A DNA stretch of 64,000 nt from the IMG/VR virus record IMGVR_UViG_3300032050_000080, positions 1 to 64,000 of that record. The stretch is one strand, 5' to 3'. The DNA is from a virus. Positions 1 to 64,000 of this stretch are shown here, one piece after another. The position numbers and the translations under genes were made by a program. The notes under the pieces were generated by a model that searched no databases, was not told the origin of the DNA, and saw only the letters and a list, made by a program, of their open reading frames with translations. Position 1 is the stretch's first letter. Every line of letters starts with the position of its first letter.

Positions 1-200
1 AGTGGAACTACTTCTTCTCTAGTATACCAAGATTCCTTACCTTTGTTGTTCTTTATAGAAAAATGTTCTTTTCCTTCTATATCAAACAAAGATTTCATAT
101 TTGAAAAATCATATCTATAAAATCTTTGTTTGATATCATAGACTTTTCCCATAGTAAGTGGAATCTGATCCATATGGTTGTTTATACAAATAACTTTCAT
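1..200 (-). CDS. Small SH3-like protein, truncated by window edge
   Basis: The N-terminus MKVICINNHMDQIPLTMGKVYDI belongs to the MKxICI...LTxGKxY family seen repeatedly in this window, a small beta-rich (probably SH3-like) fold. The reading frame runs off the left edge, so the C-terminal tail cannot be seen. The start overlaps the stop of a short upstream frame. Function unknown. Confidence 0.75.
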   Translation of the reverse strand, partial: MKVICINNHMDQIPLTMGKVYDIKQRFYRYDFSNMKSLFDIEGKEHFSIKNNKGKESWYTREEVVP

Positions 201-253
201 TCTTCCTTTTTTGAATCAATATGTCTCACTTTATAGATGAATATCTTTTTCAT
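197..253 (-). CDS. Possible 18-residue peptide (MKKIFIYKVRHIDSKKEE)
   Basis: The ATG overlaps the stop of the gene at 250-471 and its stop overlaps the ATG of the gene at 1-200, the same ATGA coupling used by the real genes here. It may be a genuine micro-ORF or only a translational bridge. No known family. Confidence 0.3.
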   Translation of the reverse strand: MKKIFIYKVRHIDSKKEE

Positions 254-471
254 ATTCCTATCTCTTTTAGCCTTTTCTCTCTCCATTCATCTATCGGCAT
301 CACCGTGATCTTGCTGTACCAGTATGTGTTTCCCTCGTCGTCCTGTATTAGGTAGATCGGCTCTTCGGTGTTGTTGTCTTTCCCCTGTTCCAGCACGTCG
401 TAGGCCTTTCCTGGGGTGAGGTCCCATTTGCAGTATCCAGGGTGGGATTTTCTTATGCAGATTGCTTTCAT
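250..471 (-). CDS. SH3-like small protein with C-terminal tag, anomalously GC-rich
   Basis: 73 residues starting MKAICIRKSHPGYCKW, with LTPGKAYDV and a YWYSK strand, ending in the tail WREKRLKEIGI. It is a close paralogue of the next gene upstream in protein layout. Its DNA is roughly half G+C by eye, while its neighbours are about a quarter to a third, which suggests recent transfer from a relative with different composition. The start overlaps the stop of the upstream gene. Function unknown. Confidence 0.85.
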   Translation of the reverse strand: MKAICIRKSHPGYCKWDLTPGKAYDVLEQGKDNNTEEPIYLIQDDEGNTYWYSKITVMPIDEWREKRLKEIGI

Positions 472-692
472 ATTCCTAATTCATTTAATTGTTTCTCTCT
501 CCATTCATCTAATGGAATTATAACTCTTCTCGTATAGTATGATCCATATCCAGCATCGTTAATAATAAAGAATCTCATTTTATCATCCGGGAATTTTATT
601 TCTTTAGCTTTTTTAACGACATTATAGATCTTACCTAAAGTTAGTTCCATATAAGTATCACCGACGTATTCGTTTATACAAATAGCTTTCAT
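468..692 (-). CDS. SH3-like small protein with C-terminal tag
   Basis: 74 residues, MKAICINEYVGDTYMELTLGK at the start and WREKQLNELGI at the end. Same family as its downstream neighbour but with AT-rich codons normal for the region. The stop overlaps the next start (ATGA). Function unknown; the conserved core (LT-G-K-Y, then N/D-D-x-G) suggests a small five-stranded barrel. Confidence 0.85.
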   Translation of the reverse strand: MKAICINEYVGDTYMELTLGKIYNVVKKAKEIKFPDDKMRFFIINDAGYGSYYTRRVIIPLDEWREKQLNELGI

Positions 693-697
693 ATGAT

Positions 698-970
698 TTA
701 CTTTATAAATTCTTCAAAAATCTCGTCAATAGTTTTACCTTTTAAATTTTTAAGGTTGTCACCTAAGTATAAACCAAATTGTTTCATATCTTCTTCGGTG
801 TACATTTTTTCTGATTGCCATTTAGCACCAGCTTTGAAAGCATTTCTAACATCTTTATTATAATCTTCGGTGCTACCATAATCTCCTTCATATAGATCTG
901 GTGGATATAATTTAAGAGCAACTCCTTCTAAATTTTCATTACTTTCGTTATATCTGTGTAAATATTTCAT
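698..970 (-). CDS. N-tagged small protein (MKYLHRYNES)
   Basis: About 90 residues. I chose the second ATG because MKYLHRYNESNE then matches the shared N-terminal tag. The rest includes FKAGAKWQSEKMYTEEDMKQF, a motif common in small phage proteins that follow a KAGAKWQ..MYSEEDM pattern and have no assigned function. No C-terminal tag. Confidence 0.8.
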   Translation of the reverse strand: MKYLHRYNESNENLEGVALKLYPPDLYEGDYGSTEDYNKDVRNAFKAGAKWQSEKMYTEEDMKQFGLYLGDNLKNLKGKTIDEIFEEFIK

Positions 971-986
971 AATCATTATTTATTTT

Positions 987-1247
987 TTAGTAATACTTAT
1001 CGTAATTATCATCAATTGTTGAATTAAGAAACTCTAAAGCTTTCTCTTTTGAGACAGTTCCTCTAAGAGAACCAATATACTTCAGTTCACCACCTTGTGT
1101 CTTTATATCCACTCTAACGAAATAACCTCCAGGTTTAGTATCCATTGTCAATACTGCTTCTGGATATTTTTTTCTTAATTCACTTAATGAAAGCAACTCT
1201 TTATGAGATTGCTCTTTTAGCATCTTAAAATTTTTAATATACTTCAT
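987..1247 (-). CDS. N-tagged small protein (MKYIKNFKMLKEQ)
   Basis: 86 residues beginning MKYIKNFKMLKEQSHKE, a member of the N-terminal tag set. The body has a short alpha/beta pattern ending EKALEFLNSTIDDNYDKYY. A TATATATTAAAA element (read on the minus strand as TTTTAATATATA) lies just upstream of the start, as for other N-tagged genes. Function unknown. Confidence 0.8.
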   Translation of the reverse strand: MKYIKNFKMLKEQSHKELLSLSELRKKYPEAVLTMDTKPGGYFVRVDIKTQGGELKYIGSLRGTVSKEKALEFLNSTIDDNYDKYY

Positions 1248-1268
1248 TAGTTATATATTAAAATTCTT

Positions 1269-1415
1269 TTAATCATTTATAAAAATCTTTAATTTTCTTC
1301 TAAGAGAATCTTTATACTTTTTAGGTGTCATTAAATATATAAATGATACAAAAATTATACAAAAAAACCAAAAAGATATGACGATTAAGTATAATAGGTT
1401 ATTAAATATTTTCAT
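1269..1415 (-). CDS. 48-residue single-span membrane protein
   Basis: Begins MKIFNNLLYLIVISFWFF; residues about 7-30 form one hydrophobic segment followed by a basic tail (KKYKDSLRRKLK). The start overlaps the stop of the upstream gene (ATGA), supporting translation. Function unknown. Confidence 0.6.
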   Translation of the reverse strand: MKIFNNLLYLIVISFWFFCIIFVSFIYLMTPKKYKDSLRRKLKIFIND

Positions 1416-1630
1416 CTTTTAAGTATATTCTCTATCTTTTTATCTCGTTCTTCTTGTTTGTGTAAATAATCAAAATAATCATATTTACTTTTAAACCCGT
1501 GTTTTCTTAAAACCTGAGTTTCATGTGAACGGAACTCGGTGTAACCACGAGTTGATTTCTCACCTAAATTTTTACAAATGTATTGATAGTCGTCGTAATC
1601 ATCATACATTTTATCTAGTCCACTTCCCAT
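1412..1630 (-). CDS. Small acidic/aromatic protein with C-terminal tag
   Basis: 72 residues, MGSGLDKMYDDYDDYQYI at the start and ERDKKIENILKR at the end, a variant of the shared C-terminal tail. The stop overlaps the start of a small membrane protein. No recognised domain. Confidence 0.75.
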   Translation of the reverse strand: MGSGLDKMYDDYDDYQYICKNLGEKSTRGYTEFRSHETQVLRKHGFKSKYDYFDYLHKQEERDKKIENILKR

Positions 1631-1640
1631 TATTTTATAT

Positions 1641-2090
1641 TTATTCTATTCCTAATTCTGATAATTTTCTATCTCTGATCTTTTTCTGATCAACAACTAT
1701 CTCTACTATTCTCTTATCTATCCACTTCTCTTTCATAAAGTTAATTATACTAGGTCTGTTATTAGGATCTCTTGGATAAAGATCAAATGAAGAGAAATCA
1801 GTAGCAGTAACCTTAACACTATCTTTTGATACTTCTAAGATGGTTACCTCATAAGTTACTTTATATTCTATTTTAACAGGATCTCTTTTCGGGTTGGTGT
1901 TTACAATCCCATAGTCCTTTATTATCCCAGTATCACCAGGCATTATATCAAATATCTCTTTTTCTTTTACAACTACCTTTTTAGCAGAATCTAATTCTGT
2001 TCTGAGTGTAGTGTTTTTATCAAGGAGGTTTGATATGGTTATAGCAGAGATTACCAGTGCTATAGACAAACATATAATAACTATTAACAT
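1641..2090 (-). CDS. Membrane-anchored protein with C-terminal tag
   Basis: 149 residues. Residues 1-20 are one hydrophobic span, then a heptad-like stretch (LDKNTTLRTELDSAKK), a beta-rich domain and the tail IRDRKLSELGIE. It resembles 40718-41137 in layout (N-terminal span, short coil, beta domain with RDPNNR/RDKSNR followed by I-I/D-F-M/L, tagged end), so the two are probably paralogues. The tail would face the cytoplasm if the span is a simple anchor. Confidence 0.8.
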   Translation of the reverse strand: MLIVIICLSIALVISAITISNLLDKNTTLRTELDSAKKVVVKEKEIFDIMPGDTGIIKDYGIVNTNPKRDPVKIEYKVTYEVTILEVSKDSVKVTATDFSSFDLYPRDPNNRPSIINFMKEKWIDKRIVEIVVDQKKIRDRKLSELGIE

Positions 2091-2299
2091 ATTCCTAATT
2101 CATTTAGTTTTTCTTCTCTAATTTGTTGTATGGTTTTAAAAAAATCTTGACTTATAGTAATCCAACGATGTTTATCATCACATATTATATATTTACCATT
2201 CTTAAATTGTTCAGTAAATACTTTGGGGTCGGCAATTCTATACCACTTACCAACTGTTATAGAACTAACATCATCATTATTAATACAAAGTACTTTCAT
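2084..2299 (-). CDS. SH3-like small protein with C-terminal tag
   Basis: 71 residues, MKVLCINNDDVSSITVGKWY to REEKLNELGIC. Member of the MKxICI family. The stop overlaps the start of the downstream membrane protein, and its start overlaps the upstream stop. Function unknown. Confidence 0.82.
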   Translation of the reverse strand: MKVLCINNDDVSSITVGKWYRIADPKVFTEQFKNGKYIICDDKHRWITISQDFFKTIQQIREEKLNELGIC

Positions 2300-2666
2300 A
2301 TCTAATATGATTTGTATATAATATTCCTTCTAAACTCCTAAGAGCTTTAATACTTAATAAGTATTTTAAGTCAGACTTCAATCTATAACATTCTTCTTTA
2401 TGTGATATTTCTATGGTTTCTAAGATGGGTTTATTATGATAATTATAGAAATCATCATTAGATTTAATATCTATATTTAAAACATCTCCTTTAAAGTAGA
2501 TATTAGTTATAATGAATGGCATAACCGGATTACTGAATAAGTAAAGATTAGGTTTATAACCCATTAAATCATCTCCACTTATTTTTAATTTATTGTTTCT
2601 ATCTAAATAGCTTAGAATTCTTTCTATCATTTCTAACTTTAGATTCTTGGTTTTTAAGACATTCAT
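2280..2666 (-). CDS. Hypothetical protein
   Basis: 128 residues, no tag at either end (ends YESTLY). It overlaps the next gene by 20 bases and the previous by 4, typical of this train. Mixed alpha/beta with no motif I recognise. Confidence 0.75.
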   Translation of the reverse strand: MNVLKTKNLKLEMIERILSYLDRNNKLKISGDDLMGYKPNLYLFSNPVMPFIITNIYFKGDVLNIDIKSNDDFYNYHNKPILETIEISHKEECYRLKSDLKYLLSIKALRSLEGILYTNHIRYESTLY

Positions 2667-3007
2667 GATAATAATTGATTTAATTTTTCTTCTCTAAAAA
2701 AGGCTTTAATCTTTTCTTTATTAATTCTTAATGAATCTCCAGGTGCGAGTTTAGAATCTGGTGTAGTCCAAGTTAGTTTACCATCATGGGTATACCAGAA
2801 GTAATCAGCAAGAGGTTCTCTTTTAAGAACATCATATATTTCTTCTAATGCTCCTTTAACTATATCATCTTCTAATTCTTTCTGAGTGCTTTGAGGCATT
2901 TTATTAAATGAATGTGTTATTTTATCCCAATACTTAATTGATTTTGGATAATTACTATCAATTACCCAATCAAAAAATGGTGTGTTAAAACAATCTTCTA
3001 AACTCAT
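2663..3007 (-). CDS. Hypothetical protein with C-terminal tag
   Basis: 114 residues ending FFREEKLNQLLS. The body contains ADYFWYTHDGKLTWTTPDSK, aromatic beta strands. ATGA overlap on both sides. Function unknown. Confidence 0.8.
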   Translation of the reverse strand: MSLEDCFNTPFFDWVIDSNYPKSIKYWDKITHSFNKMPQSTQKELEDDIVKGALEEIYDVLKREPLADYFWYTHDGKLTWTTPDSKLAPGDSLRINKEKIKAFFREEKLNQLLS

Positions 3008-3399
3008 AATATCGTCCTTAATAATTGATCTCTCTTATCTTCTAAGCTCTTACTAAACCAAATGGTTTTTCTATAAGCCACTAATAGTTCTTTCCAATTT
3101 GGCATTTTATCCCAAACACCATACACATCCATAGAATCATCCCATAGAATTATATTTTGTATCTCTGGTTTATCTTCGAGTTTCCATGCCCAATAACCAA
3201 CCTCTTTAGCTGTTATCATTAGTTTCTCACCAATTACTTTAATACCAGTTGCTTTGAAGTCATAATTATCATTACCAACTCTTACTTTAAAGTAATCGCC
3301 TTTCTTAACATTCTCTGTGGTTTCGAATTCAATATAAACACCACCAGATATTTTTTCTCTTCTGTTTGATGCCACTAATTCTGCTGTCAGTACTTTCAT
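3004..3399 (-). CDS. Beta-rich protein with C-terminal tag variant
   Basis: Start taken at MKVLTAELVAS, because the longer frame would overlap the upstream gene by 65 bases. About 131 residues. GDYFKVRVGNDNYDFKATGIKVIG looks like an SH3/OB-like strand set; the end KRDQLLRTIL is a divergent form of the common tail. Function unknown. Confidence 0.75.
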   Translation of the reverse strand: MKVLTAELVASNRREKISGGVYIEFETTENVKKGDYFKVRVGNDNYDFKATGIKVIGEKLMITAKEVGYWAWKLEDKPEIQNIILWDDSMDVYGVWDKMPNWKELLVAYRKTIWFSKSLEDKRDQLLRTIL

Positions 3400-3403
3400 A
3401 TTC

Positions 3404-3856
3404 TTAGTATTCAAATCTTTTATCACAATCAAGTAATTGCTCAAACTCTTCTTCAGGAAGATAATCAAACTCTCCTATAACAGTATTAACAAAATAAGAT
3501 GCTCTTGAGTAATTGGAGTAGTTGTCTAATACTTCGGATAGGATCTTACCAATTTCTTTTAAAGGTTTGTTTTTTAGAAATTTTATGATATCATTCATGT
3601 TCATTACTTCATGTGGTCCTTTATCATCATAACTGTAAGTGCCGAACTTTTGAATTGCTTTATCTATCTTATCAATAAGTAAAGAAGCATCTTCACTGAT
3701 ATTAGATGTTTGATTTTCTTTTAGTTTTTCTAAATACTCAGTTTCTAATCTAAGATAGGATTGTAATACTGCTTTAAGTGTAGGCATATTAATACCACCT
3801 CTTTGGTCATAAAGTTCTATCTTATCGATAAGTTGTTGCATTGGTGTTTTTTCCAT
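3404..3856 (-). CDS. Helical hypothetical protein (MQQLID start)
   Basis: 150 residues, N-terminus MEKTPMQQLIDKIE, an opening common to short helical proteins of Bacteroidetes phages. Mostly helical throughout, no tag. It starts a new transcription segment: a TATTATATTTGTTA box lies just upstream on the minus strand. Function unknown. Confidence 0.8.
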   Translation of the reverse strand: MEKTPMQQLIDKIELYDQRGGINMPTLKAVLQSYLRLETEYLEKLKENQTSNISEDASLLIDKIDKAIQKFGTYSYDDKGPHEVMNMNDIIKFLKNKPLKEIGKILSEVLDNYSNYSRASYFVNTVIGEFDYLPEEEFEQLLDCDKRFEY

Positions 3857-3890
3857 ATTCTTTAGATTTTATAACAAATATAATAATTTT

Positions 3891-4121
3891 CTAGGATATT
3901 CCCAATTCTTTTATTCTAATTTCTCTCCATTTTTCTAGTGGCATTAAAACATCCTTGTAATACCATCTTTGTATACCAGCATCATTTGTTACGACCCATG
4001 CTCCTTTATCTTTATCAAATAAATAACCGTTTTTATTTGAATCAACATTATATATTTTACCTGGTGTTAGTTTTACTTTACGTCCAGCTAAGTCATAATC
4101 ATCTATACAAATAACTTTCAT
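3891..4121 (-). CDS. SH3-like small protein with C-terminal tag
   Basis: 76 residues, MKVICIDDYDLAGRKVKLTPG to WREIRIKELGIS; NDAG and W-YY strand as in the other MKxICI proteins. Start overlaps the upstream stop. Function unknown. Confidence 0.85.
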   Translation of the reverse strand: MKVICIDDYDLAGRKVKLTPGKIYNVDSNKNGYLFDKDKGAWVVTNDAGIQRWYYKDVLMPLEKWREIRIKELGIS

Positions 4122-4399
4122 TCTAATATCTTATTAAGTTTTTCATCTCTAAACATGGTATGGTTTATGAATAGTTCTTTCATAAACATACCGATATAAT
4201 TATCATAAATATCAACACCATCAACTTTAAATCCTGTTGGTTCTGGTATAACTAATTCAGATGGTGTTGATTTACCTTCACCAAATATTCTATATACTTT
4301 ATTCATAAACTCTTCACCAACATACCATTTACCTTCTTCTACAAGAATGTTTTCTGTTCCTGATAATATAAAAGTTTTTATACAGAATATTTTTTCCAT
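4118..4399 (-). CDS. Small beta-rich protein with C-terminal tag
   Basis: 93 residues, starts MEKIFCIKTFILSGTENILV and ends FRDEKLNKILE. A longer, divergent relative of the MKxICI family. Start overlaps the stop of the upstream gene by one base. Confidence 0.82.
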   Translation of the reverse strand: MEKIFCIKTFILSGTENILVEEGKWYVGEEFMNKVYRIFGEGKSTPSELVIPEPTGFKVDGVDIYDNYIGMFMKELFINHTMFRDEKLNKILE

Positions 4400-5112
4400 T
4401 AGTGTTTGTGATTTATTACTTTAGTTTCTCCTTTTTGAACGTGTTCGCGTTCGTTAAGTATTCTTTTTATTTTTAGATTTCCTCTTCCTTGATTTATAAA
4501 CAAACTTCTTTTATACATCTTTAAAAGTCTTTCAGTAGAGAGTTTATCAAGTTTTTTATCAATTGAAATATTAGTAAGATCTTCTTTTTTTCGTTTACGT
4601 AAACAAACACCATCTACATATCTATGTTCGGTATCTCCTACTTTAACACTCCATAGTTGGTTACCACCAAGATATTGGTGTTTGAATGTTATAATACCAT
4701 AGTGTCCATTGTAGTGTACTGGGTCTCCTATTTCAAAAGACTTTGAATATTCTTTCTTTGCTTCAATAACTTGACGATAATCAAACTTATATTGTTTAGT
4801 TGGAGTTCTAAGTTCTTCTAATCGTTTTTGTTGTTCTTGTGTATAGATAATACTTTCTACATCAAATGATGGTAGTTCTTCTCTATCTGTTTTTAAGATG
4901 AAGTCTATAAGACTATCACGAACTTCAGCTTTTATATCAAGCATTTCACACTCAATAGTAAATTGTGGTTTGTTATTATAATACTCTAAACTTATGTAAG
5001 TAATATCATAATATTTATCATCTTTAACTTTACTTTTCTCGATAGAAATCAATCTCCAAAAGTCTTTTATATTGGATCTAATTTTATTTAGAATATTTTC
5101 ATTATGTTCCAT
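4399..5112 (-). CDS. Hypothetical protein with internal KOW/SH3-like segment
   Basis: 237 residues without either tag. Residues about 145-175 (GDPVHYNGHYGIITFK.. then LWSVKVG) look like an SH3/KOW barrel; the C-terminal third is basic and helical (LLKMYKRSLFINQGRGNLKIKR). Possibly nucleic-acid or protein binding, but no family is recognised. Confidence 0.75.
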   Translation of the reverse strand: MEHNENILNKIRSNIKDFWRLISIEKSKVKDDKYYDITYISLEYYNNKPQFTIECEMLDIKAEVRDSLIDFILKTDREELPSFDVESIIYTQEQQKRLEELRTPTKQYKFDYRQVIEAKKEYSKSFEIGDPVHYNGHYGIITFKHQYLGGNQLWSVKVGDTEHRYVDGVCLRKRKKEDLTNISIDKKLDKLSTERLLKMYKRSLFINQGRGNLKIKRILNEREHVQKGETKVINHKH

Positions 5113-5123
5113 GTGACAATATA

Positions 5124-5417
5124 TTATATTCCTAATTGATTTAATTTTATGTCTCTTATTTTCTCTTTTATGATATTTGTTATTATTTGGATATTACCAC
5201 ATAATTCTAAATCATAATAGGACTTATTAATTTCAAATGGGTGTTCAATAACCTTTATATTATAATAAGTAAGATCTTTTGTGTGTAGTTTCTTATGAAT
5301 TAATTTTATATAATTACTTCTACGAACAGTTATAAATTCATCAATCCAACTCATGTATGATGTTTGTTGTTTATGAATTAAACTCAATGATTCCCAATAC
5401 CATTTTTTATCTTCCAT
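5124..5417 (-). CDS. Small protein with C-terminal tag
   Basis: 97 residues ending EKIRDIKLNQLGI. The body is aromatic and beta-rich (YYDLELCGNIQII). Function unknown. Confidence 0.8.
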   Translation of the reverse strand: MEDKKWYWESLSLIHKQQTSYMSWIDEFITVRRSNYIKLIHKKLHTKDLTYYNIKVIEHPFEINKSYYDLELCGNIQIITNIIKEKIRDIKLNQLGI

Positions 5418-5439
5418 TAGTATTATGAAGTATATCTAT

Positions 5440-5781
5440 TTAATTAAATGAATAGATGAAACTTTCTTCGAAGTCATAGTTGTTAGCCATTTCTCTTAAT
5501 TTATCAACTGTAATAGAATTATAAAAATCTTCACCTCTACCTACTACATCATAAACTAAATCACCCCAACTATCATCACCAACACTGATACCTGGTCCGC
5601 CATCATGTCCTAACCAAGCTGATTCATATTTTTTGAATAGAATGTTTGCTTTCTCATTTACAAATTCTTCTATTTCTCTTTGGTTATCTAAACCAGATAA
5701 TTCATTTTGAATTCTTTCATAATCATGATCTGATTTCCATTTAAGACCTTCGATTACTTTCCAAATTTCTTTCTCACTCAT
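5440..5781 (-). CDS. Hypothetical acidic protein
   Basis: 113 residues, helical, with a GHDGGPGISVGDDSWGD loop. No tag. Standalone gene with short gaps on both sides. Function unknown. Confidence 0.75.
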   Translation of the reverse strand: MSEKEIWKVIEGLKWKSDHDYERIQNELSGLDNQREIEEFVNEKANILFKKYESAWLGHDGGPGISVGDDSWGDLVYDVVGRGEDFYNSITVDKLREMANNYDFEESFIYSFN

Positions 5782-5819
5782 ATCTTATAATATTATTATT
5801 ACAAATATACTAAAAAATA

Positions 5820-6245
5820 TTATATACCAAGTGAATTAATTTTATAATCTCTATCAAACTCTTTTACAATTCTTTTAAAGTCGTCTGTTAATCTAAATGC
5901 TTCATCATCTATTAAACATTGGTTTAGGAATATGTCTTTATTTAATTCCATTTCAGTTACAATCACTTCATCAAAATCTTTAATCTTATCATACTTATTT
6001 AATAAGGTTTGATATTGATAAGATTCTTTCCAGATGAATTCATCATCATAATGATCAAACCATTGATCACTTTTTGGATCCCAATTGTCAGGCTCATCTA
6101 ATATAGTTGAATAAGTTCTGTGGAATGTTCTCCATTTTTCAGCAATCTCATTTGCTTTATCTTTATCGGTGAAAAGACCAATAGTTATTAGTTGTGATCC
6201 TTCAAAATCACTATACATTATTTCTACTTGCCAAATCTTACTCAT
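5820..6245 (-). CDS. Hypothetical protein with C-terminal tag
   Basis: 141 residues starting MSKIWQVEIMYSDFEGSQLI, a small alpha/beta protein (strand, FTDKDKANEIAEKW helix), ending KEFDRDYKINSLGI. The downstream half of the next upstream gene ends with the same KEFDRD variant, pointing to duplication. Function unknown. Confidence 0.8.
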   Translation of the reverse strand: MSKIWQVEIMYSDFEGSQLITIGLFTDKDKANEIAEKWRTFHRTYSTILDEPDNWDPKSDQWFDHYDDEFIWKESYQYQTLLNKYDKIKDFDEVIVTEMELNKDIFLNQCLIDDEAFRLTDDFKRIVKEFDRDYKINSLGI

Positions 6246-6583
6246 TCAAATAATTTATTTAATTTATCGTCTCTATCAAACTCTTTATATAGATTATTCA
6301 GTTTGTCTATTTTCCATTGTTGGTCAAAAATCTGATGTATATGTGTATATAAAATACCTTTACGGAAATCTGGCTTACCACCATTTGGTATATGAGATAA
6401 TCGAAACCAACATATCTCATCACCAACTACATATCTAAAATAATAAGCATCATCATTTTTAAGTAATCTAATAGTTTTAATTTTATTAGATTGTATATCA
6501 CCAATCATCTTTTTATAAGCGTTAGATGTAGTGATATTAGCAAGAACTATATTATCTGTATCAATCCAATCTATATGTTCCAT
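6242..6583 (-). CDS. Hypothetical protein with C-terminal tag
   Basis: 113 residues ending YKEFDRDDKLNKLFE, a tail variant shared with its neighbour at 5820. The start ATG is preceded by a stop-rich gap of 12 bases. No domain recognised. Confidence 0.8.
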   Translation of the reverse strand: MEHIDWIDTDNIVLANITTSNAYKKMIGDIQSNKIKTIRLLKNDDAYYFRYVVGDEICWFRLSHIPNGGKPDFRKGILYTHIHQIFDQQWKIDKLNNLYKEFDRDDKLNKLFE

Positions 6584-6595
6584 TAGAGTATAATT

Positions 6596-7102
6596 TCAAC
6601 AATCATTATCTTCATCTATTAGTGTATCAACGTACCTTATATATGGCTCATCATTTAAAATTCTTTTATCATTTTCTGACAACGACTCTATTCCGTATAA
6701 GTTTATTTTATCTAAGATTATATCTTTTGTTATGTAGTTTTCAATATAATCATCGAAGGTAATTATCATATTTTCTTTTAAGAATCCATATATTTCCATA
6801 TCGTGTTTACCGTATAATACTTCATCGGTAATATCTTCTACTTTGGTGAAACCATCCATACCTTCGTGAATGATAGCATCCCATTTTTTAAATTCTATTG
6901 CGTATTCTTCTGGACAGAAACCTACACTTAGATATAGATCACCGTCTCTCCAATGACATACTTTACCGTCGTATCTAAGATCGAAGAAATCATAACGATT
7001 AGCAAAATCAATTAAAAAGTCTTTAGTTTCTTTTTCAAATTTATCAAGACCTATGGTAGTTTCTTCTTCAGAGAATGAAGAAATAAATCTGTATATTCTC
7101 AT
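6596..7102 (-). CDS. Protein with DUF6576-like C-terminal motif
   Basis: 168 residues. The segment DIILDKINLYGIESLSENDKRIL near residue 130 resembles the short helix-turn motif (ILDKI...G..SLt..E..fL) found at the C-terminus of many Bacteroidetes proteins (DUF6576 type). That supports a Bacteroidetes host or origin. The N-terminal body is unrecognised; no tag. Confidence 0.75.
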   Translation of the reverse strand: MRIYRFISSFSEEETTIGLDKFEKETKDFLIDFANRYDFFDLRYDGKVCHWRDGDLYLSVGFCPEEYAIEFKKWDAIIHEGMDGFTKVEDITDEVLYGKHDMEIYGFLKENMIITFDDYIENYITKDIILDKINLYGIESLSENDKRILNDEPYIRYVDTLIDEDNDC

Positions 7103-7234
7103 TTATTTTAATTCAATAGATATATTATCAGTTTCGGTACCTAACAAATTTGCTAACTTCTCTTTTAATTCCTCTATCTCATTGACATCAATCATAACAT
7201 CTTTATAAACAGAGATTGATATAAGTTCTTTCAT
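7103..7234 (-). CDS. 43-residue peptide
   Basis: Start taken at MKELISISVYKD, one base after the stop of the upstream membrane gene; the longer frame would overlap that gene fully. Ends IEELKEKLANLLGTETDNISIELK. Function unknown. Confidence 0.55.
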   Translation of the reverse strand: MKELISISVYKDVMIDVNEIEELKEKLANLLGTETDNISIELK

Positions 7235-7235
7235 T

Positions 7236-7406
7236 TTAGTTGTTGTTAGAATTTCTATTTCTTTTAATGATGTTACCAGCGAAGACAACGATGATTGCTA
7301 TCCAAAGTGGTATTAGTACGATTGACCAAGACCAGTTAATTACTCCGAATATTTTTAGGATTATTAATATAATTAATACAGGTCCTAATATAGATTTATT
7401 TTTCAT
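7236..7406 (-). CDS. 56-residue two-span membrane protein
   Basis: MKNKSILGPVLIILIILKIF then NWSWSIVLIPLWIAIIVVF, two hydrophobic spans, and a basic KRNRNSNNN tail. Small LGP-VLII...WSW-V-PLWI proteins are common in phages and of unknown role. Codon pattern and spacing support it. Confidence 0.7.
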   Translation of the reverse strand: MKNKSILGPVLIILIILKIFGVINWSWSIVLIPLWIAIIVVFAGNIIKRNRNSNNN

Positions 7407-7448
7407 ATTTATAGATTTTATTTTAGTATAAAGTTAGAAATATATTTT

Positions 7449-7682
7449 TTATATTCCTAATTCTTTAAGTTTAATTTCTCTTACTTCTGATATTGTTAAA
7501 AAATTATCAGCGTTATACTTTCTGAGCATTCCGTCTTCACATTTTACTATATAAGATGGTTCGTCTGGTTTGAATGTGATTACATCATATATGATTGGTG
7601 CTGGTTCACATTCATACCACTCACCTTTTATAAGGACTTGGGTATCTACCCAATTTACATTTATTTTGGATTGGCATTTCAT
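7449..7682 (-). CDS. Small protein with C-terminal tag
   Basis: 77 residues, aromatic beta-rich body, ends SEVREIKLKELGI. The start overlaps the upstream stop (ATGA). Function unknown. Confidence 0.82.
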   Translation of the reverse strand: MKCQSKINVNWVDTQVLIKGEWYECEPAPIIYDVITFKPDEPSYIVKCEDGMLRKYNADNFLTISEVREIKLKELGI

Positions 7683-7921
7683 AGTCCAAGTTGTTTAAGT
7701 TTTTCTTCTCTCAGTTGGTTTTTTGAAAGTGTTATCTGATTTTGGTTCACAACATAATGTTTACTTACGTCAAATGCTTTATCCGGATCTGTTGGTATTA
7801 GTCTAATTTTAGTTAGACCTTTTGATGTCTTTTCATCTAATATCTCAGTTACTTTATATAAATCATAATTATCTCCAAATAATTTGATTGATACTTCGTC
7901 ACCTACTTTGAAATCTCTCAT
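7679..7921 (-). CDS. KOW/SH3-like small protein with C-terminal tag
   Basis: 80 residues. FKVGDEVSIKLFGDNYDLYKVTEI is a typical SH3/KOW first strand pair; the end is QLREEKLKQLGL. Head-to-head with the rightward gene at 7978. Function unknown. Confidence 0.82.
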   Translation of the reverse strand: MRDFKVGDEVSIKLFGDNYDLYKVTEILDEKTSKGLTKIRLIPTDPDKAFDVSKHYVVNQNQITLSKNQLREEKLKQLGL

Positions 7922-7960
7922 AATCCAATTTCTTTATTTTTATACAAAAATAATATTCTT

Positions 7961-7972
7961 TTTTAATATATA
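7961..7972 (+). promoter_or_regulatory. Late-type promoter element TTTTAATATATA
   Basis: Located 6 bases upstream of the ATG of the N-tagged gene at 7978. The same element precedes most N-tagged genes, suggesting a phage-specific promoter analogous to the T4 late TATAAATA box. Functional role is inferred from recurrence. Confidence 0.55.
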
Positions 7973-7977
7973 CAAAT

Positions 7978-8409
7978 ATGAAATATTTAAAGATATTTGA
8001 AGATTTTAATGACCCTATAACGGAAAATAATAATAAGGCTAATGAGATAGTAGATGATATTAAAACCATTTCATATCTTTTAGAAGAAGAAGGTTTTGAA
8101 TTAAGATATACATTTGCTACTAAATCTGGTAATTCTTTTGAGGTTGATGAATATAATAAAATCATTAATAGTCATGTTTTTAATACTAAATCAGTAAATA
8201 TAGATATGGTGGTTGTAAAAATAATTGGAAGAACAATTACTGATCCTAAAACATTCCAAAGGACTTTAACTGATAGTGGTAAAGAAGCCATTGAGAGATA
8301 TATTAATCTCTTAAAAGAACACTTAGATTATATAGACCCTAATAATATAACTACTCAAAGATCTTTGATCGGGAATACAAATGTTATAATTAAATTAGAT
8401 AAAGAGTAG
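7978..8409 (+). CDS. N-tagged protein (MKYLKIFEDFND)
   Basis: 143 residues on the plus strand inside a leftward train, with its own late-type element. N-terminus MKYLKIFEDFNDPITEN fits the shared N-terminal tag. The remainder is alpha/beta with no recognised domain. Its 3' end overlaps the convergent gene at 8395 by 15 bases. Confidence 0.82.
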   Translation: MKYLKIFEDFNDPITENNNKANEIVDDIKTISYLLEEEGFELRYTFATKSGNSFEVDEYNKIINSHVFNTKSVNIDMVVVKIIGRTITDPKTFQRTLTDSGKEAIERYINLLKEHLDYIDPNNITTQRSLIGNTNVIIKLDKE

Positions 8410-8649
8410 ATATAATCTTATATCTCTTATAATAGATTGATCTCTTAAATCTGAAGCACCACTCTTTATATATTCCGATAAATATGATTCACATATACTA
8501 ATAAACTCTTCAGTTTCTATTTCATCATTATCAGAATATAATCCATAGACTTCCTTCTTAATATCACTTACTACGCAATATAAATAGAATGATCCTGATG
8601 TCATAGAAGTCATTTCATTAATTATCTTGGTAGCAATTGATATTCTCAT
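8395..8649 (-). CDS. Hypothetical protein with divergent C-terminal tag
   Basis: 84 residues ending SIIRDIRLYLLFI, the common tail with the last residues altered, perhaps because the 3' end is constrained by the convergent overlap with the gene at 7978. Function unknown. Confidence 0.75.
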   Translation of the reverse strand: MRISIATKIINEMTSMTSGSFYLYCVVSDIKKEVYGLYSDNDEIETEEFISICESYLSEYIKSGASDLRDQSIIRDIRLYLLFI

Positions 8650-8921
8650 AGTCCTAATTCTTTTAGTCTATCTTCTCTTTTTGTTTGAGGGTTTATTTTT
8701 CGAGATTCTTCAGTTTCAACCCAACCAGTAAAAATTGTTTTATGCCAAAAATCACTATTGTGTTTTTTAAACTCACCATCTACTATTTTAGCAACAGATC
8801 TATATTTTATTTTAGGATATTCATTTAAATCTAATTCATATAGATGATCATCATTTTGTTCACTTGCTACAATCATGCCAGTGTGTAATTCCGAAATATC
8901 TAATCTTCTTAATATCTTCAT
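8646..8921 (-). CDS. Hypothetical protein with C-terminal tag
   Basis: 91 residues, MKILRRLDISELHTGMIVAS to KREDRLKELGL. The start ATG overlaps the stop of the upstream gene. Predicted small beta domain. Function unknown. Confidence 0.8.
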   Translation of the reverse strand: MKILRRLDISELHTGMIVASEQNDDHLYELDLNEYPKIKYRSVAKIVDGEFKKHNSDFWHKTIFTGWVETEESRKINPQTKREDRLKELGL

Positions 8922-9130
8922 TCTCCTAGTAACTCACTAAGTTTTTTATCGCGAGCTTCAGCTTTTTCTCTTGCCAATCTTTCTTCCTCTGATTCTGATG
9001 GTTTTGATTCATACCATATTTTAGCGTCATAATATTTTGAAAGGTATTTACCATCATATGTCATATACCCATCTTCATCGTCAAAAGAGTATTTACCATA
9101 CTTATCGTATGTTGTATATTTATCTTTCAT
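8918..9130 (-). CDS. Charged small protein with C-terminal tag
   Basis: 70 residues with a tyrosine/aspartate-rich body (YTTYDKYGKYSFDDEDG) and a long acidic/basic helix ending EARDKKLSELLGE. Function unknown. Confidence 0.78.
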   Translation of the reverse strand: MKDKYTTYDKYGKYSFDDEDGYMTYDGKYLSKYYDAKIWYESKPSESEEERLAREKAEARDKKLSELLGE

Positions 9131-9134
9131 AAAG

Positions 9135-9233
9135 TTAACTTATTAATAAGATTGCTATTATTCCCATTATACCTACTCCTAAAATCAAGCCAATTGTAAA
9201 ATACTCAGCTCTTTCTGATTTCTTCTTAGCCAT
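9135..9233 (-). CDS. 32-residue single-span membrane peptide
   Basis: MAKKKSERAEYFTIGLILGV followed by MGIIAILLIS. One hydrophobic helix after a basic N-terminus. Its start overlaps the end of the upstream gene at 9226. Function unknown. Confidence 0.55.
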   Translation of the reverse strand: MAKKKSERAEYFTIGLILGVGIMGIIAILLIS

Positions 9234-9411
9234 TATAGTTTTCTATTTCATCAACATATTCTGGGATTCTTATAATATCATCATACCATTGTAAATTACT
9301 TAAATCCTCATTTTTCATGGTTTCTAATAATATAAGATATTCCATTCCTGTTTCATAAAAGTTCTTTATAAACCAAGATATACGTTCTTCGTAAGTTAAC
9401 TTTTCTCTCAT
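9226..9411 (-). CDS. Hypothetical helical protein
   Basis: 61 residues, MREKLTYEERISWFIKNFYE at the start, no tag. A minus-strand TATTTGTAATTATG region just upstream may be its promoter. Function unknown. Confidence 0.7.
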   Translation of the reverse strand: MREKLTYEERISWFIKNFYETGMEYLILLETMKNEDLSNLQWYDDIIRIPEYVDEIENYNG

Positions 9412-9434
9412 AATTACAAATATATGAAAAATAT

Positions 9435-10061
9435 TTATAAACCCAATTCTTTTAGTTTTCTTTCTCTTATGTTAGATTTCATTATTGCTTCCATATTATG
9501 ATAAACATCTTTAGTTGATTCCCAAACTTTGTTTGATACGGTACGTTTAACTATCTCATTATTAATTTCTATATAGAGTCTTTTCTTAGAAATAAAGTAG
9601 ATTTGATTTATTTGATGTATCTCATATGGTACTCCAATACTTTTAATGAAATCTTCATCTTGTATCTCAGTAACATAGATAGAATCTGTATCAATATAAA
9701 GAACAGTATCAATATATTTATTAAAGTAATATTCCATTATAGAATACATATATCCACTAATTCTAACTGAGTTTTTAAATTCTAACTTACCAAACCAACT
9801 ATTTAATATTAGATTTTCATAATCTGAATGGTTATTCCTTTTAAGTAGTTCTTTTAAATCATCTATCTTTATATTTGATTTATCATCACCTGTTATTAAC
9901 CCTTCGTCATAAAACTGTATAATAAGATGGGTATAAAGTTTTTTAAACTCTATTTTTAAGATATTACTATGTATTGATAAGTTATTAAACTTAGAGTTTA
10001 ACTCACAAAAACCACCACTGTTATTATGATTATCTAAAAATTGTTTAAGCATTAATTCCAA
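9435..10061 (-). CDS. Hypothetical protein with C-terminal tag
   Basis: 208 residues; two in-frame ATGs (residue 1 and 4) are equally possible. Ends SNIRERKLKELGL. Contains VLYIDTDSIYVTE; YxDTDS is reminiscent of family B DNA polymerase motif C, but nothing else of a polymerase is present, so I treat it as chance or a remnant. Function unknown. Confidence 0.75.
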   Translation of the reverse strand: MELMLKQFLDNHNNSGGFCELNSKFNNLSIHSNILKIEFKKLYTHLIIQFYDEGLITGDDKSNIKIDDLKELLKRNNHSDYENLILNSWFGKLEFKNSVRISGYMYSIMEYYFNKYIDTVLYIDTDSIYVTEIQDEDFIKSIGVPYEIHQINQIYFISKKRLYIEINNEIVKRTVSNKVWESTKDVYHNMEAIMKSNIRERKLKELGL

Positions 10062-10224
10062 TTTGTTTTAATTTCCAATCTCTATAACATTTCTTACAAA
10101 TCGTAACATTTATTTCTGTTTTAAGACCATTAATTTTAGCGGGTATAGTATAAATATCTTCACCAGTTATCACCTCATCACATTTAAAACAATTTGGTGA
10201 TTTATATGACCAACTTCCACTCAT
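10045..10224 (-). CDS. Zinc-ribbon protein with C-terminal tag
   Basis: 59 residues. Two CxxC pairs (CFKC near residue 12, CKKC near 43) form a likely zinc ribbon; the end is YRDWKLKQIGINA. It overlaps the next gene by 17 bases. Function unknown. Confidence 0.75.
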   Translation of the reverse strand: MSGSWSYKSPNCFKCDEVITGEDIYTIPAKINGLKTEINVTICKKCYRDWKLKQIGINA

Positions 10225-10430
10225 TATATTCCCAATTCAGTTAATTTCTTATCTCTAATCACATCTGTGTGATAAACAGGTTTCCAAATGTGTGGATATT
10301 TAGAAAACTCACCACTTGTATATGGTTCAAATTCTCCAAGTTTTCTTCTATTACCTGGATAATCAGCAATCAAAATATATCCCTTAATCTCAGGGTGTCT
10401 TCTCGGTGTACTACACATACAAGGTCTCAT
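10224..10430 (-). CDS. Small protein with C-terminal tag
   Basis: 68 residues, MRPCMCSTPRRHPEIKGYIL to IRDKKLTELGI. Start overlaps nothing; stop abuts the next ATG by one shared base. Function unknown. Confidence 0.78.
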   Translation of the reverse strand: MRPCMCSTPRRHPEIKGYILIADYPGNRRKLGEFEPYTSGEFSKYPHIWKPVYHTDVIRDKKLTELGI

Positions 10431-10436
10431 TAACTC

Positions 10437-10841
10437 TTACTCTTCTTTTTTTATTTTCTTATCATTTGGAAGTTTTACTTTCACACCTACTGGTTTCCAT
10501 CTAAAGTATGGAGGTAAACATTCACAACACATTTCTCTCTCACCACACGTTCCACAATAATTACCATCACCATCATTTATCATGTATTTAAGAGCTTTCT
10601 CATTTATCTCTATCTCTGGAACTTTTTCACCACAGAAAGGACAAAAATTAACTTCTATATAACTTTCATGTTTTCCCCAAGAAAAATCTCTAAAACCAAA
10701 TGATAACCATTTAGGTTTTTTTGTGGATGGTAGATCAATTGAATACGAATCTTCAAAATTAAATTGAAGTTTTACAACTTTATGTTTTTTAGATTCATCA
10801 CAACAATTTGTTGTTATAACATGTTCATATATTCTACTCAT
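10437..10841 (-). CDS. Zinc-finger protein
   Basis: 134 residues. CPFCGEKVPE and a CGTCGEREMCCECLP cluster give at least two likely zinc sites. No tag. The upstream gene's stop overlaps its start by one base. May bind nucleic acid or protein; no family recognised. Confidence 0.75.
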   Translation of the reverse strand: MSRIYEHVITTNCCDESKKHKVVKLQFNFEDSYSIDLPSTKKPKWLSFGFRDFSWGKHESYIEVNFCPFCGEKVPEIEINEKALKYMINDGDGNYCGTCGEREMCCECLPPYFRWKPVGVKVKLPNDKKIKKEE

Positions 10842-11101
10842 TATAAAATCTTATTTAATTGCATTTCTCTCCATTCTTCTAAAGTCACAAAGTTTTCTTT
10901 AGAAAAAATTAAACTATGAGAACCATATTCAGTTTTATCATCAAACCAAAATCTAATATAACTTGATGATAAGTATCTATCTAATTCATAGTAAGGTAAA
11001 TCATAAACTTTACCAACTTCTAAGAAGTCGTCTTTTTTAAGATACTCATTTCCCATACTATCTCTTCTCAAGATTTTATCATTTACACAAACTAATTTCA
11101 T
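10841..11101 (-). CDS. SH3-like small protein with C-terminal tag
   Basis: 86 residues, MKLVCVNDKILRRDSMGNEY to EEWREMQLNKIL (shortened tail). Contains LEVGKVYDLPYYE, the G-K-Y core of the family. ATGA overlap with the upstream gene. Confidence 0.82.
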   Translation of the reverse strand: MKLVCVNDKILRRDSMGNEYLKKDDFLEVGKVYDLPYYELDRYLSSSYIRFWFDDKTEYGSHSLIFSKENFVTLEEWREMQLNKIL

Positions 11102-11358
11102 ACTCCTAATTCATCAAGTCTTTTTTCTCTCCATTCATCAACCGTTATAAAGTTGTGTATGAAATATTTACCTTTAGCTTGACCTCTGCTAAGATCATCA
11201 ATGAATTCAATTGATACCATATGAGACGACGACTTCCAGTAACTTCCTGCTAAAATTATATCTTCATCAGTAACTATGGCTTTAGCACCAGGTAAACAAT
11301 TATATCCATCCACCTTCTCCTTCCAAACAAGAATGGTTCCTTTATTCAGTCTAATCAT
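11098..11358 (-). CDS. Small beta protein with C-terminal tag
   Basis: 86 residues ending VDEWREKRLDELGV. Its last 20 residues closely match those of 250-471 although the bodies differ, which shows how the tail is shared between different domains. Function unknown. Confidence 0.82.
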   Translation of the reverse strand: MIRLNKGTILVWKEKVDGYNCLPGAKAIVTDEDIILAGSYWKSSSHMVSIEFIDDLSRGQAKGKYFIHNFITVDEWREKRLDELGV

Positions 11359-11627
11359 CTAACTTCAATTTCTTCATATGAGTAAGCATTCACATCACTT
11401 AAAGTATGATACTTACTCCACCATTCTAAAAGTAGATTTCTTCTAACATCAGTATCATCAATATCTTCTAACTCACTATCAATTTCACCAAACCTCTTTT
11501 TTAGTCTTTTATTGAATTCATTAGCTTTATCACAATACTTTTTAGCGAATTCTTCTGATCCGGTTACAAATAGGGATTCTGTATAAAAATCATCCCACGA
11601 ACCACCTGTTCTTTTAACTACAAACAT
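11355..11627 (-). CDS. Hypothetical protein
   Basis: 90 residues, MFVVKRTGGSWDDFYTESLF at the start, no tag. Resembles 41578-42000 in general layout (opening beta strand, then FAKKYCDKANEF-like helix), where a tagged version exists. Function unknown. Confidence 0.72.
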   Translation of the reverse strand: MFVVKRTGGSWDDFYTESLFVTGSEEFAKKYCDKANEFNKRLKKRFGEIDSELEDIDDTDVRRNLLLEWWSKYHTLSDVNAYSYEEIEVR

Positions 11628-11633
11628 AATATT

Positions 11634-11936
11634 TTATTTATATGACCATTCATCATCTTCATCAAAGTAATAAGACTTTGATTTATCACCATCTGATATA
11701 GTACAATAGTATTCAAACTCTTGACATATTTCTTCACATAAGAAAGTATCGATATCCTCTATGTTAGTTAATTCATTAGTTTCTATTTTGACATTATGTA
11801 GTTCTTCATCTATATCATAATCAAATGTTATAATTGAATCTGGATAATCAGATAGAAATCGTTCCATTATTTTTTCACCAATTGAATCTATAATGTTAGT
11901 GTCGTCTGTGTAAACGAAAAATTCGGTTGTTATCAT
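11634..11936 (-). CDS. Acidic hypothetical protein
   Basis: 100 residues, strongly acidic, alpha/beta pattern, ends DDEWSYK. No tag. Function unknown. Confidence 0.72.
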   Translation of the reverse strand: MITTEFFVYTDDTNIIDSIGEKIMERFLSDYPDSIITFDYDIDEELHNVKIETNELTNIEDIDTFLCEEICQEFEYYCTISDGDKSKSYYFDEDDEWSYK

Positions 11937-12265
11937 ATTCTCCCTGTTTTTGATGTTCTTCTTAATTCATTTGCTAAAGTCTCCATTGTTTCACTAACAA
12001 TAGGATGATTTTTATATGGTTTTCCAACCACAAGTAAAGTTCTTAGAATACCACGATCAGTTTCATTTAGATAACCTTTTAAATATTCGTTATATTTAAC
12101 CATTGTTTCATCACTTGGTGATCCTGATCTTTTACCAGTGAATGGTTCTAAATGTTTTTCAGCACCTAATATCTCACTACAATCTTCATATATTCCGTGA
12201 TATATTTTAAGATTATCATTTGTTTCTTTTGAGAACATCGGATTGTATTGATATTCTTTTCTCAT
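11933..12265 (-). CDS. Hypothetical helical protein
   Basis: 110 residues, helical, no tag; contains FTGKRSGSPSDETM. ATGA overlaps with both neighbours. Function unknown. Confidence 0.72.
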   Translation of the reverse strand: MRKEYQYNPMFSKETNDNLKIYHGIYEDCSEILGAEKHLEPFTGKRSGSPSDETMVKYNEYLKGYLNETDRGILRTLLVVGKPYKNHPIVSETMETLANELRRTSKTGRI

Positions 12266-12507
12266 ATGTTTAACATTTTTAGTTTAAAGTCTCTAAGTAA
12301 AGGTAGTATTAAGTTTTTATCATTTTCACCTAAATCATCTATATACTTATGACATATTTCCATAAAGTCTTCTAATATTAGATCTTCATCCAATACATAT
12401 TTGTAATTTAGTTCTTTTTTTATTTTAGATATAAAAAAATAGTTATCTAACTTACGTAAAACTGTAAGTTTTTCTAACTCCTTAATAAAATCTCTATACT
12501 CATTCAT
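12262..12507 (-). CDS. Small protein with C-terminal tag
   Basis: Start chosen at MNEYRDFIKEL, three bases after the tRNA-like gene; a longer frame would run through the tRNA T-arm. About 81 residues, ending LLRDFKLKMLNI. First gene of the leftward train below the tRNA-like pair. Function unknown. Confidence 0.72.
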   Translation of the reverse strand: MNEYRDFIKELEKLTVLRKLDNYFFISKIKKELNYKYVLDEDLILEDFMEICHKYIDDLGENDKNLILPLLRDFKLKMLNI

Positions 12508-12509
12508 AG

Positions 12510-12589
12510 TGGTCAAGATAGGATTCGAACCTATGACGATGCGACCATTAAGGGTGAGATACCACTTTCTCATTACGCATTACTTGACC
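12510..12589 (-). tRNA. tRNA-like gene A, non-canonical D/anticodon region
   Basis: A perfect 7-bp acceptor (GGTCAAG with CTTGACC), A73 and a perfect T-arm (ATAGG TTCGAAT CCTAT) are present. The middle does not fit a cloverleaf: a hairpin GAGA..TCTC with a D-loop-like GTGG starts 11 bases after the acceptor, a 3-bp hairpin ACC CTTAAT GGT follows, and ATGCG/CGCAT encloses both. The anticodon is uncertain (TAA is one option). No CCA is encoded. Confidence 0.6.
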
Positions 12590-12643
12590 AACCTACTTCC
12601 TTTCTTCGTCGATGCTCGTTGTTTAGTAGTAACCAATCAGAAG

Positions 12644-12724
12644 TAGTCAGGACAGGATTCGAACCTGTATCATAACGCTATAAGGAACTTAATCCACGAT
12701 GACTTCCCATTAGCCCACCTGACT
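12644..12724 (-). tRNA. tRNA-like gene B, possible Leu(UAA), poor anticodon stem
   Basis: Acceptor AGTCAGG/CCTGACT, D-arm GGCT..AGTC, T-arm ACAGG TTCGAAT CCTGT and A73 are sound. The 32 bases between D- and T-arm hold ATTAAG (TAA in the middle) and a hairpin ATA GCGT TAT suggesting a long variable arm, but the anticodon stem pairs badly. It may be a decaying or structurally unusual tRNA. A TATATTTG box lies upstream. Confidence 0.55.
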
Positions 12725-12756
12725 AACATTGCCCATTATCCATCGGAAATGTTTCT

Positions 12757-12770
12757 ACAAATATAATAAA
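12757..12770 (-). promoter_or_regulatory. Bacteroidetes-type promoter for the tRNA-like pair
   Basis: Reads TTATTATATTTGTA on the minus strand, matching the Bacteroidetes -7 box TAnnTTTG, and points at tRNA-like gene B about 35 bases downstream. Confidence 0.55.
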
Positions 12771-12773
12771 TAT

Positions 12774-12785
12774 TTTTAATATATA
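12774..12785 (+). promoter_or_regulatory. Late-type promoter element TTTTTAATATATA
   Basis: Upstream (about 30 bases) of the first of three tandem N-tagged genes at 12816. Same element as at 7961, 36038 and 38597. Confidence 0.5.
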
Positions 12786-12815
12786 CTTTATAATATAAAA
12801 CAAATTTCATTTAGT

Positions 12816-13370
12816 ATGAAAAAGATTAAGAGTTGGAAGTTATTCAACGAGTCAGTTGAAGAAAGTTTAGAGGATGTAAAATGGTTTTTAGTTGATTATG
12901 ATAATATAGTTCCTTATGATTATTATCCTAACTCAACTAATTTACTTGTGTATCGTATATCTGGTTATGGATTTTCAAAAGCTGATTTTGAAAGAATTGA
13001 AAGACTAGCTAATGAAGAAGATTGGAATGTTATAAATAAGAAAGAGTTTCTTATTTTCTATAAAGGGAGTAGAGAAGAAGCTGTTTTAAATTGGTTAGAT
13101 GAGAATTATAATAATCTTAAAATTAAAGTTATATCAAAAGGTGAAGACCACTACTATAAGGAAAATGAGTATGTAATTTCATTTACAGTTAATAAAACTT
13201 TTAATCCGAATTATGAATTACTTTATAACAATATATTTATGGAAAGTGATATATCTTATGTACCACATGTTTTTATAGATGATGCTAACTTATTAGACGA
13301 TATTTTAAAAAAGTGGTTAGAAAGGACTTATAATATTACTAAAATAACTAACATTTATTATGAGGATTAA
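12816..13370 (+). CDS. N-tagged protein, first of three tandem genes
   Basis: 184 residues, MKKIKSWKLFNESVEESLED. The tag is nearly identical to those of the next two genes although the bodies are only loosely similar. The body repeats an alpha/beta unit (SKADFERIERLANEEDW). The last codons overlap the next ATG (GAGGATTAA). Function unknown. Confidence 0.82.
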   Translation: MKKIKSWKLFNESVEESLEDVKWFLVDYDNIVPYDYYPNSTNLLVYRISGYGFSKADFERIERLANEEDWNVINKKEFLIFYKGSREEAVLNWLDENYNNLKIKVISKGEDHYYKENEYVISFTVNKTFNPNYELLYNNIFMESDISYVPHVFIDDANLLDDILKKWLERTYNITKITNIYYED

Positions 13371-13815
13371 AAATTGGAAATTATTCAACGAGTCAGTTGA
13401 ATCGAGTATGGAAGATAAGTTTATGAAACATGAAATACTAAACAATATAGAAGTTATTAAAACATATGGTCGTCAAAAAAATAATAAATCAATAGATTTA
13501 AAATTTATTTATAATGATGATATTATTTGGGAGTTTAAGATTGAGGGAAACGAATATTTTGATGAGGTTATGGAGACAGGTGAAGGTATTTATAGGATAA
13601 TATCGTATAAACTCATTGATAAGTATAGGGGTAAAAACTTGGGGTTTGATTTATTTAAAAAAAGTATTAATATTGTTTTCAATGAGGATGATATAAAAAA
13701 AATCTACTCATATAATAATGAGCGAAATAGAAACTCAAATAGATTATGGAATAAACTTTCTGAAAATGGCTATATTGTAAATAAAGATGAAAATTTCTAC
13801 TCTGTTGAACGTTGA
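13360..13815 (+). CDS. N-tagged GNAT-like acetyltransferase
   Basis: 151 residues. After MRIKNWKLFNESVESSMED, the segment LIDKYRGKNLGFDLFKKSI matches the acetyl-CoA loop of the GNAT fold (R/Q-x-x-G-x-G/A) and NRNSNRLWNKLSENGY matches its C-terminal N..S..L/Y..G pattern. By analogy with T4 internal proteins it may be packaged and delivered with the DNA; that is inference. Substrate unknown. Confidence 0.65.
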   Translation: MRIKNWKLFNESVESSMEDKFMKHEILNNIEVIKTYGRQKNNKSIDLKFIYNDDIIWEFKIEGNEYFDEVMETGEGIYRIISYKLIDKYRGKNLGFDLFKKSINIVFNEDDIKKIYSYNNERNRNSNRLWNKLSENGYIVNKDENFYSVER

Positions 13816-13834
13816 TAAAAAAATATATTGTAAC

Positions 13835-14503
13835 ATGAGGATTAAAAATTGGAAATTATTCAACGAGTCACTTGATATGATAGAAGGTGAGTTGGAAGAT
13901 ATTGTTATTCACTTCTGTGAAGATGGTAATACTACTTTTGAATTGGTTGAAGTTTTTTGTGATGGTGGTATTTATATTTGGAAGGTTGATGATACTAGAC
14001 AAATAAGAAGTAAAAATGATTACTGGGACTTTTATGAATCTCATAGGAGAATGGCTTTAGAGGTTGGTTATCATTTTCATTTATCTGGAGTATTGAGTGA
14101 TTTAATAATATTCTCTAAGTTTGGTGATTTAAAAAACACTCTAATAGAATTATTAGATTGGATTAGTAGTTTAGAATTGGTTAGTAAAGAAAAACCATTT
14201 AATAATAGATATGTTGTTGGTAAGAAAATTTTTAATTATTATTTGTATAAGGACAAGAAGTTAGTAGAGTGGAATAAATATGTTAATTCGGATGGTTTAG
14301 AGTCATTAGATCCACGTAGAGCAAGTTTTTCAAATGGTGAGATTGGTAGTCATTATAAATCTACTGTTTATCTAGAAAATATAGTTTGTAACATTTTTTT
14401 ATGTGTTGATTCAAAAATTAAATTTGATATACTTAAATCATGGTTAATTGAAATAGATCCTTTATTTAAAAAGTTTGAACTTAATGTTGGTGAATTAAAA
14501 TAA
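13835..14503 (+). CDS. N-tagged protein, third of three tandem genes
   Basis: Start at MRIKNWKLFNESLDMIEGEL, since a longer frame overlaps the previous gene and breaks the tag. About 222 residues, mixed alpha/beta, with YHFHLSGVLSDLIIFSK. The tag DNA is almost identical in 13360 and 13835, so the tag was probably copied by local duplication. Function unknown. Confidence 0.8.
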   Translation: MRIKNWKLFNESLDMIEGELEDIVIHFCEDGNTTFELVEVFCDGGIYIWKVDDTRQIRSKNDYWDFYESHRRMALEVGYHFHLSGVLSDLIIFSKFGDLKNTLIELLDWISSLELVSKEKPFNNRYVVGKKIFNYYLYKDKKLVEWNKYVNSDGLESLDPRRASFSNGEIGSHYKSTVYLENIVCNIFLCVDSKIKFDILKSWLIEIDPLFKKFELNVGELK

Positions 14504-14521
14504 AAACTCATTCGATTTATT

Positions 14522-14680
14522 TTACTTATTTAAAAGGTTATCAATTCTTAAATCTCTATCTTCTGCTAATATCTCTTCTTTAGATTTCTCTGGAATGAAA
14601 TTTATTTTAAGATCTATTAATTGATTATCTTCTCTTTGTGTCCAAGTTATACTCTCGACACTAACTAAGTTTATACCCAT
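14522..14680 (-). pseudogene. 3' remnant of a C-tagged gene
   Basis: The open frame ends AEDRDLRIDNLLNK, the common tail, and extends upstream without a usable ATG before a stop (KPKHISPLPLSVIPNYMGI). Starting at the internal MGINLVSV would leave only 52 residues. I read it as a gene that lost its 5' part. Confidence 0.5.
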
Positions 14681-14727
14681 ATAGTTTGGGATAACCGATA
14701 AAGGAAGAGGTGAAATATGTTTTGGTT

Positions 14728-15023
14728 TTAAGTTATTCCTAATTCTTTTATTCGATTATTTCTTAATAGAGGAAGTATCCATTTATCATAAGTGTATGAT
14801 TCTTCATCTATAAAATAATTCATGGTTAGTTTATAAAGTTCATCTTTTATATCTTCAAAGAATGGTAATGCTTCAACTAACTCACCATCTTTTGAGATTG
14901 TTATTTTGAAAAAACATCACCAGTTCTAATGTTATATAATAGAAATTCCTTTCCGGTACTAAATTCTCTTTTTTCTTTTGAAAAGAATTTCAGTTCAAAT
15001 CCTCTGTTATCTTTATATCTCAT
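14728..15023 (-). pseudogene. Frameshifted C-tagged gene
   Basis: MRYKDNRGFELKFFSKEK, then REFSTGKEFLLYNIRTGDV, then FKITISKDGELVEALPFF and the tail LLRNNRIKELGIT lie in three successive frames. The breaks fall at an A-run (about 14975) and a T-run (about 14912). Either a decayed gene or sequencing errors in homopolymers; the adjacent 3' remnant favours decay. Confidence 0.65.
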
Positions 15024-15024
15024 A

Positions 15025-15399
15025 TTAAATTCCACATGGTACTCTTTTTCCATTATCGGATCTAAGTACAAAACTTATATCAATTTTAGCTTCTCCTTCT
15101 TTTAGTTTAAGTGATTTAACACCGGTTGTTTTACCAGATTTTATTTCAACTATATTTAACTTTGATATAGTATCAACTTTAACTTCATAAAAAACAATTA
15201 TGTCTTTATTATATCCATTTAATATTTCAGTTTCCCATTTCCCATTATCCGTTGGATATAATCTATACTCAATTGAATAGCAATCATCTCTATACCATTG
15301 GTCTTTAGGATCTTTTTTATCGGTTGCTAGTTCATATAAAGCAACAAAAACCGCTATAACTAAAGTTAATTTTATTAAATATCTTAAAGTTCTAAACAT
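15025..15399 (-). CDS. Membrane-anchored protein
   Basis: 124 residues. Residues about 8-24 (LIKLTLVIAVFVALYEL) form an anchor; the rest is a beta-rich domain probably outside the membrane (WYRDDCYSIEYRLYP..). No tag. Function unknown. Confidence 0.75.
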   Translation of the reverse strand: MFRTLRYLIKLTLVIAVFVALYELATDKKDPKDQWYRDDCYSIEYRLYPTDNGKWETEILNGYNKDIIVFYEVKVDTISKLNIVEIKSGKTTGVKSLKLKEGEAKIDISFVLRSDNGKRVPCGI

Positions 15400-15433
15400 A
15401 TTATTTTTTTTATTTTTTATACTAAAAATTAGA

Positions 15434-15688
15434 TTATTTGTTTATACCTAATTTTCTAAGTTTAAGATCTCTTTGAAGTGCCAACCAATCAGATTCGTAA
15501 ACAAATAATGACATATCACATATCATATGACCATAATCATTTTTAACTGACCAAAAAAGACTGCTGTAAGATAAGGTATATTTTTTACCTTTTGTTAATC
15601 TACAATTATTAGTTATAGATATAACAACTTCACCATCAACTGGCTTACGTTCACTTCGTTCATTTACGGATTTTAGACCCCATTTCAT
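15434..15688 (-). CDS. Small SH3-like protein with C-terminal tag
   Basis: 84 residues, SITNNCRLTKGKKYTLSYSS core, ends LQRDLKLRKLGINK. Function unknown. Confidence 0.8.
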   Translation of the reverse strand: MKWGLKSVNERSERKPVDGEVVISITNNCRLTKGKKYTLSYSSLFWSVKNDYGHMICDMSLFVYESDWLALQRDLKLRKLGINK

Positions 15689-15705
15689 ATTATCAATCTT
15701 TTATC

Positions 15706-15858
15706 TTAGTGGGCAATAGTTTTTAAATAGACCCAGAATAATCCTAAGAATTTACCTTGTATAACAGTAGCAACTAATGGTGCTGACCCTTCACCGTTTG
15801 AATCCATGGTCATGTCACCATAGATATTCACTCTTCTTAATTTTGTAAATAGTTTCAT
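15706..15858 (-). CDS. 50-residue hypothetical peptide
   Basis: MKLFTKLRRVNIYGDMTMDS at the start, GKFLGLFWVYLKTIAH at the end. The start overlaps the stop of the tagged gene at 15855 (ATGA), so it is probably translated. Function unknown. Confidence 0.6.
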   Translation of the reverse strand: MKLFTKLRRVNIYGDMTMDSNGEGSAPLVATVIQGKFLGLFWVYLKTIAH

Positions 15859-16085
15859 TTGTTTATAATTTGGTTAATTTTAACATCGCGATTATCACTC
15901 TTAATAGAAGATATTAATTTATTGATTTCATATCGGTGGATACTTGAACTCAATAAGACTCCATTATTAAAAAGGATATGTATAGCGGGTTCTGAGTTAC
16001 CTTCACTCAAAACTTGTATAGATTTGATATCATACTTTTTTAGTATTTCCTCACTAAGATTTAATTGTTTTATTTCTTCTAACAT
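15855..16085 (-). CDS. Small protein with C-terminal tag
   Basis: 76 residues ending DNRDVKINQIINK. The body has IQVLSEGNSEPAIHILFNNGV, a beta-hairpin. Function unknown. Confidence 0.75.
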   Translation of the reverse strand: MLEEIKQLNLSEEILKKYDIKSIQVLSEGNSEPAIHILFNNGVLLSSSIHRYEINKLISSIKSDNRDVKINQIINK

Positions 16086-16095
16086 ATTATTTATT

Positions 16096-16479
16096 TTAAT
16101 TTGGATCTGTTACTAAACACCAATGTTTAACTTTCATTAAACCATCTTTTACTAATTCTTTTATCTCTTGTGATGTGTGTATATCCCAGATATATTCTTT
16201 ACCATCACTATTTATTTCAATCTTTAGTAATCTAGCAAAAAAGTAATTACCCATTCTATGATCAACACAAACAAGTAGTTTTGTATTAAATGGTGGATCA
16301 ATTTCATCACCAATTGAAATCCATTTCATATCTGATTTACTTTTGAGTTCTTTTAATTGTTTCTTCCACATTACCAAACTATCACTTAATAGTGGGTTAC
16401 CATTTTCTTCAGCATATTTGATAACATCAATAAGATTTTTTATTCTCTCACTATCATCTATTAGATTATCACAATTCAT
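16096..16479 (-). CDS. DUF551-like protein
   Basis: 127 residues. KWISIGDEIDPPFNTKLLVCV and the C-terminal VKHWCLVTDPN resemble the DUF551 phage family (WI.V.d.lP..g..VLv ... tHW.p.p.PP), with a helical N-terminal extension. A truncated relative lies at 30911. Function unknown. Confidence 0.65.
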   Translation of the reverse strand: MNCDNLIDDSERIKNLIDVIKYAEENGNPLLSDSLVMWKKQLKELKSKSDMKWISIGDEIDPPFNTKLLVCVDHRMGNYFFARLLKIEINSDGKEYIWDIHTSQEIKELVKDGLMKVKHWCLVTDPN

Positions 16480-16499
16480 ATTGTAAATATAATAAAAAT

Positions 16500-16757
16500 T
16501 TATAAAATTTCATTGAGTTTTATATCTCTTAATTCACTTTTCGTGTAGAAGTATTTACCATAATATAATTCATGATCTTCTTCTAAGTAAAATCCAAAAG
16601 ATCTACTATCAGTTATTCTAACCCATATTCTACTCGAACTTTTTGGAATTGGAACAGAGTCTTCCTCGACTATTTGGTATTTATTACCTAATAACATCTC
16701 AAATTCAACTCCATACTTTATTAAAGGAACACCTTTAGATATTAGAAATTCATCCAT
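16500..16757 (-). CDS. Small protein with C-terminal tag
   Basis: 85 residues; KYFYTKSELRDIKLNEIL at the end, the long form of the tail with the preceding YFYTKSEL box that recurs at 25785 and 27403. Start overlaps the stop of the upstream gene. Function unknown. Confidence 0.8.
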   Translation of the reverse strand: MDEFLISKGVPLIKYGVEFEMLLGNKYQIVEEDSVPIPKSSSRIWVRITDSRSFGFYLEEDHELYYGKYFYTKSELRDIKLNEIL

Positions 16758-17259
16758 TACTATTCATCATTAGTTCTATTCTTGATATTAAAGACGCGAA
16801 AGCATACTCATAATCATCAAAAAGTGGTACTGAAAATCTCGAACAAACAATCTCAACATTTCCTCTACGATAAAACTTTTTAGGAGCACAAGCAATTATT
16901 TTACCACTTGAGGCGAAGTGGCCAAGTTCAAGAAGTGAAATAGGAGACATAGTATCCTCAACAAAGTTTAAGAAAATAATATCTGACTCTTCGAGTTTAT
17001 TTAACTCCCAGTTTACTTGGTATCTAAACTCAGGATTCTTTTCGCTTTGTTCCCAACTTGAATCCCAAGAGTCTCTTCTGGGGTTATAGATTGTAATATT
17101 ACCTGGTGTAAAAGAAAACTCATTTATTCTATTTGTAATATCTGTCTGCCAATCAACAGCTTTACCCATTTCAATAGATCCTGCTAAGAATATCTTAATG
17201 CTATTCTCAGTAGAGAACTTTGTTTTATTATCTGGTTTTATAACTTCAATTTGTGCCAT
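16750..17259 (-). CDS. Nucleoside 2-deoxyribosyltransferase-like protein
   Basis: 169 residues. KIFLAGSIEMGKAVDWQ, YNPRRDSWDSSWEQS, FRYQVNWELNKLEESDIIFLNF and SPISLLELGHFASSGK are the conserved blocks of the phage/bacterial nucleoside deoxyribosyltransferase-like family (nucleotide salvage). The SxxELGxxAS block carries the likely catalytic glutamate (LLELG). Substrate cannot be told from sequence. Confidence 0.85.
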   Translation of the reverse strand: MAQIEVIKPDNKTKFSTENSIKIFLAGSIEMGKAVDWQTDITNRINEFSFTPGNITIYNPRRDSWDSSWEQSEKNPEFRYQVNWELNKLEESDIIFLNFVEDTMSPISLLELGHFASSGKIIACAPKKFYRRGNVEIVCSRFSVPLFDDYEYAFASLISRIELMMNSNG

Positions 17260-17657
17260 TATCTTAAAAATTTATTTATTACATCGTTTATATCATCTGT
17301 TGTGACTTTTTCTAAAAGAAGATTTGTAAATCTATTGTCTATTATATTTAAATTAATAAAATCAATAATATCTCTTCGATCACCGGTTAAAGCTAATAAT
17401 CTTGCTTCTCTAATACTTCCTCTATCAATAATTGTAATTTTGAAATCATTAGACTCCATATCCTTTTTCAACTCTTCGATAGATTCAATATTAGGAAAAT
17501 CAACTTCTGTAAAATCATAACTAATCTCATAGTTTTCCATTAAAGACTCGGTTAAATTTTTAGCCTCCCGTAAAGTAATTGGTAAGTATTCTTTTATTAT
17601 CTTAACAAACTGTAATTTACGATCTATTTTATCTTCTAATCTTATTCTAACTTTCAT
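17259..17657 (-). CDS. Hypothetical protein with L7/L12-like segment
   Basis: 132 residues. QFVKIIKEYLPITLREAKNLTESL resembles the C-terminal domain of ribosomal protein L7/L12 (VIK.vR..tgL.LkEAK.lVe), a fold borrowed by many small proteins. No tag. Function unknown. Confidence 0.7.
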   Translation of the reverse strand: MKVRIRLEDKIDRKLQFVKIIKEYLPITLREAKNLTESLMENYEISYDFTEVDFPNIESIEELKKDMESNDFKITIIDRGSIREARLLALTGDRRDIIDFINLNIIDNRFTNLLLEKVTTDDINDVINKFLR

Positions 17658-17994
17658 TTAACAAGTCATTTAATTTAATATCTCTATTTTTTACTATATA
17701 ATTATCATATTCAAGTCTTATTGTTCTGAGATAATTTATATTATTAAGTATTAAATTGTGAATAAATGGTGTAGCGAATCCATCTCTTAAAAAGATGAAG
17801 AAGTCTTCTATTTGAAGAAAAGTTAAATCATTAATTTCAATGAATTCAGCTTCATCATCAAATATTACAAAGTTGTAATACTCTTCACATTTAATTATGA
17901 AATTGATAAAGTCATAAACATCATCTATTTCAGACAACTTTGAATCTAAATCTAAATCATATTCAAATAACTCACTTTCTAATATAGACTTCAT
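17647..17994 (-). CDS. Acidic protein with C-terminal tag
   Basis: 115 residues, many D/E/I, ends VKNRDIKLNDLLNES. It overlaps the next gene by 11 bases. Function unknown. Confidence 0.78.
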   Translation of the reverse strand: MKSILESELFEYDLDLDSKLSEIDDVYDFINFIIKCEEYYNFVIFDDEAEFIEINDLTFLQIEDFFIFLRDGFATPFIHNLILNNINYLRTIRLEYDNYIVKNRDIKLNDLLNES

Positions 17995-17996
17995 TG

Positions 17997-19013
17997 TTAA
18001 TCATATTCTTCGATATATGATTTGTTTATTCTACTAAATTCGTCTAATAAAATTTGATGTTGTTCAAACTCACCACATTGAGGTGTTAAATATAAAACGT
18101 GTGGATAAAATCGACCAGACATTGGTATCAAATTATATCGAACATTCATTAAGTGAACAATAGAATCTCCAAATACTTCCATATTATCAAAGTATTGAAC
18201 TGATATTGGTTTCTTAACCTCTTCAATTTCATATTCTTTACCGTGTTTTCTCCACAATTTACTCAATCTATCATGTAGTGAGTTATCCTTATTATCAAAT
18301 AACCTACCCAAATTTTTCTTGTATAATTCAGGTGATTGTAACCTCCATAGTTCATTAGAAGTTTTCTCTTTTAAGAAATTAAATTCTTCCGAAACTTCTA
18401 TATACGATTCTAAACAATATGAATCATTTCCAGCTACACGATAAACAAATTGTCCATTATGAGATAATAGAGAGCTTCCATCTGAATAGAAAATAACACC
18501 ATCTTTTTGGTATTTGAATTTATATCTTTTTTGATCATAGTTTTCAATAATTCCTTCAATCGGTTCAAATCCTAATAGAGATAACATTTCTGGTCTACCA
18601 AGATCATGTTTACCAATCTCCCATTGGTCATGACACTTAGACATAACATCATAAACTTTCTTATCGACCCACATGAAACGCCAGTTCTCTACCTCATCAT
18701 ACTTATCATTTTCATCTAATTTAGTGATGATTTTATTTACCTCTCTTCTGTTATAAGTAAACTTACCATCAACTAAGAATTTAATAAAATCAGCAATGGT
18801 GATACCTAAGTGACTTTCTATTAGTTTTGTATTATCATCTTCGATGATATCTTCCATACCACCATAATCGTTATAACGACCGAATATGGGTAATGTACAA
18901 GGTACATAACCGCCATACTCACTTGTTGATTCTTTTAAAGGTATGATAGCACATTCATGAACACTCGTTATTGCGATGTTGCTTATTCCACAACTTACTG
19001 ACCAACTTCCCAT
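17997..19013 (-). CDS. MGSWSVSCG-family phage protein
   Basis: 338 residues beginning MGSWSVSCGISNIAITSVHE. This opening marks a family found in many large phages and bacteria with no assigned function. Two further blocks: CTLPIFGRYNDYGGMEDI and LCxPSMSGRFYPHV-like MSGRFYPHVLYL near the end. No tag of either kind. A Bacteroidetes-type box lies just upstream. Confidence 0.8.
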   Translation of the reverse strand: MGSWSVSCGISNIAITSVHECAIIPLKESTSEYGGYVPCTLPIFGRYNDYGGMEDIIEDDNTKLIESHLGITIADFIKFLVDGKFTYNRREVNKIITKLDENDKYDEVENWRFMWVDKKVYDVMSKCHDQWEIGKHDLGRPEMLSLLGFEPIEGIIENYDQKRYKFKYQKDGVIFYSDGSSLLSHNGQFVYRVAGNDSYCLESYIEVSEEFNFLKEKTSNELWRLQSPELYKKNLGRLFDNKDNSLHDRLSKLWRKHGKEYEIEEVKKPISVQYFDNMEVFGDSIVHLMNVRYNLIPMSGRFYPHVLYLTPQCGEFEQHQILLDEFSRINKSYIEEYD

Positions 19014-19038
19014 ATTTTATTTTTTACAAATATAAAAA

Positions 19039-19263
19039 TTATAAACCAATATCAGACAATTTCTTTTCTCTAAGTTCTGATTTATCACCAAATCTATCTT
19101 TATGTATTGAAATAAATTTATTGTTATCATCTCTTAAAAAATAGAAATTACTAAATGTGATGTCATCATCAAGATAGTTTGGTTCTATATCATATTCTTT
19201 ATATAAGGTTAAACTAATCCCCATATCTGATAAATTATCAGTATTTATACATATCAATTTCAT
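19039..19263 (-). CDS. SH3-like small protein with C-terminal tag
   Basis: 74 residues, MKLICINTDNLSDMGISLTL to SELREKKLSDIGL. MKxICI family. ATGA overlap with the upstream gene. Confidence 0.82.
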   Translation of the reverse strand: MKLICINTDNLSDMGISLTLYKEYDIEPNYLDDDITFSNFYFLRDDNNKFISIHKDRFGDKSELREKKLSDIGL

Positions 19264-19460
19264 ATTCCTAATTTTTCTAATTGTGAGTTTCTAATATCTG
19301 CTATCCATTCAACTTCCGCTATCTTATAAGCCACTCCGTTCATTGCGTAAAAAGAAGCTCCTTCGCCTATGTGAACTATTACATGATCAACATAACCATA
19401 ATACCAATCGTCACTATATTTAGACTTAAATCTAAATTTCATTCCTCTTTCTATTTTCAT
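19260..19460 (-). CDS. Small SH3-like protein with C-terminal tag
   Basis: 66 residues, MKFRFKSKYSDDWYYGYVD barrel start, ends IADIRNSQLEKLGI, a tail with N in place of D/E. Function unknown. Confidence 0.8.
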   Translation of the reverse strand: MKIERGMKFRFKSKYSDDWYYGYVDHVIVHIGEGASFYAMNGVAYKIAEVEWIADIRNSQLEKLGI

Positions 19461-19924
19461 TTTAATAGTTCATTTAGTTTATTGTCTCTTCTTTCTGATT
19501 TATAATCAAAGTAATCATCTACTCTATGAACAGAGAGTGTGAAATATGGTTTTTCATTTTTACCCATATCAGCTCCCAATTGATAGAGTTCATCATCAGA
19601 TAATGTTAAAAAGTAGTGAACTGTATCTCTATCATCTGATTTAATCATTAAATGTGGTAGTGATAAAGTCTTCTCACATTCTTTTTTTATTTTCTCTAAA
19701 ACTTTATTCTTACTAACCAACCAAGTAGAGTCAATATCTTTATTTTTCAACTTCATTATTTCAAATCCATTTTGAACTATTTCACTGAGTGAATTATTCC
19801 AAACTTTAAAGTTGGTTACAAAGGTAACTTCTTTCTCATAGATTGTATAGTCATAATATTTACCATATTCGAATATAACACCCCAGTGAGCTGCCATTGA
19901 TTTAGTACAAAGTAATTTACTCAT
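19457..19924 (-). CDS. Hypothetical protein with C-terminal tag
   Basis: 155 residues; N-terminal part is a divergent MKxICI-like barrel (LLCTKSMAAHWGVIFEYGKYY), followed by a helical segment and the tail ERRDNKLNELLK. Suggests domain accretion onto the barrel. Function unknown. Confidence 0.78.
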   Translation of the reverse strand: MSKLLCTKSMAAHWGVIFEYGKYYDYTIYEKEVTFVTNFKVWNNSLSEIVQNGFEIMKLKNKDIDSTWLVSKNKVLEKIKKECEKTLSLPHLMIKSDDRDTVHYFLTLSDDELYQLGADMGKNEKPYFTLSVHRVDDYFDYKSERRDNKLNELLK

Positions 19925-19969
19925 TAAATAAAAAGATTATTATCTCACAAAGATAAACAAAAAAATTAT

Positions 19970-20872
19970 TTATCCAAATAATTCTATTAACTCTTCTTTT
20001 GTCTTATCTTTTAATAAGTCATGTTTTATCATAAGACAATCATCTTCAAACCAACATTCATTACTCTCCTTTGAGAAAATTTCGGGTAAATCTTTTAGAT
20101 ATTTAATACTAAAATCATTTAGAGTTGGATCTAAAACTTTATTTAAGTTTTCCAACAAAGTTAAGTTTTTATTATAATCAGGGAAATAGATTGTCTTTGG
20201 TTCAGATCCATCTATTGATACTCTTTCTTTTCCATATTTTTTTTTACTAAACTCATCATACTTTTGATCTAAATATGGTTTTAACTCTTCCCAATTTGTA
20301 TCACTTATTTTATGACCAGCTTTAGCTTCAACTACATCAATTATACCTCTGAACCAATTAACAAGTAATCCAGGTGAATCATAATCAAATTTTGGATTTC
20401 CAGAAGCCACTTTAAAAATTGTTAATCTTTTAAAGGCATACCACATATCCATACTTGGACAAACTCCTATTTTTGTTGTATCATAAGGTATTACTAAGTA
20501 AATAACTTTACCATGTGACATTTTTACTCTTGAAAGTCTTGAAGTACAAATTGATTTATTTCTTCTTGGATATTCTTTCCAAGAATCTATATTTGATAAA
20601 ATAAGATTATGATAATTACCTACTGGTGAATGAGGTGCTATTCTTTCATGAGATGCGGAAACTGGTTTTGAATAAACTATATTTCCTATATCATTAGTTT
20701 TTCTGAAAAGTAATTGATCGCTATTAATATCATAATCTAAACTTTTTAATATAGTCAAGAAATCTCTACAATTCTCAATTAAAAGTGATTTAAATTCCTC
20801 AATTGTTATTTCTCTAACTGGTAGAACTCCATCTGATGGTCTAAACTCTTCATAATATTTAATATATCTCAT
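19970..20872 (-). CDS. N-tagged protein, possible ADP-ribosyltransferase-like
   Basis: 300 residues starting MRYIKYYEEFRPSDGVLPVR. The segment LLFRKTNDIGN ... YPRRNKSICTSRLS ... HGKVIYLVIPYDTTKIGVCPS has the spacing of an R-(S-T-S-like CTS) mono-ADP-ribosyltransferase, and T4 packages its ART (Alt) through a similar N-terminal tag. The catalytic E-x-E is not obvious, so the assignment is tentative. A TATATATTAAA element lies just upstream. Confidence 0.5.
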   Translation of the reverse strand: MRYIKYYEEFRPSDGVLPVREITIEEFKSLLIENCRDFLTILKSLDYDINSDQLLFRKTNDIGNIVYSKPVSASHERIAPHSPVGNYHNLILSNIDSWKEYPRRNKSICTSRLSRVKMSHGKVIYLVIPYDTTKIGVCPSMDMWYAFKRLTIFKVASGNPKFDYDSPGLLVNWFRGIIDVVEAKAGHKISDTNWEELKPYLDQKYDEFSKKKYGKERVSIDGSEPKTIYFPDYNKNLTLLENLNKVLDPTLNDFSIKYLKDLPEIFSKESNECWFEDDCLMIKHDLLKDKTKEELIELFG

Positions 20873-20876
20873 ACTT

Positions 20877-20888
20877 TATATATTAAAT
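20877..20888 (-). promoter_or_regulatory. Late-type promoter element
   Basis: Reads TTTAATATATAAAG on the minus strand, 4 to 16 bases before the ATG of the N-tagged gene at 20872. Confidence 0.5.
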
Positions 20889-20901
20889 ATTATTATTTAT
20901 T

Positions 20902-21510
20902 TTAATTATCACCTAATAAATCATTTATTCTACTATCTCTTTTAGATGCTTTTGATACGATTCTATCAACATCATCTTTAAATTTATTAAATTTCTCAAT
21001 GACAGTTTTATCTTTTTGTTGTTGTAAAGAAACATACATAGAGTGAATAATATCCATGTATTTATGAAGATCTTTATTATCTTTCCATCTAATGTTATTA
21101 TCACCAAAGTGAATGTTACTAACCTTAAATTGATCATCTTTTATTTCCCAACTAATTAAAAAATATATATCTCGGTAATTGGATAATTTTCTCTTTATAA
21201 TAATACTACCACTAATTCCTTCTTCAATATACCACTTTTGGTAATTATAACCAACCTCATAACCACTAAATGATATATCATCAAGAACTTGAATAAGTAG
21301 GTTTTTATATTCATCTAATTCGTTGAACCTTTCTGCTACACCATAAGATTTCTTTTCTACTTTTGTCTCCTCTTCTTTTTTCTCTTTTTTAAATAATTTA
21401 TTAAAAAGAGATTTAGTGTTATTAAGATCACAAAAAAGCCAATCCATTCCAAATAATACACCAGATGCCATAGAAAGTACTATAAGAGTGCCAATCATAA
21501 ATTCATACAT
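20902..21510 (-). CDS. Membrane-anchored protein with C-terminal tag
   Basis: 202 residues. Residues about 4-25 are one span (MIGTLIVLSMASGVLFGMDW), then a KKEKKEEETKVEKK linker and a beta-rich domain (GYEVGYNYQKWYIEEGISGS), ending KRDSRINDLLGDN. Tag predicted cytoplasmic. Function unknown. Confidence 0.78.
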   Translation of the reverse strand: MYEFMIGTLIVLSMASGVLFGMDWLFCDLNNTKSLFNKLFKKEKKEEETKVEKKSYGVAERFNELDEYKNLLIQVLDDISFSGYEVGYNYQKWYIEEGISGSIIIKRKLSNYRDIYFLISWEIKDDQFKVSNIHFGDNNIRWKDNKDLHKYMDIIHSMYVSLQQQKDKTVIEKFNKFKDDVDRIVSKASKRDSRINDLLGDN

Positions 21511-21734
21511 TATTTTTCAGTTTGTAATAATAAATCTAAAATAATTGGCTTCAATTCCTCACATTGTTTAGCCAACCTCGTAACCATTTCCATTATCTCT
21601 GGATTATCTTTATATTCATCTTCGGATAGAATACTTGTTAAAGTCCAAAATGGAGTTAATCTATTTCTAATTTTTGCTTGTGGTGTCTCTGGTACCCAGT
21701 TACCATCCTTATCTTTATGTCCAGTTTCTTCCAT
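21510..21734 (-). CDS. Hypothetical helical protein
   Basis: 74 residues, EETGHKDKDGNWVPETPQAK opening, no tag; start and stop each share one base with neighbours. Function unknown. Confidence 0.72.
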   Translation of the reverse strand: MEETGHKDKDGNWVPETPQAKIRNRLTPFWTLTSILSEDEYKDNPEIMEMVTRLAKQCEELKPIILDLLLQTEK

Positions 21735-22117
21735 TATATTCCTAATCTAATTAGTTTTTTATCTCTTATTTTCATTTCCATATCATCTATTTGGTGATTA
21801 GAACCAGCTATACCAGTACCTTCTAGTGAATATGTTATACTAACATTGTAGGTTGTAACAAGTTTAGTTTTTAAAACATCACCACCTCCATTAAGATCAT
21901 ATAGATGTTGTTTTTCCATTTTAACATAATGTATCTTAAATAAACCATCAAGTTTTAATAGTCCTTCATCTTTTAAAACTGATATAATATCTTCCGCTAC
22001 CCAAGTAGTGTAAACTGAATATTGTGAACTAAATGGTAAATCTTCAAATAATCTAACTTCGATTAGATCATCTGGTGATGTAAATAAATTTCCACTAAAC
22101 GTATATTCCATATTCAA
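21734..22117 (-). CDS. Beta-rich protein with C-terminal tag
   Basis: 127 residues ending EMKIRDKKLIRLGI. Strand-rich middle (KTKLVTTYNVSITYSLEG). Function unknown. Confidence 0.78.
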   Translation of the reverse strand: MNMEYTFSGNLFTSPDDLIEVRLFEDLPFSSQYSVYTTWVAEDIISVLKDEGLLKLDGLFKIHYVKMEKQHLYDLNGGGDVLKTKLVTTYNVSITYSLEGTGIAGSNHQIDDMEMKIRDKKLIRLGI

Positions 22118-22286
22118 TTTTATCTAATATTTGCTTAACCTCATTTAGTTCTGCTTGAGATCCGAATAACTCAACTGGTTTTCTTCCATTCAAAGCAATT
22201 ATTGGTGAATTAAGCCAACGTCTAAACTTATCTTTTTCATTGTTAAAGACACTTAGACCATATTTAAGTATTTCTCTTTTATTCAT
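22095..22286 (-). CDS. Small hypothetical protein
   Basis: 63 residues. RRWLNSPIIALNGRKPVELF resembles the antitoxin-type (Xre/MbcA-like, DUF2384) box in which xxxWLxxPxxALxGxxPxxLL is conserved. No toxin gene is adjacent. Overlaps the next gene by 23 bases. Confidence 0.65.
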   Translation of the reverse strand: MNKREILKYGLSVFNNEKDKFRRWLNSPIIALNGRKPVELFGSQAELNEVKQILDKIEYGIYV

Positions 22287-22308
22287 AACTATAAAGTTAA
22301 TAAAATTA

Positions 22309-22848
22309 TTATTTTATTCCTAATTTTTCCAACTTATCATCTCGCTCTGATTTTTTATCTATATACCCATCCCAATTTTTAAACTTATCACTAATATTTT
22401 TATCTCTTAGTTTATCCTCATATATAGATTCTATTTCACGTTTAATTCTATTTCTTAGAGATTCTATATCACCATAATAATCAACTTTACTGATTTTTAT
22501 CAACGCAAATAATTTTTGTTCATAGATAGTTATGTAATTACCTTTTTTATAACACCAAAAGTAACCAAGATCTGAATAGTATATTTTTTTAAATCTGAGC
22601 GTAATTAATCCAAATGGTGGTGTGATTAAATCAAATGGACTACTAATTTTATTTAAGTCGATTAAATTTGAAATAGCTCCTATAATAGTAGATATTAAAC
22701 TAATTGCTACTTCTACTAAAAGAAGTAGTAATGTAAATCCAATAGTAGCACCAATTGGTGTTGAAGTTTCTCTAGCCATTAAGTTAGCCAGATAAATTGT
22801 TACAATGAAAACTACAACATTTATTAATAAATATATTTTTCTTTTCAT
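22309..22848 (-). CDS. Membrane protein with C-terminal tag
   Basis: 179 residues with two spans (about 4-22 and 34-60) and a cytoplasmic-type C-terminal domain ending SERDDKLEKLGIK. Function unknown. Confidence 0.78.
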   Translation of the reverse strand: MKRKIYLLINVVVFIVTIYLANLMARETSTPIGATIGFTLLLLLVEVAISLISTIIGAISNLIDLNKISSPFDLITPPFGLITLRFKKIYYSDLGYFWCYKKGNYITIYEQKLFALIKISKVDYYGDIESLRNRIKREIESIYEDKLRDKNISDKFKNWDGYIDKKSERDDKLEKLGIK

Positions 22849-22849
22849 T

Positions 22850-23368
22850 TTATGCTAATAATGATTTTAATGCTAAATCTCTTAAATCTGATCTAAGTTG
22901 ACCTTGATTAAACTTAATATCAATAGTGTCTCCTTTTATCTTGAAAGACATAGGTTTTTTTGTACCATCTGTATTTCTTTTCCAATATCCTCGACCACGA
23001 AAAACAGTCACATTATAATTATTAATTTCAATACCAAGTGTCATTGTTGTAACAATTAGATTTGGTTTAGAAGTTATAACTATATGATATTTACTATCCA
23101 AATCAACTGACTTGGCCCATTTTTTATAGTTGTTTATATGGTTTGAAATAACATAGTTATACTCTTCAGTATTGAAATATGTTATAAGTTCTTGTTTAAC
23201 TCTTTCCTCATTACATTCGGAAACCTTTATTAAATTAATAACTCCTTTTCTGAAACCAAGTGTATTAGTTTCAGACTCACTGTTATGAATTTCTTTTGCT
23301 AATTTTGAAACCAATAACCAATCTGGTGTTTCTTTTGATAATTCTAATTGAATCAATTCTTTACTCAT
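22850..23368 (-). CDS. Hypothetical protein with divergent C-terminal tag
   Basis: 172 residues, helical N-terminal half and beta-rich C-terminal half, ending LRSDLRDLALKSLLA, a weak but recognisable tail. Function unknown. Confidence 0.75.
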   Translation of the reverse strand: MSKELIQLELSKETPDWLLVSKLAKEIHNSESETNTLGFRKGVINLIKVSECNEERVKQELITYFNTEEYNYVISNHINNYKKWAKSVDLDSKYHIVITSKPNLIVTTMTLGIEINNYNVTVFRGRGYWKRNTDGTKKPMSFKIKGDTIDIKFNQGQLRSDLRDLALKSLLA

Positions 23369-23604
23369 ATTCCTAGTTTATTTAATACTAATTCTCTAAA
23401 TAACGATTTGAACTTTCGATAGTGTATTGATCCACTTCGAAAATAAACAGCTGGTGGTTCAAAAGTATATAAACTATCATTATCAATTAAATAATAACGA
23501 GTTTTCCCATCCGCGACAACCTTTATAAAGTCTCCACTTTCAACTGATTTAACGTTCAATTTACTATCAGGGTATAACTCTTCAAGTGTTTTTTTCAAAT
23601 CCAT
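23365..23604 (-). CDS. Small protein with C-terminal tag
   Basis: 79 residues ending LFRELVLNKLGI. DFIKVVADGKTRYYLIDND forms a likely hairpin. A TTTATTATATTTGTAA box lies directly upstream. Function unknown. Confidence 0.78.
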   Translation of the reverse strand: MDLKKTLEELYPDSKLNVKSVESGDFIKVVADGKTRYYLIDNDSLYTFEPPAVYFRSGSIHYRKFKSLFRELVLNKLGI

Positions 23605-23622
23605 ATTTACAAATATAATAAA

Positions 23623-24045
23623 TTATTTCGGTAAAACCTTATGTTGATCACACTCAATTACCTCACCAGTTTCCAACTCTACTAAATATTCGTTTAACCA
23701 CAATCCTTTCTTAACTTCTTTTACAATACCATCAACTCGTCTGTTCTTGCTAACACCGATTACTCCTTTTATAAAAACTCTCACTTCATCATCAACATTA
23801 AACTTCTTATGAGTTATCTCTGCTGGATGTTTAAGTAACCATTCTTTTAGATTGTATCTATCTCCTTCCCACTCATCTTCTTCTTCATCATAACCCCAAG
23901 GTTGGATAATGAAATCTTCATATGGTTGAAACTTTTCTAAATTATCATTACAGGTTGAACACATCATATGTTGTCTATGTGATCCAACTTGCTCACCTTC
24001 TTTGTTGAGTATTCTATACTCTATTACGTTTGCTGATGTAGCCAT
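23623..24045 (-). CDS. SH3-like protein with CxxC pair
   Basis: 140 residues. CSTCNDNLEKF near residue 29 and a C-terminal barrel (VDDEVRVFIKGVIGVSKNRR ... LVELETGEVIECDQHKVLP) resembling KOW/SH3 modules. No tag. Function unknown. Confidence 0.72.
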   Translation of the reverse strand: MATSANVIEYRILNKEGEQVGSHRQHMMCSTCNDNLEKFQPYEDFIIQPWGYDEEEDEWEGDRYNLKEWLLKHPAEITHKKFNVDDEVRVFIKGVIGVSKNRRVDGIVKEVKKGLWLNEYLVELETGEVIECDQHKVLPK

Positions 24046-24114
24046 ATTTTATTTTTTACAAAGATAAAAACTTTTATTGAAAAGTTAAATAGAATTATAA
24101 ATTAAAAAATATTT

Positions 24115-24291
24115 ATGGAAGACGGACCAATGATGGAAAGACCATCTTACAGATGGGAAAACAAAGAATACTTATTAGAAGTATTTATGAAACAATTAGG
24201 TATCACAGAAGATCAATTAGAAAATGAACCTTCTTGGATCAAAGCTAAAGTTAGAGAAGCTAATATTGATAAAGTGTTAGATAATAACTAA
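24115..24291 (+). CDS. 58-residue hypothetical protein
   Basis: MEDGPMMERPSYRWENKEYL at the start; helical, conserved-looking, and followed within 5 bases by a strong terminator. Same strand as other late-type genes. Function unknown. Confidence 0.7.
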   Translation: MEDGPMMERPSYRWENKEYLLEVFMKQLGITEDQLENEPSWIKAKVREANIDKVLDNN

Positions 24292-24295
24292 AAAG

Positions 24296-24328
24296 AAAAA
24301 GGGATTGTGAAAACAATCCCTTTTTTTA
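24296..24328. terminator. Bidirectional intrinsic terminator
   Basis: GGGATTGT GAAA ACAATCCC followed by seven T, and preceded by an A-run, so it can serve the rightward gene at 24115 and the leftward gene at 24326. Confidence 0.85.
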
Positions 24329-24484
24329 TTCTTTCAATAGTTGTCTAAAAACAACTTCTGTTCCTCCATTTTCAACATCCGGTCTGATAAAAACAAGATA
24401 TTTATCATTGTTGATGTTAATTTCTTGTCTAAATCCAACCTTATTATCTTTTATGACTTCGTAGATTTTATCAAATTCGCTCAT
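24326..24484 (-). CDS. 52-residue hypothetical protein
   Basis: MSEFDKIYEVIKDNKVGFRQ at the start; two predicted strands then a helix. Its start overlaps the stop of 24481-24714 and its stop lies in the terminator. Function unknown. Confidence 0.65.
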   Translation of the reverse strand: MSEFDKIYEVIKDNKVGFRQEININNDKYLVFIRPDVENGGTEVVFRQLLKE

Positions 24485-24714
24485 AATCCTAATTCTTTTA
24501 ATCTTTCTTCTCTAATAAATGGCATCAAACATTTATCTAAATATTCATTAATATCGTTGTTCATTTGATCTCTTGTTTGTTGTGTATTATATTCCCAAAC
24601 ATATCTAGCAACAATTTCACTTATATCTTTTATTATACAATCTTTTGCTATATCGCCTAAGTTAGAAAGTTTTTCTATCTTCTCTATGGTTTCATTTGTT
24701 AATTCTATATTCAT
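24481..24714 (-). CDS. Helical protein with C-terminal tag
   Basis: 77 residues, helical, ending FIREERLKELGL. Function unknown. Confidence 0.78.
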   Translation of the reverse strand: MNIELTNETIEKIEKLSNLGDIAKDCIIKDISEIVARYVWEYNTQQTRDQMNNDINEYLDKCLMPFIREERLKELGL

Positions 24715-25073
24715 CGAATTTTATATTTATTAAATACTTCTAAGTTGTTTGGTTCTAAAATGAATTGTAATATATTCTCACATTGTTGTATGTTTTCTGC
24801 TTTGAACCTTACTAAAATTCCACTTTTGTTGGTTTCGTATGGATCAAATGAATTTATCATAAATATCTTATCTTTCGGATAAAATGTTGCTGTCGCCATT
24901 TCTCTTGAATTATCTTTATCGTGTAATCCAATATTATATAAAAATCTATCATCTTGTTCAGACTTTTCATTTAAGAGTTTACTTAATCTAATATCTCTTA
25001 AATCTTGTAAACTAACTTCCCAACCGTAGTGGTCTGTTACATTCCATGTGTATAAGTTTCCTTTGTAATCCAT
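24711..25073 (-). CDS. Protein with internal copy of the tag
   Basis: 120 residues. The first 42 residues look like the end of a tagged protein (WEVSLQDLRDIRLSKLLNE), but the frame continues into an unrelated domain (DRFLYNIGLHDKDNSREMAT..). It seems to be a read-through fusion of a tagged gene with its neighbour after loss of a stop codon. Function unknown. Confidence 0.75.
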   Translation of the reverse strand: MDYKGNLYTWNVTDHYGWEVSLQDLRDIRLSKLLNEKSEQDDRFLYNIGLHDKDNSREMATATFYPKDKIFMINSFDPYETNKSGILVRFKAENIQQCENILQFILEPNNLEVFNKYKIR

Positions 25074-25531
25074 TATATTCCTATTTCGTTTAACCTCTTA
25101 TCTCTTAAATATTGTTTAAATCTATCTGGTTTAAATTGAACAATAAATCTACTACCTTGATAAACTATGTATTCTTCTTCGGTGTGAAGAGATGGGTAGG
25201 ATAAATTACCTCGATTAAAATAAATTGTACTATATTTATCAATATACTTTATTCCACCAAATATTTCAATAAAAGTCTTTTCAATTTCATTCACTCTCAT
25301 TGGTAAATAAGATTTCATATCAAAATCTTTATGAAACATTGAGTTATTTACTAAGTAATCTTTAATTTCTTTTTCGGTATTTTTATATTCTTCTTTACTA
25401 AATAAACTACTTCTGAAATTAAAATTTACTTTGATAGTTTCATCGTTCATTTCGATGACTTTATAGTCCTCAACTTGTTTGATCCTATCAATTATGTTAA
25501 CCCACTCGTTTAATAATATTTTTAAGTTCAT
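25073..25531 (-). CDS. Hypothetical protein with C-terminal tag
   Basis: 152 residues ending KQYLRDKRLNEIGI. Strand-rich C-terminal half (YIVYQGSRFIVQFKPD). Function unknown. Confidence 0.78.
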   Translation of the reverse strand: MNLKILLNEWVNIIDRIKQVEDYKVIEMNDETIKVNFNFRSSLFSKEEYKNTEKEIKDYLVNNSMFHKDFDMKSYLPMRVNEIEKTFIEIFGGIKYIDKYSTIYFNRGNLSYPSLHTEEEYIVYQGSRFIVQFKPDRFKQYLRDKRLNEIGI

Positions 25532-25788
25532 ATACCTAATCCTGTTATTTTTTTATCTCTCATTTCACTTAAAGTAACAAAGTCTTCTTTAGGAAAAGGC
25601 ATGTAACACCAAACAAATCTAATATACGAATAATCAGATGAATTATCTTTTTCTACTAATCTCTTATAGGATTTACCTTCTTCAACTTCGAAATTTCCCC
25701 AATCAACATGTAATATAGATTTTGTTTTGAGACAAATTACATCTTCCACTTTATCCGTATTTCTAGTCATTTTCATTGAATTGCTCAT
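25528..25788 (-). CDS. SH3-like small protein with C-terminal tag
   Basis: 86 residues with VEDVICLKTKSILHVDWGNF and EEGKSYKRLV, the MKxICI core with an N-terminal extension; ends LSEMRDKKITGLGI. Confidence 0.78.
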   Translation of the reverse strand: MSNSMKMTRNTDKVEDVICLKTKSILHVDWGNFEVEEGKSYKRLVEKDNSSDYSYIRFVWCYMPFPKEDFVTLSEMRDKKITGLGI

Positions 25789-26306
25789 ATACCTAATTCT
25801 TTTAATTTATCGTCTCTTAGTTGTCTTTTTGTATAAAAATATTTTCCGTACTTTAACCAATTTATGTTAAATAACATACCAAGATGATCATCTTTATCAC
25901 TTAAAGTTACATAGTAAAATTCATCATTCATACCTTTCTTGATATTATAAATTTTATAACTTTTATCTTTAATTTTATTTTTAAAATTTTGAGTACCACT
26001 ATAATACATCGAACTAATTAGTAACAAATCTAATGTTTTATATGGTATATTTTCGACCATGTATATTTCATCATCATAATCTGGTATTCTCAAGTATTCT
26101 CTAGTTTCACTTTCTGAAATACTCATTGATAATTTATCTAAGATTGCTCTGATACTTAGAATTAGAATGAGTAGTATAACTACTGTAATAGTATATTCTT
26201 TTGAATTATTTATAACAAATAAAATAGGAGTAAATGAGGCTAAGAGTACTAAAACTCTACTCACTGATCGAATTTTATATTGAATTAAAATATTTGTTAT
26301 TCTCAT
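25785..26306 (-). CDS. Membrane protein with C-terminal tag
   Basis: 173 residues, two spans (about 17-32 and 37-53) and a C-terminal domain ending YFYTKRQLRDDKLKELGI, matching the long tail form of 16500 and 27403. Function unknown. Confidence 0.78.
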   Translation of the reverse strand: MRITNILIQYKIRSVSRVLVLLASFTPILFVINNSKEYTITVVILLILILSIRAILDKLSMSISESETREYLRIPDYDDEIYMVENIPYKTLDLLLISSMYYSGTQNFKNKIKDKSYKIYNIKKGMNDEFYYVTLSDKDDHLGMLFNINWLKYGKYFYTKRQLRDDKLKELGI

Positions 26307-26318
26307 ATTTAATATATA
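26307..26318 (+). promoter_or_regulatory. Late-type promoter element
   Basis: ATTTAATATATA five bases before the ATG of 26323; same element as upstream of N-tagged genes. Confidence 0.5.
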
Positions 26319-26322
26319 CTAT

Positions 26323-26598
26323 ATGAAAGAATTATTATCAAGTTTAGCCGATAAAATCGGTAATTCATTTTCCAATAATGAAAAAGGTTGGTCAGCTAGA
26401 AAATTGACAGCTTTCATAATAACTGTTATTGTTGTCTTTGCTCACATTAAATGGTTATCATCTTGTTATAAAAACGGTGATTTTGGTTTACTACCAGAAA
26501 TACTAATAATCGACTTCTCTACTATATTATCTTTATTAGGTCTAACAACTTGGGAAAGAGTTAAAAACCGAAAAGATGATAAAAACAAAAATGAATAA
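26323..26598 (+). CDS. Two-span membrane protein, holin candidate
   Basis: 91 residues: amphipathic N-terminus, then KGWSARKLTAFIITVIVVFA and LLPEILIIDFSTILSLLGL spans and a charged C-terminal tail. The S-A-R-K-x-x-A-F lead-in is common in small Bacteroidetes phage membrane proteins annotated as holins. Size and topology fit a holin, but there is no adjacent endolysin, so the role is inferred. Confidence 0.55.
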   Translation: MKELLSSLADKIGNSFSNNEKGWSARKLTAFIITVIVVFAHIKWLSSCYKNGDFGLLPEILIIDFSTILSLLGLTTWERVKNRKDDKNKNE

Positions 26599-26599
26599 T

Positions 26600-26755
26600 T
26601 TATTTCTGAAAAAATCTCATTTTTTCATTAAGTTCACTAATTAAATTTAAAGGTGGTAATTGACCAATTTCCTTAAATTGTCTAATTGTTCTTTGTAAGT
26701 ATTCAATTCTATTGATTAATTCTTTATCATCAATCTTAACCATATCTTTTGCCAT
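26600..26755 (-). CDS. 51-residue helical protein
   Basis: MAKDMVKIDDKELINRIEYL start, helical throughout, converges on 26323. Function unknown. Confidence 0.6.
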   Translation of the reverse strand: MAKDMVKIDDKELINRIEYLQRTIRQFKEIGQLPPLNLISELNEKMRFFQK

Positions 26756-26809
26756 AATTCAATTTTTAATAAAGATAATAAAAATTTAAAAAAATTCATA
26801 ATAATTTTC

Positions 26810-27085
26810 TTATCTTAAATAAAAATTCTTGAAGTTTAATACTCTTGATTCATAAACAGAAGAAGTATCAATACCACTTTGTTTTAATTTATCTAAACAC
26901 TGATTTAAATAATATTCAGATGGACTACCCACTCTAATGAAGTGTATAGCTGTCCACTTATCACCTTGTGGTTTAAATAAATCTTCTGGTAAATCTGAAT
27001 TCTCAATCAAATCAGCAATTTTCTTCTTTCTAGGTATTAGAGGTTCACCTACCGGAACATCATATGGTTTTATTTTTCTTTCCAT
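26810..27085 (-). CDS. Hypothetical protein
   Basis: 91 residues, no tag, contains KWTAIHFIRVGSPSEYYLNQ. Function unknown. Confidence 0.7.
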   Translation of the reverse strand: MERKIKPYDVPVGEPLIPRKKKIADLIENSDLPEDLFKPQGDKWTAIHFIRVGSPSEYYLNQCLDKLKQSGIDTSSVYESRVLNFKNFYLR

Positions 27086-27100
27086 AGAGTATATATAAAA

Positions 27101-27129
27101 TAAAAAAAGAGAGTTTTTAACTCTCTTTT
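27101..27129 (-). terminator. Intrinsic terminator overlapping a stop codon
   Basis: AAAGAGAG TTTTTAA CTCTCTTT; read leftward it ends the YdcH-like gene and its loop contains that gene's stop codon, followed by a T-run. Confidence 0.75.
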
Positions 27130-27347
27130 AACATTCCAAATAATTGATCTTTTAAGTTTAATCTCTTTTTTCTTAAAGAATTTAATTCATCATTAGTGTA
27201 AATTTCATTAGCCTCAAGTCTATGAATGTCTTTATCTACTTGGTGATAGTCGTCAAATAATTTTCTAAAATGATTATTTGTAGTTTTTAAAACATGAATT
27301 TTTTCATCATATTCAACAAACTCATGGTGTAAATCGTGTTTTTCCAT
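27117..27347 (-). CDS. YdcH/DUF465 family protein
   Basis: 76 residues; MEKHDLHHEFVEYDEKIHVL and the final LRKKRLNLKDQLFGML match the DUF465/YdcH family, a small coiled-coil protein widespread in bacteria and rare in phages. Likely host-derived. Function unknown. Confidence 0.8.
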   Translation of the reverse strand: MEKHDLHHEFVEYDEKIHVLKTTNNHFRKLFDDYHQVDKDIHRLEANEIYTNDELNSLRKKRLNLKDQLFGMLKES

Positions 27348-27402
27348 AATAAATTATATTTTTAATTTATATAAAAGATATAGGCTAATGTTTAATTTCG
27401 AG

Positions 27403-28032
27403 TTATATTCCTATTTTATTTAATTTAATATCTCTTAATTCAGATTTTGTATAATAATTTTCTCTACTGAAGAATTCCTTCATAGTTGTTTCTGATACAA
27501 ATTTATCAAGGTGTGATGTGTCCCATGATCCATTTCTATTTGTTTTTACTCTAAGTATTTTAGAGTATGACGTGTGATAATATTTAGTATCACCATCTTC
27601 TTCAATTTCACTGATTTTATAATCATTATAAATAGTATCCTTTAGAACCTGGCTAAGTTCTAAATTAATATCACTTTCATTAACAAAGCAAGATATTAAA
27701 ACAATAGCAAAAGCAATATAAGCAAATACCATTGTTGTTATACCAAGTTCACTCCATTCAACACTCTTTATAAAAAACTCTCCTTTATCTTCAAATAGCC
27801 TTTGTTCAGTATCATAAACTAAAGCATCTTTATAATAAGTAAGATCATAAAAATGAATTCCATTATCAATAAAGTGTTTATCTACTCTATAAAAACAGAC
27901 GGACTTATCCATTGAAGTTCCTAATGAGTAAAGTAAAATACCAACAGTTAGTATTATAAACTTAACTTTATTCAAAGCGATTAAGTTTTTAATGTAGTTT
28001 ATCCAAAATCTAATTAAGTTTTGTTTAGTCAT
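27403..28032 (-). CDS. Membrane protein with C-terminal tag
   Basis: 209 residues from MTKQNLIRFWINYIKNL. Spans near 24-43 and 105-125 enclose an outside loop, then a cytoplasmic-type domain ending YYTKSELRDIKLNKIGI. The layout matches 32618 and 56672 (same two spans, loop, C-terminal half), so these are paralogues. Its start overlaps the stop of an upstream cysteine-rich frame (ATGACTAA). Confidence 0.8.
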   Translation of the reverse strand: MTKQNLIRFWINYIKNLIALNKVKFIILTVGILLYSLGTSMDKSVCFYRVDKHFIDNGIHFYDLTYYKDALVYDTEQRLFEDKGEFFIKSVEWSELGITTMVFAYIAFAIVLISCFVNESDINLELSQVLKDTIYNDYKISEIEEDGDTKYYHTSYSKILRVKTNRNGSWDTSHLDKFVSETTMKEFFSRENYYTKSELRDIKLNKIGI

Positions 28033-28231
28033 TTTTATCGTATTTCCATTTAACAATATTAACCCAAATAGCTGAACCAGTTATCGGTTCTCTCCACTCT
28101 GTACAATTCTCAGATTTACAGGCACATCTATAACAATAGTGTTTATCACCTTTAGAATCAATGGCAAAAGCAAGAAAAGAGGGTAAACCTAAAAGAAATA
28201 GAAAAAATTTAGTTAAGACACATAAAAGACT
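28025..28231 (-). CDS. Cysteine-rich frame without clear start
   Basis: Open frame encoding KFFLFLLGLPSFLAF then HYCYRCACKSENCTEWREP, ending YDKND with the stop overlapping the next ATG. There is no ATG; ATT at 28162 is a possible start. It looks like a small zinc-binding protein that lost or hides its start. Coding status uncertain. Confidence 0.4.
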   Translation of the reverse strand, partial: SLLCVLTKFFLFLLGLPSFLAFAIDSKGDKHYCYRCACKSENCTEWREPITGSAIWVNIVKWKYDKND

Positions 28232-28277
28232 TCAAAATAATTACGAATTATTAAAAAAATATGAAACCATCCAATAA
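28161..28277 (+). CDS. 38-residue basic peptide
   Basis: MAKARKEGKPKRNRKNLVKT, strongly basic, followed at once by a terminator. It overlaps the cysteine-rich frame on the other strand. Similar in style to the basic peptide at 31018. Possibly nucleic-acid binding. Confidence 0.55.
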   Translation: MAKARKEGKPKRNRKNLVKTHKRLQNNYELLKKYETIQ

Positions 28278-28291
28278 AAGATGGTTTTTTT
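28261..28291 (+). terminator. Intrinsic terminator
   Basis: AAACCATC CAATAAAA GATGGTTT plus a T-run; its 5' arm overlaps the end of the 38-residue gene. Confidence 0.8.
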
Positions 28292-28294
28292 TAT

Positions 28295-28302
28295 TATATT
28301 TG
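28295..28302 (+). promoter_or_regulatory. Bacteroidetes-type promoter box
   Basis: TATATTTG, 21 bases upstream of the ATG at 28323, immediately after a terminator. Fits the TAnnTTTG -7 consensus. Confidence 0.65.
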
Positions 28303-28322
28303 TATAAATAAAAGTCAACACT

Positions 28323-28523
28323 ATGAACGGAACAAAAAATGTAGTAGCTATCGAAAATGCTACAAAGTCAATTGAAACATTGACAAGTCTTTTTAAGTCT
28401 AAAAGAATTTCATATGAGGAATTTGTAAAAGGCATTAATCAAAATTTATCTGATATGTCGAGTAAACGAGACTACATTCAATATCTAAAGAATATTGGAT
28501 TTTATGATAAATTAGTTAAATAA
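28323..28523 (+). CDS. Hypothetical helical protein
   Basis: 66 residues, MNGTKNVVAIENATKSIETL, with its own promoter box and terminator, a monocistronic unit. Function unknown. Confidence 0.75.
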   Translation: MNGTKNVVAIENATKSIETLTSLFKSKRISYEEFVKGINQNLSDMSSKRDYIQYLKNIGFYDKLVK

Positions 28524-28553
28524 AAAAAACCCTCTTAATGAGGGTTTTTTTTA
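28522..28553. terminator. Bidirectional intrinsic terminator
   Basis: AAAAACCCTC TTAAT GAGGGTTTTT between convergent genes. Confidence 0.85.
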
Positions 28554-29168
28554 TTTTGTTTTTCTATAAAAAATTAGATCATCAATATGATTAAACTCTA
28601 ATTCATTAAACTTTTCAATCAATTCCGGACTACCATACTCCATAACACGATATTGATCTAAACCAAATATAAACCCACCAACTGGTATCTCAGTTATTAT
28701 TTTATCAAAAAAACTCATTAACTTATTAGAAATTTTAAATGGTGTGAAAAACCAAATAAAATTAGTATTAGAATAATCATAACTCATAATATCATCATGA
28801 ATTAAATTCAAATTGTTATCCCAATATGAAAGTAATTCACTTTTTAATGAATTAACATACTCATCACATTTTTCAATTCCAGTGAATGTGAATTGTCTAT
28901 TATTAAATTCTTTTGATTGTAAATAAAGATCGTATAATACTGTTCCAAAACCAACACCACAATCACAAGCATTAACTTCACTTGGAAGTAAACCTGCTTC
29001 TTCTAATCGTTTTAGTAAAAAAATGTTTCTTTCTATGTTGGATTCAACATATTGCCACTCACCATCTGAGTCGAATTTATCTAAATCAACTTTTACTGAT
29101 GATTTTAAATATTGTACTTTATTAAAGTACTCCACTAAAAGTGGATTTGGTTCAATTATTTCAGTCAT
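28551..29168 (-). CDS. Class I SAM-dependent methyltransferase-like
   Basis: 205 residues. NACDCGVGFGTVLYDLYLQ is motif I (D-x-G-x-G-x-G variant) and FTFTGIEKCDEYV the acidic end of the second strand; FIWFFTPFKIS takes the motif IV position but lacks DPPY/NPPY, so an N6-adenine DNA methylase is unlikely. Substrate unknown. Ends at a shared terminator. Confidence 0.7.
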   Translation of the reverse strand: MTEIIEPNPLLVEYFNKVQYLKSSVKVDLDKFDSDGEWQYVESNIERNIFLLKRLEEAGLLPSEVNACDCGVGFGTVLYDLYLQSKEFNNRQFTFTGIEKCDEYVNSLKSELLSYWDNNLNLIHDDIMSYDYSNTNFIWFFTPFKISNKLMSFFDKIITEIPVGGFIFGLDQYRVMEYGSPELIEKFNELEFNHIDDLIFYRKTK

Positions 29169-29197
29169 ATTAGTTATATGACCTACTACAAATTTGT

Positions 29198-29356
29198 TTA
29201 TTCTTTTTCAGTAAATGCCCATAATATACAATAGGTGAAAAACCACCCAGTTAAAACAAATCCAATTCTCCATATAATCGGATCAACACCAGACCATTCT
29301 CCTAATCCTTCACAGACACCACCAATATAACCTTCTTTCCTTTTAAACTTTTTCAT
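29198..29356 (-). CDS. PspC-domain protein
   Basis: 52 residues from MKKFKRKEGYIGGVCEGLGE. The GGVCxGLGExxGVDPxxxR block and the following span IGFVLTGWFFTYCILWAF define the PspC domain, a membrane stress-response module. Usual PspC domains are about 60 residues, so this is just the domain. Probably captured from a host. Confidence 0.85.
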   Translation of the reverse strand: MKKFKRKEGYIGGVCEGLGEWSGVDPIIWRIGFVLTGWFFTYCILWAFTEKE

Positions 29357-29394
29357 ATCAAATATATATTTAATTACAAATATACCTATTAAAA

Positions 29395-29625
29395 ATGAAA
29401 TTAACGTCAATTAAAAAAAATAAAAAATACATAGTTAAGTATATTGAAGACTCAAATTTTAAAGTAAACATAATAGAATTTGGAATTTTCCCAAATCAAA
29501 TAGTAAAATTTGTTTATAAAGCTCCATTTGGCGGACCAATAGCAATACTCACTGGTGATCTACAAGGAAATGTTATAGCAATAAGTAGAAGAGAAGCTGA
29601 TTTGGTTATCGTTGAAGAGATATAA
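29395..29625 (+). CDS. feoA: FeoA-domain protein
   Basis: 76 residues. GIFPNQIVKFVYKAPFGGPI and NVIAISRREADLVIVEE match the FeoA family, the small SH3-like cytosolic partner of the FeoB ferrous-iron transporter. There is no FeoB here, so the phage copy could act on host FeoB or be repurposed. Start at the first ATG after the PspC gene. Host-derived auxiliary gene is my reading. Confidence 0.85.
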   Translation: MKLTSIKKNKKYIVKYIEDSNFKVNIIEFGIFPNQIVKFVYKAPFGGPIAILTGDLQGNVIAISRREADLVIVEEI

Positions 29626-29653
29626 AAAAAGAGAGCTTTTAACTCTCTTTTTA
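29624..29653. terminator. Bidirectional intrinsic terminator
   Basis: AAAGAGAG CTTTTAA CTCTCTTT with flanking A- and T-runs, between the convergent genes at 29395 and 29654. Confidence 0.85.
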
Positions 29654-30847
29654 TTAATCTTCATCATCCCAATCTTCATCATCATCACCATCAGCAGACC
29701 ATATGATTTCACGAGAACCTTCAAATCTTCTATTACTAATTTTACCAGTATTTCTATCCCAGTTTCTCATGTTATCAACCGATGGATAAGCACGGTATCC
29801 TTCTGGTTTAACTTTAGTGTGAGCAACATATGTTCTACCACCATCATAGATGTAATGCCATCCTTTAGATCTAGCATATTCTCTAAAAACAGCATTATCT
29901 GAATCAGCACTTGTATATATACAATCCATTAAAACACCACCATCATCTAATGTCCAAAGAAGTGCTCTACCAATTATTTTATCAGGATTATCTAATGATT
30001 TTAAAATAAGTAGTTTAACTGTATCTGGATTATCAATATAGATTTCTAACCAATCTCTTCTACCAACTGCTTGGCAAGAACCACCTAAGTTTCCTCTATT
30101 TGGGAACTCATAGTTTTCTCTTTTATACCAGTAAAGAAGATCTTCACCATCAACGATTTCAAATCTTGAGAAAACATCATTCATTACCGCGATAACACCT
30201 CTAAACTCATTTACAAATGTTTCTAATTGAGCATCGTTAAATCTTAAACCTTTAGCATTTAAAAGAGCTCTGATTGCTCTACCAATTCTAATAGTTTGTC
30301 TTGATGAAGTGAAGACTTTCTTTTTTAATTCTTCATGAGCGTTAGCCAATCTTTCTTGACTATAAACACCTTCACCATTTTCAAACTTAACATAACACCA
30401 AGTTTTATTTGTTCTTGGAGAAGTCCATTTTGATATAACTTCACCATATTCAGTAGCTTGTGGATGATAAACTGGAGTATCAACAACCGGTTCATAACCC
30501 ATTCTTCTAAAGATATTAAGGTTTCCAGCAGTATTTGTTAACCAATTACCTCTACGACCAGTCCATCTAACCATCTCTTTGTCTAATCTAATAATAGCTT
30601 GAGCTGTTCTATCGTTAGTAAATGATAGTTCATTATCGTTATCAATTAAGATATCAAAGAAGTTAGATACAACATCTAAGTCTTCATTCTCAATTTCTAA
30701 TAAGGCTTTAGCAACCTCGTTATCAGGTAGTCTTTGTAAAGCCTTTTTAAACTTAGGTGAGTAAGCAACAATTGACTCTAAAAGAAGTAAACTTTCAACT
30801 AAAAGTTTTTCTGATAAGAAATATTTGTAGTTTAATATATTCTTCAT
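29654..30847 (-). CDS. N-tagged GRALLW-family phage protein
   Basis: 397 residues, N-terminus MKNILNYKYFLSEKLLVES. Shares RIGRAIRALL, YKRENYEFPN, SCQA, IIGRALLWTLDDG, MDCIYTSADSDN and FREYARSKGW with 33474-34721. Both are members of a family with the GRALLW and IYT-x-SD blocks common in large phages, function unknown. Only this paralogue carries the tag. The acidic C-terminus is DDDEDWDDED. Confidence 0.75.
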   Translation of the reverse strand: MKNILNYKYFLSEKLLVESLLLLESIVAYSPKFKKALQRLPDNEVAKALLEIENEDLDVVSNFFDILIDNDNELSFTNDRTAQAIIRLDKEMVRWTGRRGNWLTNTAGNLNIFRRMGYEPVVDTPVYHPQATEYGEVISKWTSPRTNKTWCYVKFENGEGVYSQERLANAHEELKKKVFTSSRQTIRIGRAIRALLNAKGLRFNDAQLETFVNEFRGVIAVMNDVFSRFEIVDGEDLLYWYKRENYEFPNRGNLGGSCQAVGRRDWLEIYIDNPDTVKLLILKSLDNPDKIIGRALLWTLDDGGVLMDCIYTSADSDNAVFREYARSKGWHYIYDGGRTYVAHTKVKPEGYRAYPSVDNMRNWDRNTGKISNRRFEGSREIIWSADGDDDEDWDDED

Positions 30848-30853
30848 AATTTT

Positions 30854-30866
30854 ATATATTATTTTT
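30854..30866 (-). promoter_or_regulatory. Late-type promoter element
   Basis: Reads AAAAATAATATATA on the minus strand, upstream of the N-tagged gene at 30847. Confidence 0.45.
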
Positions 30867-30886
30867 AATTTCTCAAAAAAACTATT

Positions 30887-30894
30887 ATATTTGT
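30887..30894 (+). promoter_or_regulatory. Bacteroidetes-type promoter box
   Basis: TATATTTG 17 bases upstream of the ATG at 30911. Confidence 0.55.
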
Positions 30895-30910
30895 ATCTAT
30901 ATAAAAAAAT

Positions 30911-31000
30911 ATGAACGAATATAAGCTTGTTACTGAAAAACTACCCGAAAAGGGCAAAGATGTTATTGCCATAGTGTTTTTTTTTATTTTTATATATTAA
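30911..31000 (+). pseudogene. Truncated DUF551-like fragment
   Basis: MNEYKLVTEKLPEKGKDVIA is the conserved N-terminal strand of DUF551-like proteins; after IAIV the frame runs into a nine-T homopolymer and ends in FFFIFIY. It is likely a gene truncated at the T-run where the next promoter element begins. Confidence 0.55.
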
Positions 31001-31012
31001 AAAATAATATAT
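31001..31012 (+). promoter_or_regulatory. Late-type promoter element
   Basis: AAATAATATATA six bases before the ATG of the N-tagged gene at 31018. Confidence 0.5.
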
Positions 31013-31017
31013 AATTT

Positions 31018-31197
31018 ATGGAAAATATTTATACATGGGAAGAATTTAACGAGTCTTATAACAAACCAAGAGCTGGTGGTAAAAAAAGATGGTCTGTAAA
31101 ATACAAAAAATCTATTGACTGTAATAACCCTAAAGGTTTTAGTCAGAAACAATATTGTAAGAGAAAAAGAAAAGGTGGTAAATACAAGAATAATTAA
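31018..31197 (+). CDS. N-tagged basic protein
   Basis: 59 residues: tag MENIYTWEEFNESYNKPRAG, then KKSIDCNNPKGFSQKQYCKR and a lysine/arginine-rich end. The CxxPKGFSQKxxC block occurs in small basic phage proteins of unknown function. A packaged DNA-associated protein would fit tag and charge, but this is inference. Followed by a terminator. Confidence 0.75.
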   Translation: MENIYTWEEFNESYNKPRAGGKKRWSVKYKKSIDCNNPKGFSQKQYCKRKRKGGKYKNN

Positions 31198-31222
31198 AAA
31201 AAGAGGCTAAAGCCTCTTTTTT
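31196..31222. terminator. Bidirectional intrinsic terminator
   Basis: AAAGAGGC TAAA GCCTCTTT with A- and T-runs between convergent genes. Confidence 0.85.
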
Positions 31223-31461
31223 TAAATAGTAATTTTATTTTTTGCTTTATATCCGATTGTCTTACCGGTATAGATTGGATCTTTAAATTGATTATATCCT
31301 TGATCATACAAAGTCATTCTTTCTCTACCAAGTTGGCACATAATAGAACCCTCACTACGACCAAGAGCTTTACATAGGAATTGAATATCCTCAGCATTAT
31401 TTAAAATTGATGCTCTTAATAAAGCAATTTCGTTTTCAGTCCAGTTTTTTCTAGTTTTCAT
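31222..31461 (-). CDS. SANT/Myb-like small DNA-binding protein
   Basis: 79 residues. RKNWTENEIALLRASIL .. IQFLCKALGRSEGSIMCQLG is a Myb/SANT-like three-helix motif (W..xE...L......L...LGRs..si..ql.R). Probably a transcriptional or DNA-binding accessory. The minus-strand TATATTTG box lies just upstream. Confidence 0.7.
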   Translation of the reverse strand: MKTRKNWTENEIALLRASILNNAEDIQFLCKALGRSEGSIMCQLGRERMTLYDQGYNQFKDPIYTGKTIGYKAKNKITI

Positions 31462-31519
31462 AATTTTAAATTATTAGTTAATATTTGCAAATATAAGAAT
31501 AAAAATTGAAAAAACAAAA

Positions 31520-31693
31520 TTATTCTTCAGTTTCTTCTATTTTTTTCGGTGGATTCATCCATTTATATCTCTCACCATCTATATAAATATAATGAGAGTG
31601 TGAATTAGCCCCTTTTTGCCAAATTTCTTTCTCGCCTTCGTTTGGATATAAAATGAATCCGTTTTCAGTAAATTTAATTTTCCCTTTAATCAT
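31520..31693 (-). CDS. 57-residue hypothetical protein
   Basis: MIKGKIKFTENGFILYPNEG at the start, acidic end KKIEETEE. Beta-rich. Function unknown. Confidence 0.65.
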   Translation of the reverse strand: MIKGKIKFTENGFILYPNEGEKEIWQKGANSHSHYIYIDGERYKWMNPPKKIEETEE

Positions 31694-31743
31694 ATTATAC
31701 TTTTAATTTTTTTGTATATATAATATGAAAAAAATGATTTTTT

Positions 31744-32145
31744 TTAATTATTAGAATAATAATCTGAATCGCATTTTTTATATAGATCTTTAATCAGAGT
31801 TTCTTTTTTAGAATCCGTTATAGTATAATATAAAATACCGTCTTCAGACTCTTCTTCAACTTCTAAATCAGTAGTATTTAACTTACCAACTTCAACAATA
31901 AACTTGATAACATTGGAATTTTTTTGAATAATGTGCTTTTCGAGTGGCGTTATATATTCAATTTCATCAATAATAGAACATATAAGCAAGATGTATTCAT
32001 CTAAATTAAATGTTGATTTAACCAAATCACTAAAAGAATCTTTGGTTAGTACTATTTTGTTTTTAATTTTTAATTTATCATAAATAGATCTAACCATCTT
32101 AGGATTAGTAGATCTTATATATGAAATCAATACATCTAAATTCAT
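31744..32145 (-). CDS. Hypothetical helical protein
   Basis: 133 residues, helical, no tag. Function unknown. Bacteroidetes-type box (ATATTTGTA) just upstream. Confidence 0.72.
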   Translation of the reverse strand: MNLDVLISYIRSTNPKMVRSIYDKLKIKNKIVLTKDSFSDLVKSTFNLDEYILLICSIIDEIEYITPLEKHIIQKNSNVIKFIVEVGKLNTTDLEVEEESEDGILYYTITDSKKETLIKDLYKKCDSDYYSNN

Positions 32146-32175
32146 TGTAAATATTTTTACAAATATAAAAAATAA

Positions 32176-32589
32176 TTAAATCTTACTACGTTTTATCTCA
32201 CCATTATCAAAAAATATAGTAACAATCTCTTCAATACCAGTTATTGTTAAAATAGATCTTTCTAAGTCAAAATCAATTTTCTTTCTCTCATACAAATGAA
32301 TAACATGAGATGGTTCTCCATTCTTGAATATGATTACACCAAACCAACTATTATACCACTCACCCTTTGTTTCTAAGTTATAAACTTTATACTTATCTTC
32401 ACCAACAGTAAATATTTTAAGTGGCTTATTTGTTAAGTCATAACAAACTTTTGAAAATTGTGTTATGTTTGAGTAATCTTTTCTCTTTGAAAGATCAATA
32501 GTTACTCCTTTATTCATAAGTTGTTTTAAACTGAAAACTGTTTCATTTGGGTTTTCATTTTTAAATGAGTTAAAGTCTTTAATTAACAT
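32176..32589 (-). CDS. N-tagged protein (MLIKDFNSFKNE)
   Basis: 137 residues, MLIKDFNSFKNENPNETVF fits the N-terminal tag with a shortened start. Beta-rich body. An AATATATTAAATT element is nearby upstream. Function unknown. Confidence 0.72.
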   Translation of the reverse strand: MLIKDFNSFKNENPNETVFSLKQLMNKGVTIDLSKRKDYSNITQFSKVCYDLTNKPLKIFTVGEDKYKVYNLETKGEWYNSWFGVIIFKNGEPSHVIHLYERKKIDFDLERSILTITGIEEIVTIFFDNGEIKRSKI

Positions 32590-32617
32590 TTTAATTTAAT
32601 ATATTTTTTATTATATA

Positions 32618-33217
32618 TTAAATTCCCAACTTATTAAGTATGTTTTCACGTTTTCTTTGAATAGATTTCCACTCTGGGCAATTATTTAACTCAGTAAGTG
32701 ATCTAACTCCAAAGTAGTTAGCTATATTACTCTCAGTTCTTCTATTACTATTTTCACCAATCAATTTATTACCAAAGTAGTAGTAAAATCTACCATCTTC
32801 TACTTCACATTTAGTAAAGAATGAAACTGTTTTTGAAAAGACTCTATCAAGTTGATAATTCGTTTCATCGTCGTTAGCGAAAATACCAACAACAGCCATT
32901 ATAAAAGCAATTGTATAAATAATCCAAATAAAAATATTAGCATCATTATACTTATACTCTACAATGTTATTACCCTTTGTTAATTTGAGTGGTTTAGATT
33001 CACTTCTCATTTCTAAATCACCATCATCAAAATAAAAATAACAATGTGATCCTTCAATATTCAATTCTTTAACTACGTGAGTTACTTCTTTAACATCTGG
33101 TAATGAATTTAGTACCGGGTATAAAAGTATTAACAAACCAATAGCAACTGTTTTAACTTTGTTTGTTTTAATAAAGTTTAATAAATAAACAAGTGGAAAT
33201 AGAATAATATTTTTCAT
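32618..33217 (-). CDS. Membrane protein with C-terminal tag
   Basis: 199 residues; spans about 20-38 and 95-115, C-terminal domain ending QRKRENILNKLGI. Paralogue of 27403 and 56672. Function unknown. Confidence 0.78.
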   Translation of the reverse strand: MKNIILFPLVYLLNFIKTNKVKTVAIGLLILLYPVLNSLPDVKEVTHVVKELNIEGSHCYFYFDDGDLEMRSESKPLKLTKGNNIVEYKYNDANIFIWIIYTIAFIMAVVGIFANDDETNYQLDRVFSKTVSFFTKCEVEDGRFYYYFGNKLIGENSNRRTESNIANYFGVRSLTELNNCPEWKSIQRKRENILNKLGI

Positions 33218-33221
33218 CTTT

Positions 33222-33470
33222 TTAAATTCCTAATATTTTTAATTTTTGTTCTCTTATAAAAGAGGTATAACTTCTAAGTGATCTTGGGCTAAATGCTTCA
33301 CCAGTTAAATACTTAAAACTATCTCTTTTAGATTGTTTTATTATTTTTTTAGATGGTTCATCATAATCAACATAAACATAACCATCTTCTAATTCTCTAA
33401 CAAAGCCACTTAAACCGAATTTATCGGAAAGTGGCATTATTATTACAACTCGCTCCCCTACCTTAAACAT
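33222..33470 (-). CDS. KOW/SH3-like protein with C-terminal tag
   Basis: 82 residues, FKVGERVVIIMPLSDKFGLS then YVYVDYDEP, a KOW-like barrel; ends SFIREQKLKILGI. Function unknown. Confidence 0.8.
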   Translation of the reverse strand: MFKVGERVVIIMPLSDKFGLSGFVRELEDGYVYVDYDEPSKKIIKQSKRDSFKYLTGEAFSPRSLRSYTSFIREQKLKILGI

Positions 33471-33473
33471 ATT

Positions 33474-34721
33474 TTAGTCGTTATCGTACCAACCTCCGTG
33501 TGTTGTTCTTGCTACTCTGGTTTCATCACCACAGATTGACTTAGTATTTGTACAAAACTTACCATCAATATCAATATAACAAAGAGTATCCATATATGGT
33601 AATTTACCAGTTTTCACTTTGTTAAGAGGAACCTTAATTGTTGCTCTTTTTCTGATAGACCCATTACTGATGTATTGACCTGGCTCCATATCTTGATGTT
33701 CTTTATACCACCATCCATTTTCTTTCGCAAACTCTCTAAATAAGTTTACATCAGAGTCATTTTTAGTGTAGATACGATCCATATAAGTTGCTTTCTCACC
33801 ATCAATCTCACCGTGCCATAAGATAGCACGACCTTTGATTTTTTTAGAAGTGTATTTTTCATCTTTGATTGTACCTTCATCATCATAAAGAATAACCATT
33901 TGAACATTATCATTCTTAACATAAATGTTAAAGTAAGTTTTAGCAACTTCAGCCATACAAGATGAGTTTAAAGTACCACCACCCTCAACATAGTTTTCTC
34001 TTTTATACCAGTGTTGAATTTCTTCATCTTGAACAATATCAAACTTCTTGAAAGCGTCTCCTAAAACGTCATAAGTTGATTTGTATAAGTTTACAAACTC
34101 TTCAATATTAGAATCAGTATATTCTTCTTTAAGTAAAGTTCTAACAAGACGACCAATTCTAATTGGGTTTCTTGATTTTGTGATCATACCAACGTGTACA
34201 TCAATTGTGTTGTACCAAGGTGATATAGAACCAGAACAATCATCATTGAAATAATTTTCACCGTAGTATTGGTAATAATTTTGGTCGTATGGTCGAGTGG
34301 CTTGTTTGTTGATAACACCAACACGATCTCCATCTTTTTCTTTGAATAAACAATAAGTTTTACCAGATTGTTTTGAAACAACTTCATTTAAAATCTCACC
34401 GATTGTCCCTTGTGGAATTTGGAAAGCTAAAGGTGACTCCATATCAAATTCTAAAGCTCCAAATATTCTTCTATTTGAGTTTTTGAAAAGTAAGTTACCA
34501 GTTCCGGTAACAATATGATACACCTTTGTATCATTAAGTAATTCAGCCGCTTTTCTTTCAGTGGTGAAAATTAATCCATCATTAGTAGCACCAACATCAA
34601 CATAGTTGTTTACTAATTCCATTTCAGTATTGGCGTTTGATAAAATCTCCATAGCGATTTTATTTCTACCCATTGCTCTTAAAACATTTGCAAATTTAAT
34701 ACTTATTCTAAGTTTACTCAT
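33474..34721 (-). CDS. GRALLW-family phage protein
   Basis: 415 residues, paralogue of 29654 (RIGRLVRTLL, YKRENYVEGG, SSCMAEV, IKGRAILWHGE, MDRIYTKNDSD, FREFAKENGWW). Lacks the N-terminal tag, which argues that the tag is an added module rather than part of the fold. A TTATTATATTTGTA box lies just upstream. Confidence 0.75.
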   Translation of the reverse strand: MSKLRISIKFANVLRAMGRNKIAMEILSNANTEMELVNNYVDVGATNDGLIFTTERKAAELLNDTKVYHIVTGTGNLLFKNSNRRIFGALEFDMESPLAFQIPQGTIGEILNEVVSKQSGKTYCLFKEKDGDRVGVINKQATRPYDQNYYQYYGENYFNDDCSGSISPWYNTIDVHVGMITKSRNPIRIGRLVRTLLKEEYTDSNIEEFVNLYKSTYDVLGDAFKKFDIVQDEEIQHWYKRENYVEGGGTLNSSCMAEVAKTYFNIYVKNDNVQMVILYDDEGTIKDEKYTSKKIKGRAILWHGEIDGEKATYMDRIYTKNDSDVNLFREFAKENGWWYKEHQDMEPGQYISNGSIRKRATIKVPLNKVKTGKLPYMDTLCYIDIDGKFCTNTKSICGDETRVARTTHGGWYDND

Positions 34722-34741
34722 TGTTTGAATTTTTAATAATA

Positions 34742-34749
34742 CAAATATA
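34742..34749 (-). promoter_or_regulatory. Bacteroidetes-type promoter box
   Basis: TATATTTG on the minus strand, about 20 bases before the ATG at 34721. Confidence 0.6.
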
Positions 34750-34761
34750 ATAATTATTTTC

Positions 34762-35310
34762 TTATTTGAAAATAGATTTTAATTTTTTTAATACAGAATT
34801 TATTTGTCTACCATTTTCGAATGGATACATGAACTTACCAATTGGTTCTTGTGTAGTGAAAAGTACTTTTGTGAAGAAACCATCAGTGAAGAAACGAGAC
34901 TTACAAGCTTCAAGTATCTCACTACATTTTTCTTCTGATGTTATTAATCCACAGTTCCAAGATCCATCAGGTCTTTTTTCTAAAAGAACATATGGGTGTT
35001 GGAATATAGGGTGCATTAAAACATCACCTTTTTTATACTCAGATGGAACATTTTTCTTAGGAGTTGGTTGGAATGATCCTTGAGTTGATTTTGGAGTAAC
35101 CATTTCATCTAAAACTTTTAGTACCTCAGTTTGATTTACAGGTAAACCTTTTAGTTTTTCTAATAGGTATTCTCTATCGTCCTTTGGTAATGACCTTACC
35201 CAAGTAACAAATTTTTCTTTAGTGAAGTCAGCATTTTTAGTAATTAGGTTGATAAACGTCTTTAAAGGAATACCTACATTTTTTAATTTTTCTTCTGAGA
35301 TCATAACCAT
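34762..35310 (-). CDS. Hypothetical protein
   Basis: Start at MVMISEEKLKNVG, since the earlier ATG lies within the promoter box. About 182 residues: helical N-terminal half, proline/threonine-rich linker (TPKSTQGSFQPTPKKNVPS), then a compact domain YKKGDVLMHPIFQHPYVLLE. Function unknown. Confidence 0.72.
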   Translation of the reverse strand: MVMISEEKLKNVGIPLKTFINLITKNADFTKEKFVTWVRSLPKDDREYLLEKLKGLPVNQTEVLKVLDEMVTPKSTQGSFQPTPKKNVPSEYKKGDVLMHPIFQHPYVLLEKRPDGSWNCGLITSEEKCSEILEACKSRFFTDGFFTKVLFTTQEPIGKFMYPFENGRQINSVLKKLKSIFK

Positions 35311-35322
35311 ATTTTTGTTTAA

Positions 35323-35330
35323 CAAATATA
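35323..35330 (-). promoter_or_regulatory. Bacteroidetes-type promoter box
   Basis: TATATTTG on the minus strand, 13 bases before the ATG at 35310. Confidence 0.6.
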
Positions 35331-35355
35331 GTAAAAATATTTATTATAACAAATT

Positions 35356-35577
35356 TTATTCATCATTAGAAATTTTGATAACTTGTCTTATAGTTGATAC
35401 AGTTGTTCCAAAGACACCAAAAAGTGTTAAAATCTTTTTATAGTTAAAAGTATTACTTGGGTGGTTAACATCTAACCAACCACCTAAAATGCTACATAAA
35501 TAAATGGTTAAACCCATTTGTAATCCCATTGTTGTAAATCTTAACCAAAGAGATTTATTATTATTTTTTTGACTCAT
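35356..35577 (-). CDS. AtpZ/AtpI-like membrane protein
   Basis: 73 residues, two spans: FTTMGLQMGLTIYLCSILGG-WLD and YKKILTLFGVFGTTVSTIRQV. This is the layout and QMG..I....lG.wLD signature of AtpZ/AtpI, an F-ATPase assembly/ion-channel accessory encoded in host atp operons. It overlaps the RNase HI gene by 17 bases. Unusual in a phage; probably host-derived. Confidence 0.75.
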   Translation of the reverse strand: MSQKNNNKSLWLRFTTMGLQMGLTIYLCSILGGWLDVNHPSNTFNYKKILTLFGVFGTTVSTIRQVIKISNDE

Positions 35578-36019
35578 ATATTTTATCTATATTATTTGGA
35601 TTTAATGAAGCTTCAACTGCTAACTTATCACACATTTCATTTTCAATGTGACCATTGTGACCTTTAACCCAGTGATATGTTATATTAAATTTTTTAGAAA
35701 CTTCTAAAAATCTTTTCCACAAATCTTCGTTCTTTTTACCACCAAAGTTTGGTTTAGTTACCCAACTATTAACCCATCCTTTTGTTATTGAATCAATAAC
35801 ATATTTTGAGTCTGAGTATATTTCAATTGGATAAGTATCAACTGTTACTTTTTCTAAAGCAACAATAACGGCTAACAACTCCATTCGGTTATTGGTTGTT
35901 AGTCTAAATCCTTCTGAAATAGTTTTTTGTTTATCATTAAACTTCATTACTATTCCATATCCGCCTTTCCCAGGGTTACCAGAGCAAGCGCCATCTGTAT
36001 AAATTTGAATAATTTTCAT
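35561..36019 (-). CDS. rnhA: Ribonuclease HI
   Basis: 152 residues. All four catalytic acids are in place: D in YTDGACSGNPG, E in NNRMEL, D in YSDSKYV and D in NEMCDKLA, with the substrate-binding KGHNGH loop. Removes RNA from RNA:DNA hybrids during replication. The length is typical of bacterial RNase HI. Confidence 0.97.
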   Translation of the reverse strand: MKIIQIYTDGACSGNPGKGGYGIVMKFNDKQKTISEGFRLTTNNRMELLAVIVALEKVTVDTYPIEIYSDSKYVIDSITKGWVNSWVTKPNFGGKKNEDLWKRFLEVSKKFNITYHWVKGHNGHIENEMCDKLAVEASLNPNNIDKIYESKK

Positions 36020-36037
36020 AAAGCAAATATAAAATAA

Positions 36038-36051
36038 TTTTTTAATATATA
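36038..36051 (+). promoter_or_regulatory. Late-type promoter element
   Basis: TTTTTTAATATATA eight bases before the ATG of the N-tagged OmpA-like gene. Confidence 0.55.
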
Positions 36052-36058
36052 CAATATT

Positions 36059-36952
36059 ATGAAGAATATAAAAAAGTTTAATGAGTTTGTAGATTTACAA
36101 AATGAGGGAGTTAAAGACTGGGTAGCTGGTGCTGGACTTTTAGCATCTACACTTTTGCCTAATAAAGCAACTGCCGGTGTTGAACCTGGTGATACTTTAC
36201 ATAAAGTTACTAAAAGTAAAAGTGAGATGGAACAATTGGTTAAATATAACCATTGGACTTTAGACTCAACAAAGGTTGATACTTTATATCAAATAATAAA
36301 AAAGAAAGCTCCTGAGACTAAAATCTATTCAGATACTATCACTTTTGGAGTTGATGGTGAATTATTTTTAACTGGTAAGTTTGAGTTGAATAGTACTGTT
36401 ATTAGTGGTATAATGGATGATATAAATAGTATTGGTGAGAAGGGTGGTACTATAACAGACTTTCAAATTGAATCATCAACTGATAAAGAGCCAATTAAAA
36501 TGGGTAATGATGTACTCGCTCAAAAAAGAGCTGATGTCATTAAAAATGAATTAATTAAGAATGGAGTAGATCCGAGTCTCATTTCTATTCAGACATTACC
36601 AGAACAAGGTCCTGATTTATATAAATCTGGTATGAATTCTGATGAAAGAGTTGAGGCTAGAAAAAAAACATCCGAGTTTAGATATGTTAAAGTAAGAATA
36701 GTTTATATTTTAAATGGTGATGTTGATTTACCTGCTGAATATGATACTATTATGAATAGTAAAAAGACTTATTATTTAAGTAAACCTGTTACGGTTGGTA
36801 CTATAAAGCCAAGAAGGCTTAAAAATCATTTTAAAAAGACTACTGTTAGTTTACCGATTAAAAATACAAAAAGAAGTAATGGTAGAACTGATTGTCCAGA
36901 CTGGGGTGGTAAAAAAGGATGGTGGAATAGTAAAAAACTTGGATACGAATAG
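36059..36952 (+). CDS. N-tagged OmpA-like domain protein
   Basis: 297 residues. Tag MKNIKKFNEFVDLQNEGVKD, then AGAGLLASTLLPNKATAG. Residues about 100-215 resemble an OmpA/MotB-type peptidoglycan-binding fold (FGVDGELFLTG ... LAQKRADVIKNELIKNGVDP). The C-terminus is basic with CPDWGGKKGWWNSKKLGYE. A virion protein that touches the cell wall during entry is plausible; inference. Confidence 0.65.
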   Translation: MKNIKKFNEFVDLQNEGVKDWVAGAGLLASTLLPNKATAGVEPGDTLHKVTKSKSEMEQLVKYNHWTLDSTKVDTLYQIIKKKAPETKIYSDTITFGVDGELFLTGKFELNSTVISGIMDDINSIGEKGGTITDFQIESSTDKEPIKMGNDVLAQKRADVIKNELIKNGVDPSLISIQTLPEQGPDLYKSGMNSDERVEARKKTSEFRYVKVRIVYILNGDVDLPAEYDTIMNSKKTYYLSKPVTVGTIKPRRLKNHFKKTTVSLPIKNTKRSNGRTDCPDWGGKKGWWNSKKLGYE

Positions 36953-36960
36953 TATCCAAT

Positions 36961-37416
36961 TTATTTAAAGTTCATAGTTGATAATACTTCATACATTTTA
37001 ATCATTTTACCATTAAAACCTTTTGTTTCTCTAAGTATTTTAGAAGAAGATCCTACAAATTTATATTTAGGTGATATTAAAATTTTATTATGTTTCTCTG
37101 AAGATTTCCAAGATTTTATAATTTCTATCGCTAAGATTGAATCTACATCTTTCTCATTTATATCAATTTTGACAACTACTCTATTAACAACTTCGGCTCG
37201 AATAAAATTTTCTGAGTGAAAAATTGTATTCTTCACTATCAACATTGAGTCTGTATTCTTTTCAGAAACATTAAAACAATCTTTAGTAAAAGAAACTGGT
37301 TGTAAATTTAAAGAAGTTCGGTAAGAGTTTAGTTCTTTCAACACTAAACTATCTAATCTGGTTTGTGAGTAAACTACCTGAGTTAACAACAACAATATGT
37401 ATAAAATCTTTTTCAT
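36961..37416 (-). CDS. Secreted CAP-domain (SCP/PR1-like) protein
   Basis: 151 residues. MKKILYILLLLTQVVYSQ is a classic Bacteroidetes Sec signal peptide (cut before Q). The mature part LDSLVLKELNSYRTSLNLQP and IIKSWKSSEKHNKILISPKY match the CAP superfamily, short form. Exported to periplasm or outside. Role in infection unknown. Confidence 0.72.
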   Translation of the reverse strand: MKKILYILLLLTQVVYSQTRLDSLVLKELNSYRTSLNLQPVSFTKDCFNVSEKNTDSMLIVKNTIFHSENFIRAEVVNRVVVKIDINEKDVDSILAIEIIKSWKSSEKHNKILISPKYKFVGSSSKILRETKGFNGKMIKMYEVLSTMNFK

Positions 37417-37451
37417 ATATCAAATATAATAAAAAATTTTTAGTTTACAAA

Positions 37452-37790
37452 TTATTTCCAAAATATTTGAATTCCTAATATCAGTGCTGATAAGAAAAGA
37501 CAAACTCCTGTTTTTAATGTTATACCTTCCCCAAAAAGTATTATTGATAAAACTGAGAAGACTATTATTCCAATTGAAAAGCCTATTAATCTACTAGGCC
37601 ATATTTGACCATCACCCCAAGCAACTAAATTTTTAACAGACATCATAAATACCCAAGAGATAGGTGCTCCCATCATTAGAACCCAAAATTTATGATCTTG
37701 TAAAAATTGATATTTTAAACTTCCTTGTATTTGAAAAAATATTAAAATTTGTGCTATCGTTCCCCAAAAAATCCCCCAAAATAAATTCAT
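37452..37790 (-). CDS. Multi-span membrane protein
   Basis: 112 residues with four hydrophobic spans; FWGIFWGTIAQILIFFQIQG and WGDGQIWPSRLIGF are conserved-looking blocks seen in small membrane proteins of large marine phages. Resembles DMT-type small transporters in size. A late-type element (37795) sits just upstream. Confidence 0.7.
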   Translation of the reverse strand: MNLFWGIFWGTIAQILIFFQIQGSLKYQFLQDHKFWVLMMGAPISWVFMMSVKNLVAWGDGQIWPSRLIGFSIGIIVFSVLSIILFGEGITLKTGVCLFLSALILGIQIFWK

Positions 37791-37794
37791 TAGT

Positions 37795-37806
37795 TATATA
37801 TTAATT
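37795..37806 (-). promoter_or_regulatory. Late-type promoter element
   Basis: Reads AATTAATATATAA on the minus strand, five bases before the ATG at 37790. Confidence 0.45.
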
Positions 37807-38559
37807 TTTAGTTTTTATTCTTTCAGCTGCTCTTTTATAAGCGTTTAATTCATTTTGTAAAGATTCTCTATCTTTATGATTTCTTGGTAGTTTATCTAAT
37901 TGTTCTTGTCTTAACTTAATCTTTTCATTTAGTTTATCTAAACGAGGATTACCCGTAGTTGTTTCTTGTTTAGGTTGAGATCTTTTTTGTTCTTGATTAT
38001 GTTCTCTTTTATAATCATTATACTTTTTGTCCCAATCATATTGGTTATATGTTCTATAATTGTTGTTGGATGGTCTTCTTTGTGAATTTCTAGCGATATC
38101 CAAGAATATATTTAATACTCTATGGTATTGTTGAGAATTTAATTTATAAATTCCAAGTGTACTACCAATTCGATCACTCAAAATGATAAAATTATTTAAT
38201 GAACCTGAGGATAATTTAAGTCTATAACCATTTTCGAATTTATAATAAATTAGATCGCTAGTAATAATATTGATTTTATCACTATATGGATTAGCATTAA
38301 AGTCTTTAACTAATAAGTTGATTATCTTATTAGACTTTCTTTCGTCTTCATCTGATTTTTCTCTTTGACGGTTTTTATAATCTCTATAAGATTTATCAAA
38401 ATCCTCATACGGATCACTGTTATATTCATAAGAATTGAAACTGTTTCTATACTTACTCTCCTTTTTATTACTCTCTTTTTCCTCAGGTTCACTTTCCAAA
38501 TAATTGGTTATTAAAATAAACACTGATAATATTATAATAACAAAAATTATAAATTCCAT
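37801..38559 (-). CDS. Membrane-anchored coiled-coil protein
   Basis: 252 residues: N-terminal span (FIIFVIIILSVFILI), charged linker, a central beta domain (YKFENGYRLKLSSGSL), then Q/N/R-rich linker and a C-terminal coil (KLNEKIKLRQEQLDKLP). Could be a structural or anchoring protein. No tag. Confidence 0.7.
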   Translation of the reverse strand: MEFIIFVIIILSVFILITNYLESEPEEKESNKKESKYRNSFNSYEYNSDPYEDFDKSYRDYKNRQREKSDEDERKSNKIINLLVKDFNANPYSDKINIITSDLIYYKFENGYRLKLSSGSLNNFIILSDRIGSTLGIYKLNSQQYHRVLNIFLDIARNSQRRPSNNNYRTYNQYDWDKKYNDYKREHNQEQKRSQPKQETTTGNPRLDKLNEKIKLRQEQLDKLPRNHKDRESLQNELNAYKRAAERIKTKN

Positions 38560-38596
38560 AATAATATTTTTTTACAAAAATAAAAAAAGATTTTAA

Positions 38597-38609
38597 TTTT
38601 TAATATATA
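38597..38609 (+). promoter_or_regulatory. Late-type promoter element
   Basis: TTTTTAATATATA five bases before the ATG at 38614. Confidence 0.55.
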
Positions 38610-38613
38610 AACT

Positions 38614-39267
38614 ATGAGAAAAATTAAACTATTTAGTGAATTTTTAAAAGAGAGTTTAGAAATTCCGGTTGAGTATATTGACTTTGTTCAAATGTTGAAA
38701 GATCATGGTATTGATACAGATTTATATGGTACTGGTACTTATAAAACAATTGGACATCTTTGGCAAGAAATAAAAGAAGGTGAAACTGATTTAACTGATG
38801 AAAATGGTCAGTTGATGAGAAAAGTACAATTTGTCGGTGCTAGAATTCTTTATAAGAAAGATGGTGGTTGGTTAAGACTTTATGAAGAGAAACAACTATT
38901 CAAAGATGGTAGAGAAAGAAGAAGAACTCACATGCCTTATTCGGCAGCTGAAAAGTTTAAAGCTGGTGAAGATCCAAAAGAAGTAATCATCAGAGGTATG
39001 AAAGAAGAATTGGGTATTGATATAACTAAAGATCAATTTGCTTTTTATAATAAGAAAGAAATACAGAATGATGATGATTATCCTGGGATTATTTCGACTC
39101 ATACTGGTTATGAATTCTTAGTTATATTAAATGATAGTCAATATATAGAAGAAGGTTACATAGAAAGACAAAAAGACAAAGATGTTTATTTTACTTGGAG
39201 ACCAGTTGAGAAATCATTAAAAGAATCAAAATTATTTTTAGTATTAGAAAAATATAATAAATTATGA
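38614..39267 (+). CDS. N-tagged Nudix hydrolase-like protein
   Basis: 217 residues: tag MRKIKLFSEFLKESLE, then a Nudix domain with box GEDPKEVIIRGMKEELGI (E-x7-R-G-x-x-E-E-x-G-I; the usual first glycine and the E of RE are changed, the metal-binding EE pair is kept). Expected to hydrolyse a nucleoside diphosphate derivative; T4-like phages also carry Nudix enzymes. Packaging through the tag is inferred. Confidence 0.75.
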   Translation: MRKIKLFSEFLKESLEIPVEYIDFVQMLKDHGIDTDLYGTGTYKTIGHLWQEIKEGETDLTDENGQLMRKVQFVGARILYKKDGGWLRLYEEKQLFKDGRERRRTHMPYSAAEKFKAGEDPKEVIIRGMKEELGIDITKDQFAFYNKKEIQNDDDYPGIISTHTGYEFLVILNDSQYIEEGYIERQKDKDVYFTWRPVEKSLKESKLFLVLEKYNKL

Positions 39268-39602
39268 AAAAATTTTCCGAAATAAATGAAGCTAAATTCT
39301 TTTCAGCGGATCCAAGTATTATTAAAAAATACGCTGCTAGAATAATACCATTTTACATAACTGGTGAGTTAGTTTGTAAAGATACAAAGTTAATTGATGA
39401 GTGGTTAGAGATGAATAAAAATAATCAAAAACATCAAAATGAGAATATTGTTTGTGATTTGGAGATAATGGCAGTTAAAGCTGTTTTGGATTATAGTCCT
39501 TTAACTCAAAGTGGATATAGTGTTTTATTTAATGAAATAGATAATAAATGTCCTAAATTAGAAAGATTTATAAGAAATTTAGTAATCAACTTTAAAAAAT
39601 AG
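39264..39602 (+). CDS. N-tagged hypothetical protein
   Basis: 112 residues, MKKFSEINEAKFF; a short form of the N-tag closest to the T4 capsid-targeting pattern. Overlaps the Nudix gene by 4 bases. Function unknown. Confidence 0.72.
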   Translation: MKKFSEINEAKFFSADPSIIKKYAARIIPFYITGELVCKDTKLIDEWLEMNKNNQKHQNENIVCDLEIMAVKAVLDYSPLTQSGYSVLFNEIDNKCPKLERFIRNLVINFKK

Positions 39603-39668
39603 TTTGGATTTTTTATATTAAGAAATTATTATTTCTGATATATACCTTTAAAAAAATCCAAACAAATG
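39603..39668. repeat. Inverted repeat flanking the PEP synthase fragment
   Basis: GTTTGGATTTTTT at the left and AAAAAAATCCAAAC at the right are complementary over about 13 bases with some 35 bases between. It may be a terminator-like hairpin or a scar of the insertion that brought in the fragment. Confidence 0.6.
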
Positions 39669-39964
39669 AAGTACAATCGACCTTAATAAGGTTTCACTTA
39701 ACGACTTAAATCTTGTCGGTGGTAAAAACGCATCTCTTGGTGAGATGATTCAAAATCTAAAGACGTTGGGAATAAAAGTTCCTAATGGTTTCGCAATTAC
39801 AACAGACGCATACCACGATTTTATCAAGTATAATAAACTTGATGAAAAAATAACTAATCTTGTTTCTGATATAGATGATAGTGATATCAACTTACTTAGA
39901 AAAACTGGATTAGAAGTAAGACAATTAAGTTCCTCTTTTTTTATTCTTCTACTTTTTCAATTAT
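39667..39964 (+). pseudogene. ppsA: Phosphoenolpyruvate synthase N-terminal fragment
   Basis: The frame reads TIDLNKVSLNDLNLVGGKN then ASLGEMIQNLKTLGIKVPNG and FAITTDAYHDF, the N-terminus of PEP synthase (pyruvate, ATP to PEP). Only about 90 of some 800 residues remain; the 3' end stops in LSSSFFILLLFQL. An ATGAAG just upstream is out of frame by one base, so the start is also broken. A captured and decayed host gene. Confidence 0.85.
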
Positions 39965-40141
39965 AGTCATTAAATTATATTCTCTTGAATCTCTTCTCGA
40001 ATCTTCATATGAATCATATGTTTTGTCTTTGGTAGATGTATATATGAATGTTCTTTTTATAGATATTGCTTGTCTTTTCGTATCATACATACCTAACTCT
40101 AAAATTGGGTCTAAACCATTATCATAATAAACTCTCCACAT
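39941..40141 (-). CDS. Hypothetical protein
   Basis: 66 residues, MWRVYYDNGLDPILELGMYD, charged middle (EDSRRDSREYN). Converges on the ppsA fragment. Function unknown. Confidence 0.65.
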   Translation of the reverse strand: MWRVYYDNGLDPILELGMYDTKRQAISIKRTFIYTSTKDKTYDSYEDSRRDSREYNLMTIIEKVEE

Positions 40142-40216
40142 AAAAACTTTTTTACTTTATACTATATATTTAAAGAAAATATTACTATATTTACATGTTA
40201 AATTAATATATAGATT

Positions 40217-40507
40217 ATGATTAATTGGGATAATTATAAGATTGGTCAAGAACTAAATCTTAAAATAGTAGCCACTAATTCAGTAGCAAACTTAAAAGTT
40301 AAAATATCTGATTTTGAATGGGCACCTAATAGAACATTACATCTTTCTGATGTAGAAGTTATTGAATCTGATGTGGAAGATTATCACACAGGTGACTTGT
40401 TAAGACTACCGATGATAGTAAAAGATGAATGTTTTAAATTCTTAGTAGTAACGCACTATAAATCTTACAAAGAAGTAGTAAAAGAAGGATCAATTTGTTT
40501 AAACTAA
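40217..40507 (+). CDS. Hypothetical beta-rich protein
   Basis: 96 residues, YKIGQELNLKIVATNSVANL start of a barrel, no tag. Has a TATATTTAC box upstream. Function unknown. Confidence 0.7.
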   Translation: MINWDNYKIGQELNLKIVATNSVANLKVKISDFEWAPNRTLHLSDVEVIESDVEDYHTGDLLRLPMIVKDECFKFLVVTHYKSYKEVVKEGSICLN

Positions 40508-40725
40508 TCCTTTTTTAAAATTTTATTAAGTTTCCATTCTCTAAGTGCGGCTGGAACTTTTGAATAATAATTTTCATGTATAGAAAATGTTAGGTTTTCT
40601 TTACCATTCTTTATGGTTATAAAATAAACATCACCTATTCTATTTTCTCGTATAAGTTCATAATCAAAGAAGTTAATATAAACCTCTTCGATTTCTCCAT
40701 AAACACTTATTCTAAACTTATCCAT
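40504..40725 (-). CDS. Small protein with C-terminal tag
   Basis: 73 residues ending ALREWKLNKILKKD. Converges with 40217. Function unknown. Confidence 0.76.
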   Translation of the reverse strand: MDKFRISVYGEIEEVYINFFDYELIRENRIGDVYFITIKNGKENLTFSIHENYYSKVPAALREWKLNKILKKD

Positions 40726-41137
40726 TTAAAATTTGTTCTAATTTAATATCTCTTTTGGTTGCTTCATCAGCAATCAGTTTAAGTTCTTTAATATCAACCC
40801 ATTGACCATTCAAAAAATCAATTATACCATTTCTATTTGATTTATCTCTTACATAATTATCCGTACCTGATATATCTTCAACTTTGACTTTAGCTTTTGT
40901 ATCAGAAACATTCAAAAGTGATACTTCATAATAAACAGTGAACGTATTACCTGATGAATTTTCTTTCAAATCTAAAATATGAAGACATTTATCACCAATT
41001 CCTAATTTATAAACATCTTTCTTAACTTTAGATTTCAACCTTTCTATTTCAACATTCTTACTCTTTACTTTAATTAAAAGTAAAATTGTTGATGATATTG
41101 TAAATATAAATCCTGTTATAGCAAATGCGAAACTCAT
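40718..41137 (-). CDS. Membrane-anchored protein with C-terminal tag
   Basis: 139 residues, N-terminal span (FAITGFIFTISSTILLLI), coil, beta domain with YVRDKSNRNGIIDFLNGQW, tail ATKRDIKLEQILNG. Paralogue of 1641-2090. Confidence 0.78.
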   Translation of the reverse strand: MSFAFAITGFIFTISSTILLLIKVKSKNVEIERLKSKVKKDVYKLGIGDKCLHILDLKENSSGNTFTVYYEVSLLNVSDTKAKVKVEDISGTDNYVRDKSNRNGIIDFLNGQWVDIKELKLIADEATKRDIKLEQILNG

Positions 41138-41139
41138 AA

Positions 41140-41379
41140 TTATTTTTTAGACATTAACTTAATATTATCGGTTGTTGCTTCCATCATTTCATGAATTGCT
41201 TGATGATAAGCAATAAACGCTTTATGAAACTTTAGATTGTTCTCCATAATTTTAGAGTTATTCTCCATCATTTCTGTCGCATTTTTAGTTAAATTGTTGA
41301 ATAGATCAACTGGATTTGTGAACTTTTGATCATTAAAAGCTTTTTGCCACATATCCATCATTTCTTTAAATTGTTCCAT
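41140..41379 (-). CDS. Amphipathic helical, phasin-like protein
   Basis: 79 residues, MEQFKEMMDMWQKAFNDQKF, all helical with a methionine-rich face, reminiscent of phasin-type proteins. No tag. Function unknown. Confidence 0.65.
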   Translation of the reverse strand: MEQFKEMMDMWQKAFNDQKFTNPVDLFNNLTKNATEMMENNSKIMENNLKFHKAFIAYHQAIHEMMEATTDNIKLMSKK

Positions 41380-41578
41380 CTTGTAGTATATTTTCTATTT
41401 TTTTATTTCTTATTTCATATAAAGGTTTAAAACGCCACATAGGGTAAATGTCATAAAAACTCATATCGTTTTTTATGACACTACCATGTTTAAAAGTATC
41501 AATTTGATCTAATGTGTATATCTTACCTATTGTTAGGTGACGTTCTACTCCTTTATTATCAATACACAATAGTTTCAT
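41366..41578 (-). CDS. SH3-like small protein with C-terminal tag
   Basis: 70 residues, MKLLCIDNKGVERHLTIGKI to EIRNKKIENILQDGTI (tail with short extension). MKxICI family. Confidence 0.8.
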   Translation of the reverse strand: MKLLCIDNKGVERHLTIGKIYTLDQIDTFKHGSVIKNDMSFYDIYPMWRFKPLYEIRNKKIENILQDGTI

Positions 41579-42000
41579 TACTCTAAAACATCATTAATTC
41601 TTTCATTTCTGAAAGATTGTAAATCTATTTCAGTTTCAACATATTCATAGAAACTAATAGTAACCATACTTGCGTATTCATTAGACTCTTCTTCATTAGC
41701 ACTTGGATGTAACATATAATCTACATCTTCACGCCATCTTGTTTGGATTTCACCATACTTCTCACGTAGTTTTCTATTGAATGCTAAAAATGTATCTTCA
41801 TCAACACTTAAAACATCTTCCATGTCGTAGGCATAGTCTCGTAGAGAAACTTTTTTATATTCAGAAATATTAAGTTCCTTAACTTTATTTTTAGCACCTT
41901 CAAGGTCAAATGTAACTAATGATGGACTACCACCTTCTGAGTCAGAGTAAATCTCATCGTTGTACTCAAAACCCTTTTGTAAAATAACGTAACTTTTCAT
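41578..42000 (-). CDS. Hypothetical protein with C-terminal tag
   Basis: 140 residues, YVILQKGFEYNDEIY start, ends LQSFRNERINDVLE. Similar overall layout to 11355. Function unknown. Confidence 0.76.
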   Translation of the reverse strand: MKSYVILQKGFEYNDEIYSDSEGGSPSLVTFDLEGAKNKVKELNISEYKKVSLRDYAYDMEDVLSVDEDTFLAFNRKLREKYGEIQTRWREDVDYMLHPSANEEESNEYASMVTISFYEYVETEIDLQSFRNERINDVLE

Positions 42001-42001
42001 A

Positions 42002-42202
42002 TTATTTGTTTAATTCAGTAATTAATAAGTCTGCGAAATGAACTGCGCTTTTAGATAACTCGGAAACATCAATTTCATTACTTGATATTAATAAACCATT
42101 TAATATCTCTAATGCCATCTTTTCTCGTTTAGTCATTTCTGATGCTGGTCTACTTCCCATTTGCTCAATTCGCAATTTGTTGTTTTCTTCAATTGTACTC
42201 AT
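42002..42202 (-). CDS. Hypothetical helical protein
   Basis: Start at MSTIEENNKLRIEQMGSRPA; the upstream ATG is close to a promoter-like box. About 66 residues, helical, with REKMALEILNGLL, a pattern found in small phage proteins of unknown role. Confidence 0.68.
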   Translation of the reverse strand: MSTIEENNKLRIEQMGSRPASEMTKREKMALEILNGLLISSNEIDVSELSKSAVHFADLLITELNK

Positions 42203-42244
42203 GTTATTTAAAATATTTAATAAGTTTAATGTCACAAATATAAT

Positions 42245-42275
42245 AAAAAAGATCCATTTTTACAATGGATCTTTA
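42245..42275 (-). terminator. Intrinsic terminator
   Basis: AAAGATCCATT TTTAC AATGGATCTTT, reading leftward into a T-run; overlaps the stop of the fragment at 42260. Confidence 0.8.
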
Positions 42276-42361
42276 CCAAAAACAATTACATCAACTTTAT
42301 TTTGAATTTTTGAAAGTGGTGGTAAAATAACTTTATCAACAACCCATCTCTCAATCATCAT
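42260..42361 (-). pseudogene. 3' fragment of a lost gene
   Basis: MMIERWVVDKVILPPLSKIQ to VIVFGKDPL; the open frame continues upstream without ATG (KIDKLPLKHNARKDPN) until a stop, so only the C-terminal part survives. A GGTGGTAAAA duplication lies at the break. Family unknown. Confidence 0.45.
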
Positions 42362-42464
42362 ATTTGGATCTTTTCTAGCATTGTGCTTAAGTGGTAATTT
42401 ATCAATCTTTTACCACCTTTTGACAAAGAAAAATAATAGTTTATATTTATACAAATATAATAAA

Positions 42465-42917
42465 TTATTTTCTGTTCTGTTGTAAAAACTTTAAGTAATT
42501 TTCATTTCTTATGTTTTTCATTTTAACTATTAGTTTGTCCCACTCTAACATTAAAGATTCTGGTATCTCTATACCTTTCATCTCAAACTCTTTAAGTATT
42601 TCTTCTTTAGTGAAACTACATTCAACAATACCTTCAGTCCATTGTTTAACCCATAAACCCCAACCTTTTTTACCACTGATTACAGCTTTAAGTATATTAG
42701 GGTGTTTTGTTCTTGGATTTACAAACTTAAATCTACCGTTGTCATATTCTCTAAACGCAAACTTAGCTTCAGAACCGTTTTTGACGTAATCTACTTCGAA
42801 ATTAGAACCACAAAAAGTTATTAAACCAGTTCTATAAATTTTGAAATAAAACTCAAACATTTTATTAAAATTATCTGAGTATTTTTTTAATTTTCTATCG
42901 TTTCTAGAACCTACCAC
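42465..42917 (-). CDS. Hypothetical protein
   Basis: 150 residues, FRENYDNGRFKFVNPRTKHP-like middle and helical C-terminus EWDKLIVKMKNIRNENYLKF. No clear tag. First protein gene downstream of tRNA-Ala(GGC). Function unknown. Confidence 0.68.
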   Translation of the reverse strand: MVGSRNDRKLKKYSDNFNKMFEFYFKIYRTGLITFCGSNFEVDYVKNGSEAKFAFREYDNGRFKFVNPRTKHPNILKAVISGKKGWGLWVKQWTEGIVECSFTKEEILKEFEMKGIEIPESLMLEWDKLIVKMKNIRNENYLKFLQQNRK

Positions 42918-42987
42918 TTCCAGTGATTTTTTTATTCTAGTTAGCTTATCGCCTCCAACTCTTTCATATAATTTATTTTATTTTTAG

Positions 42988-43061
42988 TGGAGAATACCGG
43001 AATCGAACCGGTCACCTCTTGTCTGCCAGACAAGCGCTCTAGCCAAATGAGCTAATTCCCC
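42988..43061 (-). tRNA. tRNA-Ala(GGC)
   Basis: Acceptor GGGGAAT/ATTCTCC, anticodon arm CTTGT CTGGCAG ACAAG (anticodon GGC), T-arm ACCGG TTCGATT CCGGT, A73. No CCA encoded; the trailer begins CTAAA. Last gene of the array controlled by leader 1. Confidence 0.95.
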
Positions 43062-43095
43062 AATTAAGTAGAGAAATTTAGATGAGTGTGTTTTT

Positions 43096-43182
43096 ACTAT
43101 GCTATCCATTACACCACCACCGCATTATTTTTATTTGAGCGGTGACCAGGACTCGAACCTGGATCAGTCGTTTGAAATACGA
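43096..43182 (-). tRNA. Circularly permuted tRNA-Glu(UUC)
   Basis: On the minus strand the 3' half comes first (43182-43138: TCGT ATTTCAA ACGAC, TGAT, T-arm CCAGG TTCGAGT CCTGG, TCACCGC T), then 14 bases, then the 5' half (43123-43096: GCGGTGG, TG, D-arm GTGTAATGGATAGCAT, A, G). Joined they make a 72-base tRNA with a 7-bp acceptor and a perfect anticodon stem GTCGT/ACGAC split between bases 27 and 28. Leader and trailer pair in three blocks: TTACT/AGTAA, GAGTG/CACTC, AAGTAG/CTACTT. Permuted tRNAs are known in red algae and some archaea. Confidence 0.82.
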
Positions 43183-43211
43183 AGTAACACTCGTTCTTTA
43201 CTACTACTTTG

Positions 43212-43283
43212 AGCGAGAAATGAGATTCGAACTCACGACACTCTGGTTGGTAACCAGATACTCTACCACTGAGCTATTCTCGC
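43212..43283 (-). tRNA. tRNA-Gly(ACC)
   Basis: Acceptor GCGAGAA/TTCTCGC, anticodon arm TCTGG TTACCAA CCAGA (anticodon ACC), U73, G1-C72 and C2-G71, all glycine identity features. A34 is unusual for Gly. Confidence 0.92.
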
Positions 43284-43457
43284 AATTACAAAAGTTAAAC
43301 TTTCAACTTTTGTTTTCTTTTTCTTTTGATCATCTTCATTATGAATTTGAATACATGATCATTTGCATCCTTTCTTAATTTTACCTTTGATGATTCGAAA
43401 CTTCCCGTTAATACTTCTTTACTTTTTTTCATTTGTTTCATATTTTTATTTTTTGTG

Positions 43458-43531
43458 TGGAGCTAGGGGTGTACGATACCCCATCTCCGCATTGCAAGTG
43501 CGGTATGTTAGCCAGTTGTCACCATAGCCCC
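43458..43531 (-). tRNA. tRNA-Ala(UGC)
   Basis: Acceptor GGGGCTA/TAGCTCC, anticodon arm CCGCA CTTGCAA TGCGG (TGC), A73. The T-loop is ATCGTAC with A at position 54 instead of T, a variant shared with several other tRNAs here. Confidence 0.9.
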
Positions 43532-43576
43532 AAATTGAAGGAAGACTAACCTTCGTTGTAACTTAAAGTCTTTTTG

Positions 43577-43664
43577 AGCAGGTAGTGGGATTCGAACCCA
43601 CGATGTGAACCTTATCTGACCGGATTGGAAATCCGGAGCCATCGACCAACTAGGCGACACCTGC
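43577..43664 (-). tRNA. tRNA-Gly(UCC) with long variable arm
   Basis: Acceptor GCAGGTG/TACCTGC, D-arm GCCTAGTTGGTCGATGGC, anticodon arm CCGGA TTTCCAA TCCGG (TCC), an 18-base class II variable region, T-arm GTGGG/CCCAC, U73. Glycine identity bases (C2-G71, U73, C35, C36) but a serine/leucine-type body. Its 5' end overlaps the stop region of the HNH gene by 15 bases. Confidence 0.88.
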
Positions 43665-44201
43665 ATGTATTTCTCTATGACAATTAGAACAAACTAAAAT
43701 ACATTTATCTAATTCATTTTTTATTCTATCCCAAGAAAGATTATATTTCCCGGAGATTGTAAAATCTTTTTCACTCGGATTGGTATGATGAAAATCAAGT
43801 GCTTGAATACATTTATTATACCCACATAAAATACATTCACCACCTTTATACTCAACCGATTTTATTTTTAACATTGTTCTTCTTTTCAATCTATAAATTT
43901 TAGAATTTTTTTTAGCTGCATCACTATCAACCCTCTTAATATCAGCATGTTTAATTACTGTTGTTTCTGAAATTCCAAAATATATAGATGTTTCTTTTTT
44001 TGTGTGTGTTTTATAATATTCTTTTAATTGTAAAATTTCATCTTCATTTAACTCTTTATATTTTTTTAATCCAATATCACTTAGTCCATTTTCCTTACAC
44101 CATTTTGATACTATTGATTTTGAACATTTTAATATTTCACTTATTTTATTTAAACTGAATCCATTTTTTCTCAATTCAATTATTTTACTTTCCAAACTCA
44201 T
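43650..44201 (-). CDS. HNH homing endonuclease with N-terminal HTH repeats
   Basis: 183 residues. Two resolvase-like helix-turn-helix segments (ELRKNGFSLNKISEILKCSK; HTKKETSIYFGISETTVIKH) then CILCGYNKCIQALDFHHTNP and CILVCSNCHREIH, an HNH domain with two CxxC zinc pairs. Its last codons lie inside tRNA-Gly(UCC). Preceded by a TTTAATATATATA element. Close paralogue of 61299. Confidence 0.9.
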   Translation of the reverse strand: MSLESKIIELRKNGFSLNKISEILKCSKSIVSKWCKENGLSDIGLKKYKELNEDEILQLKEYYKTHTKKETSIYFGISETTVIKHADIKRVDSDAAKKNSKIYRLKRRTMLKIKSVEYKGGECILCGYNKCIQALDFHHTNPSEKDFTISGKYNLSWDRIKNELDKCILVCSNCHREIHAGVA

Positions 44202-44257
44202 ATACTTTCCAATTCTTTCTTATATATATTAAAGTATATGGGTTCTCACCCAAAATG

Positions 44258-44338
44258 TCGATAGGGTGGGATTCGAACCCACGTTTTCAACTTCCCGCTA
44301 CGGATATTCAATGTATAAGATTGAACCGGTACCTATCG
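44258..44338 (-). tRNA. tRNA-Ile(UAU)-like, D-arm missing
   Basis: Acceptor CGATAGG/CCTATCG, T-arm GTGGG TTCGAAT CCCAC and A73 are perfect. A 6-bp anticodon arm TTCAAT CTTATAC ATTGAA (TAT) follows the acceptor after only six bases, so there is no D-arm; TACCGG and CCGTA may lengthen the anticodon stem. A 24-base variable region follows. Compare the complete class II tRNA-Ile at 61251. Confidence 0.7.
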
Positions 44339-44408
44339 TTTTAATTCTTTTCGTGAATCACTCGGTGGATTTTGATAGACCAGTAGACCACTTACTACCT
44401 GTTTCTTA

Positions 44409-44723
44409 TTATAACTTTATAAATGTTTCACTCTTAATTGATTTACTAATCCATCTAGCTAATTCAGAACCTCTAATTTCAGCTTCAAATCTAGTTGTGC
44501 CTAAATCTTCTGATAAAATAACAGTTTCTACTTCATACATAGATAAACCACTTTCATCATTAAATGTTGGTCCTTCTTGTGTTGTTGATATTGGGAATTG
44601 GTATAACTCACCAAATACTTCAACATTGTAATATAAATTACCAGCGATATAGTGACTGAATCTTGCCATTGTTTTAGACTTCATTAAGTCTTTTTTTACT
44701 TCTACTTCATTAAACATAATCAT
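44409..44723 (-). CDS. Hypothetical protein within tRNA array
   Basis: 104 residues, MIMFNEVEVKKDLMKSKTMA; beta-rich middle (YYNVEVFGELYQFPIST), no tag and no nuclease motif. Lies between tRNA-Tyr and tRNA-Ile. Function unknown. Confidence 0.7.
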   Translation of the reverse strand: MIMFNEVEVKKDLMKSKTMARFSHYIAGNLYYNVEVFGELYQFPISTTQEGPTFNDESGLSMYEVETVILSEDLGTTRFEAEIRGSELARWISKSIKSETFIKL

Positions 44724-44737
44724 TTATTTTTTATTTG

Positions 44738-44820
44738 TTGGAAGGGAGGGATTCGAACCCCCGTACCCGTTAGGGAGCGGATTTACAGTCCGCCGCATTT
44801 AACCACTCTGCCACCTTCCA
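44738..44820 (-). tRNA. tRNA-Tyr(GUA)
   Basis: Acceptor TGGAAGG/CCTTCCA, anticodon arm GCGGA CTGTAAA TCCGC (GTA), class II variable arm TCCCTAACGGGTAC as expected for bacterial Tyr, A73. Confidence 0.93.
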
Positions 44821-44834
44821 GTTTTTATTTCATT

Positions 44835-45461
44835 TTATTTTTTTAATCTTCCCAATTCCCATCCTTCAGGGATTATCTCATTTTTTTTTATTTTTTTATT
44901 CTCATACCCATTTGTTATCCAACAAGTTCCAAATTGAGAATTATTCTCACCTTTTTGAATTTCACTCAACTTTTCACTTATCTTAATTTTAGATTCTTGT
45001 GAATGTTTTTTACCACTGAAACCTTTACTATTTAAATTATTTTTATTACCTTTTAGTTTATTTGATATTTTTTTTATCCAATTATCTTTAAAATCAATAT
45101 CTTTCCTTTTTTCATTTAGTCTATCATTACCAGCTTTAGAACATTTCATTTGATGTTCCTCATCTTTAAATCCACCACTACCACCAACTCTCAAATTCAT
45201 ACAAAGAGTTTCATTTATTAGATTTGATGTAATAAGATCAATTTCCGCTTTTATCAGTTCATCTCTATTATCATAAAATTCCAATATTTCAATTTTAAAA
45301 TTCTCTTTACCATACTTTCTTATTGAGTATCTTAATTTTTTACCAGATCCCAAATATCCATCGTTTAAATTATTTGTACTGTGCATACCATAATAATAAT
45401 TATGATTTATCAAATTTGTCGTTTTATACAAATAGTGATAACATTTAATTTTTCTTGGCAT
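44835..45461 (-). CDS. GIY-YIG homing endonuclease with NUMOD3 motifs
   Basis: 208 residues. HYLYKTTNLINHNYYYGMHS and GSGKKLRYSIRKYGKENFKI make the GIY-YIG nuclease core (catalytic Y, then R/K and E in KAEID). SGKKHSQESKIKISEKL is a NUMOD3 DNA-binding repeat, followed by CWITNGYENKKI. Its end lies 14 bases from tRNA-Tyr. Confidence 0.88.
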   Translation of the reverse strand: MPRKIKCYHYLYKTTNLINHNYYYGMHSTNNLNDGYLGSGKKLRYSIRKYGKENFKIEILEFYDNRDELIKAEIDLITSNLINETLCMNLRVGGSGGFKDEEHQMKCSKAGNDRLNEKRKDIDFKDNWIKKISNKLKGNKNNLNSKGFSGKKHSQESKIKISEKLSEIQKGENNSQFGTCWITNGYENKKIKKNEIIPEGWELGRLKK

Positions 45462-45517
45462 TTTTAAATTTTATTTTTATTTATATATTAAATATAATAG
45501 TACAAAAATGTCTAAAG

Positions 45518-45585
45518 TGGGAGACGTGAGACTCGAACTCACCTGCTAGGATTTTACAGATCCGGCCGTCACCATAACCCCTCCC
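45518..45585 (-). tRNA. tRNA-Tyr(GUA)-like, short variable arm
   Basis: T-arm GTGAG TTCGAGT CTCAC, acceptor GGGAGGG/GTCTCCC with one mismatch at 7-66, A73, anticodon arm GGAT CTGTAAA ATCC (GTA). The variable region is short and the D-region is about five bases short. Class I Tyr is not the bacterial norm. First tRNA after the leader 1 terminator. Confidence 0.75.
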
Positions 45586-45595
45586 AAGTATAAAC

Positions 45596-45630
45596 TAAAA
45601 AACCCAACTGATTTTGTCAGTTGGGTTTCA
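45596..45630 (-). terminator. Leader 1 attenuator terminator
   Basis: Read leftward: AACCCAACTGA CAAAA TCAGTTGGGTT then TTTT. ACTGACAA at its 5' arm/loop edge (45621-45614) is complementary to TTGTCAGT in the leader ORF (45676-45669), giving a mutually exclusive antiterminator. It lies 10 bases before the first tRNA. Confidence 0.9.
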
Positions 45631-45653
45631 TAATATTTTTTTATTAAAATATA

Positions 45654-45749
45654 TTATAATACACTTTTACTGACAATAGGTAATCTATACCCCGCCTCAT
45701 AAGCCTCGTAGCCTCTCGCTTCTATTGATATGTTAACTATTGTTCTCAT
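45654..45749 (-). CDS. Leader peptide 1 (Glu/Ala/Gly/Tyr/Ile codons)
   Basis: 31 residues, MRTIVNISIEARGYEAYEAG then YRLPIVSKSVL. Central codons GAA GCG AGA GGC TAC GAG GCT TAT GAG GCG GGG TAT, plus three ATA, correspond to the downstream tRNAs Tyr, Tyr, Ile(UAU), Gly, Ala, Gly, Glu, Ala. GCG, GGC and GGG are rare in this AT-rich DNA. Stalling here would free codons 25-28 (ATT GTC AGT) to disrupt the terminator. Confidence 0.85.
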   Translation of the reverse strand: MRTIVNISIEARGYEAYEAGYRLPIVSKSVL

Positions 45750-45780
45750 TGTATATTTTTTTAATTGTTTTTATTTTACT

Positions 45781-45794
45781 CTACAAAGATACGG
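45781..45794 (-). promoter_or_regulatory. Promoter of leader 1
   Basis: TATCTTTGTA on the minus strand with TTTGG about 20 bases upstream (TTTGGTGTTTTAAAAAACTT). Same architecture as the promoters of leaders 2 and 3. Confidence 0.75.
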
Positions 45795-45834
45795 AAGTTT
45801 TTTAAAACACCAAATCTTTTTATATTTTTTTTAG

Positions 45835-45908
45835 TAGCGGGAGCTGGATTCGAACCAACGACCTCAAGGTTATGAGCCTTGCGAGCTACCAGACTGCTCT
45901 ATCCCGCG
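45835..45908 (-). tRNA. Initiator tRNA-fMet(CAU)
   Basis: C1-U72 mismatch next to G2-C71, D-arm AGCAGTCTGGTAGCTC, anticodon arm CAAGG CTCATAA CCTTG, A73. The unpaired first base marks an initiator. It lies upstream of the leader 1 promoter, outside the attenuated array. Confidence 0.95.
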
Positions 45909-46012
45909 ATGTAAGTATATATATTAAAAAGTTTTTCTTCCTTTTTAATTTTTATGATATTTTTTTGAAAAAGTTTAAAAAAACTTTATATTTTTTTATA
46001 AATATATACAAT

Positions 46013-46213
46013 ATGGATGATTTAGTAAGAAAAATTGGAGTTGAAAAGATAAAAGTTTTTGAAAAAGACCTTGATTACTTTATTGATTATTATAAAGATA
46101 AAGCTTTATCACAAGGATATAAAGGTGATTTAAAATTTAAAAAAGAGGGTCCAAATATTATTATATTTGTTAAACTTATTTATGAGGATAATAATTCTTC
46201 TGAATATAAATAG
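46013..46213 (+). CDS. Hypothetical protein
   Basis: 66 residues starting MDDLVRKIGVEKIKVFEKDL; an AAATATATACAAT element precedes the ATG. Converges with 46176. Function unknown. Confidence 0.68.
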   Translation: MDDLVRKIGVEKIKVFEKDLDYFIDYYKDKALSQGYKGDLKFKKEGPNIIIFVKLIYEDNNSSEYK

Positions 46214-46418
46214 TTTCACCTAATCTATATTTATTCACACTAAAAACAAATGTATCACCACAATCTGTTACTATTGTATATTTAGGTTTTACATCTAAAG
46301 TAGATCCGACTTCTTCTTCAATTTGAGTTACTACACATTCTTTAAACTCAACTTTTGGTTTATTTGAATGATAACAACCACTTATAATTAAAGTTAATAT
46401 AAATAATAAATGTTTCAT
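46176..46418 (-). CDS. Small lipoprotein
   Basis: 80 residues, MKHLLFILTLIISGC with a lipobox (LIISGC), then a beta-rich exported domain. Likely anchored in a membrane facing the periplasm. Function unknown. Confidence 0.75.
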   Translation of the reverse strand: MKHLLFILTLIISGCYHSNKPKVEFKECVVTQIEEEVGSTLDVKPKYTIVTDCGDTFVFSVNKYRLGETIYIQKNYYPHK

Positions 46419-46421
46419 AAT

Positions 46422-47177
46422 TTATATATTTAAATTTAAAAATCTATTAAATCTTTCTTTCGCTGTTAATCCTATTAATTTATTATCACTTTTCATATTT
46501 CTACTTTCCCAAATATGAACTGCCATCTCAGGTGAATTCTCATCAATTTTTGGATTTGTTGATATATTATCTGAATCATAGTATGGATATAAATATCCAA
46601 ATTTCATACCTATGTCTAAAAGATGCCAGAATAAAAAGTAGTATGGTTCTTTATCTTCTATAAAAGAATAAGGTCCAATAATTTTATGTGGATATTTAAA
46701 ATTATCCTTGTACTCCTTTTTACATTTTATATCAGCAGTAACATTCCATCCAACTAATCCTTGTTTTAGTTTTAACTTATATCTAAGATTAGACATATTG
46801 TATTTAATCTTATTTAAATTATCGACTTTTCCAAATAATAAGAATGGATTTATTATTATTGGATTTGTGTTTCTAAGAGGATGATATCCATCTGGACAAC
46901 CTATATAATCATAATTATCAAGAAGTGATAAAGTTTTTATTATTTCTTCTTTATTTGTTAAAAAACAATCTTCGTCTAATAGAATGAAATATTTTTCGTT
47001 TCTATCTTTTATCTCATTTATCCAATAAAACATAGAGTTTGGCCATTTTTGTATATCTCTCCCATCAATTAATATATGTTCAGATTCAGGAAACATATTT
47101 TTTATTATATTTCTTTGAACCTCTAAACACTCACTAAATAGTGTAGTAGTAACAAAAACTATATCTCTATCTTCCAT
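46422..47177 (-). CDS. Glycosyltransferase-like protein
   Basis: 251 residues. FVTTTLFSECLEVQRNIIKN and KYFILLDEDCFLTNKEEI give a GT-A type start with an acidic D-E-D metal site; FLFWHLLDIGMKFGYLYPYY follows. No gene for DNA hydroxymethylation nearby, so a surface or DNA target cannot be chosen. Confidence 0.68.
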   Translation of the reverse strand: MEDRDIVFVTTTLFSECLEVQRNIIKNMFPESEHILIDGRDIQKWPNSMFYWINEIKDRNEKYFILLDEDCFLTNKEEIIKTLSLLDNYDYIGCPDGYHPLRNTNPIIINPFLLFGKVDNLNKIKYNMSNLRYKLKLKQGLVGWNVTADIKCKKEYKDNFKYPHKIIGPYSFIEDKEPYYFLFWHLLDIGMKFGYLYPYYDSDNISTNPKIDENSPEMAVHIWESRNMKSDNKLIGLTAKERFNRFLNLNI

Positions 47178-47290
47178 ATCTTTTTTATTTTTTTTCTTCT
47201 CTTCATTTGTAAAAAGTTAAGCTTCATAGTAAAACTATTTGGATATAATGAAGCGAAGTCAAAATTTATCATTTTCCATTTATCTTCCAT
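47159..47290 (-). CDS. 43-residue peptide with DFASLYPN motif
   Basis: MEDKWKMINFDFASLYPNSF. The D-F-x-S-L-Y-P-N string is motif A of family B DNA polymerases, but the rest is only a lysine-rich tail. It overlaps both neighbouring genes. Either a small independent protein or a relic. Confidence 0.5.
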   Translation of the reverse strand: MEDKWKMINFDFASLYPNSFTMKLNFLQMKRRKKIKKIWKIEI

Positions 47291-47471
47291 ATATCTTTTT
47301 AATTTTAATTTTACGATCGTGTGCTTTCATTAAAGATTTACTTGCCTTTAACCATCTTTCTATATAATCTTGATCACCAGACTCAAGATCAATATTAAAG
47401 TATTTTCCTGAATTACCATATGATGGTAACACTCTTATGCTATTATATAAGTTTGGATCAAATGTTTTCAT
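47280..47471 (-). CDS. Hypothetical protein
   Basis: 63 residues, MKTFDPNLYNSIRVLPSYGN; basic C-terminus. Overlaps the nucleotidyltransferase gene by 4 bases. Function unknown. Confidence 0.68.
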   Translation of the reverse strand: MKTFDPNLYNSIRVLPSYGNSGKYFNIDLESGDQDYIERWLKASKSLMKAHDRKIKIKKIYGR

Positions 47472-48085
47472 ATTTTTGGTGTTAATTTTCTAAAGTCTGT
47501 TAGTACGTTATTATGTAATTGCTTAAATTCATTTTCTAATTCTTCCCAAGTCCAAATTTTACTCTTTATCTTATCCCAAATAAAGTTAGCACAAGTAAAA
47601 TCATTTATTTTACCAGTTTCAACTATTTGTGAAGAAAACATTGGTATTCTTAAAGAGTGATATAAAGATTTAACACCAATGTTGTATTCATCAGCAACTG
47701 TTAACTTCTTTTTACACTTTACCCAACTATTTGAACTAACATGAGAAGTAGCGTGTCTTAATTTTTTTAAATCTAATTTTAGATCAAACTTCATATCTTC
47801 TTTCAACTTGGCCCAATCTGGAGCAAAATAACATTCTAAGTTTTTTGGCATATGCCAGTCTAAGTCGGCTTTAAACTTATCAGGAGTGTAAATATGAATG
47901 TTATATAAATCAGTTTTAATTTCAATTGATTCAACTGAGTTCTTACCAACAATAACAACATCCCAATCAGAATTATCTGAATGAGTGCCGTAAATTCTAC
48001 TACCAAATATTATCACATTTAATATTCGAGATTGATGTAAACCAGAAGCTTCTATAATATCATTCAAAATTTTATTCTCATCCAT
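47468..48085 (-). CDS. Nucleotidyltransferase-fold protein
   Basis: 205 residues. IIFGSRIYGTHSDNSDWDVVIV is the nucleotidyltransferase GS-x..D-x-D signature; the third acid is probably in DLYNIHIYT. A helical C-terminal region follows. Substrate unknown. Confidence 0.8.
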   Translation of the reverse strand: MDENKILNDIIEASGLHQSRILNVIIFGSRIYGTHSDNSDWDVVIVGKNSVESIEIKTDLYNIHIYTPDKFKADLDWHMPKNLECYFAPDWAKLKEDMKFDLKLDLKKLRHATSHVSSNSWVKCKKKLTVADEYNIGVKSLYHSLRIPMFSSQIVETGKINDFTCANFIWDKIKSKIWTWEELENEFKQLHNNVLTDFRKLTPKI

Positions 48086-48151
48086 ATAACAAATATATTA
48101 AAAATATTTAATATATATTATTTTGGCTTTAGATTTTTTATATATAATAAC

Positions 48152-48946
48152 ATGAAATATACAATTAATGATACTAAATTTTTCCCAAAAACAAATGGGG
48201 TATATAAAATATCTTTCACCAACTCAATTAATGGAAAAGTTTATATAGGGAGTGCTTCTGGTGGATATGGATTTTATACTAGATGGAAATCACATATTTC
48301 AAGTTTAAAAAATAAAAAATCAGGAAATACAATATTGCAACTAGCAACAAATAAATATGATTTAAGTAATATTATATTTGAAGTTTTGGAATTTTGTGAA
48401 AAGGATGATTGTCTAAATAGAGAACAGTTCTATATAGATAAATATAACTCTTATAATTATGGGTATAATGGAAGACCAAAATCATCAAATAATGGTTGCT
48501 TACCAATGAAAAAAGTAACAAAAGATAAAATATCAGATAAATGGAAAATAAAACGAGATTTTTATGTGGGTGAAGTTAGAAGATTGTATATTAATGAGAA
48601 TAAAAATACTAGGGAAATATCAGATATTTTGAATATAAGTAGAACTTTTATTCAAAAAATATTCAAAGAGAATGAAATAGAACCTAGAAAAAATTTTGGT
48701 CTCCAAAAGGTAAGATTTTACCAATATAAAGACGGAATTTTAATAAAAGAATGGGATTCGATAAATGATTGTGTGATTAGAAATTCATTCAATTCTAATG
48801 GTATTAGAATTGTTTTAAATGGTCAATGTTTTTTTTACAAAAACTTTCATTTTAATTATTTAAAACTAGATGTAGATGAGATAAATAAATTAGAAAATGA
48901 ATTTAAAATTAAATCAAAATGTAGAAAATATTATTATATTAACTAG
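48152..48946 (+). CDS. GIY-YIG homing endonuclease
   Basis: 264 residues. NGVYKISFTNSINGKVYIGS, RWKSHISSLKNK and LNREQFYIDKY form the GIY-YIG core with R and E catalytic residues. KNTREISDILNISRTFIQKI is an HTH for DNA binding. It is not next to a tRNA, unlike the other endonucleases. A TTTATATATAAT element precedes it. Confidence 0.88.
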   Translation: MKYTINDTKFFPKTNGVYKISFTNSINGKVYIGSASGGYGFYTRWKSHISSLKNKKSGNTILQLATNKYDLSNIIFEVLEFCEKDDCLNREQFYIDKYNSYNYGYNGRPKSSNNGCLPMKKVTKDKISDKWKIKRDFYVGEVRRLYINENKNTREISDILNISRTFIQKIFKENEIEPRKNFGLQKVRFYQYKDGILIKEWDSINDCVIRNSFNSNGIRIVLNGQCFFYKNFHFNYLKLDVDEINKLENEFKIKSKCRKYYYIN

Positions 48947-49191
48947 TCATTCCCATCTAATAATTTATTTAATTTAATATCTCTCATAATACTTGGATCT
49001 AAACTTTCTAAAATACCTTCTACACAATCTTGACAGATTATCATAACATGATTCTCCAATGTTCTTATACTAGCACATCTTACATTGTAAGAATCACAAC
49101 CATCGCATATTTTGTTTTCTTCAACAAACATTAGTGATGCCTTTTCAACTCTGGGTCTATCAATAAACTTATCTAAGTGTATTTTTCTCAT
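48943..49191 (-). CDS. Zinc-finger protein with C-terminal tag
   Basis: 82 residues: CDGCDSYNVRC and CQDCVEG suggest one zinc site; ends SIMRDIKLNKLLDGND. Converges with 48152. Function unknown. Confidence 0.76.
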   Translation of the reverse strand: MRKIHLDKFIDRPRVEKASLMFVEENKICDGCDSYNVRCASIRTLENHVMIICQDCVEGILESLDPSIMRDIKLNKLLDGND

Positions 49192-49517
49192 TAGTCTAAT
49201 AAATTATTTAACTTCAACTCTCTTATAATTCTTAAATCAAAAATTAAGGTCTCATAAGTTGAATATTTATAAGTTTTACCACCATCATAAGAATAAGTAT
49301 CATACTCTTTGTTATATTTAACAAGTGTATAGTCTAATGGTTTCAATAACTTAAGCTTATAAAAACTACCATCACCTGGTATGTATATTACTTGAAAAGC
49401 ATAGACACCATTATTTACTCTTCCTTCAATGTCATCTAATATTTCATCGCTATATACTATACTACCCTTGATGAAAAAATTAGTAATTGTATCTCTTATG
49501 TAACTTTTTAGTGTCAT
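49191..49517 (-). CDS. Beta-rich protein with C-terminal tag
   Basis: 108 residues, tail LRIIRELKLNNLLD. Function unknown. Confidence 0.76.
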   Translation of the reverse strand: MTLKSYIRDTITNFFIKGSIVYSDEILDDIEGRVNNGVYAFQVIYIPGDGSFYKLKLLKPLDYTLVKYNKEYDTYSYDGGKTYKYSTYETLIFDLRIIRELKLNNLLD

Positions 49518-49546
49518 TTTATTTTATTTTATTTTACAAAGATAAA

Positions 49547-49575
49547 AAAACCTCAGATAAATCCGAGGTTTTTTT
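49547..49575 (-). terminator. Intrinsic terminator
   Basis: AAAACCTC AGATAAATC GAGGTTTT-type hairpin just after the stop of 49577, reading leftward into a T-run. Confidence 0.8.
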
Positions 49576-49576
49576 A

Positions 49577-50041
49577 TTAATTTAATTTTTCAAAAAAATC
49601 ATCATCAGTATCATTTTTAACTGTTGATTTTTTTATTGGTCTTTTACGAATCTTCTTTTTTGTGGAGAGTTGCTTTTCAATAGCTGATGTTTCATTTTTT
49701 TCAACTTCTTTCTCTTCAACTTTTTCAGAAGCCCAAAACTTTTTTAGTTGTGCTGATAAGCTATGAATTTCTTCAATAGTTAGATTAGCTTTCTTAGAGT
49801 TAATTTCAACTGTACAAGCAACAACGTTACCTTCGATATATCCTTTTTTTGGATCTACTCTATCAATTGAAAAGATATTTGTTGTGTCATTAAATTCAAC
49901 ATTAGTGTAGTAACATCGGGTATAACTCATTAATCTTTTTGTTGTCTCAAAAGTTAGGTTATACTCTAAATTTCTAGATGTTGCACTTTGTTGAAGGTTT
50001 ATCATCTTTCTAGCAACTTCAATATCTTCTATTTTTCTCAT
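49577..50041 (-). CDS. HNH-like fold phage protein
   Basis: 154 residues. CYYTNVEFNDTTNIFSIDRV DP-KGYIEGNVVACTVEINSKK matches a family of small HNH-like proteins (C-x-Y-T/S-G ... SIDRID-x-x-KGY-x-x-GN-x-x-x-x) common in large phages. The C-terminus is a charged linker (KKKIRKRPIKKS). Nuclease activity not certain. Confidence 0.7.
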   Translation of the reverse strand: MRKIEDIEVARKMINLQQSATSRNLEYNLTFETTKRLMSYTRCYYTNVEFNDTTNIFSIDRVDPKKGYIEGNVVACTVEINSKKANLTIEEIHSLSAQLKKFWASEKVEEKEVEKNETSAIEKQLSTKKKIRKRPIKKSTVKNDTDDDFFEKLN

Positions 50042-50063
50042 TAATTATTTTTATTTTTTGGAA

Positions 50064-50456
50064 CTATTTTATACCAAGTTCATCCAACCTATTATCTCTA
50101 ACAAAAGATTTATCAGTTTCTTTAATATGGTTCCAAACCATTTTTAAAGAAAGATCGGCTGCTTGTTTTTCCATCTTTTTTTCGGACTTTTTAGTAAGTC
50201 TTTGTAATCTAGAATAAACACCAAAGTAAGGAAAATATAATTCTAATTTTGTAAAACCAATTTCAAATAATGAAATTTTATAATTTCTAACTCGTATCAT
50301 ATCATCTTCAATAAAATCAATTTTACTTGAGTGATATGTAATTGATTGTCTACCAAGCGATCGTGTTTTTTTACTACTCCAATCCAAATTAGAATCAGAA
50401 AGTACGCTATAAACGTACTTTCTGATATTTTTCCCAACATTTTCCATTTTAGTCAT
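50064..50456 (-). CDS. Hypothetical protein with C-terminal tag
   Basis: 130 residues ending FVRDNRLDELGIK; overlaps the next start (ATGA-like). Function unknown. Confidence 0.76.
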   Translation of the reverse strand: MTKMENVGKNIRKYVYSVLSDSNLDWSSKKTRSLGRQSITYHSSKIDFIEDDMIRVRNYKISLFEIGFTKLELYFPYFGVYSRLQRLTKKSEKKMEKQAADLSLKMVWNHIKETDKSFVRDNRLDELGIK

Positions 50457-52740
50457 TTCTTAAAATATCATCTAATCTTGCGTCTCTCAACTCAGATATA
50501 AGATTATTCAAATCGTGTTTTTCGATCAACTTTATATTTATATCTTCATTAGTAACTAAGTTTATAATTACTCCTTGTGAATCTTCTACTTGATGTAAGA
50601 TATAATCTCCAAAGTCAAAGTTAGTTGATAATGTATCATCTTCTAATTGAGCTGCTACTTTAATTTCACCTTTGAAACCAGTTACTAAAACAGCTTCAAC
50701 ACCCATATCACCTTCAGCCTCAAATTCTTTAATCCACTTTTGATATGTTTTAAGTGACATAAATGATACGTGACCTTCAGTTTCAAAAGAAGAACCCCAA
50801 TTTGATAATTTTACTGGTTCCCCATTTAGTTGAAGATCTGCTGAATAGTAATCATCAGTGATTTCAATATCTCTACCATTATAATCGGCTCCTAAGATTA
50901 CAAAGTTAGTAGGAGTATCATATGTTTCATATGTTTTATAATCACCCTCTACACTCTTATTCACATTAGATTTGACTCTACATGTTAATGGAGTAATGTC
51001 ATGATCCTCAATTAAATTAACTTTTTGACCCTCTGGGATATTCAACAAGATTTGACGAATTCCTGGTTTATTCTGAATATACTCTTCTTTTAAGATAGAA
51101 CTATCAGTAATCCAACCATCTTTCCCTTTAATACCAATCTCTAATTTACCAGTGAAGTTTGGTAAGAATAGTGCTTCATATACACCAGATAAGAAATCAA
51201 CTTCATCTTTATCTAAACTTGAGATAAATGATACATATTCTTCTAACGTGATAACTGAGATAGAACCAGCAGTTTCGATTTCAGTAAACGCTTTCATCTT
51301 TTTACCACCACGTCTAATATCAAGAGTAGCAAGTCCATCGTTTATTGATAAGGCTTCTTTAAACTCTTTATCTTCGTGTGAAGAAGTACCTAAAACAACT
51401 AAGTTTGTTGGTGTTAAATACTCATTTAAAGTGATAAATGATTTTTCAGATTTAGTCTTACTTTCAACTTCATTAGTAGAAACTTCAACAACGTCATTGA
51501 AATCTTCATCTGTAACATCAGTGGTATCAGTGACAATTGTAAACTCTTCTTCTTTTTGCTCATAAGAGTTAGAACCAGTTAGTTTATCAAACTCAACGTT
51601 TTGTTCAAAACCTTTTCTAATCATCTTATCAGTAAGTTGATGCCAATTTAATTTACCTCTATATTGAATAACTTGGCGACCATCTACCTCTGATGGTTCA
51701 AATTTACCGACCGGATCAATTAATTTGATTTTATTTAAAATCTCAATAGTAAGTTCAACTTTATTAAAGTCATTCTTATCACCAAAGTAGATATTATAGT
51801 AACCACCAGTCAAGTAATCAAAAAGTACATCTTTTTTCAACTTCATGATATCTGCTATTCTATCAACAATCTCACGATTGGATTCATCTAATCCAGTTTC
51901 TAACTTTAATTCCTCAGAAACTCGGAATACATAACCATTTGGTTCTTCAGTTGGTTTTAAAGTTTCTAAACGTGTTTCTAAAACTTCCAACTGTTCCGTA
52001 GATTCTTTTAACTTAGCCTCAGCTTGTTTAACTTCAGATTTGTACTTAGCGATATCTTTGTGTTTCTCAACAACTCTATCTTCTAACTCAACGATTTTTC
52101 TTTCGTTCATTTTACGAAATTGCTCTTCCATATAACTTTCATTCGCTGATTTAAGAGCTTCGTTTGGAGCTGGTGGATTTTGTACCGTTTCTAAAATGAT
52201 TTCAACATCTTTTTCAGATAGTTCTAAATTTTCTTCAACCAAATCATTATCATCATCAGAAAATAACATATCTAAAATAGATAAACCTTTCTCAGATACT
52301 TCTACTTTTTCTTCTTCTTGATCAAATAATGATGCTAAAACATTGATAGGTTTCTCATGTTCAACTTCTAAGAAACATGGATTACCATCAATATCAGTAA
52401 ATCTCAAACCACTAACTACGAATTTTTGAGCATAACCAGTAACATCTGTTGCATCAATATCAGCGATCAATCGCTTAATCATATCATCATCAGTAAGATT
52501 TGTTCCTTTTTGCTCTTCAAAATTGATTGTACCTTCATCACAAATAGTTACTTTAAAGATAACATTGTCTAAAAGACCTGATAGTTTACCACCATCAATG
52601 AAAGCAACGTCTCTAATAAAACGCACTCTCGCTCCATTTACAGATGATACAAAGTTTAAAAATTTTCTTTTTGGTTTAAACTTACCGATAATTGGTTCAG
52701 TTTTTACTTCTTCTAATGAATTGTTTTCTAATTCGCTCAT
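50449..52740 (-). CDS. 763-residue coiled-coil protein with C-terminal tag
   Basis: The largest gene here. Residues about 205-260 are a long coiled coil (NERKIVELEDRVVEKHKDIA..). The C-terminal half has duplicated beta units (TNLVVLGTSSHEDKEFKEAL and TNFVILGADYNGRDIEITDD; TAGSISVITLEEYVSFI and TEGHVSFMSLKTYQKWI). Ends ISELRDARLDDILRND. It could be the scaffold other tagged proteins meet, or just a large member; not decidable here. Confidence 0.85.
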   Translation of the reverse strand: MSELENNSLEEVKTEPIIGKFKPKRKFLNFVSSVNGARVRFIRDVAFIDGGKLSGLLDNVIFKVTICDEGTINFEEQKGTNLTDDDMIKRLIADIDATDVTGYAQKFVVSGLRFTDIDGNPCFLEVEHEKPINVLASLFDQEEEKVEVSEKGLSILDMLFSDDDNDLVEENLELSEKDVEIILETVQNPPAPNEALKSANESYMEEQFRKMNERKIVELEDRVVEKHKDIAKYKSEVKQAEAKLKESTEQLEVLETRLETLKPTEEPNGYVFRVSEELKLETGLDESNREIVDRIADIMKLKKDVLFDYLTGGYYNIYFGDKNDFNKVELTIEILNKIKLIDPVGKFEPSEVDGRQVIQYRGKLNWHQLTDKMIRKGFEQNVEFDKLTGSNSYEQKEEEFTIVTDTTDVTDEDFNDVVEVSTNEVESKTKSEKSFITLNEYLTPTNLVVLGTSSHEDKEFKEALSINDGLATLDIRRGGKKMKAFTEIETAGSISVITLEEYVSFISSLDKDEVDFLSGVYEALFLPNFTGKLEIGIKGKDGWITDSSILKEEYIQNKPGIRQILLNIPEGQKVNLIEDHDITPLTCRVKSNVNKSVEGDYKTYETYDTPTNFVILGADYNGRDIEITDDYYSADLQLNGEPVKLSNWGSSFETEGHVSFMSLKTYQKWIKEFEAEGDMGVEAVLVTGFKGEIKVAAQLEDDTLSTNFDFGDYILHQVEDSQGVIINLVTNEDINIKLIEKHDLNNLISELRDARLDDILRND

Positions 52741-52763
52741 ATTAATTTACAGTTTTAATTATA

Positions 52764-52771
52764 CAAATATA
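52764..52771 (-). promoter_or_regulatory. Bacteroidetes-type promoter box
   Basis: TATATTTG on the minus strand 24 bases before the ATG of the 763-residue protein. Confidence 0.6.
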
Positions 52772-52806
52772 CTAAATTTATTTTAATCATGTAACATCAT
52801 GATATA

Positions 52807-53172
52807 TTATATACCTAAATTATTTAATTTTTTTTCTCTTAATAACATTTTAAGATATTCATCTGTTGGTTTAAAATGAATTGGGTGTGCTGTTATTTTT
52901 TCCTTTACAAATCCTCCTCCATATGAAATAAACTTATGTAGTATTAAGTTGTAGAATTCACCAACAAGTTTTTCATAACCAATTACTTCAAATTTAATAT
53001 CTTCATATCTTTTGAAATAGATATTGTATTTCACACATTTCATTCCAATTGGATACCACTTTTGTAGTATTTCTAATTGTAGGTCTATCGAGGTATGATT
53101 AAATCTCAAAGCGTTTTCCTTTGAATAAGTATAGTTCCAATTATTCAACGCCTTTTTTCCGTATGTGCTCAT
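52807..53172 (-). CDS. Hypothetical protein with C-terminal tag
   Basis: 121 residues ending KMLLREKKLNNLGI; basic N-terminus (STYGKKALNNWNY). Overlaps the SPOR gene by 32 bases. Function unknown. Confidence 0.76.
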   Translation of the reverse strand: MSTYGKKALNNWNYTYSKENALRFNHTSIDLQLEILQKWYPIGMKCVKYNIYFKRYEDIKFEVIGYEKLVGEFYNLILHKFISYGGGFVKEKITAHPIHFKPTDEYLKMLLREKKLNNLGI

Positions 53173-53536
53173 ATTCTTCTGTTATAAATGAATAGGGGTA
53201 CCATTTTATTATAGACATCATAAAGTCTTCAGCTTCGTCTCTATCTATGAAACTACCAACTTTTAATTTCCAATAAGGTCTGTCAAAATAAATAATAGAT
53301 TCCATATCTGGGTGGTACGTATCAAATTGTTCCTTTTTTTTAAGTATTATATCTTTTTTATTTACTTCAAAATAAAGTTGAATTTTATAAATTTTTTGAG
53401 GTTGATTAGATTTTCTATTGATTAAAGAATCTATTTTTTTAGACATAGTTATACTTATACCACCATGATACTTAGTTGTATCTTGTGAGTAAATAATATT
53501 TGTTAATAATAAAAGTATAACTAATAAAAATCGCAT
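53141..53536 (-). CDS. Secreted SPOR-like protein
   Basis: 131 residues. Signal peptide MRFLLVILLLLTNIIYSQ with the Bacteroidetes YSQ junction. Residues about 85-120 (PYWKLKVGSFIDRDEAEDFM) match the SPOR peptidoglycan-binding pattern (Y.V.vGsF.....A......l). Exported; may act on the cell wall at division or lysis sites. Confidence 0.7.
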   Translation of the reverse strand: MRFLLVILLLLTNIIYSQDTTKYHGGISITMSKKIDSLINRKSNQPQKIYKIQLYFEVNKKDIILKKKEQFDTYHPDMESIIYFDRPYWKLKVGSFIDRDEAEDFMMSIIKWYPYSFITEEYEHIRKKGVE

Positions 53537-53561
53537 ATGATATTTTTTACAAATATAAAAA

Positions 53562-53969
53562 TTATTCTAAAATAGAACTAATTTTTTCATCTCTATTTTC
53601 TTCAAGTGGTTTTATTTCATTAAATAAAACAAGACGTAATTTACTATCCGGTAATGGACTCAATGATATATTAACTGTACTACCAGAAGATGATGTATAA
53701 AATGATGGTGGTGTATTACTATTAATTTCAATCATTTTAAAATATTCATAATTAAAGGGAATAGTATTTGATGATAGAGTATCTATCGTATAAAAAGAAA
53801 ATGTTTTATTCTTATTTGAATACTCTTGTTCCAAGGGAAGTTCATATACAATATGAAATGAAAAGTTAATTATATAAACATCTAATAATTTAGAATATGG
53901 TTCTACTTGAAATGAATAATAATCTGTATATTCATTAAATGTAACTGATTGGATTTTTATTTTTTTCAT
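53562..53969 (-). CDS. Hypothetical protein with C-terminal tag
   Basis: 135 residues, beta-rich, S/T-rich loop (TPPSFYTSSSGSTVNIS), tail ENRDEKISSILE. Function unknown. Confidence 0.76.
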   Translation of the reverse strand: MKKIKIQSVTFNEYTDYYSFQVEPYSKLLDVYIINFSFHIVYELPLEQEYSNKNKTFSFYTIDTLSSNTIPFNYEYFKMIEINSNTPPSFYTSSSGSTVNISLSPLPDSKLRLVLFNEIKPLEENRDEKISSILE

Positions 53970-54484
53970 AATTTATTTTTTATCTCATTGATAATAAAAC
54001 TAATACTTTCTTTAGTAGATGGAACTTCAACAAAATCAATATTATGTTTTAACATAAAATCTTTTATTTCTTTATCCTTTTCAATAGCCTCTTCTAAAGT
54101 TTGCATTCTACCATTTGGATTATAATCTCCTACTCTTGTTAAAAAAAAGTTAAGATTATCAAACTTATTATACTCCGAAATAACCAATTCTTTTAAGTAT
54201 CTAGTTCTATCAGCATCATAAACACAACCCATTGGTATAGGTGAGTCTGTTATAACAACTTGAACTTTACCATCTAAGTTAAAATGTTTTGAGTATTGTT
54301 TACCAAATAAATAGATTTGATTGTTTAGTTTAGTATAAGACTCTTCCCATACAATCTGTTTGGCGTATTCTGAAACCAATTCACAATCAATTTTATTCCA
54401 TTTTAATTCAGCGAATATAGATGCAGCCATTGTACTTTTACCAGTTCCGGGACCAGCCCATAAATTTATATGTATAGTTTTCAT
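53966..54484 (-). CDS. P-loop kinase-like ATPase (NadR/Ttd14-like)
   Basis: 172 residues. Walker A GPGTGKSTMAA, then ELVSEYAKQIVWE and VITDSPIPMGCVYD, the layout of the NadR/Ttd14-type nucleoside kinase-like ATPases common in phages. Expected to phosphorylate a nucleoside or nicotinamide riboside; substrate not deducible. Confidence 0.8.
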   Translation of the reverse strand: MKTIHINLWAGPGTGKSTMAASIFAELKWNKIDCELVSEYAKQIVWEESYTKLNNQIYLFGKQYSKHFNLDGKVQVVITDSPIPMGCVYDADRTRYLKELVISEYNKFDNLNFFLTRVGDYNPNGRMQTLEEAIEKDKEIKDFMLKHNIDFVEVPSTKESISFIINEIKNKL

Positions 54485-54518
54485 ATAAATTATAAAGCTA
54501 TTTATTTAAAAAGTTTAG

Positions 54519-54607
54519 TCTAAGTGATGGGACTCGAACCCACATAGAACTTTTACATTCATTCCTGATCCCAAATCAGGTCGGCGACCAATTGCCTACA
54601 CACCTAG
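54519..54607 (-). tRNA. tRNA-Pro(UGG) with long variable arm
   Basis: C1-G72 and A73 (proline identity), D-arm with GGC/GCC, anticodon arm CCTGA TTTGGGA TCAGG (TGG), 20-base variable region (GAA..TTC), T-arm GTGGG/CCCAT. Class II shape is abnormal for Pro; a normal tRNA-Pro lies two genes upstream. Confidence 0.88.
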
Positions 54608-54612
54608 TTGTT

Positions 54613-54642
54613 GGAATTATTTTACTCTATTCCCAAAGAGTA
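54613..54642 (-). repeat. Direct repeat copy 1 between tRNAs
   Basis: GAATTATTTTACTCTATTCC then CAAAGAGTA; a near copy lies at 54831-54860. The CAAAGAG part resembles the leader promoters' CAAAGATA box on the same strand, so the repeat may be a relic of a promoter segment. Confidence 0.55.
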
Positions 54643-54670
54643 CCTTTTACCGCCAAACAGTTACTTTGTG

Positions 54671-54742
54671 CGGTCTATGAGGGAATCGAACCCTCACCAT
54701 CTGATAGACAGTCAGATATCCTAACCATTGGACCAATAGACC
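54671..54742 (-). tRNA. tRNA-Asp(GUC)
   Basis: Acceptor GGTCTAT/ATAGACC, anticodon arm TCTGA CTGTCTA TCAGA (GTC), T-arm GAGGG/CCCTC, G73. Canonical. Confidence 0.95.
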
Positions 54743-54749
54743 TTATTTG

Positions 54750-54824
54750 TAGGGTAGACCGGACTCGAACCGACACTATGTCCTCATCCCAAATGAGGCG
54801 GCCTACCAATTGGCCAACTACCCT
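54750..54824 (-). tRNA. tRNA-Pro(UGG)
   Basis: Acceptor AGGGTAG/CTACCCT, D-arm GGCC/GGCC, anticodon arm CCTCA TTTGGGA TGAGG (TGG), short variable region, A73. A1-U72 rather than C1-G72. Confidence 0.92.
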
Positions 54825-54830
54825 ATAATG

Positions 54831-54860
54831 TGAATTATTTTTACTCTATTCACAAAGAGA
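54831..54860 (-). repeat. Direct repeat copy 2 between tRNAs
   Basis: GAATTATTTTTACTCTATTC then ACAAAGAGA, matching the copy at 54613 with few changes. Confidence 0.55.
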
Positions 54861-54870
54861 TTATATTTTG

Positions 54871-54942
54871 TTGTGAAGATAGGACTCGAACCTATATTTT
54901 TCATCTTCAAAGGATGATGTCCTGCCATTAGACGACTTCACA
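54871..54942 (-). tRNA. tRNA-Gln(UUG)
   Basis: U1-A72 acceptor TGTGAAG/CTTCACA, anticodon arm TCATC CTTTGAA GATGA (TTG), T-arm ATAGG/CCTAT, A73. First tRNA of the leader 2 array. Confidence 0.95.
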
Positions 54943-54945
54943 ATT

Positions 54946-55590
54946 TTAATTTAATTCATTTTCATATATTTTTATCCATTTTCTTATAGCATTATCACTA
55001 ACACCATATTTTCTACCAGTTGAAGAGTATCCATTTTTTATAATTTCTGCCTTTAAAACTTCATAACTCGGTCTTTCCACTTTTCTACGACTTAATCTAA
55101 CTTTACTTTTCTTTTTTATATCTTTTTTTCTACTAATATTTTTACCACAATGAGTTTCTAGTCCAGCATTACAGTTAGGACAAACTATTCTCAAATTTTC
55201 TAATCTATTATCATTATATACACCATTTATATGGTCTAAAATTAGAGAGATTTTCATACCATTCCAATTTTCATCCTGACCACAAATCTCACATACTCTA
55301 TTTTTAAGACCATCTTCATATAATCTATTTTTTAAGTGTGTTCTTGAATAGGTTGAATTTTCCACCAAAACTAAGGATAGATCAATTTTACTATTTCTCA
55401 TCTTATTTACCATAACCTCCCATTTCTGAGTGAAGTGAGAAGTGTCAATGTTGTATATTTCTAAATACTTTTTTATTGTCTTAAAATTACCACCAGCACT
55501 TCTTAGTCCAATGTTTTCAAGAGCTTCTTTTAAGCTATTAGATTTTTTTACTATTTCTTCTAATAAATCTTTTTCCCATTTTATTTTCAT
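54946..55590 (-). CDS. HNH homing endonuclease
   Basis: 214 residues. N-terminal HTH (SNSLKEALENIGLRSAGG-type), HNH core CEICGQDENWNGMKISLILDHI-NG..NRLENLRIVCPNCNAG, and C-terminal GYSSTGRKYGVSDNAIRKW HTH. It ends 3 bases before tRNA-Gln. Preceded by TTTTAATATATA (55606-55617). Confidence 0.92.
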   Translation of the reverse strand: MKIKWEKDLLEEIVKKSNSLKEALENIGLRSAGGNFKTIKKYLEIYNIDTSHFTQKWEVMVNKMRNSKIDLSLVLVENSTYSRTHLKNRLYEDGLKNRVCEICGQDENWNGMKISLILDHINGVYNDNRLENLRIVCPNCNAGLETHCGKNISRKKDIKKKSKVRLSRRKVERPSYEVLKAEIIKNGYSSTGRKYGVSDNAIRKWIKIYENELN

Positions 55591-55605
55591 ATGTATTTTT
55601 ATTTT

Positions 55606-55617
55606 TATATATTAAAA
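55606..55617 (-). promoter_or_regulatory. Late-type element before HNH gene
   Basis: Reads TTTTAATATATA on the minus strand between the leader 2 terminator and the HNH gene. Confidence 0.45.
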
Positions 55618-55667
55618 TCCGAACTTAAAAAAATACTAAAAATTAGGTTCGAGTTGAGTATAAAATA

Positions 55668-55701
55668 AAAAAACCCAGTTAATCTTTGACTAACCGGGTT
55701 C
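55668..55701 (-). terminator. Leader 2 attenuator terminator
   Basis: Read leftward: AACCCGGTTA GTCAAAGAT TAACTGGGTT then seven T. GTTAGTC at the 5' arm (55694-55688) is complementary to GACTAAC in the leader ORF (55750-55744). Confidence 0.9.
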
Positions 55702-55722
55702 ATATCATTTAAAGTTTTTTAT

Positions 55723-55824
55723 TTAACTTTTAGACAATAGAGCGTTAGTCCCAAATACTTTAGGTTGATCCTGATCTTGGATTTGCGGGTTAACTACTGC
55801 GATATTTACGTTAAAAGTTTTCAT
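55723..55824 (-). CDS. Leader peptide 2 (Gln/Asp/Pro codons)
   Basis: 33 residues, MKTFNVNIAVVNPQIQDQDQ then PKVFGTNALLSKS. Codons CCG CAA ATC CAA GAT CAG GAT CAA CCT form a Pro/Gln/Asp block; the array below carries tRNA Gln, Pro, Asp, Pro and nothing else. The GGG ACT AAC codons further on provide the antiterminator strand. Confidence 0.85.
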   Translation of the reverse strand: MKTFNVNIAVVNPQIQDQDQPKVFGTNALLSKS

Positions 55825-55875
55825 AATAATAATGTATATATAAAGTTTTTATTCTCTCTTTTTAATTTTATGATA

Positions 55876-55889
55876 CAAAGATATAAAAG
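55876..55889 (-). promoter_or_regulatory. Promoter of leader 2
   Basis: TATATCTTTGTA on the minus strand preceded by TTTGGTAGATATTAAAAACT, the same layout as leader 1 and 3 promoters. Confidence 0.75.
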
Positions 55890-55899
55890 TTTTTAATAT

Positions 55900-56640
55900 C
55901 TACCAAATTTTTTTAAAATTATTTTTATTTTTTATTGAATTTTCAAAATCTATAAGATTTGAATCATCATTATATAAGTGATCATCATCGTTTATGTTAT
56001 GCTTATATGTATCTTCATATTTATCAATAAATCTAAGATCGTTTTTAGTTAATTTAATTCCGTGTTCAAAAGCATTGAAAAAATTAACTAAGTTTTCTAT
56101 TGATTCATCTGTAAATCCCCAATGTGTATCACCATCATATTTTGATCCTATACCATTATAATGAATAATATTTATTTTATTTGGAGTTTCGATTGAAAAT
56201 TCTGAAATAACTTGATCTCCATATGTTATATCAACTAGTAGTTTTATTCCTCTTGTATTCTTAACAAAATGTATATCAAATTCTAATAAGTCTGGCTCAC
56301 CATTTATAATCTCACCATTTTTTGGCTTCATATTATCTCTATAATAATTAAATTGTACTAAATTATTATCAATTGTACAGTCATTTTTATCAAAAGTATA
56401 TTCATTATTTGAATTTAGATCGGAGATTGATAGATTTTTGTTTATTCTTTTTAAATTTTGATGTGATAGAATTGTTAATCTATCTGGTAATAATTTTTCA
56501 AACCAATCTTGTTGAAAAATTGAAATTTTTCCATTTTTATTTATATTATCTCCTTTGTGTGGAAGATTTTTAAATCTAAAATCTTTACTATCACCATCAA
56601 TTTTAACTATATTTTCGTTAAACTTTCTCAAATATTTCAT
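55900..56640 (-). CDS. N-tagged protein (MKYLRKFNE)
   Basis: 246 residues, MKYLRKFNENIVKIDGDSKD. Aspartate/asparagine-rich; residues about 120-190 form a beta domain (FVKNTRGIKLLVDITYGDQV). A TATATATTAAAT element lies just upstream on the minus strand. Function unknown. Confidence 0.76.
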   Translation of the reverse strand: MKYLRKFNENIVKIDGDSKDFRFKNLPHKGDNINKNGKISIFQQDWFEKLLPDRLTILSHQNLKRINKNLSISDLNSNNEYTFDKNDCTIDNNLVQFNYYRDNMKPKNGEIINGEPDLLEFDIHFVKNTRGIKLLVDITYGDQVISEFSIETPNKINIIHYNGIGSKYDGDTHWGFTDESIENLVNFFNAFEHGIKLTKNDLRFIDKYEDTYKHNINDDDHLYNDDSNLIDFENSIKNKNNFKKIW

Positions 56641-56645
56641 ATATT

Positions 56646-56657
56646 TATATATTAAAT
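56646..56657 (-). promoter_or_regulatory. Late-type promoter element
   Basis: Reads ATTTAATATATA on the minus strand, 6 bases before the ATG at 56640. Confidence 0.5.
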
Positions 56658-56671
56658 ATAAAATTCTTTTT

Positions 56672-57280
56672 ATGAATAAATTATTATACTACTTTTTATA
56701 CACTTTTAACTTCTTAAAATATAACTTTATTAAATTGTTATGTTTAATTAGTATCATACTATGTACTTTTTACTTAAAAGACTATCAAAGAGCGGATACT
56801 ATCGAGAAGACTGATATTGTTGCTCAAATGGAAATTGAAGGATATTACATATATACCTATAAAGAGATTAAAGAAAATAATGTTGAATTTAATAACTTAA
56901 CTTATGAAACTCCACAAAAAGTAGTCAATAATCAATTAATTACTAAATCATATAGTGGATATAATATTGCTGTTTGGGTCTTATTTATATCATCAGTTAT
57001 AACATTCCTTTTGGTAGGTTTTTTAAATTATTGGTTTGATTTACATGGTGTTTTTGAGAAGACTGCTTTTCGTTTTATAAAAATGGATTTTGAAGATGGT
57101 TTTTATCATTATACACTATTTACTAGATTATTAAAAAAGAGTGATACTAAATTACAAATTAGAGAAGTTAGACATCTACTATATAACTATTCTAATTTAA
57201 GAGAAACTAAATGGGAGCCAATCTTTATTTCCAAGGAAGAAATGAGAGAAAAAAAGTTAAATACTTTGTTTGATAAATAA
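56672..57280 (+). CDS. Membrane protein with C-terminal tag
   Basis: Start at MNKLLYYFLYTFNFLKYNFI. About 202 residues, spans near 20-37 and 92-115, C-terminal domain ending SKEEMREKKLNTLFDK. Paralogue of 27403 and 32618, here on the plus strand. Function unknown. Confidence 0.78.
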   Translation: MNKLLYYFLYTFNFLKYNFIKLLCLISIILCTFYLKDYQRADTIEKTDIVAQMEIEGYYIYTYKEIKENNVEFNNLTYETPQKVVNNQLITKSYSGYNIAVWVLFISSVITFLLVGFLNYWFDLHGVFEKTAFRFIKMDFEDGFYHYTLFTRLLKKSDTKLQIREVRHLLYNYSNLRETKWEPIFISKEEMREKKLNTLFDK

Positions 57281-57309
57281 TATTTTTTATCTTTATCAAA
57301 AATACTCTT

Positions 57310-57822
57310 ATGACACCAAATGTTACTTTAATACCAGATTATATCAACTCGGTTGATTTATTTGATTTTATTATAAACAACTGTGACTTTGATAGATCTA
57401 TGAAGGCACGTTGGACCGCATCATTTGGTAAGTCATATGATTATAACGGAATGAGTTATCGTGCTATTCCTTTCCCAGACAATTTTACAAATATATTAAA
57501 CTTGATTAGTGATACGATTGGATTTTTACCAAATAACTGTTTGATAAATCTTTATCATGATGGTAAGAGTTCAATGGGCTATCATTCTGATAATACCGAT
57601 ATACTAACACCTGGAACTGGTGTGGTTATAATCTCATTGGGTAGTGACCGAATATTAAGATTTAAGAACAAGATAGATCCAACTATAATAGTTGATTATA
57701 CTTTAACAAATGGTTCTTTATTTTACATGGATGACTTAGTTCAGTCAGATTGGTTACACTCAATTCCGAAGTCTGATACAACATCACCTCGTATAAGTTT
57801 AACATTCAGAAATATAATATGA
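57310..57822 (+). CDS. AlkB-like 2-oxoglutarate/Fe(II) oxygenase
   Basis: 170 residues. Iron ligands H and D in MGYHSDN, distal H in DWLHSIPKS, and the 2OG-binding arginines in PRISLTFRN. NLYHDGKSSMGYHSDNTDIL is the AlkB-type core. Phage AlkB homologues can remove alkyl damage or act on modified nucleic acid. Usual length for the phage subfamily. Confidence 0.88.
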   Translation: MTPNVTLIPDYINSVDLFDFIINNCDFDRSMKARWTASFGKSYDYNGMSYRAIPFPDNFTNILNLISDTIGFLPNNCLINLYHDGKSSMGYHSDNTDILTPGTGVVIISLGSDRILRFKNKIDPTIIVDYTLTNGSLFYMDDLVQSDWLHSIPKSDTTSPRISLTFRNII

Positions 57823-58046
57823 TACATTGTCATATATGTTATTCTACTGATATTGATGAAGATTTCATATGTGATATGTGTGATCAATATTATTGTGAAG
57901 ATTGTTCATACACATTTACATTACATTATCAACACCAAGGAGCAAGATGTTATTGGTGTTCTGATCAAAAGAGAAGAAAACCTTTATCACCAGCTGATAT
58001 AAGAGATAATAAGTTAAAAATAATTTTATGGAAAAATCACAATTAG
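57819..58046 (+). CDS. Zinc-finger protein with C-terminal tag
   Basis: 75 residues with eight cysteines (CHIC, CDMC, CEDC, CYWC), probably a cross-brace zinc fold like B-box/FYVE. Tail DIRDNKLKIILWKNHN. ATGA overlap with AlkB, so it is co-translated. Function unknown. Confidence 0.76.
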   Translation: MIHCHICYSTDIDEDFICDMCDQYYCEDCSYTFTLHYQHQGARCYWCSDQKRRKPLSPADIRDNKLKIILWKNHN

Positions 58047-58441
58047 ATAATTTACTTAAAATTTACGTTATATTTCATAAAAACTTTTTCCATCATCCAG
58101 ATTACATAATGGAAAAGTGGGATGCTATTATTGGAACCAAAGTAGAAAGAAAAATTTTAACAGAGACCTCTACAACTGGTCAAATTACTTGGTGTAATAC
58201 TTGGTGTGTAAAATGGGAAGACTATTCTAATATAATTCATTTCTTTACGGTTTTAAGCTCTTATGACCTTGGTGAGATAACACCAGGTAAAATTATTGAT
58301 ATATATGATAGTTATATTGGTGATCCACATTTAATAAATAAAACTAATTGGAATGGTATACACCGAGTTTCATTACATTATATGGAAGACTATATTAAAA
58401 AATATTTAAGAGAATATAATTTAGAATTATGTTTAAGATAG
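58028..58441 (+). CDS. Hypothetical protein
   Basis: 137 residues, WCNTWCVKWEDYSNIIHFF aromatic core, no clear tag (ends YNLELCLR). Overlaps neighbours by 19 and 13 bases. Function unknown. Confidence 0.72.
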   Translation: MEKSQLDNLLKIYVIFHKNFFHHPDYIMEKWDAIIGTKVERKILTETSTTGQITWCNTWCVKWEDYSNIIHFFTVLSSYDLGEITPGKIIDIYDSYIGDPHLINKTNWNGIHRVSLHYMEDYIKKYLREYNLELCLR

Positions 58442-58659
58442 GAGATAGATTGGAATCAAGTGAATATGATAAAATTCAAAATGGTATTGAATATGTCACT
58501 ATAACAAGTATCAATAAGAAAAATAAAATTTATCATTGGGAAGCAGATGATAAATGGTTTGGTGGTAGAATTGTATCTGGATATAGATTTGAAGATTCTA
58601 AACTTTATATTTCAAAAGAGGATAGAAGAGATAATAAACTAAATGATTTATTAAACTAA
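58429..58659 (+). CDS. Small beta protein with C-terminal tag
   Basis: 76 residues, FKIGDRLESSEYDKIQNGIE barrel start, tail KEDRRDNKLNDLLN. Function unknown. Confidence 0.78.
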   Translation: MFKIGDRLESSEYDKIQNGIEYVTITSINKKNKIYHWEADDKWFGGRIVSGYRFEDSKLYISKEDRRDNKLNDLLN

Positions 58660-58673
58660 TTATGTTTGTTATT

Positions 58674-58889
58674 ATGTGTAAATTTAGAATTGGTGATATA
58701 GTTGAAATAGTTGCTATACCAAATAGTGAGTTATATAAAGTTATTAAATTTGATGGTGTTTTCATTGTTTGTAGAAACATAAAACACTGTGATAATATAA
58801 AATATTCAGAGACATATTTCTTTGAGAGTGAGATTCATCTAAATAAATCCGAAACTAGAGATAATATTATAGATAACTTATTAAGTTGA
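58674..58889 (+). CDS. SH3-like protein with C-terminal tag
   Basis: About 71 residues from MCKFRIGDIVEIV (an ATG four codons earlier is also possible). Ends KSETRDNIIDNLLS. Converges with the broken HNH gene. Function unknown. Confidence 0.76.
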   Translation: MCKFRIGDIVEIVAIPNSELYKVIKFDGVFIVCRNIKHCDNIKYSETYFFESEIHLNKSETRDNIIDNLLS

Positions 58890-59586
58890 TTTTATCCATT
58901 TTCTGATAGCATTATCAGATACTCCATATCTTCGACCAGTCTCTTTATATCCAAACTCTTTTATTTCTTTTAATAAATCTTCAACCGATGGTCTATCTAC
59001 TTTTCTAATTGATGTAGAATGACATTTATTACACATTTTGGATGTTTTTTTTATTTGTTTTCCACAAATACAATATTTATTTTTAGATTTTTTATCATAT
59101 TTTGATTTTCTTAGTTCCGATGAACTGCTCTTTTTTGTGGATTTACAGTATGTACTTGTCTGACTATGACAATTTGGACACAATATTCTTAGATTTTCTA
59201 ATCTATTATCTAAATTATCACCATTTTTATGATCTAAATGTAATGATATTGGTTTATCATTCCAGTTTTCTATACCACATTCTTCACATTCATATATCTT
59301 TAAACCCTCATCAATTAGTCTTTTTTTAAGTTTATGTGTATTTGTATATGTTGAATTTTCAACTAAAATGTCTTCTATTGGGTATTTTTTATTAAAAGAT
59401 CTGAATTTATCACCAGTGTTCCATGCCCTTCCGGTAATGACTTATATCAATATTATAAATATTGAAATATTTTTTTAAACTCTTGTAGTTACCACCGATT
59501 GGTCTTATTCCAAGTTTTCTACAAACATCCGCTATTGATAGCGATTCAATAACAAATCTTTCTAATAAATCTTTATCATACTTCAT
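58881..59586 (-). pseudogene. Frameshifted HNH homing endonuclease
   Basis: Begins MKYDKDLLERFVIESLSIAD and reads to YNIDISHY, then the frame breaks near 59446 (GTCATTACCGG) and resumes TGRAWNTGDKF ... CEECGIENWNDKPISLHLDH ... LRILCPNCHSQT ... GVSDNAIRKWIKS. Intact paralogues at 54946 and 60177 show the expected order. A one- or two-base indel, or sequencing error, inactivates it. Adjacent to tRNA-Leu at 59657. Confidence 0.85.
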
Positions 59587-59656
59587 TATTATACATTTTA
59601 ATTTTTTTTATATATTAAAATGTGTAGTCTTCCTTTACCAATGACTTTTAAGTTCG

Positions 59657-59739
59657 TACTCCTGGAGGGAGTTGAACCCTCACCCAAATCTATGGACAGC
59701 ATTTTAAGTGCTGCGTGTCTGCCATTCCACCACAGGAGC
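59657..59739 (-). tRNA. tRNA-Leu(UAA)
   Basis: Acceptor GCTCCTG/CAGGAGT (G1-U72), anticodon arm CAGCA CTTAAAA TGCTG (TAA), class II variable arm, T-arm GAGGG/CCCTC, A73. Confidence 0.93.
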
Positions 59740-59761
59740 AAATAAATAGAGGAAAGTTTCA

Positions 59762-59831
59762 AAGAGTGAATGTGGATTTGAACCACTAAGTTTGATTTTA
59801 AGTCAAATTGTAAACCATTTACGAAGTAACT
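59762..59831 (-). tRNA. tRNA-Leu(UAA)-like, short variable arm
   Basis: Anticodon arm TTTGA CTTAAAA TCAAA (TAA) and T-loop TTCAAAT are clear, but acceptor GAGTTAC/TTCACTC has two mismatches, the variable region is about four bases, and the D-arm is compact. A class I Leu is abnormal. It may be a decaying or specialised copy. Confidence 0.7.
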
Positions 59832-59852
59832 CTTTTGATCACCATCTATTTA

Positions 59853-59925
59853 GTTGGGAATGTGGGTTACGATCCCACTACCTTTAGTATGTAACACTAA
59901 CGCTCTCCCGATTGAGCTAATTCCC
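59853..59925 (-). tRNA. tRNA-Val(UAC)
   Basis: Acceptor TGGGAAT/ATTCCCA, anticodon arm TTAGT GTTACAT ACTAA (TAC), A73. T-loop ATCGTAA (A54). Confidence 0.92.
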
Positions 59926-59935
59926 AGTATTTTAG

Positions 59936-60008
59936 TAGGAGATATGGGTTACGATCCCATTGCCTTCACCATGTCGAAGTGACGCTCTACCAATTGAGCT
60001 AATCTCCT
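59936..60008 (-). tRNA. tRNA-Val(GAC), C33
   Basis: Acceptor AGGAGAT/ATCTCCT, D-arm GCTCAATTGGTAGAGC, anticodon arm TCACT TCGACAT GGTGA: anticodon GAC preceded by C33 instead of the universal U33. T-loop ATCGTAA. A73. Confidence 0.85.
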
Positions 60009-60017
60009 ATTATTTAG

Positions 60018-60087
60018 TACCGCACGTGAGGTTCGAACTCACTTAGTCAACCATATGAGGGTCGACCCTTTTCCACTAAGCCGCGGC
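60018..60087 (-). tRNA. tRNA-Met(CAU), short D-arm
   Basis: Anticodon arm CGACC CTCATAT GGTTG (CAT), T-arm GTGAG TTCGAAC CTCAC, acceptor GCCGCGG/GTGCGGT with a G-G at 7-66, A73. D-region three bases short. Could be elongator Met or, with lysidine, Ile(AUA); the leader 3 Met codons favour Met. Confidence 0.8.
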
Positions 60088-60097
60088 ATTTACTTTG

Positions 60098-60171
60098 AGC
60101 ACCAGGAGGGATTTGAACCCCCGTTAATACGCTTTGCAGGCGTATGCCTAAAACCACTCGACCACTGGTGC
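60098..60171 (-). tRNA. tRNA-Cys(GCA)
   Basis: Acceptor GCACCAG/CTGGTGC, U73 (cysteine identity), anticodon arm TACGC CTGCAAA GCGTA. Canonical. Confidence 0.95.
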
Positions 60172-60176
60172 GTGTC

Positions 60177-60887
60177 TTATTTTAACCATTTTCTTATAGT
60201 GTTATCAGAAACACCATATTTTCTACCAACCGATGAATATCCTAATTCAGATACCTCATGCTTAAGTTCTTCTATATCTGGTCTAATATTTTTTCGTTGT
60301 AGTAGTTTATAACATATATTACAATTAGTGGATTTTGAATTCATGAAATTACCACAACTACATTTTTTTTTATTTTCTTTTATTTTTTTCTCTTTCTCTT
60401 TTACTTTCTTTTTATTATTTTCACTCTTTGTCTTTTTACCAGAATAATTATCTGTTTTAGAATGACAATTTGGACATAATATCATTAGATTACTTAGATT
60501 ATTATTAAATCTATCACCATCTATATGATGTAACTCAATTGGTATCTTCTCACCTAACCACTCACTTAAATTACAACTCTCACATATGTGATTTTTTATC
60601 CCGTCTTCTATTAACTTATTCTTTAATTTATGACTTGATAAATAAATATTATTATTTATATAATAAAGAGCTTCTTTTCTACTATTTGATATTTTATACC
60701 CTTTAGCCCCTTGATTACCAAAATATTCAATACCCATTATATCTAAGTATGAATTAAGTGTGGAGTATCTACAATTTAATATTTTACATATTTCTATTTT
60801 TGGTTTATTTTCACTAACCATACTAATTATCAAATCTCTTTTCTCTAATATATCATGTCTCATTTTTTTTAATTCTTTTTTATACAC
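60177..60887 (-). CDS. HNH homing endonuclease
   Basis: 236 residues. N-terminal HTH (NKPKIEICKILNCRYSTLNS), HNH core CESCNLSEWLGEKIPIELHH-IDG..NNLSNLMILCPNCHSK, a lysine-rich linker, a CSCGNF..CNICYK zinc pair and the C-terminal GRKYGVSDNTIRKWLK HTH. Ends 5 bases before tRNA-Cys. Confidence 0.92.
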   Translation of the reverse strand: MYKKELKKMRHDILEKRDLIISMVSENKPKIEICKILNCRYSTLNSYLDIMGIEYFGNQGAKGYKISNSRKEALYYINNNIYLSSHKLKNKLIEDGIKNHICESCNLSEWLGEKIPIELHHIDGDRFNNNLSNLMILCPNCHSKTDNYSGKKTKSENNKKKVKEKEKKIKENKKKCSCGNFMNSKSTNCNICYKLLQRKNIRPDIEELKHEVSELGYSSVGRKYGVSDNTIRKWLK

Positions 60888-60915
60888 TATATATAAAAAA
60901 GTAATGTGTCTGTTG

Positions 60916-61006
60916 TATCAGTGGTCGGACTCGAACCGACAATGTTTTCCACGTGGGTATTAGTTCCTAAGACTAACGCGTTTCAACCAAATTTCGCCAC
61001 ACTGAC
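60916..61006 (-). tRNA. tRNA-Leu(UAG)
   Basis: Acceptor GTCAGTG/CACTGAT, anticodon arm TTAGT CTTAGGA ACTAA (TAG), long variable arm, A73. Confidence 0.94.
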
Positions 61007-61012
61007 ATATCG

Positions 61013-61084
61013 AGCTGATGGAGGGACTTGAACCCCCATTTCATCTTTACAAGAGACGAGTAATGACCGTTATACGACATCAGC
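61013..61084 (-). tRNA. tRNA-Thr(UGU)
   Basis: Acceptor GCTGATG/CATCAGC, anticodon arm CGTCT CTTGTAA AGATG (TGT), U73. Confidence 0.93.
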
Positions 61085-61090
61085 ATTTAG

Positions 61091-61163
61091 TAGTTGATGC
61101 GGGTTACGATCCCACTACCTCCGACGTATCAGATCGGCGCTCTACCAATTGAGCTAATCAACT
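61091..61163 (-). tRNA. tRNA-Ile(GAU)
   Basis: Acceptor AGTTGAT/ATCAACT, anticodon arm CCGAT CTGATAC GTCGG (GAT), T-loop ATCGTAA, A73. Normal class I shape. Confidence 0.93.
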
Positions 61164-61169
61164 ATTTAG

Positions 61170-61242
61170 TAGTCCTACCGGGATTCGAACCCAGACGAAA
61201 CGCTTAGAAGGCGCTTATGCTATCCAGTTACATCATAGAACC
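61170..61242 (-). tRNA. tRNA-Arg(UCU)
   Basis: Acceptor GGTTCTA/TAGGACT (wobble pairs), anticodon arm AGCGC CTTCTAA GCGTT (TCT), A73. Confidence 0.92.
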
Positions 61243-61250
61243 ATTTTTTG

Positions 61251-61335
61251 TCGGTAGGGTGGGATTTGAACCCACGTTATACTTTCGTATCCAGTGTATC
61301 AGACTGGTCCCTGAAAACCGCTCGGGTACCTACCG
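61251..61335 (-). tRNA. tRNA-Ile(GAU) with long variable arm
   Basis: Acceptor CGGTAGG/CCTACCG, D-arm CCCGAGCGGTTTTCAGGG, anticodon arm CCAGT CTGATAC ACTGG (GAT), 15-base variable arm ATACGAAAGTATAAC, A73. Serine-like body with an Ile anticodon. The HNH gene's last 37 bases lie inside it. Confidence 0.9.
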
Positions 61336-61895
61336 TTTAATCTATCTAATCTTTTTTGTTCTTCTAAATTGAAATGTATTTCACCATGACAATTTCTACA
61401 AACTAAAATACATTTATCAACTTCACTTTTTAATTTCTCAAAAGAGTTTGTTTTTCCACTAATTGTAAAGTCTTTCTCTTCGGGGTTTAAATGGTGGAAT
61501 TCTAATGATGTTATACATTTGTTATAACCACATATTTCACAATTATTACCTTTATACTCTACTAATTTTATTTTAACTCTTCTTCTCCATTCTATTACAT
61601 TTCTCGAATTTCTATTATCTTCTCTTAATTTATCTGATTTATTTTTATATCTTTTAATTGTACTTATAGATAAGTTAAATTTATCAGAAGCCTCTTTTAT
61701 ACTATGATTTTCACAATATTTTTTTATTTCATTTATATCCAAATCATTTACTTTTTTAAGTTTACCAATATCATTCATTCCATATCTCTTACAATGATAT
61801 CCAATTGTCGATTTAGATATTTTTAGTTCTTTACTTATTTCATCATAACTTTTACCTTCATTTCTTAATTCAATTATTTTATCTTTTGTTTTCAT
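61299..61895 (-). CDS. HNH homing endonuclease ending inside a tRNA
   Basis: 198 residues: two HTH repeats, CEICGYNKCITSLEFHHLNP and CILVCRNCHGEIH HNH core. The last dozen codons (NGRYPSGFQGPV) are read from tRNA-Ile at 61251. Paralogue of 43650. A TTTTAATATATAAG element precedes it. Confidence 0.9.
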   Translation of the reverse strand: MKTKDKIIELRNEGKSYDEISKELKISKSTIGYHCKRYGMNDIGKLKKVNDLDINEIKKYCENHSIKEASDKFNLSISTIKRYKNKSDKLREDNRNSRNVIEWRRRVKIKLVEYKGNNCEICGYNKCITSLEFHHLNPEEKDFTISGKTNSFEKLKSEVDKCILVCRNCHGEIHFNLEEQKRLDRLNGRYPSGFQGPV

Positions 61896-61963
61896 AATCT
61901 CTAATATATTTTACTTATATATTAAAACTTATGAGCTTTCTTTAACCATTTTGGTTAAGTTAG

Positions 61964-62037
61964 CGGATTTGATAGGACTCGAACCTACTATCTTCTGCTT
62001 AACAGGCAGTAGCTTATACCACTTAAGCTTCAAATCC
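61964..62037 (-). tRNA. tRNA-Asn(GUU)
   Basis: Acceptor GGATTTG/CAAATCC, G73, anticodon loop CTGTTAA (GTT) with CTGC/GCAG stem. Normal class I shape. Confidence 0.93.
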
Positions 62038-62049
62038 TTTATATTTTTG

Positions 62050-62137
62050 AGGGCCCGGTAGGATTCGAACCTACTTTATTTCAATTTTTCATACAGTGAT
62101 TAACAGTCACCAGCTAAAACCATTAAGCTACTGACCC
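62050..62137 (-). tRNA. tRNA-Asn(GUU) with long variable arm
   Basis: Acceptor GGGTCAG/CGGGCCC (one mismatch), D-arm GCTTAATGGTTTTAGC, anticodon arm GGTGA CTGTTAA TCACT (GTT), 20-base A-rich variable region, U73. First tRNA after the leader 3 terminator and neighbour of a normal tRNA-Asn. Confidence 0.87.
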
Positions 62138-62146
62138 GTATGTAAA

Positions 62147-62184
62147 ATAAAAAACCCTCAGATTTTTTGTCTGAGGGTTTTTCA
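62147..62184 (-). terminator. Leader 3 attenuator terminator
   Basis: Read leftward: AACCCTCAGA CAAAAAA TCTGAGGGTT then a T-run. Its 5' side GAAAAACCCTCA (62183-62172) is complementary to TGAGGGTTTTC in the leader ORF (62236-62226), 10 contiguous bases. Confidence 0.9.
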
Positions 62185-62205
62185 AGTTTTTTATTCTATA
62201 AAAAT

Positions 62206-62322
62206 TTATAGAGTAGTTAAGTCATGAAAACCCTCACTATGTCTAATACATAACGTATTTAACACCATCACTGTATTCAGTGTGTTATTTACATTAATCA
62301 TATTTAAGTTAATAGTTCTCAT
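62206..62322 (-). CDS. Leader peptide 3 (Asn/Thr/Leu/Val/Met/Cys/Ile/Arg codons)
   Basis: 38 residues, MRTINLNMINVNNTLNTVMV then LNTLCIRHSEGFHDLTTL. The first 27 residues use only M,R,T,I,N,L,V,C, exactly the amino acids of the 13 tRNAs below (Asn2, Ile2, Arg, Thr, Leu3, Cys, Met, Val2). The following codons GAG GGT TTT C supply the antiterminator strand. Confidence 0.87.
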   Translation of the reverse strand: MRTINLNMINVNNTLNTVMVLNTLCIRHSEGFHDLTTL

Positions 62323-62368
62323 TGTTTTTATATTTTAATTGTTTTTATTCTGTTTTAATTTTACTTTA

Positions 62369-62378
62369 CAAAGATACA
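62369..62378 (-). promoter_or_regulatory. Promoter of leader 3
   Basis: TGTATCTTTGTA region on the minus strand with TTTTGGATATTTAAAAAACT upstream. Confidence 0.75.
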
Positions 62379-62470
62379 AAAGTTTTTTAAATATCCAAAA
62401 AGTTTTTTTAATTTTTTATTATATATTAAAAAACTTTTCTCCCTTTTGTGTTTTTGTTATATTTATACTA

Positions 62471-62478
62471 CAAATTTA
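62471..62478 (-). promoter_or_regulatory. Second tandem promoter upstream of leader 3
   Basis: TAAATTTG on the minus strand preceded by TTTGGTATATTTAAAACTTT; a diverged copy of the leader 3 promoter 100 bases further upstream. The 62323-62505 stretch holds only these promoter copies and AT-rich DNA. Confidence 0.6.
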
Positions 62479-62505
62479 GTAAAAAGTTTTAAATATACCA
62501 AATTT

Positions 62506-62907
62506 TTATAATATTTTTTTCCAAAATCTTTCTGGAAGATGTATGTTCTCAATATTTACACACTCATTAAATAGTGGTGCAACATCTTTTGGTTTTAATC
62601 CAGCTAAACCACATCCTACTTCAGTTACTAAAAATATCAAATTCTGATTGTTTTTAGCAAATTCAATAAAATCATCAACAAATGGTTTTATCTCAACTAT
62701 TGAAAGTGTTCTTCTAATAGAAGCGTCTTTGGTTGGTATTCCATAAGTTCTACCTTGTAAACCAGCGGCTTGACCCCATTTAGCTCCCCAGGTAAGAGCT
62801 TGTTTAGCTGCTCCTTTTCCGTGTCTACCAGATAAATTAGAACCAAAAACAAATATTTCATTTGTGTTTAGTTTTGTGATGTTATCTGATGTTACTCTAT
62901 TTTCCAT
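62506..62907 (-). CDS. Macro-like A1S_2505-family phage protein
   Basis: 133 residues. EIFVFGSNLSGRHGKGAAKQ, TYGIPTKDASIRRTL and FLVTEVGCGLAGLKPKDVAP match the phage non-structural A1S_2505 family, related to macro domains. May bind ADP-ribose-like ligands; function not established. Confidence 0.85.
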   Translation of the reverse strand: MENRVTSDNITKLNTNEIFVFGSNLSGRHGKGAAKQALTWGAKWGQAAGLQGRTYGIPTKDASIRRTLSIVEIKPFVDDFIEFAKNNQNLIFLVTEVGCGLAGLKPKDVAPLFNECVNIENIHLPERFWKKIL

Positions 62908-62936
62908 ACGTGTTATATTAAAAATGAATAATAAGT

Positions 62937-63233
62937 TTATCTACCTCTTTTTCTATTGTGTGTTGTTGTACTATCATAGAAGTCAGGTTCTTTTTTAGAA
63001 ACCCATTTTATGAATTTTTCCATCTCTGGATGTTCTTTAACCAACTCAGCATTATTATAATTCTTTTCTAATTCTTTTTCTGTAAATAATGAATGTATTT
63101 TTCGGTGACATATTTTATGTAACCATTCAGTTTCTTTACCACCTCTACATTTGGGAAGGAAATGGTGACGATCAACAAATTGATTTTCCCACATTTCTCT
63201 ATCACAAATAGGACAAATGCCAATTACTTTCAT
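62937..63233 (-). CDS. Small HNH endonuclease
   Basis: 98 residues from MKVIGICPICDREMWENQFV; CPIC, DRHHFLP, CRGGKETEWLHKICHRKIH form an HNH core. A longer frame would run through tRNA-Ser. The start lies 4 bases after that tRNA, with no HTH domains, so it belongs to a different HNH subgroup than the other four. Confidence 0.87.
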   Translation of the reverse strand: MKVIGICPICDREMWENQFVDRHHFLPKCRGGKETEWLHKICHRKIHSLFTEKELEKNYNNAELVKEHPEMEKFIKWVSKKEPDFYDSTTTHNRKRGR

Positions 63234-63236
63234 AAG

Positions 63237-63323
63237 AGGAAGAAGTGGGAGTCGAACCCAGCCCGAGTTAACGAGCCCTTGTTTTCCAAACAAGTGAGAG
63301 GACCACCTCTTCTCGCATCTTCC
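63237..63323 (-). tRNA. tRNA-Ser(GGA)
   Basis: Acceptor GGAAGA/TCTTCC, D-arm GAGA..TCTC, anticodon arm CTTGT TTGGAAA ACAAG (GGA), long variable arm GGCTCGTTAACTCGGGC. U73 rather than the usual G73. Confidence 0.9.
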
Positions 63324-63325
63324 GT

Positions 63326-63412
63326 TGGCGGAGAGCAGAGTATTCGAAACCCACACGTTGTCGTGCCACTCGCTTAGCAGGCGGTGCTGAGGACCTCCTC
63401 AGTTTACTCTCC
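63326..63412 (-). tRNA. tRNA-Ser(GCU), CCA encoded
   Basis: Acceptor GGAGAGT/GCTCTCC, G73 followed by CCA, anticodon loop CTGCTAA (GCT) with a weak outer stem, long variable arm. The T-arm TGGGT TTCGAAT ACTCT has one mismatch. Confidence 0.88.
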
Positions 63413-63420
63413 ATTTATTT

Positions 63421-63507
63421 TGGCGGAAGAGTGAGGTATCGATCCCCATACCTTTCGGTACCACTAGTTTTCAAGACTAGGTCAAGCGCCAGCTTAATTA
63501 CTCTTCC
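63421..63507 (-). tRNA. tRNA-Ser(UGA) copy 1, CCA encoded
   Basis: Acceptor GGAAGAG/CTCTTCC, G73, CCA, anticodon arm CTAGT CTTGAAA ACTAG (TGA), variable arm TGGTACCGAAAGGTA, T-loop ATCGATA. Confidence 0.92.
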
Positions 63508-63515
63508 ATATGTTG

Positions 63516-63601
63516 CGGAAAGAGAGGGATTCGAACCCTCGGATCTTGTTTCAGATCTACGGTTTTCAAGACCGCTCCACTCAACCAACGTTACCCTTTC
63601 C
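63516..63601 (-). tRNA. tRNA-Ser(UGA) copy 2
   Basis: Acceptor GGAAAGG/TCTTTCC, G73, anticodon arm GCGGT CTTGAAA ACCGT (TGA), long variable arm, T-arm GAGGG/CCCTC. Different body from copy 1 with the same anticodon. Confidence 0.92.
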
Positions 63602-63609
63602 AATTTTTG

Positions 63610-63681
63610 TAGTCATAGAGGGAATTGAACCCCCACCTGATCGTTCGTAGCGACCTGTCCTATCCGTTAGACGATATGACT
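63610..63681 (-). tRNA. tRNA-Arg(ACG)
   Basis: Acceptor AGTCATA/TATGACT, anticodon arm GGTCG CTACGAA CGATC (ACG), A73. First tRNA of the leader 4 array. A34 normally needs TadA editing to inosine. Confidence 0.93.
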
Positions 63682-63683
63682 AA

Positions 63684-63718
63684 ATAAAAAAACCCTCAGA
63701 TTATTAATCCGAGGGTTT
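63684..63718 (-). terminator. Leader 4 attenuator terminator
   Basis: Read leftward: AACCCTCGGATTAATAATCT then GAGGGTTTTTTTA. TCGGATTA of the 5' arm (63712-63705) is perfectly complementary to TAATCCGA in the leader ORF (63763-63756). Three bases separate it from tRNA-Arg. Confidence 0.9.
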
Positions 63719-63743
63719 ATTATATAATATTATTATTACCTAA

Positions 63744-63818
63744 TTATAAACACAATCGGATTACATGTCCACTACTCGAGCGACTTGACGAAACTAATAT
63801 GTTTAAAATTGTTCTCAT
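63744..63818 (-). CDS. Leader peptide 4 (Ser/Arg codons)
   Basis: 24 residues, MRTILNILVSSSRSSSGHVI then RLCL. Codons TCG TCA AGT CGC TCG AGT AGT (SSSRSSS) precede an array of tRNA-Arg(ACG) and four tRNA-Ser (UGA twice, GCU, GGA). The GTA ATC CGA codons after the block form the antiterminator strand. Confidence 0.87.
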   Translation of the reverse strand: MRTILNILVSSSRSSSGHVIRLCL

Positions 63819-63848
63819 AATATTTTTTATTTCTTTGTTTATATATTA

Positions 63849-63858
63849 CAAATGTAAT
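63849..63858 (-). promoter_or_regulatory. Promoter of leader 4
   Basis: TTACATTTGTAA region on the minus strand, with TTAGGAAAATTAAAAAGGAA upstream, a weaker version of the other leader promoters. Confidence 0.65.
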
Positions 63859-63876
63859 ACTTCCTTTTTAATTTTC

Positions 63877-64000
63877 CTAATTTATTATTTCTTTTATTTC
63901 TTCTATTGTAAAAAGTTTACCTTTATTATCATTTTCACATTTAGTATAACCTTCAATAAATGCTTCAATTATATTTTTATCGGTTATTCCTTTTTCTTCT
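63877..64000 (-). CDS. C-terminal part of a gene running off the window
   Basis: Frame EEKGITDKNIIEAFIEGYTK to FTIEEIKEIIN, stop at 63877. Acidic, helical. The IEAFIEGYTKCENDNKGK stretch resembles the C-terminal helix of small phage proteins ending A...GY... . Start lies beyond the right edge. Confidence 0.65.
   Translation of the reverse strand, partial: EEKGITDKNIIEAFIEGYTKCENDNKGKLFTIEEIKEIIN

What the first reader, a model, noticed from the sequence alone, without database searches (positions are those of the whole stretch)
43062..43211. Circularly permuted tRNA-Glu gene in a phage
The 3' half precedes the 5' half on the transcribed strand with a 14-base spacer joining the acceptor ends. 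Joined in order, they form a complete 72-base tRNA-Glu(UUC) with a perfect anticodon stem split between positions 27 and 28. Flanks pair in three blocks (TTACT/AGTAA, GAGTG/CACTC, AAGTAG/CTACTT), as expected for a precursor that brings the halves together. Permuted tRNAs are known from some algae and archaea; I know of none described in phages.
Basis: partly seen in the sequence, partly recalled or inferred. Interest (0 to 1): 0.93.

Follow-up and report, generated by a model that had tools for sequence, protein, structure and literature searches.

The report
Phage Y RNA mimicking a tRNA
The stretch that looks like a tRNA-Glu gene with its halves swapped is best read as a huge phage's copy of a bacterial "Y RNA", a known small RNA that imitates a permuted tRNA and is held by the Ro60 protein, so it is a new member of a known family and not a new way of making tRNA.

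Summary
On the minus strand at 43063-43211 a complete tRNA-like body is encoded 3' half first, with a 14-nt spacer, a split at 27/28 and flanks that pair in three blocks. The whole is conserved with compensatory changes in relatives.

The interpretation as a spliced tRNA-Glu gene is not the best one. Permuted tRNA-like module plus basal stem is the architecture of bacterial Y RNAs (YrlA, Rfam RF02553), the partners of Ro60/Rsr. A covariance model trained only on RNAs from Ro60-encoding phage records, without the window's lineage, finds the window element at 108.9 bits (E 5.5e-29); the next window hit has 31 bits. All eight independent relatives first found with the permuted element encode Ro60. 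The flank stem, without the tRNA part, lies 311-447 nt upstream of Ro60 in 18 of 18 phage records examined. Relatives also carry ordinary tRNA-Glu or tRNA-Cys genes, and the permuted "Glu" has U73 where all 11 ordinary Glu genes have A73.

Verdict: a phage Y RNA, new member of a known kind. Ro60 itself is not in the window's 77-kb record. Side result: unpermuted tRNA-like genes with a hairpin at 27/28 sit near Ro60 in crAss001-type phages.

The parts
43063..43211 (-). Whole Y RNA (YrlA-type) gene: basal stem, tRNA-like module in permuted order, basal stem
   Evidence: R2 match 108.9 bits, E 5.5e-29; structure pairs on A3; fold
43204..43209 (-). Outer basal stem, 5' strand AAGTAG (pairs with 43066-43071)
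   Evidence: 2 of 6 pairs with compensatory change in A3; 6 of 6 in A4
43193..43203 (-). Conserved internal-loop strand TAGTAAAGAAC; inferred Ro60-binding region
   Evidence: AGTAGYRA-type motif shared with stem-only RNAs upstream of Ro60
43183..43192 (-). Inner basal stem 5' strand GAGTG+TTACT
   Evidence: GAGTG/CACTC helix covaries; TTACT/AGTAA helix is invariant in the lineage but only 68% paired across the family
43138..43182 (-). tRNA-like 3' half (positions 28-73): anticodon arm with UUC at 43174-43176, T-arm, acceptor 3' strand, U73
   Evidence: sequence; ARAGORN on joined halves
43124..43137 (-). 14-nt A/T-rich spacer closing the acceptor stem; starts CAAA like the 3' end of ordinary tRNA genes of these phages
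   Evidence: sequence; 119 of 178 ordinary tRNA genes followed by CAA
43097..43123 (-). tRNA-like 5' half (positions 1-27): acceptor 5' strand, D-arm, A26, G27
   Evidence: sequence
43084..43098 (-). Inner basal stem 3' strand AGTAA, bulge AAACA, CACTC (AGTAA includes positions 26-27)
43072..43083 (-). Conserved internal-loop strand ATCTAAATTTCT (TTTCTC-type motif)
43066..43071 (-). Outer basal stem 3' strand CTACTT
43211..43283 (-). Ordinary tRNA-Gly gene immediately upstream (context)
   Evidence: same neighbour in LR745206.1
42987..43061 (-). Ordinary tRNA-Ala gene immediately downstream (context)
   Evidence: same neighbour in LR745206.1

Best explanation
The element is the gene of a phage-encoded Y RNA of the YrlA type. 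Its 5' and 3' ends pair into a basal stem with a conserved internal loop, which is the inferred docking site for the phage's Ro60/Rsr ring protein. The other end folds into a tRNA mimic in permuted order: the acceptor ends are joined by a spacer, and the stem leaves the tRNA body between positions 27 and 28. No splicing is needed, since the transcript as written is the functional RNA. Most likely it tethers Ro60 to something that recognises tRNA (PNPase, a tRNA-modifying or tRNA-cutting enzyme) or serves as a tRNA decoy during infection. Shown: permuted structure, its conservation, homology to RNAs in Ro60-encoding phages, and Ro60 in the relatives. Inferred: expression, Ro60 binding, the partner at the tRNA-like end, and the presence of Ro60 in the window's own phage.
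For: R2, trained only on RNAs of Ro60-encoding records without the window lineage, scores the window element 108.9 bits, E 5.5e-29; next window hit 31 bits. Relatives of the same kind hit RF02553 YrlA directly: L012 E 2.2e-8 alone, L009 and L022, Xanthomonas phage Olaya 2.9e-8 and L069 1.9e-5; R1 and YrlA hit several of the same places. Ro60/TROVE occurs in 8 of 8 independent relatives with the element and in 3 further records of the pattern scan, against 0 of 22 others (Fisher p 6e-7 with the three window-strain records counted as negatives). The flank stem alone, with the same motifs, lies 311-447 nt upstream of Ro60 in 18 of 18 phage records. Permuted RNAs lie beside Ro60 in L069, L070, L009, L012, L022 and in cultured Xanthomonas, Arthrobacter, Gordonia and Brevundimonas phages. 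Basal helices covary across 20 RNAs (98% paired, every pair with double changes). Three 636-735 kb relatives without Ro60 have no such RNA (best 42 bits, partial).
Against: The window's own 77-kb record and two near-identical records (172 and 45 kb) contain no Ro60 gene; in LR745206.1 the two genes lie 128 kb apart, so fragments can miss it. The element itself does not match RF02553 even at E 10. The GNCGAAN0-1G Ro motif recalled for bacterial Y RNAs is not present verbatim. It retains a complete anticodon loop and an acceptor 3' end like real tRNA genes of these phages. No expression data.
Confidence: 0.9

Rival explanations
1. A true permuted tRNA-Glu gene: the flank helix brings the halves together, an endonuclease cuts at 27/28, a ligase joins them, and RNase P and a 3' nuclease trim the spacer, giving a mature tRNA.
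For: Joined halves make a good tRNA-Glu. The spacer begins CAAA as ordinary tRNA 3' ends here do. A T4 Rnl1-type ligase is encoded in three relatives. No ordinary tRNA-Glu was called in the window's incomplete 77-kb record.
Against: Ro60 association, and the same flank stem without tRNA halves beside Ro60. Helix TTACT/AGTAA nearest the supposed splice site is kept in only 68% of cells across the family, whereas the distant helices are kept in 98%. Relatives have 3-4 ordinary tRNA-Glu or a tRNA-Cys besides the permuted copy. U73 instead of A73. No archaeal-type splicing endonuclease or RtcB.
Confidence: 0.04
2. Dual RNA: a Y RNA whose acceptor ends are also processed by tRNA enzymes at the A/T-rich spacer, giving a two-piece Ro60-bound tRNA-like RNA with an open, perhaps chargeable, 3' end.
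For: In this lineage and in L069a/L070a the acceptor is closed by a single-stranded A/T-rich spacer starting with C-A-A, like the 3' flank of 119 of 178 ordinary tRNA genes, and not by the tetraloops seen in L007, L009 and L012.
Against: No direct evidence of cleavage; the isoacceptor signals are inconsistent (U73 with UUC anticodon).
Confidence: 0.08
3. Decaying remnant: two tandem tRNA genes recombined, leaving the 3' half of one before the 5' half of the next, without function.
For: It lies in a tRNA array; tandem tRNA pairs give weak hits to the same model (20-42 bits).
Against: Compensatory changes in flanks and body and conservation of place between tRNA-Gly and tRNA-Ala in LR745206.1 at 78.7% identity.
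Confidence: 0.01

Closest known systems
YrlA / bacterial Y RNA (Rfam RF02553), partner of Rsr (Ro60)
   Same: Ends pair into a basal stem; the other end is a tRNA-like module with D, T and acceptor arms in permuted order and a closed acceptor stem; relatives lie beside Ro60 genes and hit RF02553
   Different: The window copy scores below detection for RF02553, keeps a full anticodon arm, has a 14-nt A/T spacer in place of a tetraloop, and lies inside a tRNA array, far from Ro60 in its nearest relatives
Phage-encoded Ro60/Y RNA sets (jumbo phages with TROVE proteins, PMC7824862; phages said to carry YrlA, PMC7765460)
   Same: Phage carries both parts; 93 phage records in the collection encode a Ro60 relative
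   Different: Huge-phage lineage (LR745206.1, 634,780 nt) with a stem-only RNA beside Ro60 and the tRNA-like one elsewhere
Permuted tRNA genes of algae and Thermofilum-type archaea (PMC3978253, PMC3218864)
   Same: 3' half encoded before 5' half; spacer between acceptor ends
   Different: Those depend on a bulge-helix-bulge motif and splicing endonuclease; here no such endonuclease was found and the flank stem is of the Ro60 type

Membership tests
Bacterial Y RNA, YrlA type | tRNA-like module in permuted order with acceptor ends joined | tested here: met
Bacterial Y RNA, YrlA type | 5' and 3' ends pair in a conserved basal stem | tested here: met
   covariation in both flank helices
Bacterial Y RNA, YrlA type | Same stem as RNAs encoded beside Ro60 | tested here: met
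   18 of 18 upstream regions; R2 hit 108.9 bits
Bacterial Y RNA, YrlA type | Match to Rfam RF02553 at its gathering score | tested here: not met
   no match for the window even at E 10; relatives match below the gathering score. No phage RNA tested reached it, Ro60-adjacent ones included, so the curated model does not cover this branch; the score is a detection threshold, not a biological definition
Bacterial Y RNA, YrlA type | Recalled consensus GNCGAAN0-1G in the Ro site | tested here: inconclusive
   window has GTAGTAAAG, similar but not identical; the consensus is recalled, the paper is not held
Bacterial Y RNA, YrlA type | Ro60/Rsr encoded in the same genome | tested here: inconclusive
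   absent from the window's partial record; present in 8 of 8 independent relatives
Bacterial Y RNA, YrlA type | Binds Ro60/Rsr | not testable with these tools
   needs an RNA-protein binding assay
Permuted tRNA gene (algal/archaeal type) | 3' half before 5' half | tested here: met
Permuted tRNA gene (algal/archaeal type) | Halves joined into a mature tRNA | not testable with these tools
   needs RNA-seq of infected cells
Permuted tRNA gene (algal/archaeal type) | Splicing endonuclease available | tested here: not met
   PF01974 absent from six related records, controls ring in four archaea; the host is unknown
Permuted tRNA gene (algal/archaeal type) | Isoacceptor signals agree with the anticodon | tested here: not met
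   U73 against A73 in all 11 distinct ordinary Glu genes of three relatives

The most novel reading that the evidence does not exclude
In these phages the Y RNA is still half a tRNA: its acceptor ends are processed like those of a tRNA at the A/T-rich spacer, so a Ro60-bound, two-piece, possibly charged tRNA exists. Together with the unpermuted tRNA-plus-hairpin forms near Ro60 this would show how YrlA arose, by circular permutation, from a tRNA carrying an inserted Ro60 arm.
Probability: 0.1. Interest if true: 0.8.

Novelty: new member of a known kind. Interest (0 to 1): 0.4.

Why it matters
It removes a claim that would have been striking (the first permuted tRNA gene of a phage) and replaces it with a known RNA family in a new place. 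ARAGORN and the Rfam tRNA model do not call this permuted RNA, so others in phage tRNA arrays may be missed or misread. The lineage gives a test system for what phage Ro60 and its tRNA mimic do. The side finding of unpermuted forms near Ro60, including in the cultured phage crAss001, makes the origin of the permuted YrlA shape testable.

Tried and rejected
Group I or other self-splicing intron: flanks too short, and no intron family matched at this locus in Rfam. New short tRNA intron class: the pattern scan first suggested introns at 27/28, but those records carry Ro60 and the inserts look like its stem. tRNA-Leu-like genes with a conserved variable-arm insert (19 of the 34 pattern hits) share only GTGTTACTT, by chance or another cause: none of their records has Ro60. 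L076 from the 3'-flank pattern is a chance match. L017, L028 and L032 were judged chance matches. A search of bacterial genomes with a phage Ro60 found nothing, so R1 and R2 were not tested on bacterial rsr loci. Key papers on bacterial Y RNAs are not held; their content is from memory or from citing papers.

Full report
What is there. On the minus strand of the window, between a tRNA-Gly gene (43211-43283) and a tRNA-Ala gene (42987-43061), lies a tRNA-like body whose 3' half (43182-43138) precedes its 5' half (43123-43097), joined by the 14-nt spacer CAAATAAAAATAAT. Joined in tRNA order the halves give 72 nt that ARAGORN calls tRNA-Glu(ttc); as they stand, no program calls them.

It is conserved. 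The phage record LR745206.1 (634,780 nt) has the same arrangement between tRNA-Gly and tRNA-Ala, 78.7% identical over 297 nt, but with anticodon GCA. Two near-identical strains of the window (L002, L003) and further relatives came from pattern scans. In the window, LR745206.1, L024 and L025, all 36 pairs of the proposed structure are kept in all four sequences; 8 pairs change on both sides, 2 in the outer flank helix, 1 in the inner one, the rest in the acceptor and anticodon stems. So the flanks and the body form one structured RNA under selection.

What kind of RNA. Three relatives from the scan matched Rfam YrlA (RF02553, "Y RNA-like") below its gathering score: L012, L009 and L022. YrlA is a bacterial Y RNA: a stem formed by its two ends, and a tRNA-like domain (PMC8394870); it partners with Rsr, the bacterial Ro60. 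From memory, not held here: Chen et al. 2014 (RNA 20:1715) reported Y RNAs near Ro60 in more than 250 bacteria and phages and their tRNA-like domain, and a crystal structure of the YrlA tRNA-like module followed in 2018. A prediction follows: the relatives should encode Ro60.

They do. TROVE/Ro60 (PF05731) is present in 8 of 8 independent relatives carrying the permuted element; only the three records of the window's own strain, fragments of 77, 172 and 45 kb, lack it. Of 25 other records brought in by the same pattern, 3 have Ro60: those of L015, L027 and L034, the first two of which carry tRNA-like bodies with the same motif at 27/28. None of the 22 others, mostly with an unrelated tRNA-Leu-like insert, has it (Fisher p 6e-7). 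The LR745206.1 protein (483 aa) matches TROVE and, below the cut-off, the Ro60 vWA domain, and solved TROVE proteins, Rsr 2NVO and Ro60 1YVP. Ro60 relatives occur in 93 phage records of the annotated collection.

The flank stem is the Ro60 RNA's stem. A model (R1) built from the four permuted elements also found short RNAs matching only its stem. Reading 18 regions upstream of Ro60 in related phage records, R1's best hit in each lay on the Ro60 strand, 311 to 447 nt before the gene, with the same motifs: CAGTAGTRA, AAGTGTTACTTCG, AAAACACTCTT, CTCTGG (the weakest E is 0.012, and the records are close relatives, so these are not 18 independent cases). In LR745206.1 one such RNA lies at 240622-240698, Ro60 starts at 241087, and the permuted RNA is at 369031-369175. 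In L069 and L070 two permuted RNAs stand in tandem directly before Ro60. R1 also finds permuted RNAs beside Ro60 in cultured phages: Xanthomonas phage Olaya, Arthrobacter phage Atuin, Brevundimonas phage Papperlapapp and Gordonia phage Rabbitrun, and in the gut phage csAssE-Sib; Rfam YrlA hits overlap several of them.

Independent test. Model R2 was built only from RNAs of Ro60-encoding records, leaving out the window lineage. Caveats: two of its 20 rows are partial tRNA hits, and its alignment was fitted to R1's structure. It finds the window element at 108.9 bits, E 5.5e-29, and the three lineage relatives at 109-113 bits; ordinary tRNAs in the window reach 31 bits. In the 20-sequence alignment the outer and inner flank helices are 98% paired with every pair changed on both sides at least once; the TTACT/AGTAA helix next to the split is only 68% paired. 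Three large relatives without Ro60 (636-735 kb) have no comparable element: best 42 bits, from neighbouring ordinary tRNAs.

Why not a spliced tRNA. LR745206.1, with the permuted "Cys", has an ordinary tRNA-Cys; G008 and G009, with permuted "Glu", have three and four ordinary tRNA-Glu genes. All 11 distinct ordinary Glu genes of these three genomes have A73; the permuted ones have U73. RtcB and splicing endonuclease were not found in six related records; a T4 Rnl1-type ligase is present in three, which is expected for tRNA repair but leaves ligation possible. No ordinary tRNA-Glu was called in the window's 77-kb record, which is incomplete, so redundancy is shown in relatives only. Splicing is not excluded by sequence, but nothing requires it.

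Likely working. Shown: structure, conservation, homology, Ro60 in relatives. Inferred: the stem with its internal loop docks on Ro60, and the tRNA-like end recruits or distracts a tRNA-binding partner. In Deinococcus Y RNA tethers Rsr to PNPase, and for Salmonella YrlA a role as competitive inhibitor of an anticodon nuclease has been suggested (PMC7790460). Which applies in these phages is unknown.

Features of its own. In this lineage the acceptor is closed by an A/T-rich spacer beginning CAAA; 170 of 178 ordinary tRNA genes of these phages have C after the discriminator and 119 continue CAA. Others of the family use short loops such as UUCG or GNRA. Whether tRNA enzymes cut the spacer is open.

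Unpermuted forms. In crAss001 and its kin an unannotated 144-nt tRNA-like gene in normal order, with a 65-nt insert at about 27/28 ending GAGTTACTTC, lies some 0.2-0.8 kb after the TROVE gene. Its 9-bp arm is kept in three phages, with four varying pairs, one changed on both sides. L015 has a similar gene directly before Ro60, and the window's own record has a tRNA-Asn with a 54-55 nt insert outside the window at 64109-64236. These suggest how the permuted shape arose; this was only partly followed.

Verdict. New member of a known kind: a phage YrlA-type Y RNA. Confidence 0.9 for the identity, lower for the function.

Noticed in passing
L178 (crAss001) 1501-1644; L163 4174-4317; L176 1501-1642; L177 1498-1639: Unannotated tRNA-like gene in normal order with a hairpin inserted near 27/28, close to the TROVE gene in crAss001-type phages; possibly an unpermuted Y RNA.
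   Followed up: partly
G000:C1:64109-64236 minus strand (beyond the window end; L005 2110-2237): tRNA-Asn with a 54-55 nt insert at about 27/28 or 28/29, capped by GAAA and ending GAGTTACT before TCGG; may be another Ro60-arm RNA of the window's phage. Two ordinary tRNA-Asn genes lie nearby.
   Followed up: partly
L015 minus strand, match 12988-13030; L027 about 1575-1710: Unpermuted tRNA-like genes with an insert at about 27/28 in records that encode Ro60; in L015 directly before the Ro60 gene.
   Followed up: partly
L006, L008, L010, L011, L014, L016, L018-L021, L023, L026, L029-L031, L033, L035-L037: tRNA-Leu-like genes with a conserved insert in the variable arm (AGTAATATGGGGTWGACCACCAGC...GTGTTACTT) and in some a hairpin in the D-loop; no Ro60 in these records. 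Nature unknown.
   Followed up: no
window 12643-12724 minus strand: tRNA-like gene that ARAGORN reads with a four-base anticodon (taag); similar calls (gtag, acat, attc) occur in related phages.
   Followed up: no
L001 1567-1690 (LR745206.1 365524-365647): 124-nt tRNA-like gene with a large insert that does not show the GTTACTTC motif.
   Followed up: no
window 63425-63507 and 63238-63323 minus strand: Hits to the selenocysteine tRNA model at or below its gathering score, next to a tRNA-Ser; probably long-variable-arm tRNAs.
   Followed up: no
LR745206.1 470710-471315; G009 327110-327712; G008 330848-331450: T4 Rnl1-type RNA ligase gene in the three long records that carry the permuted RNA.
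   Followed up: no
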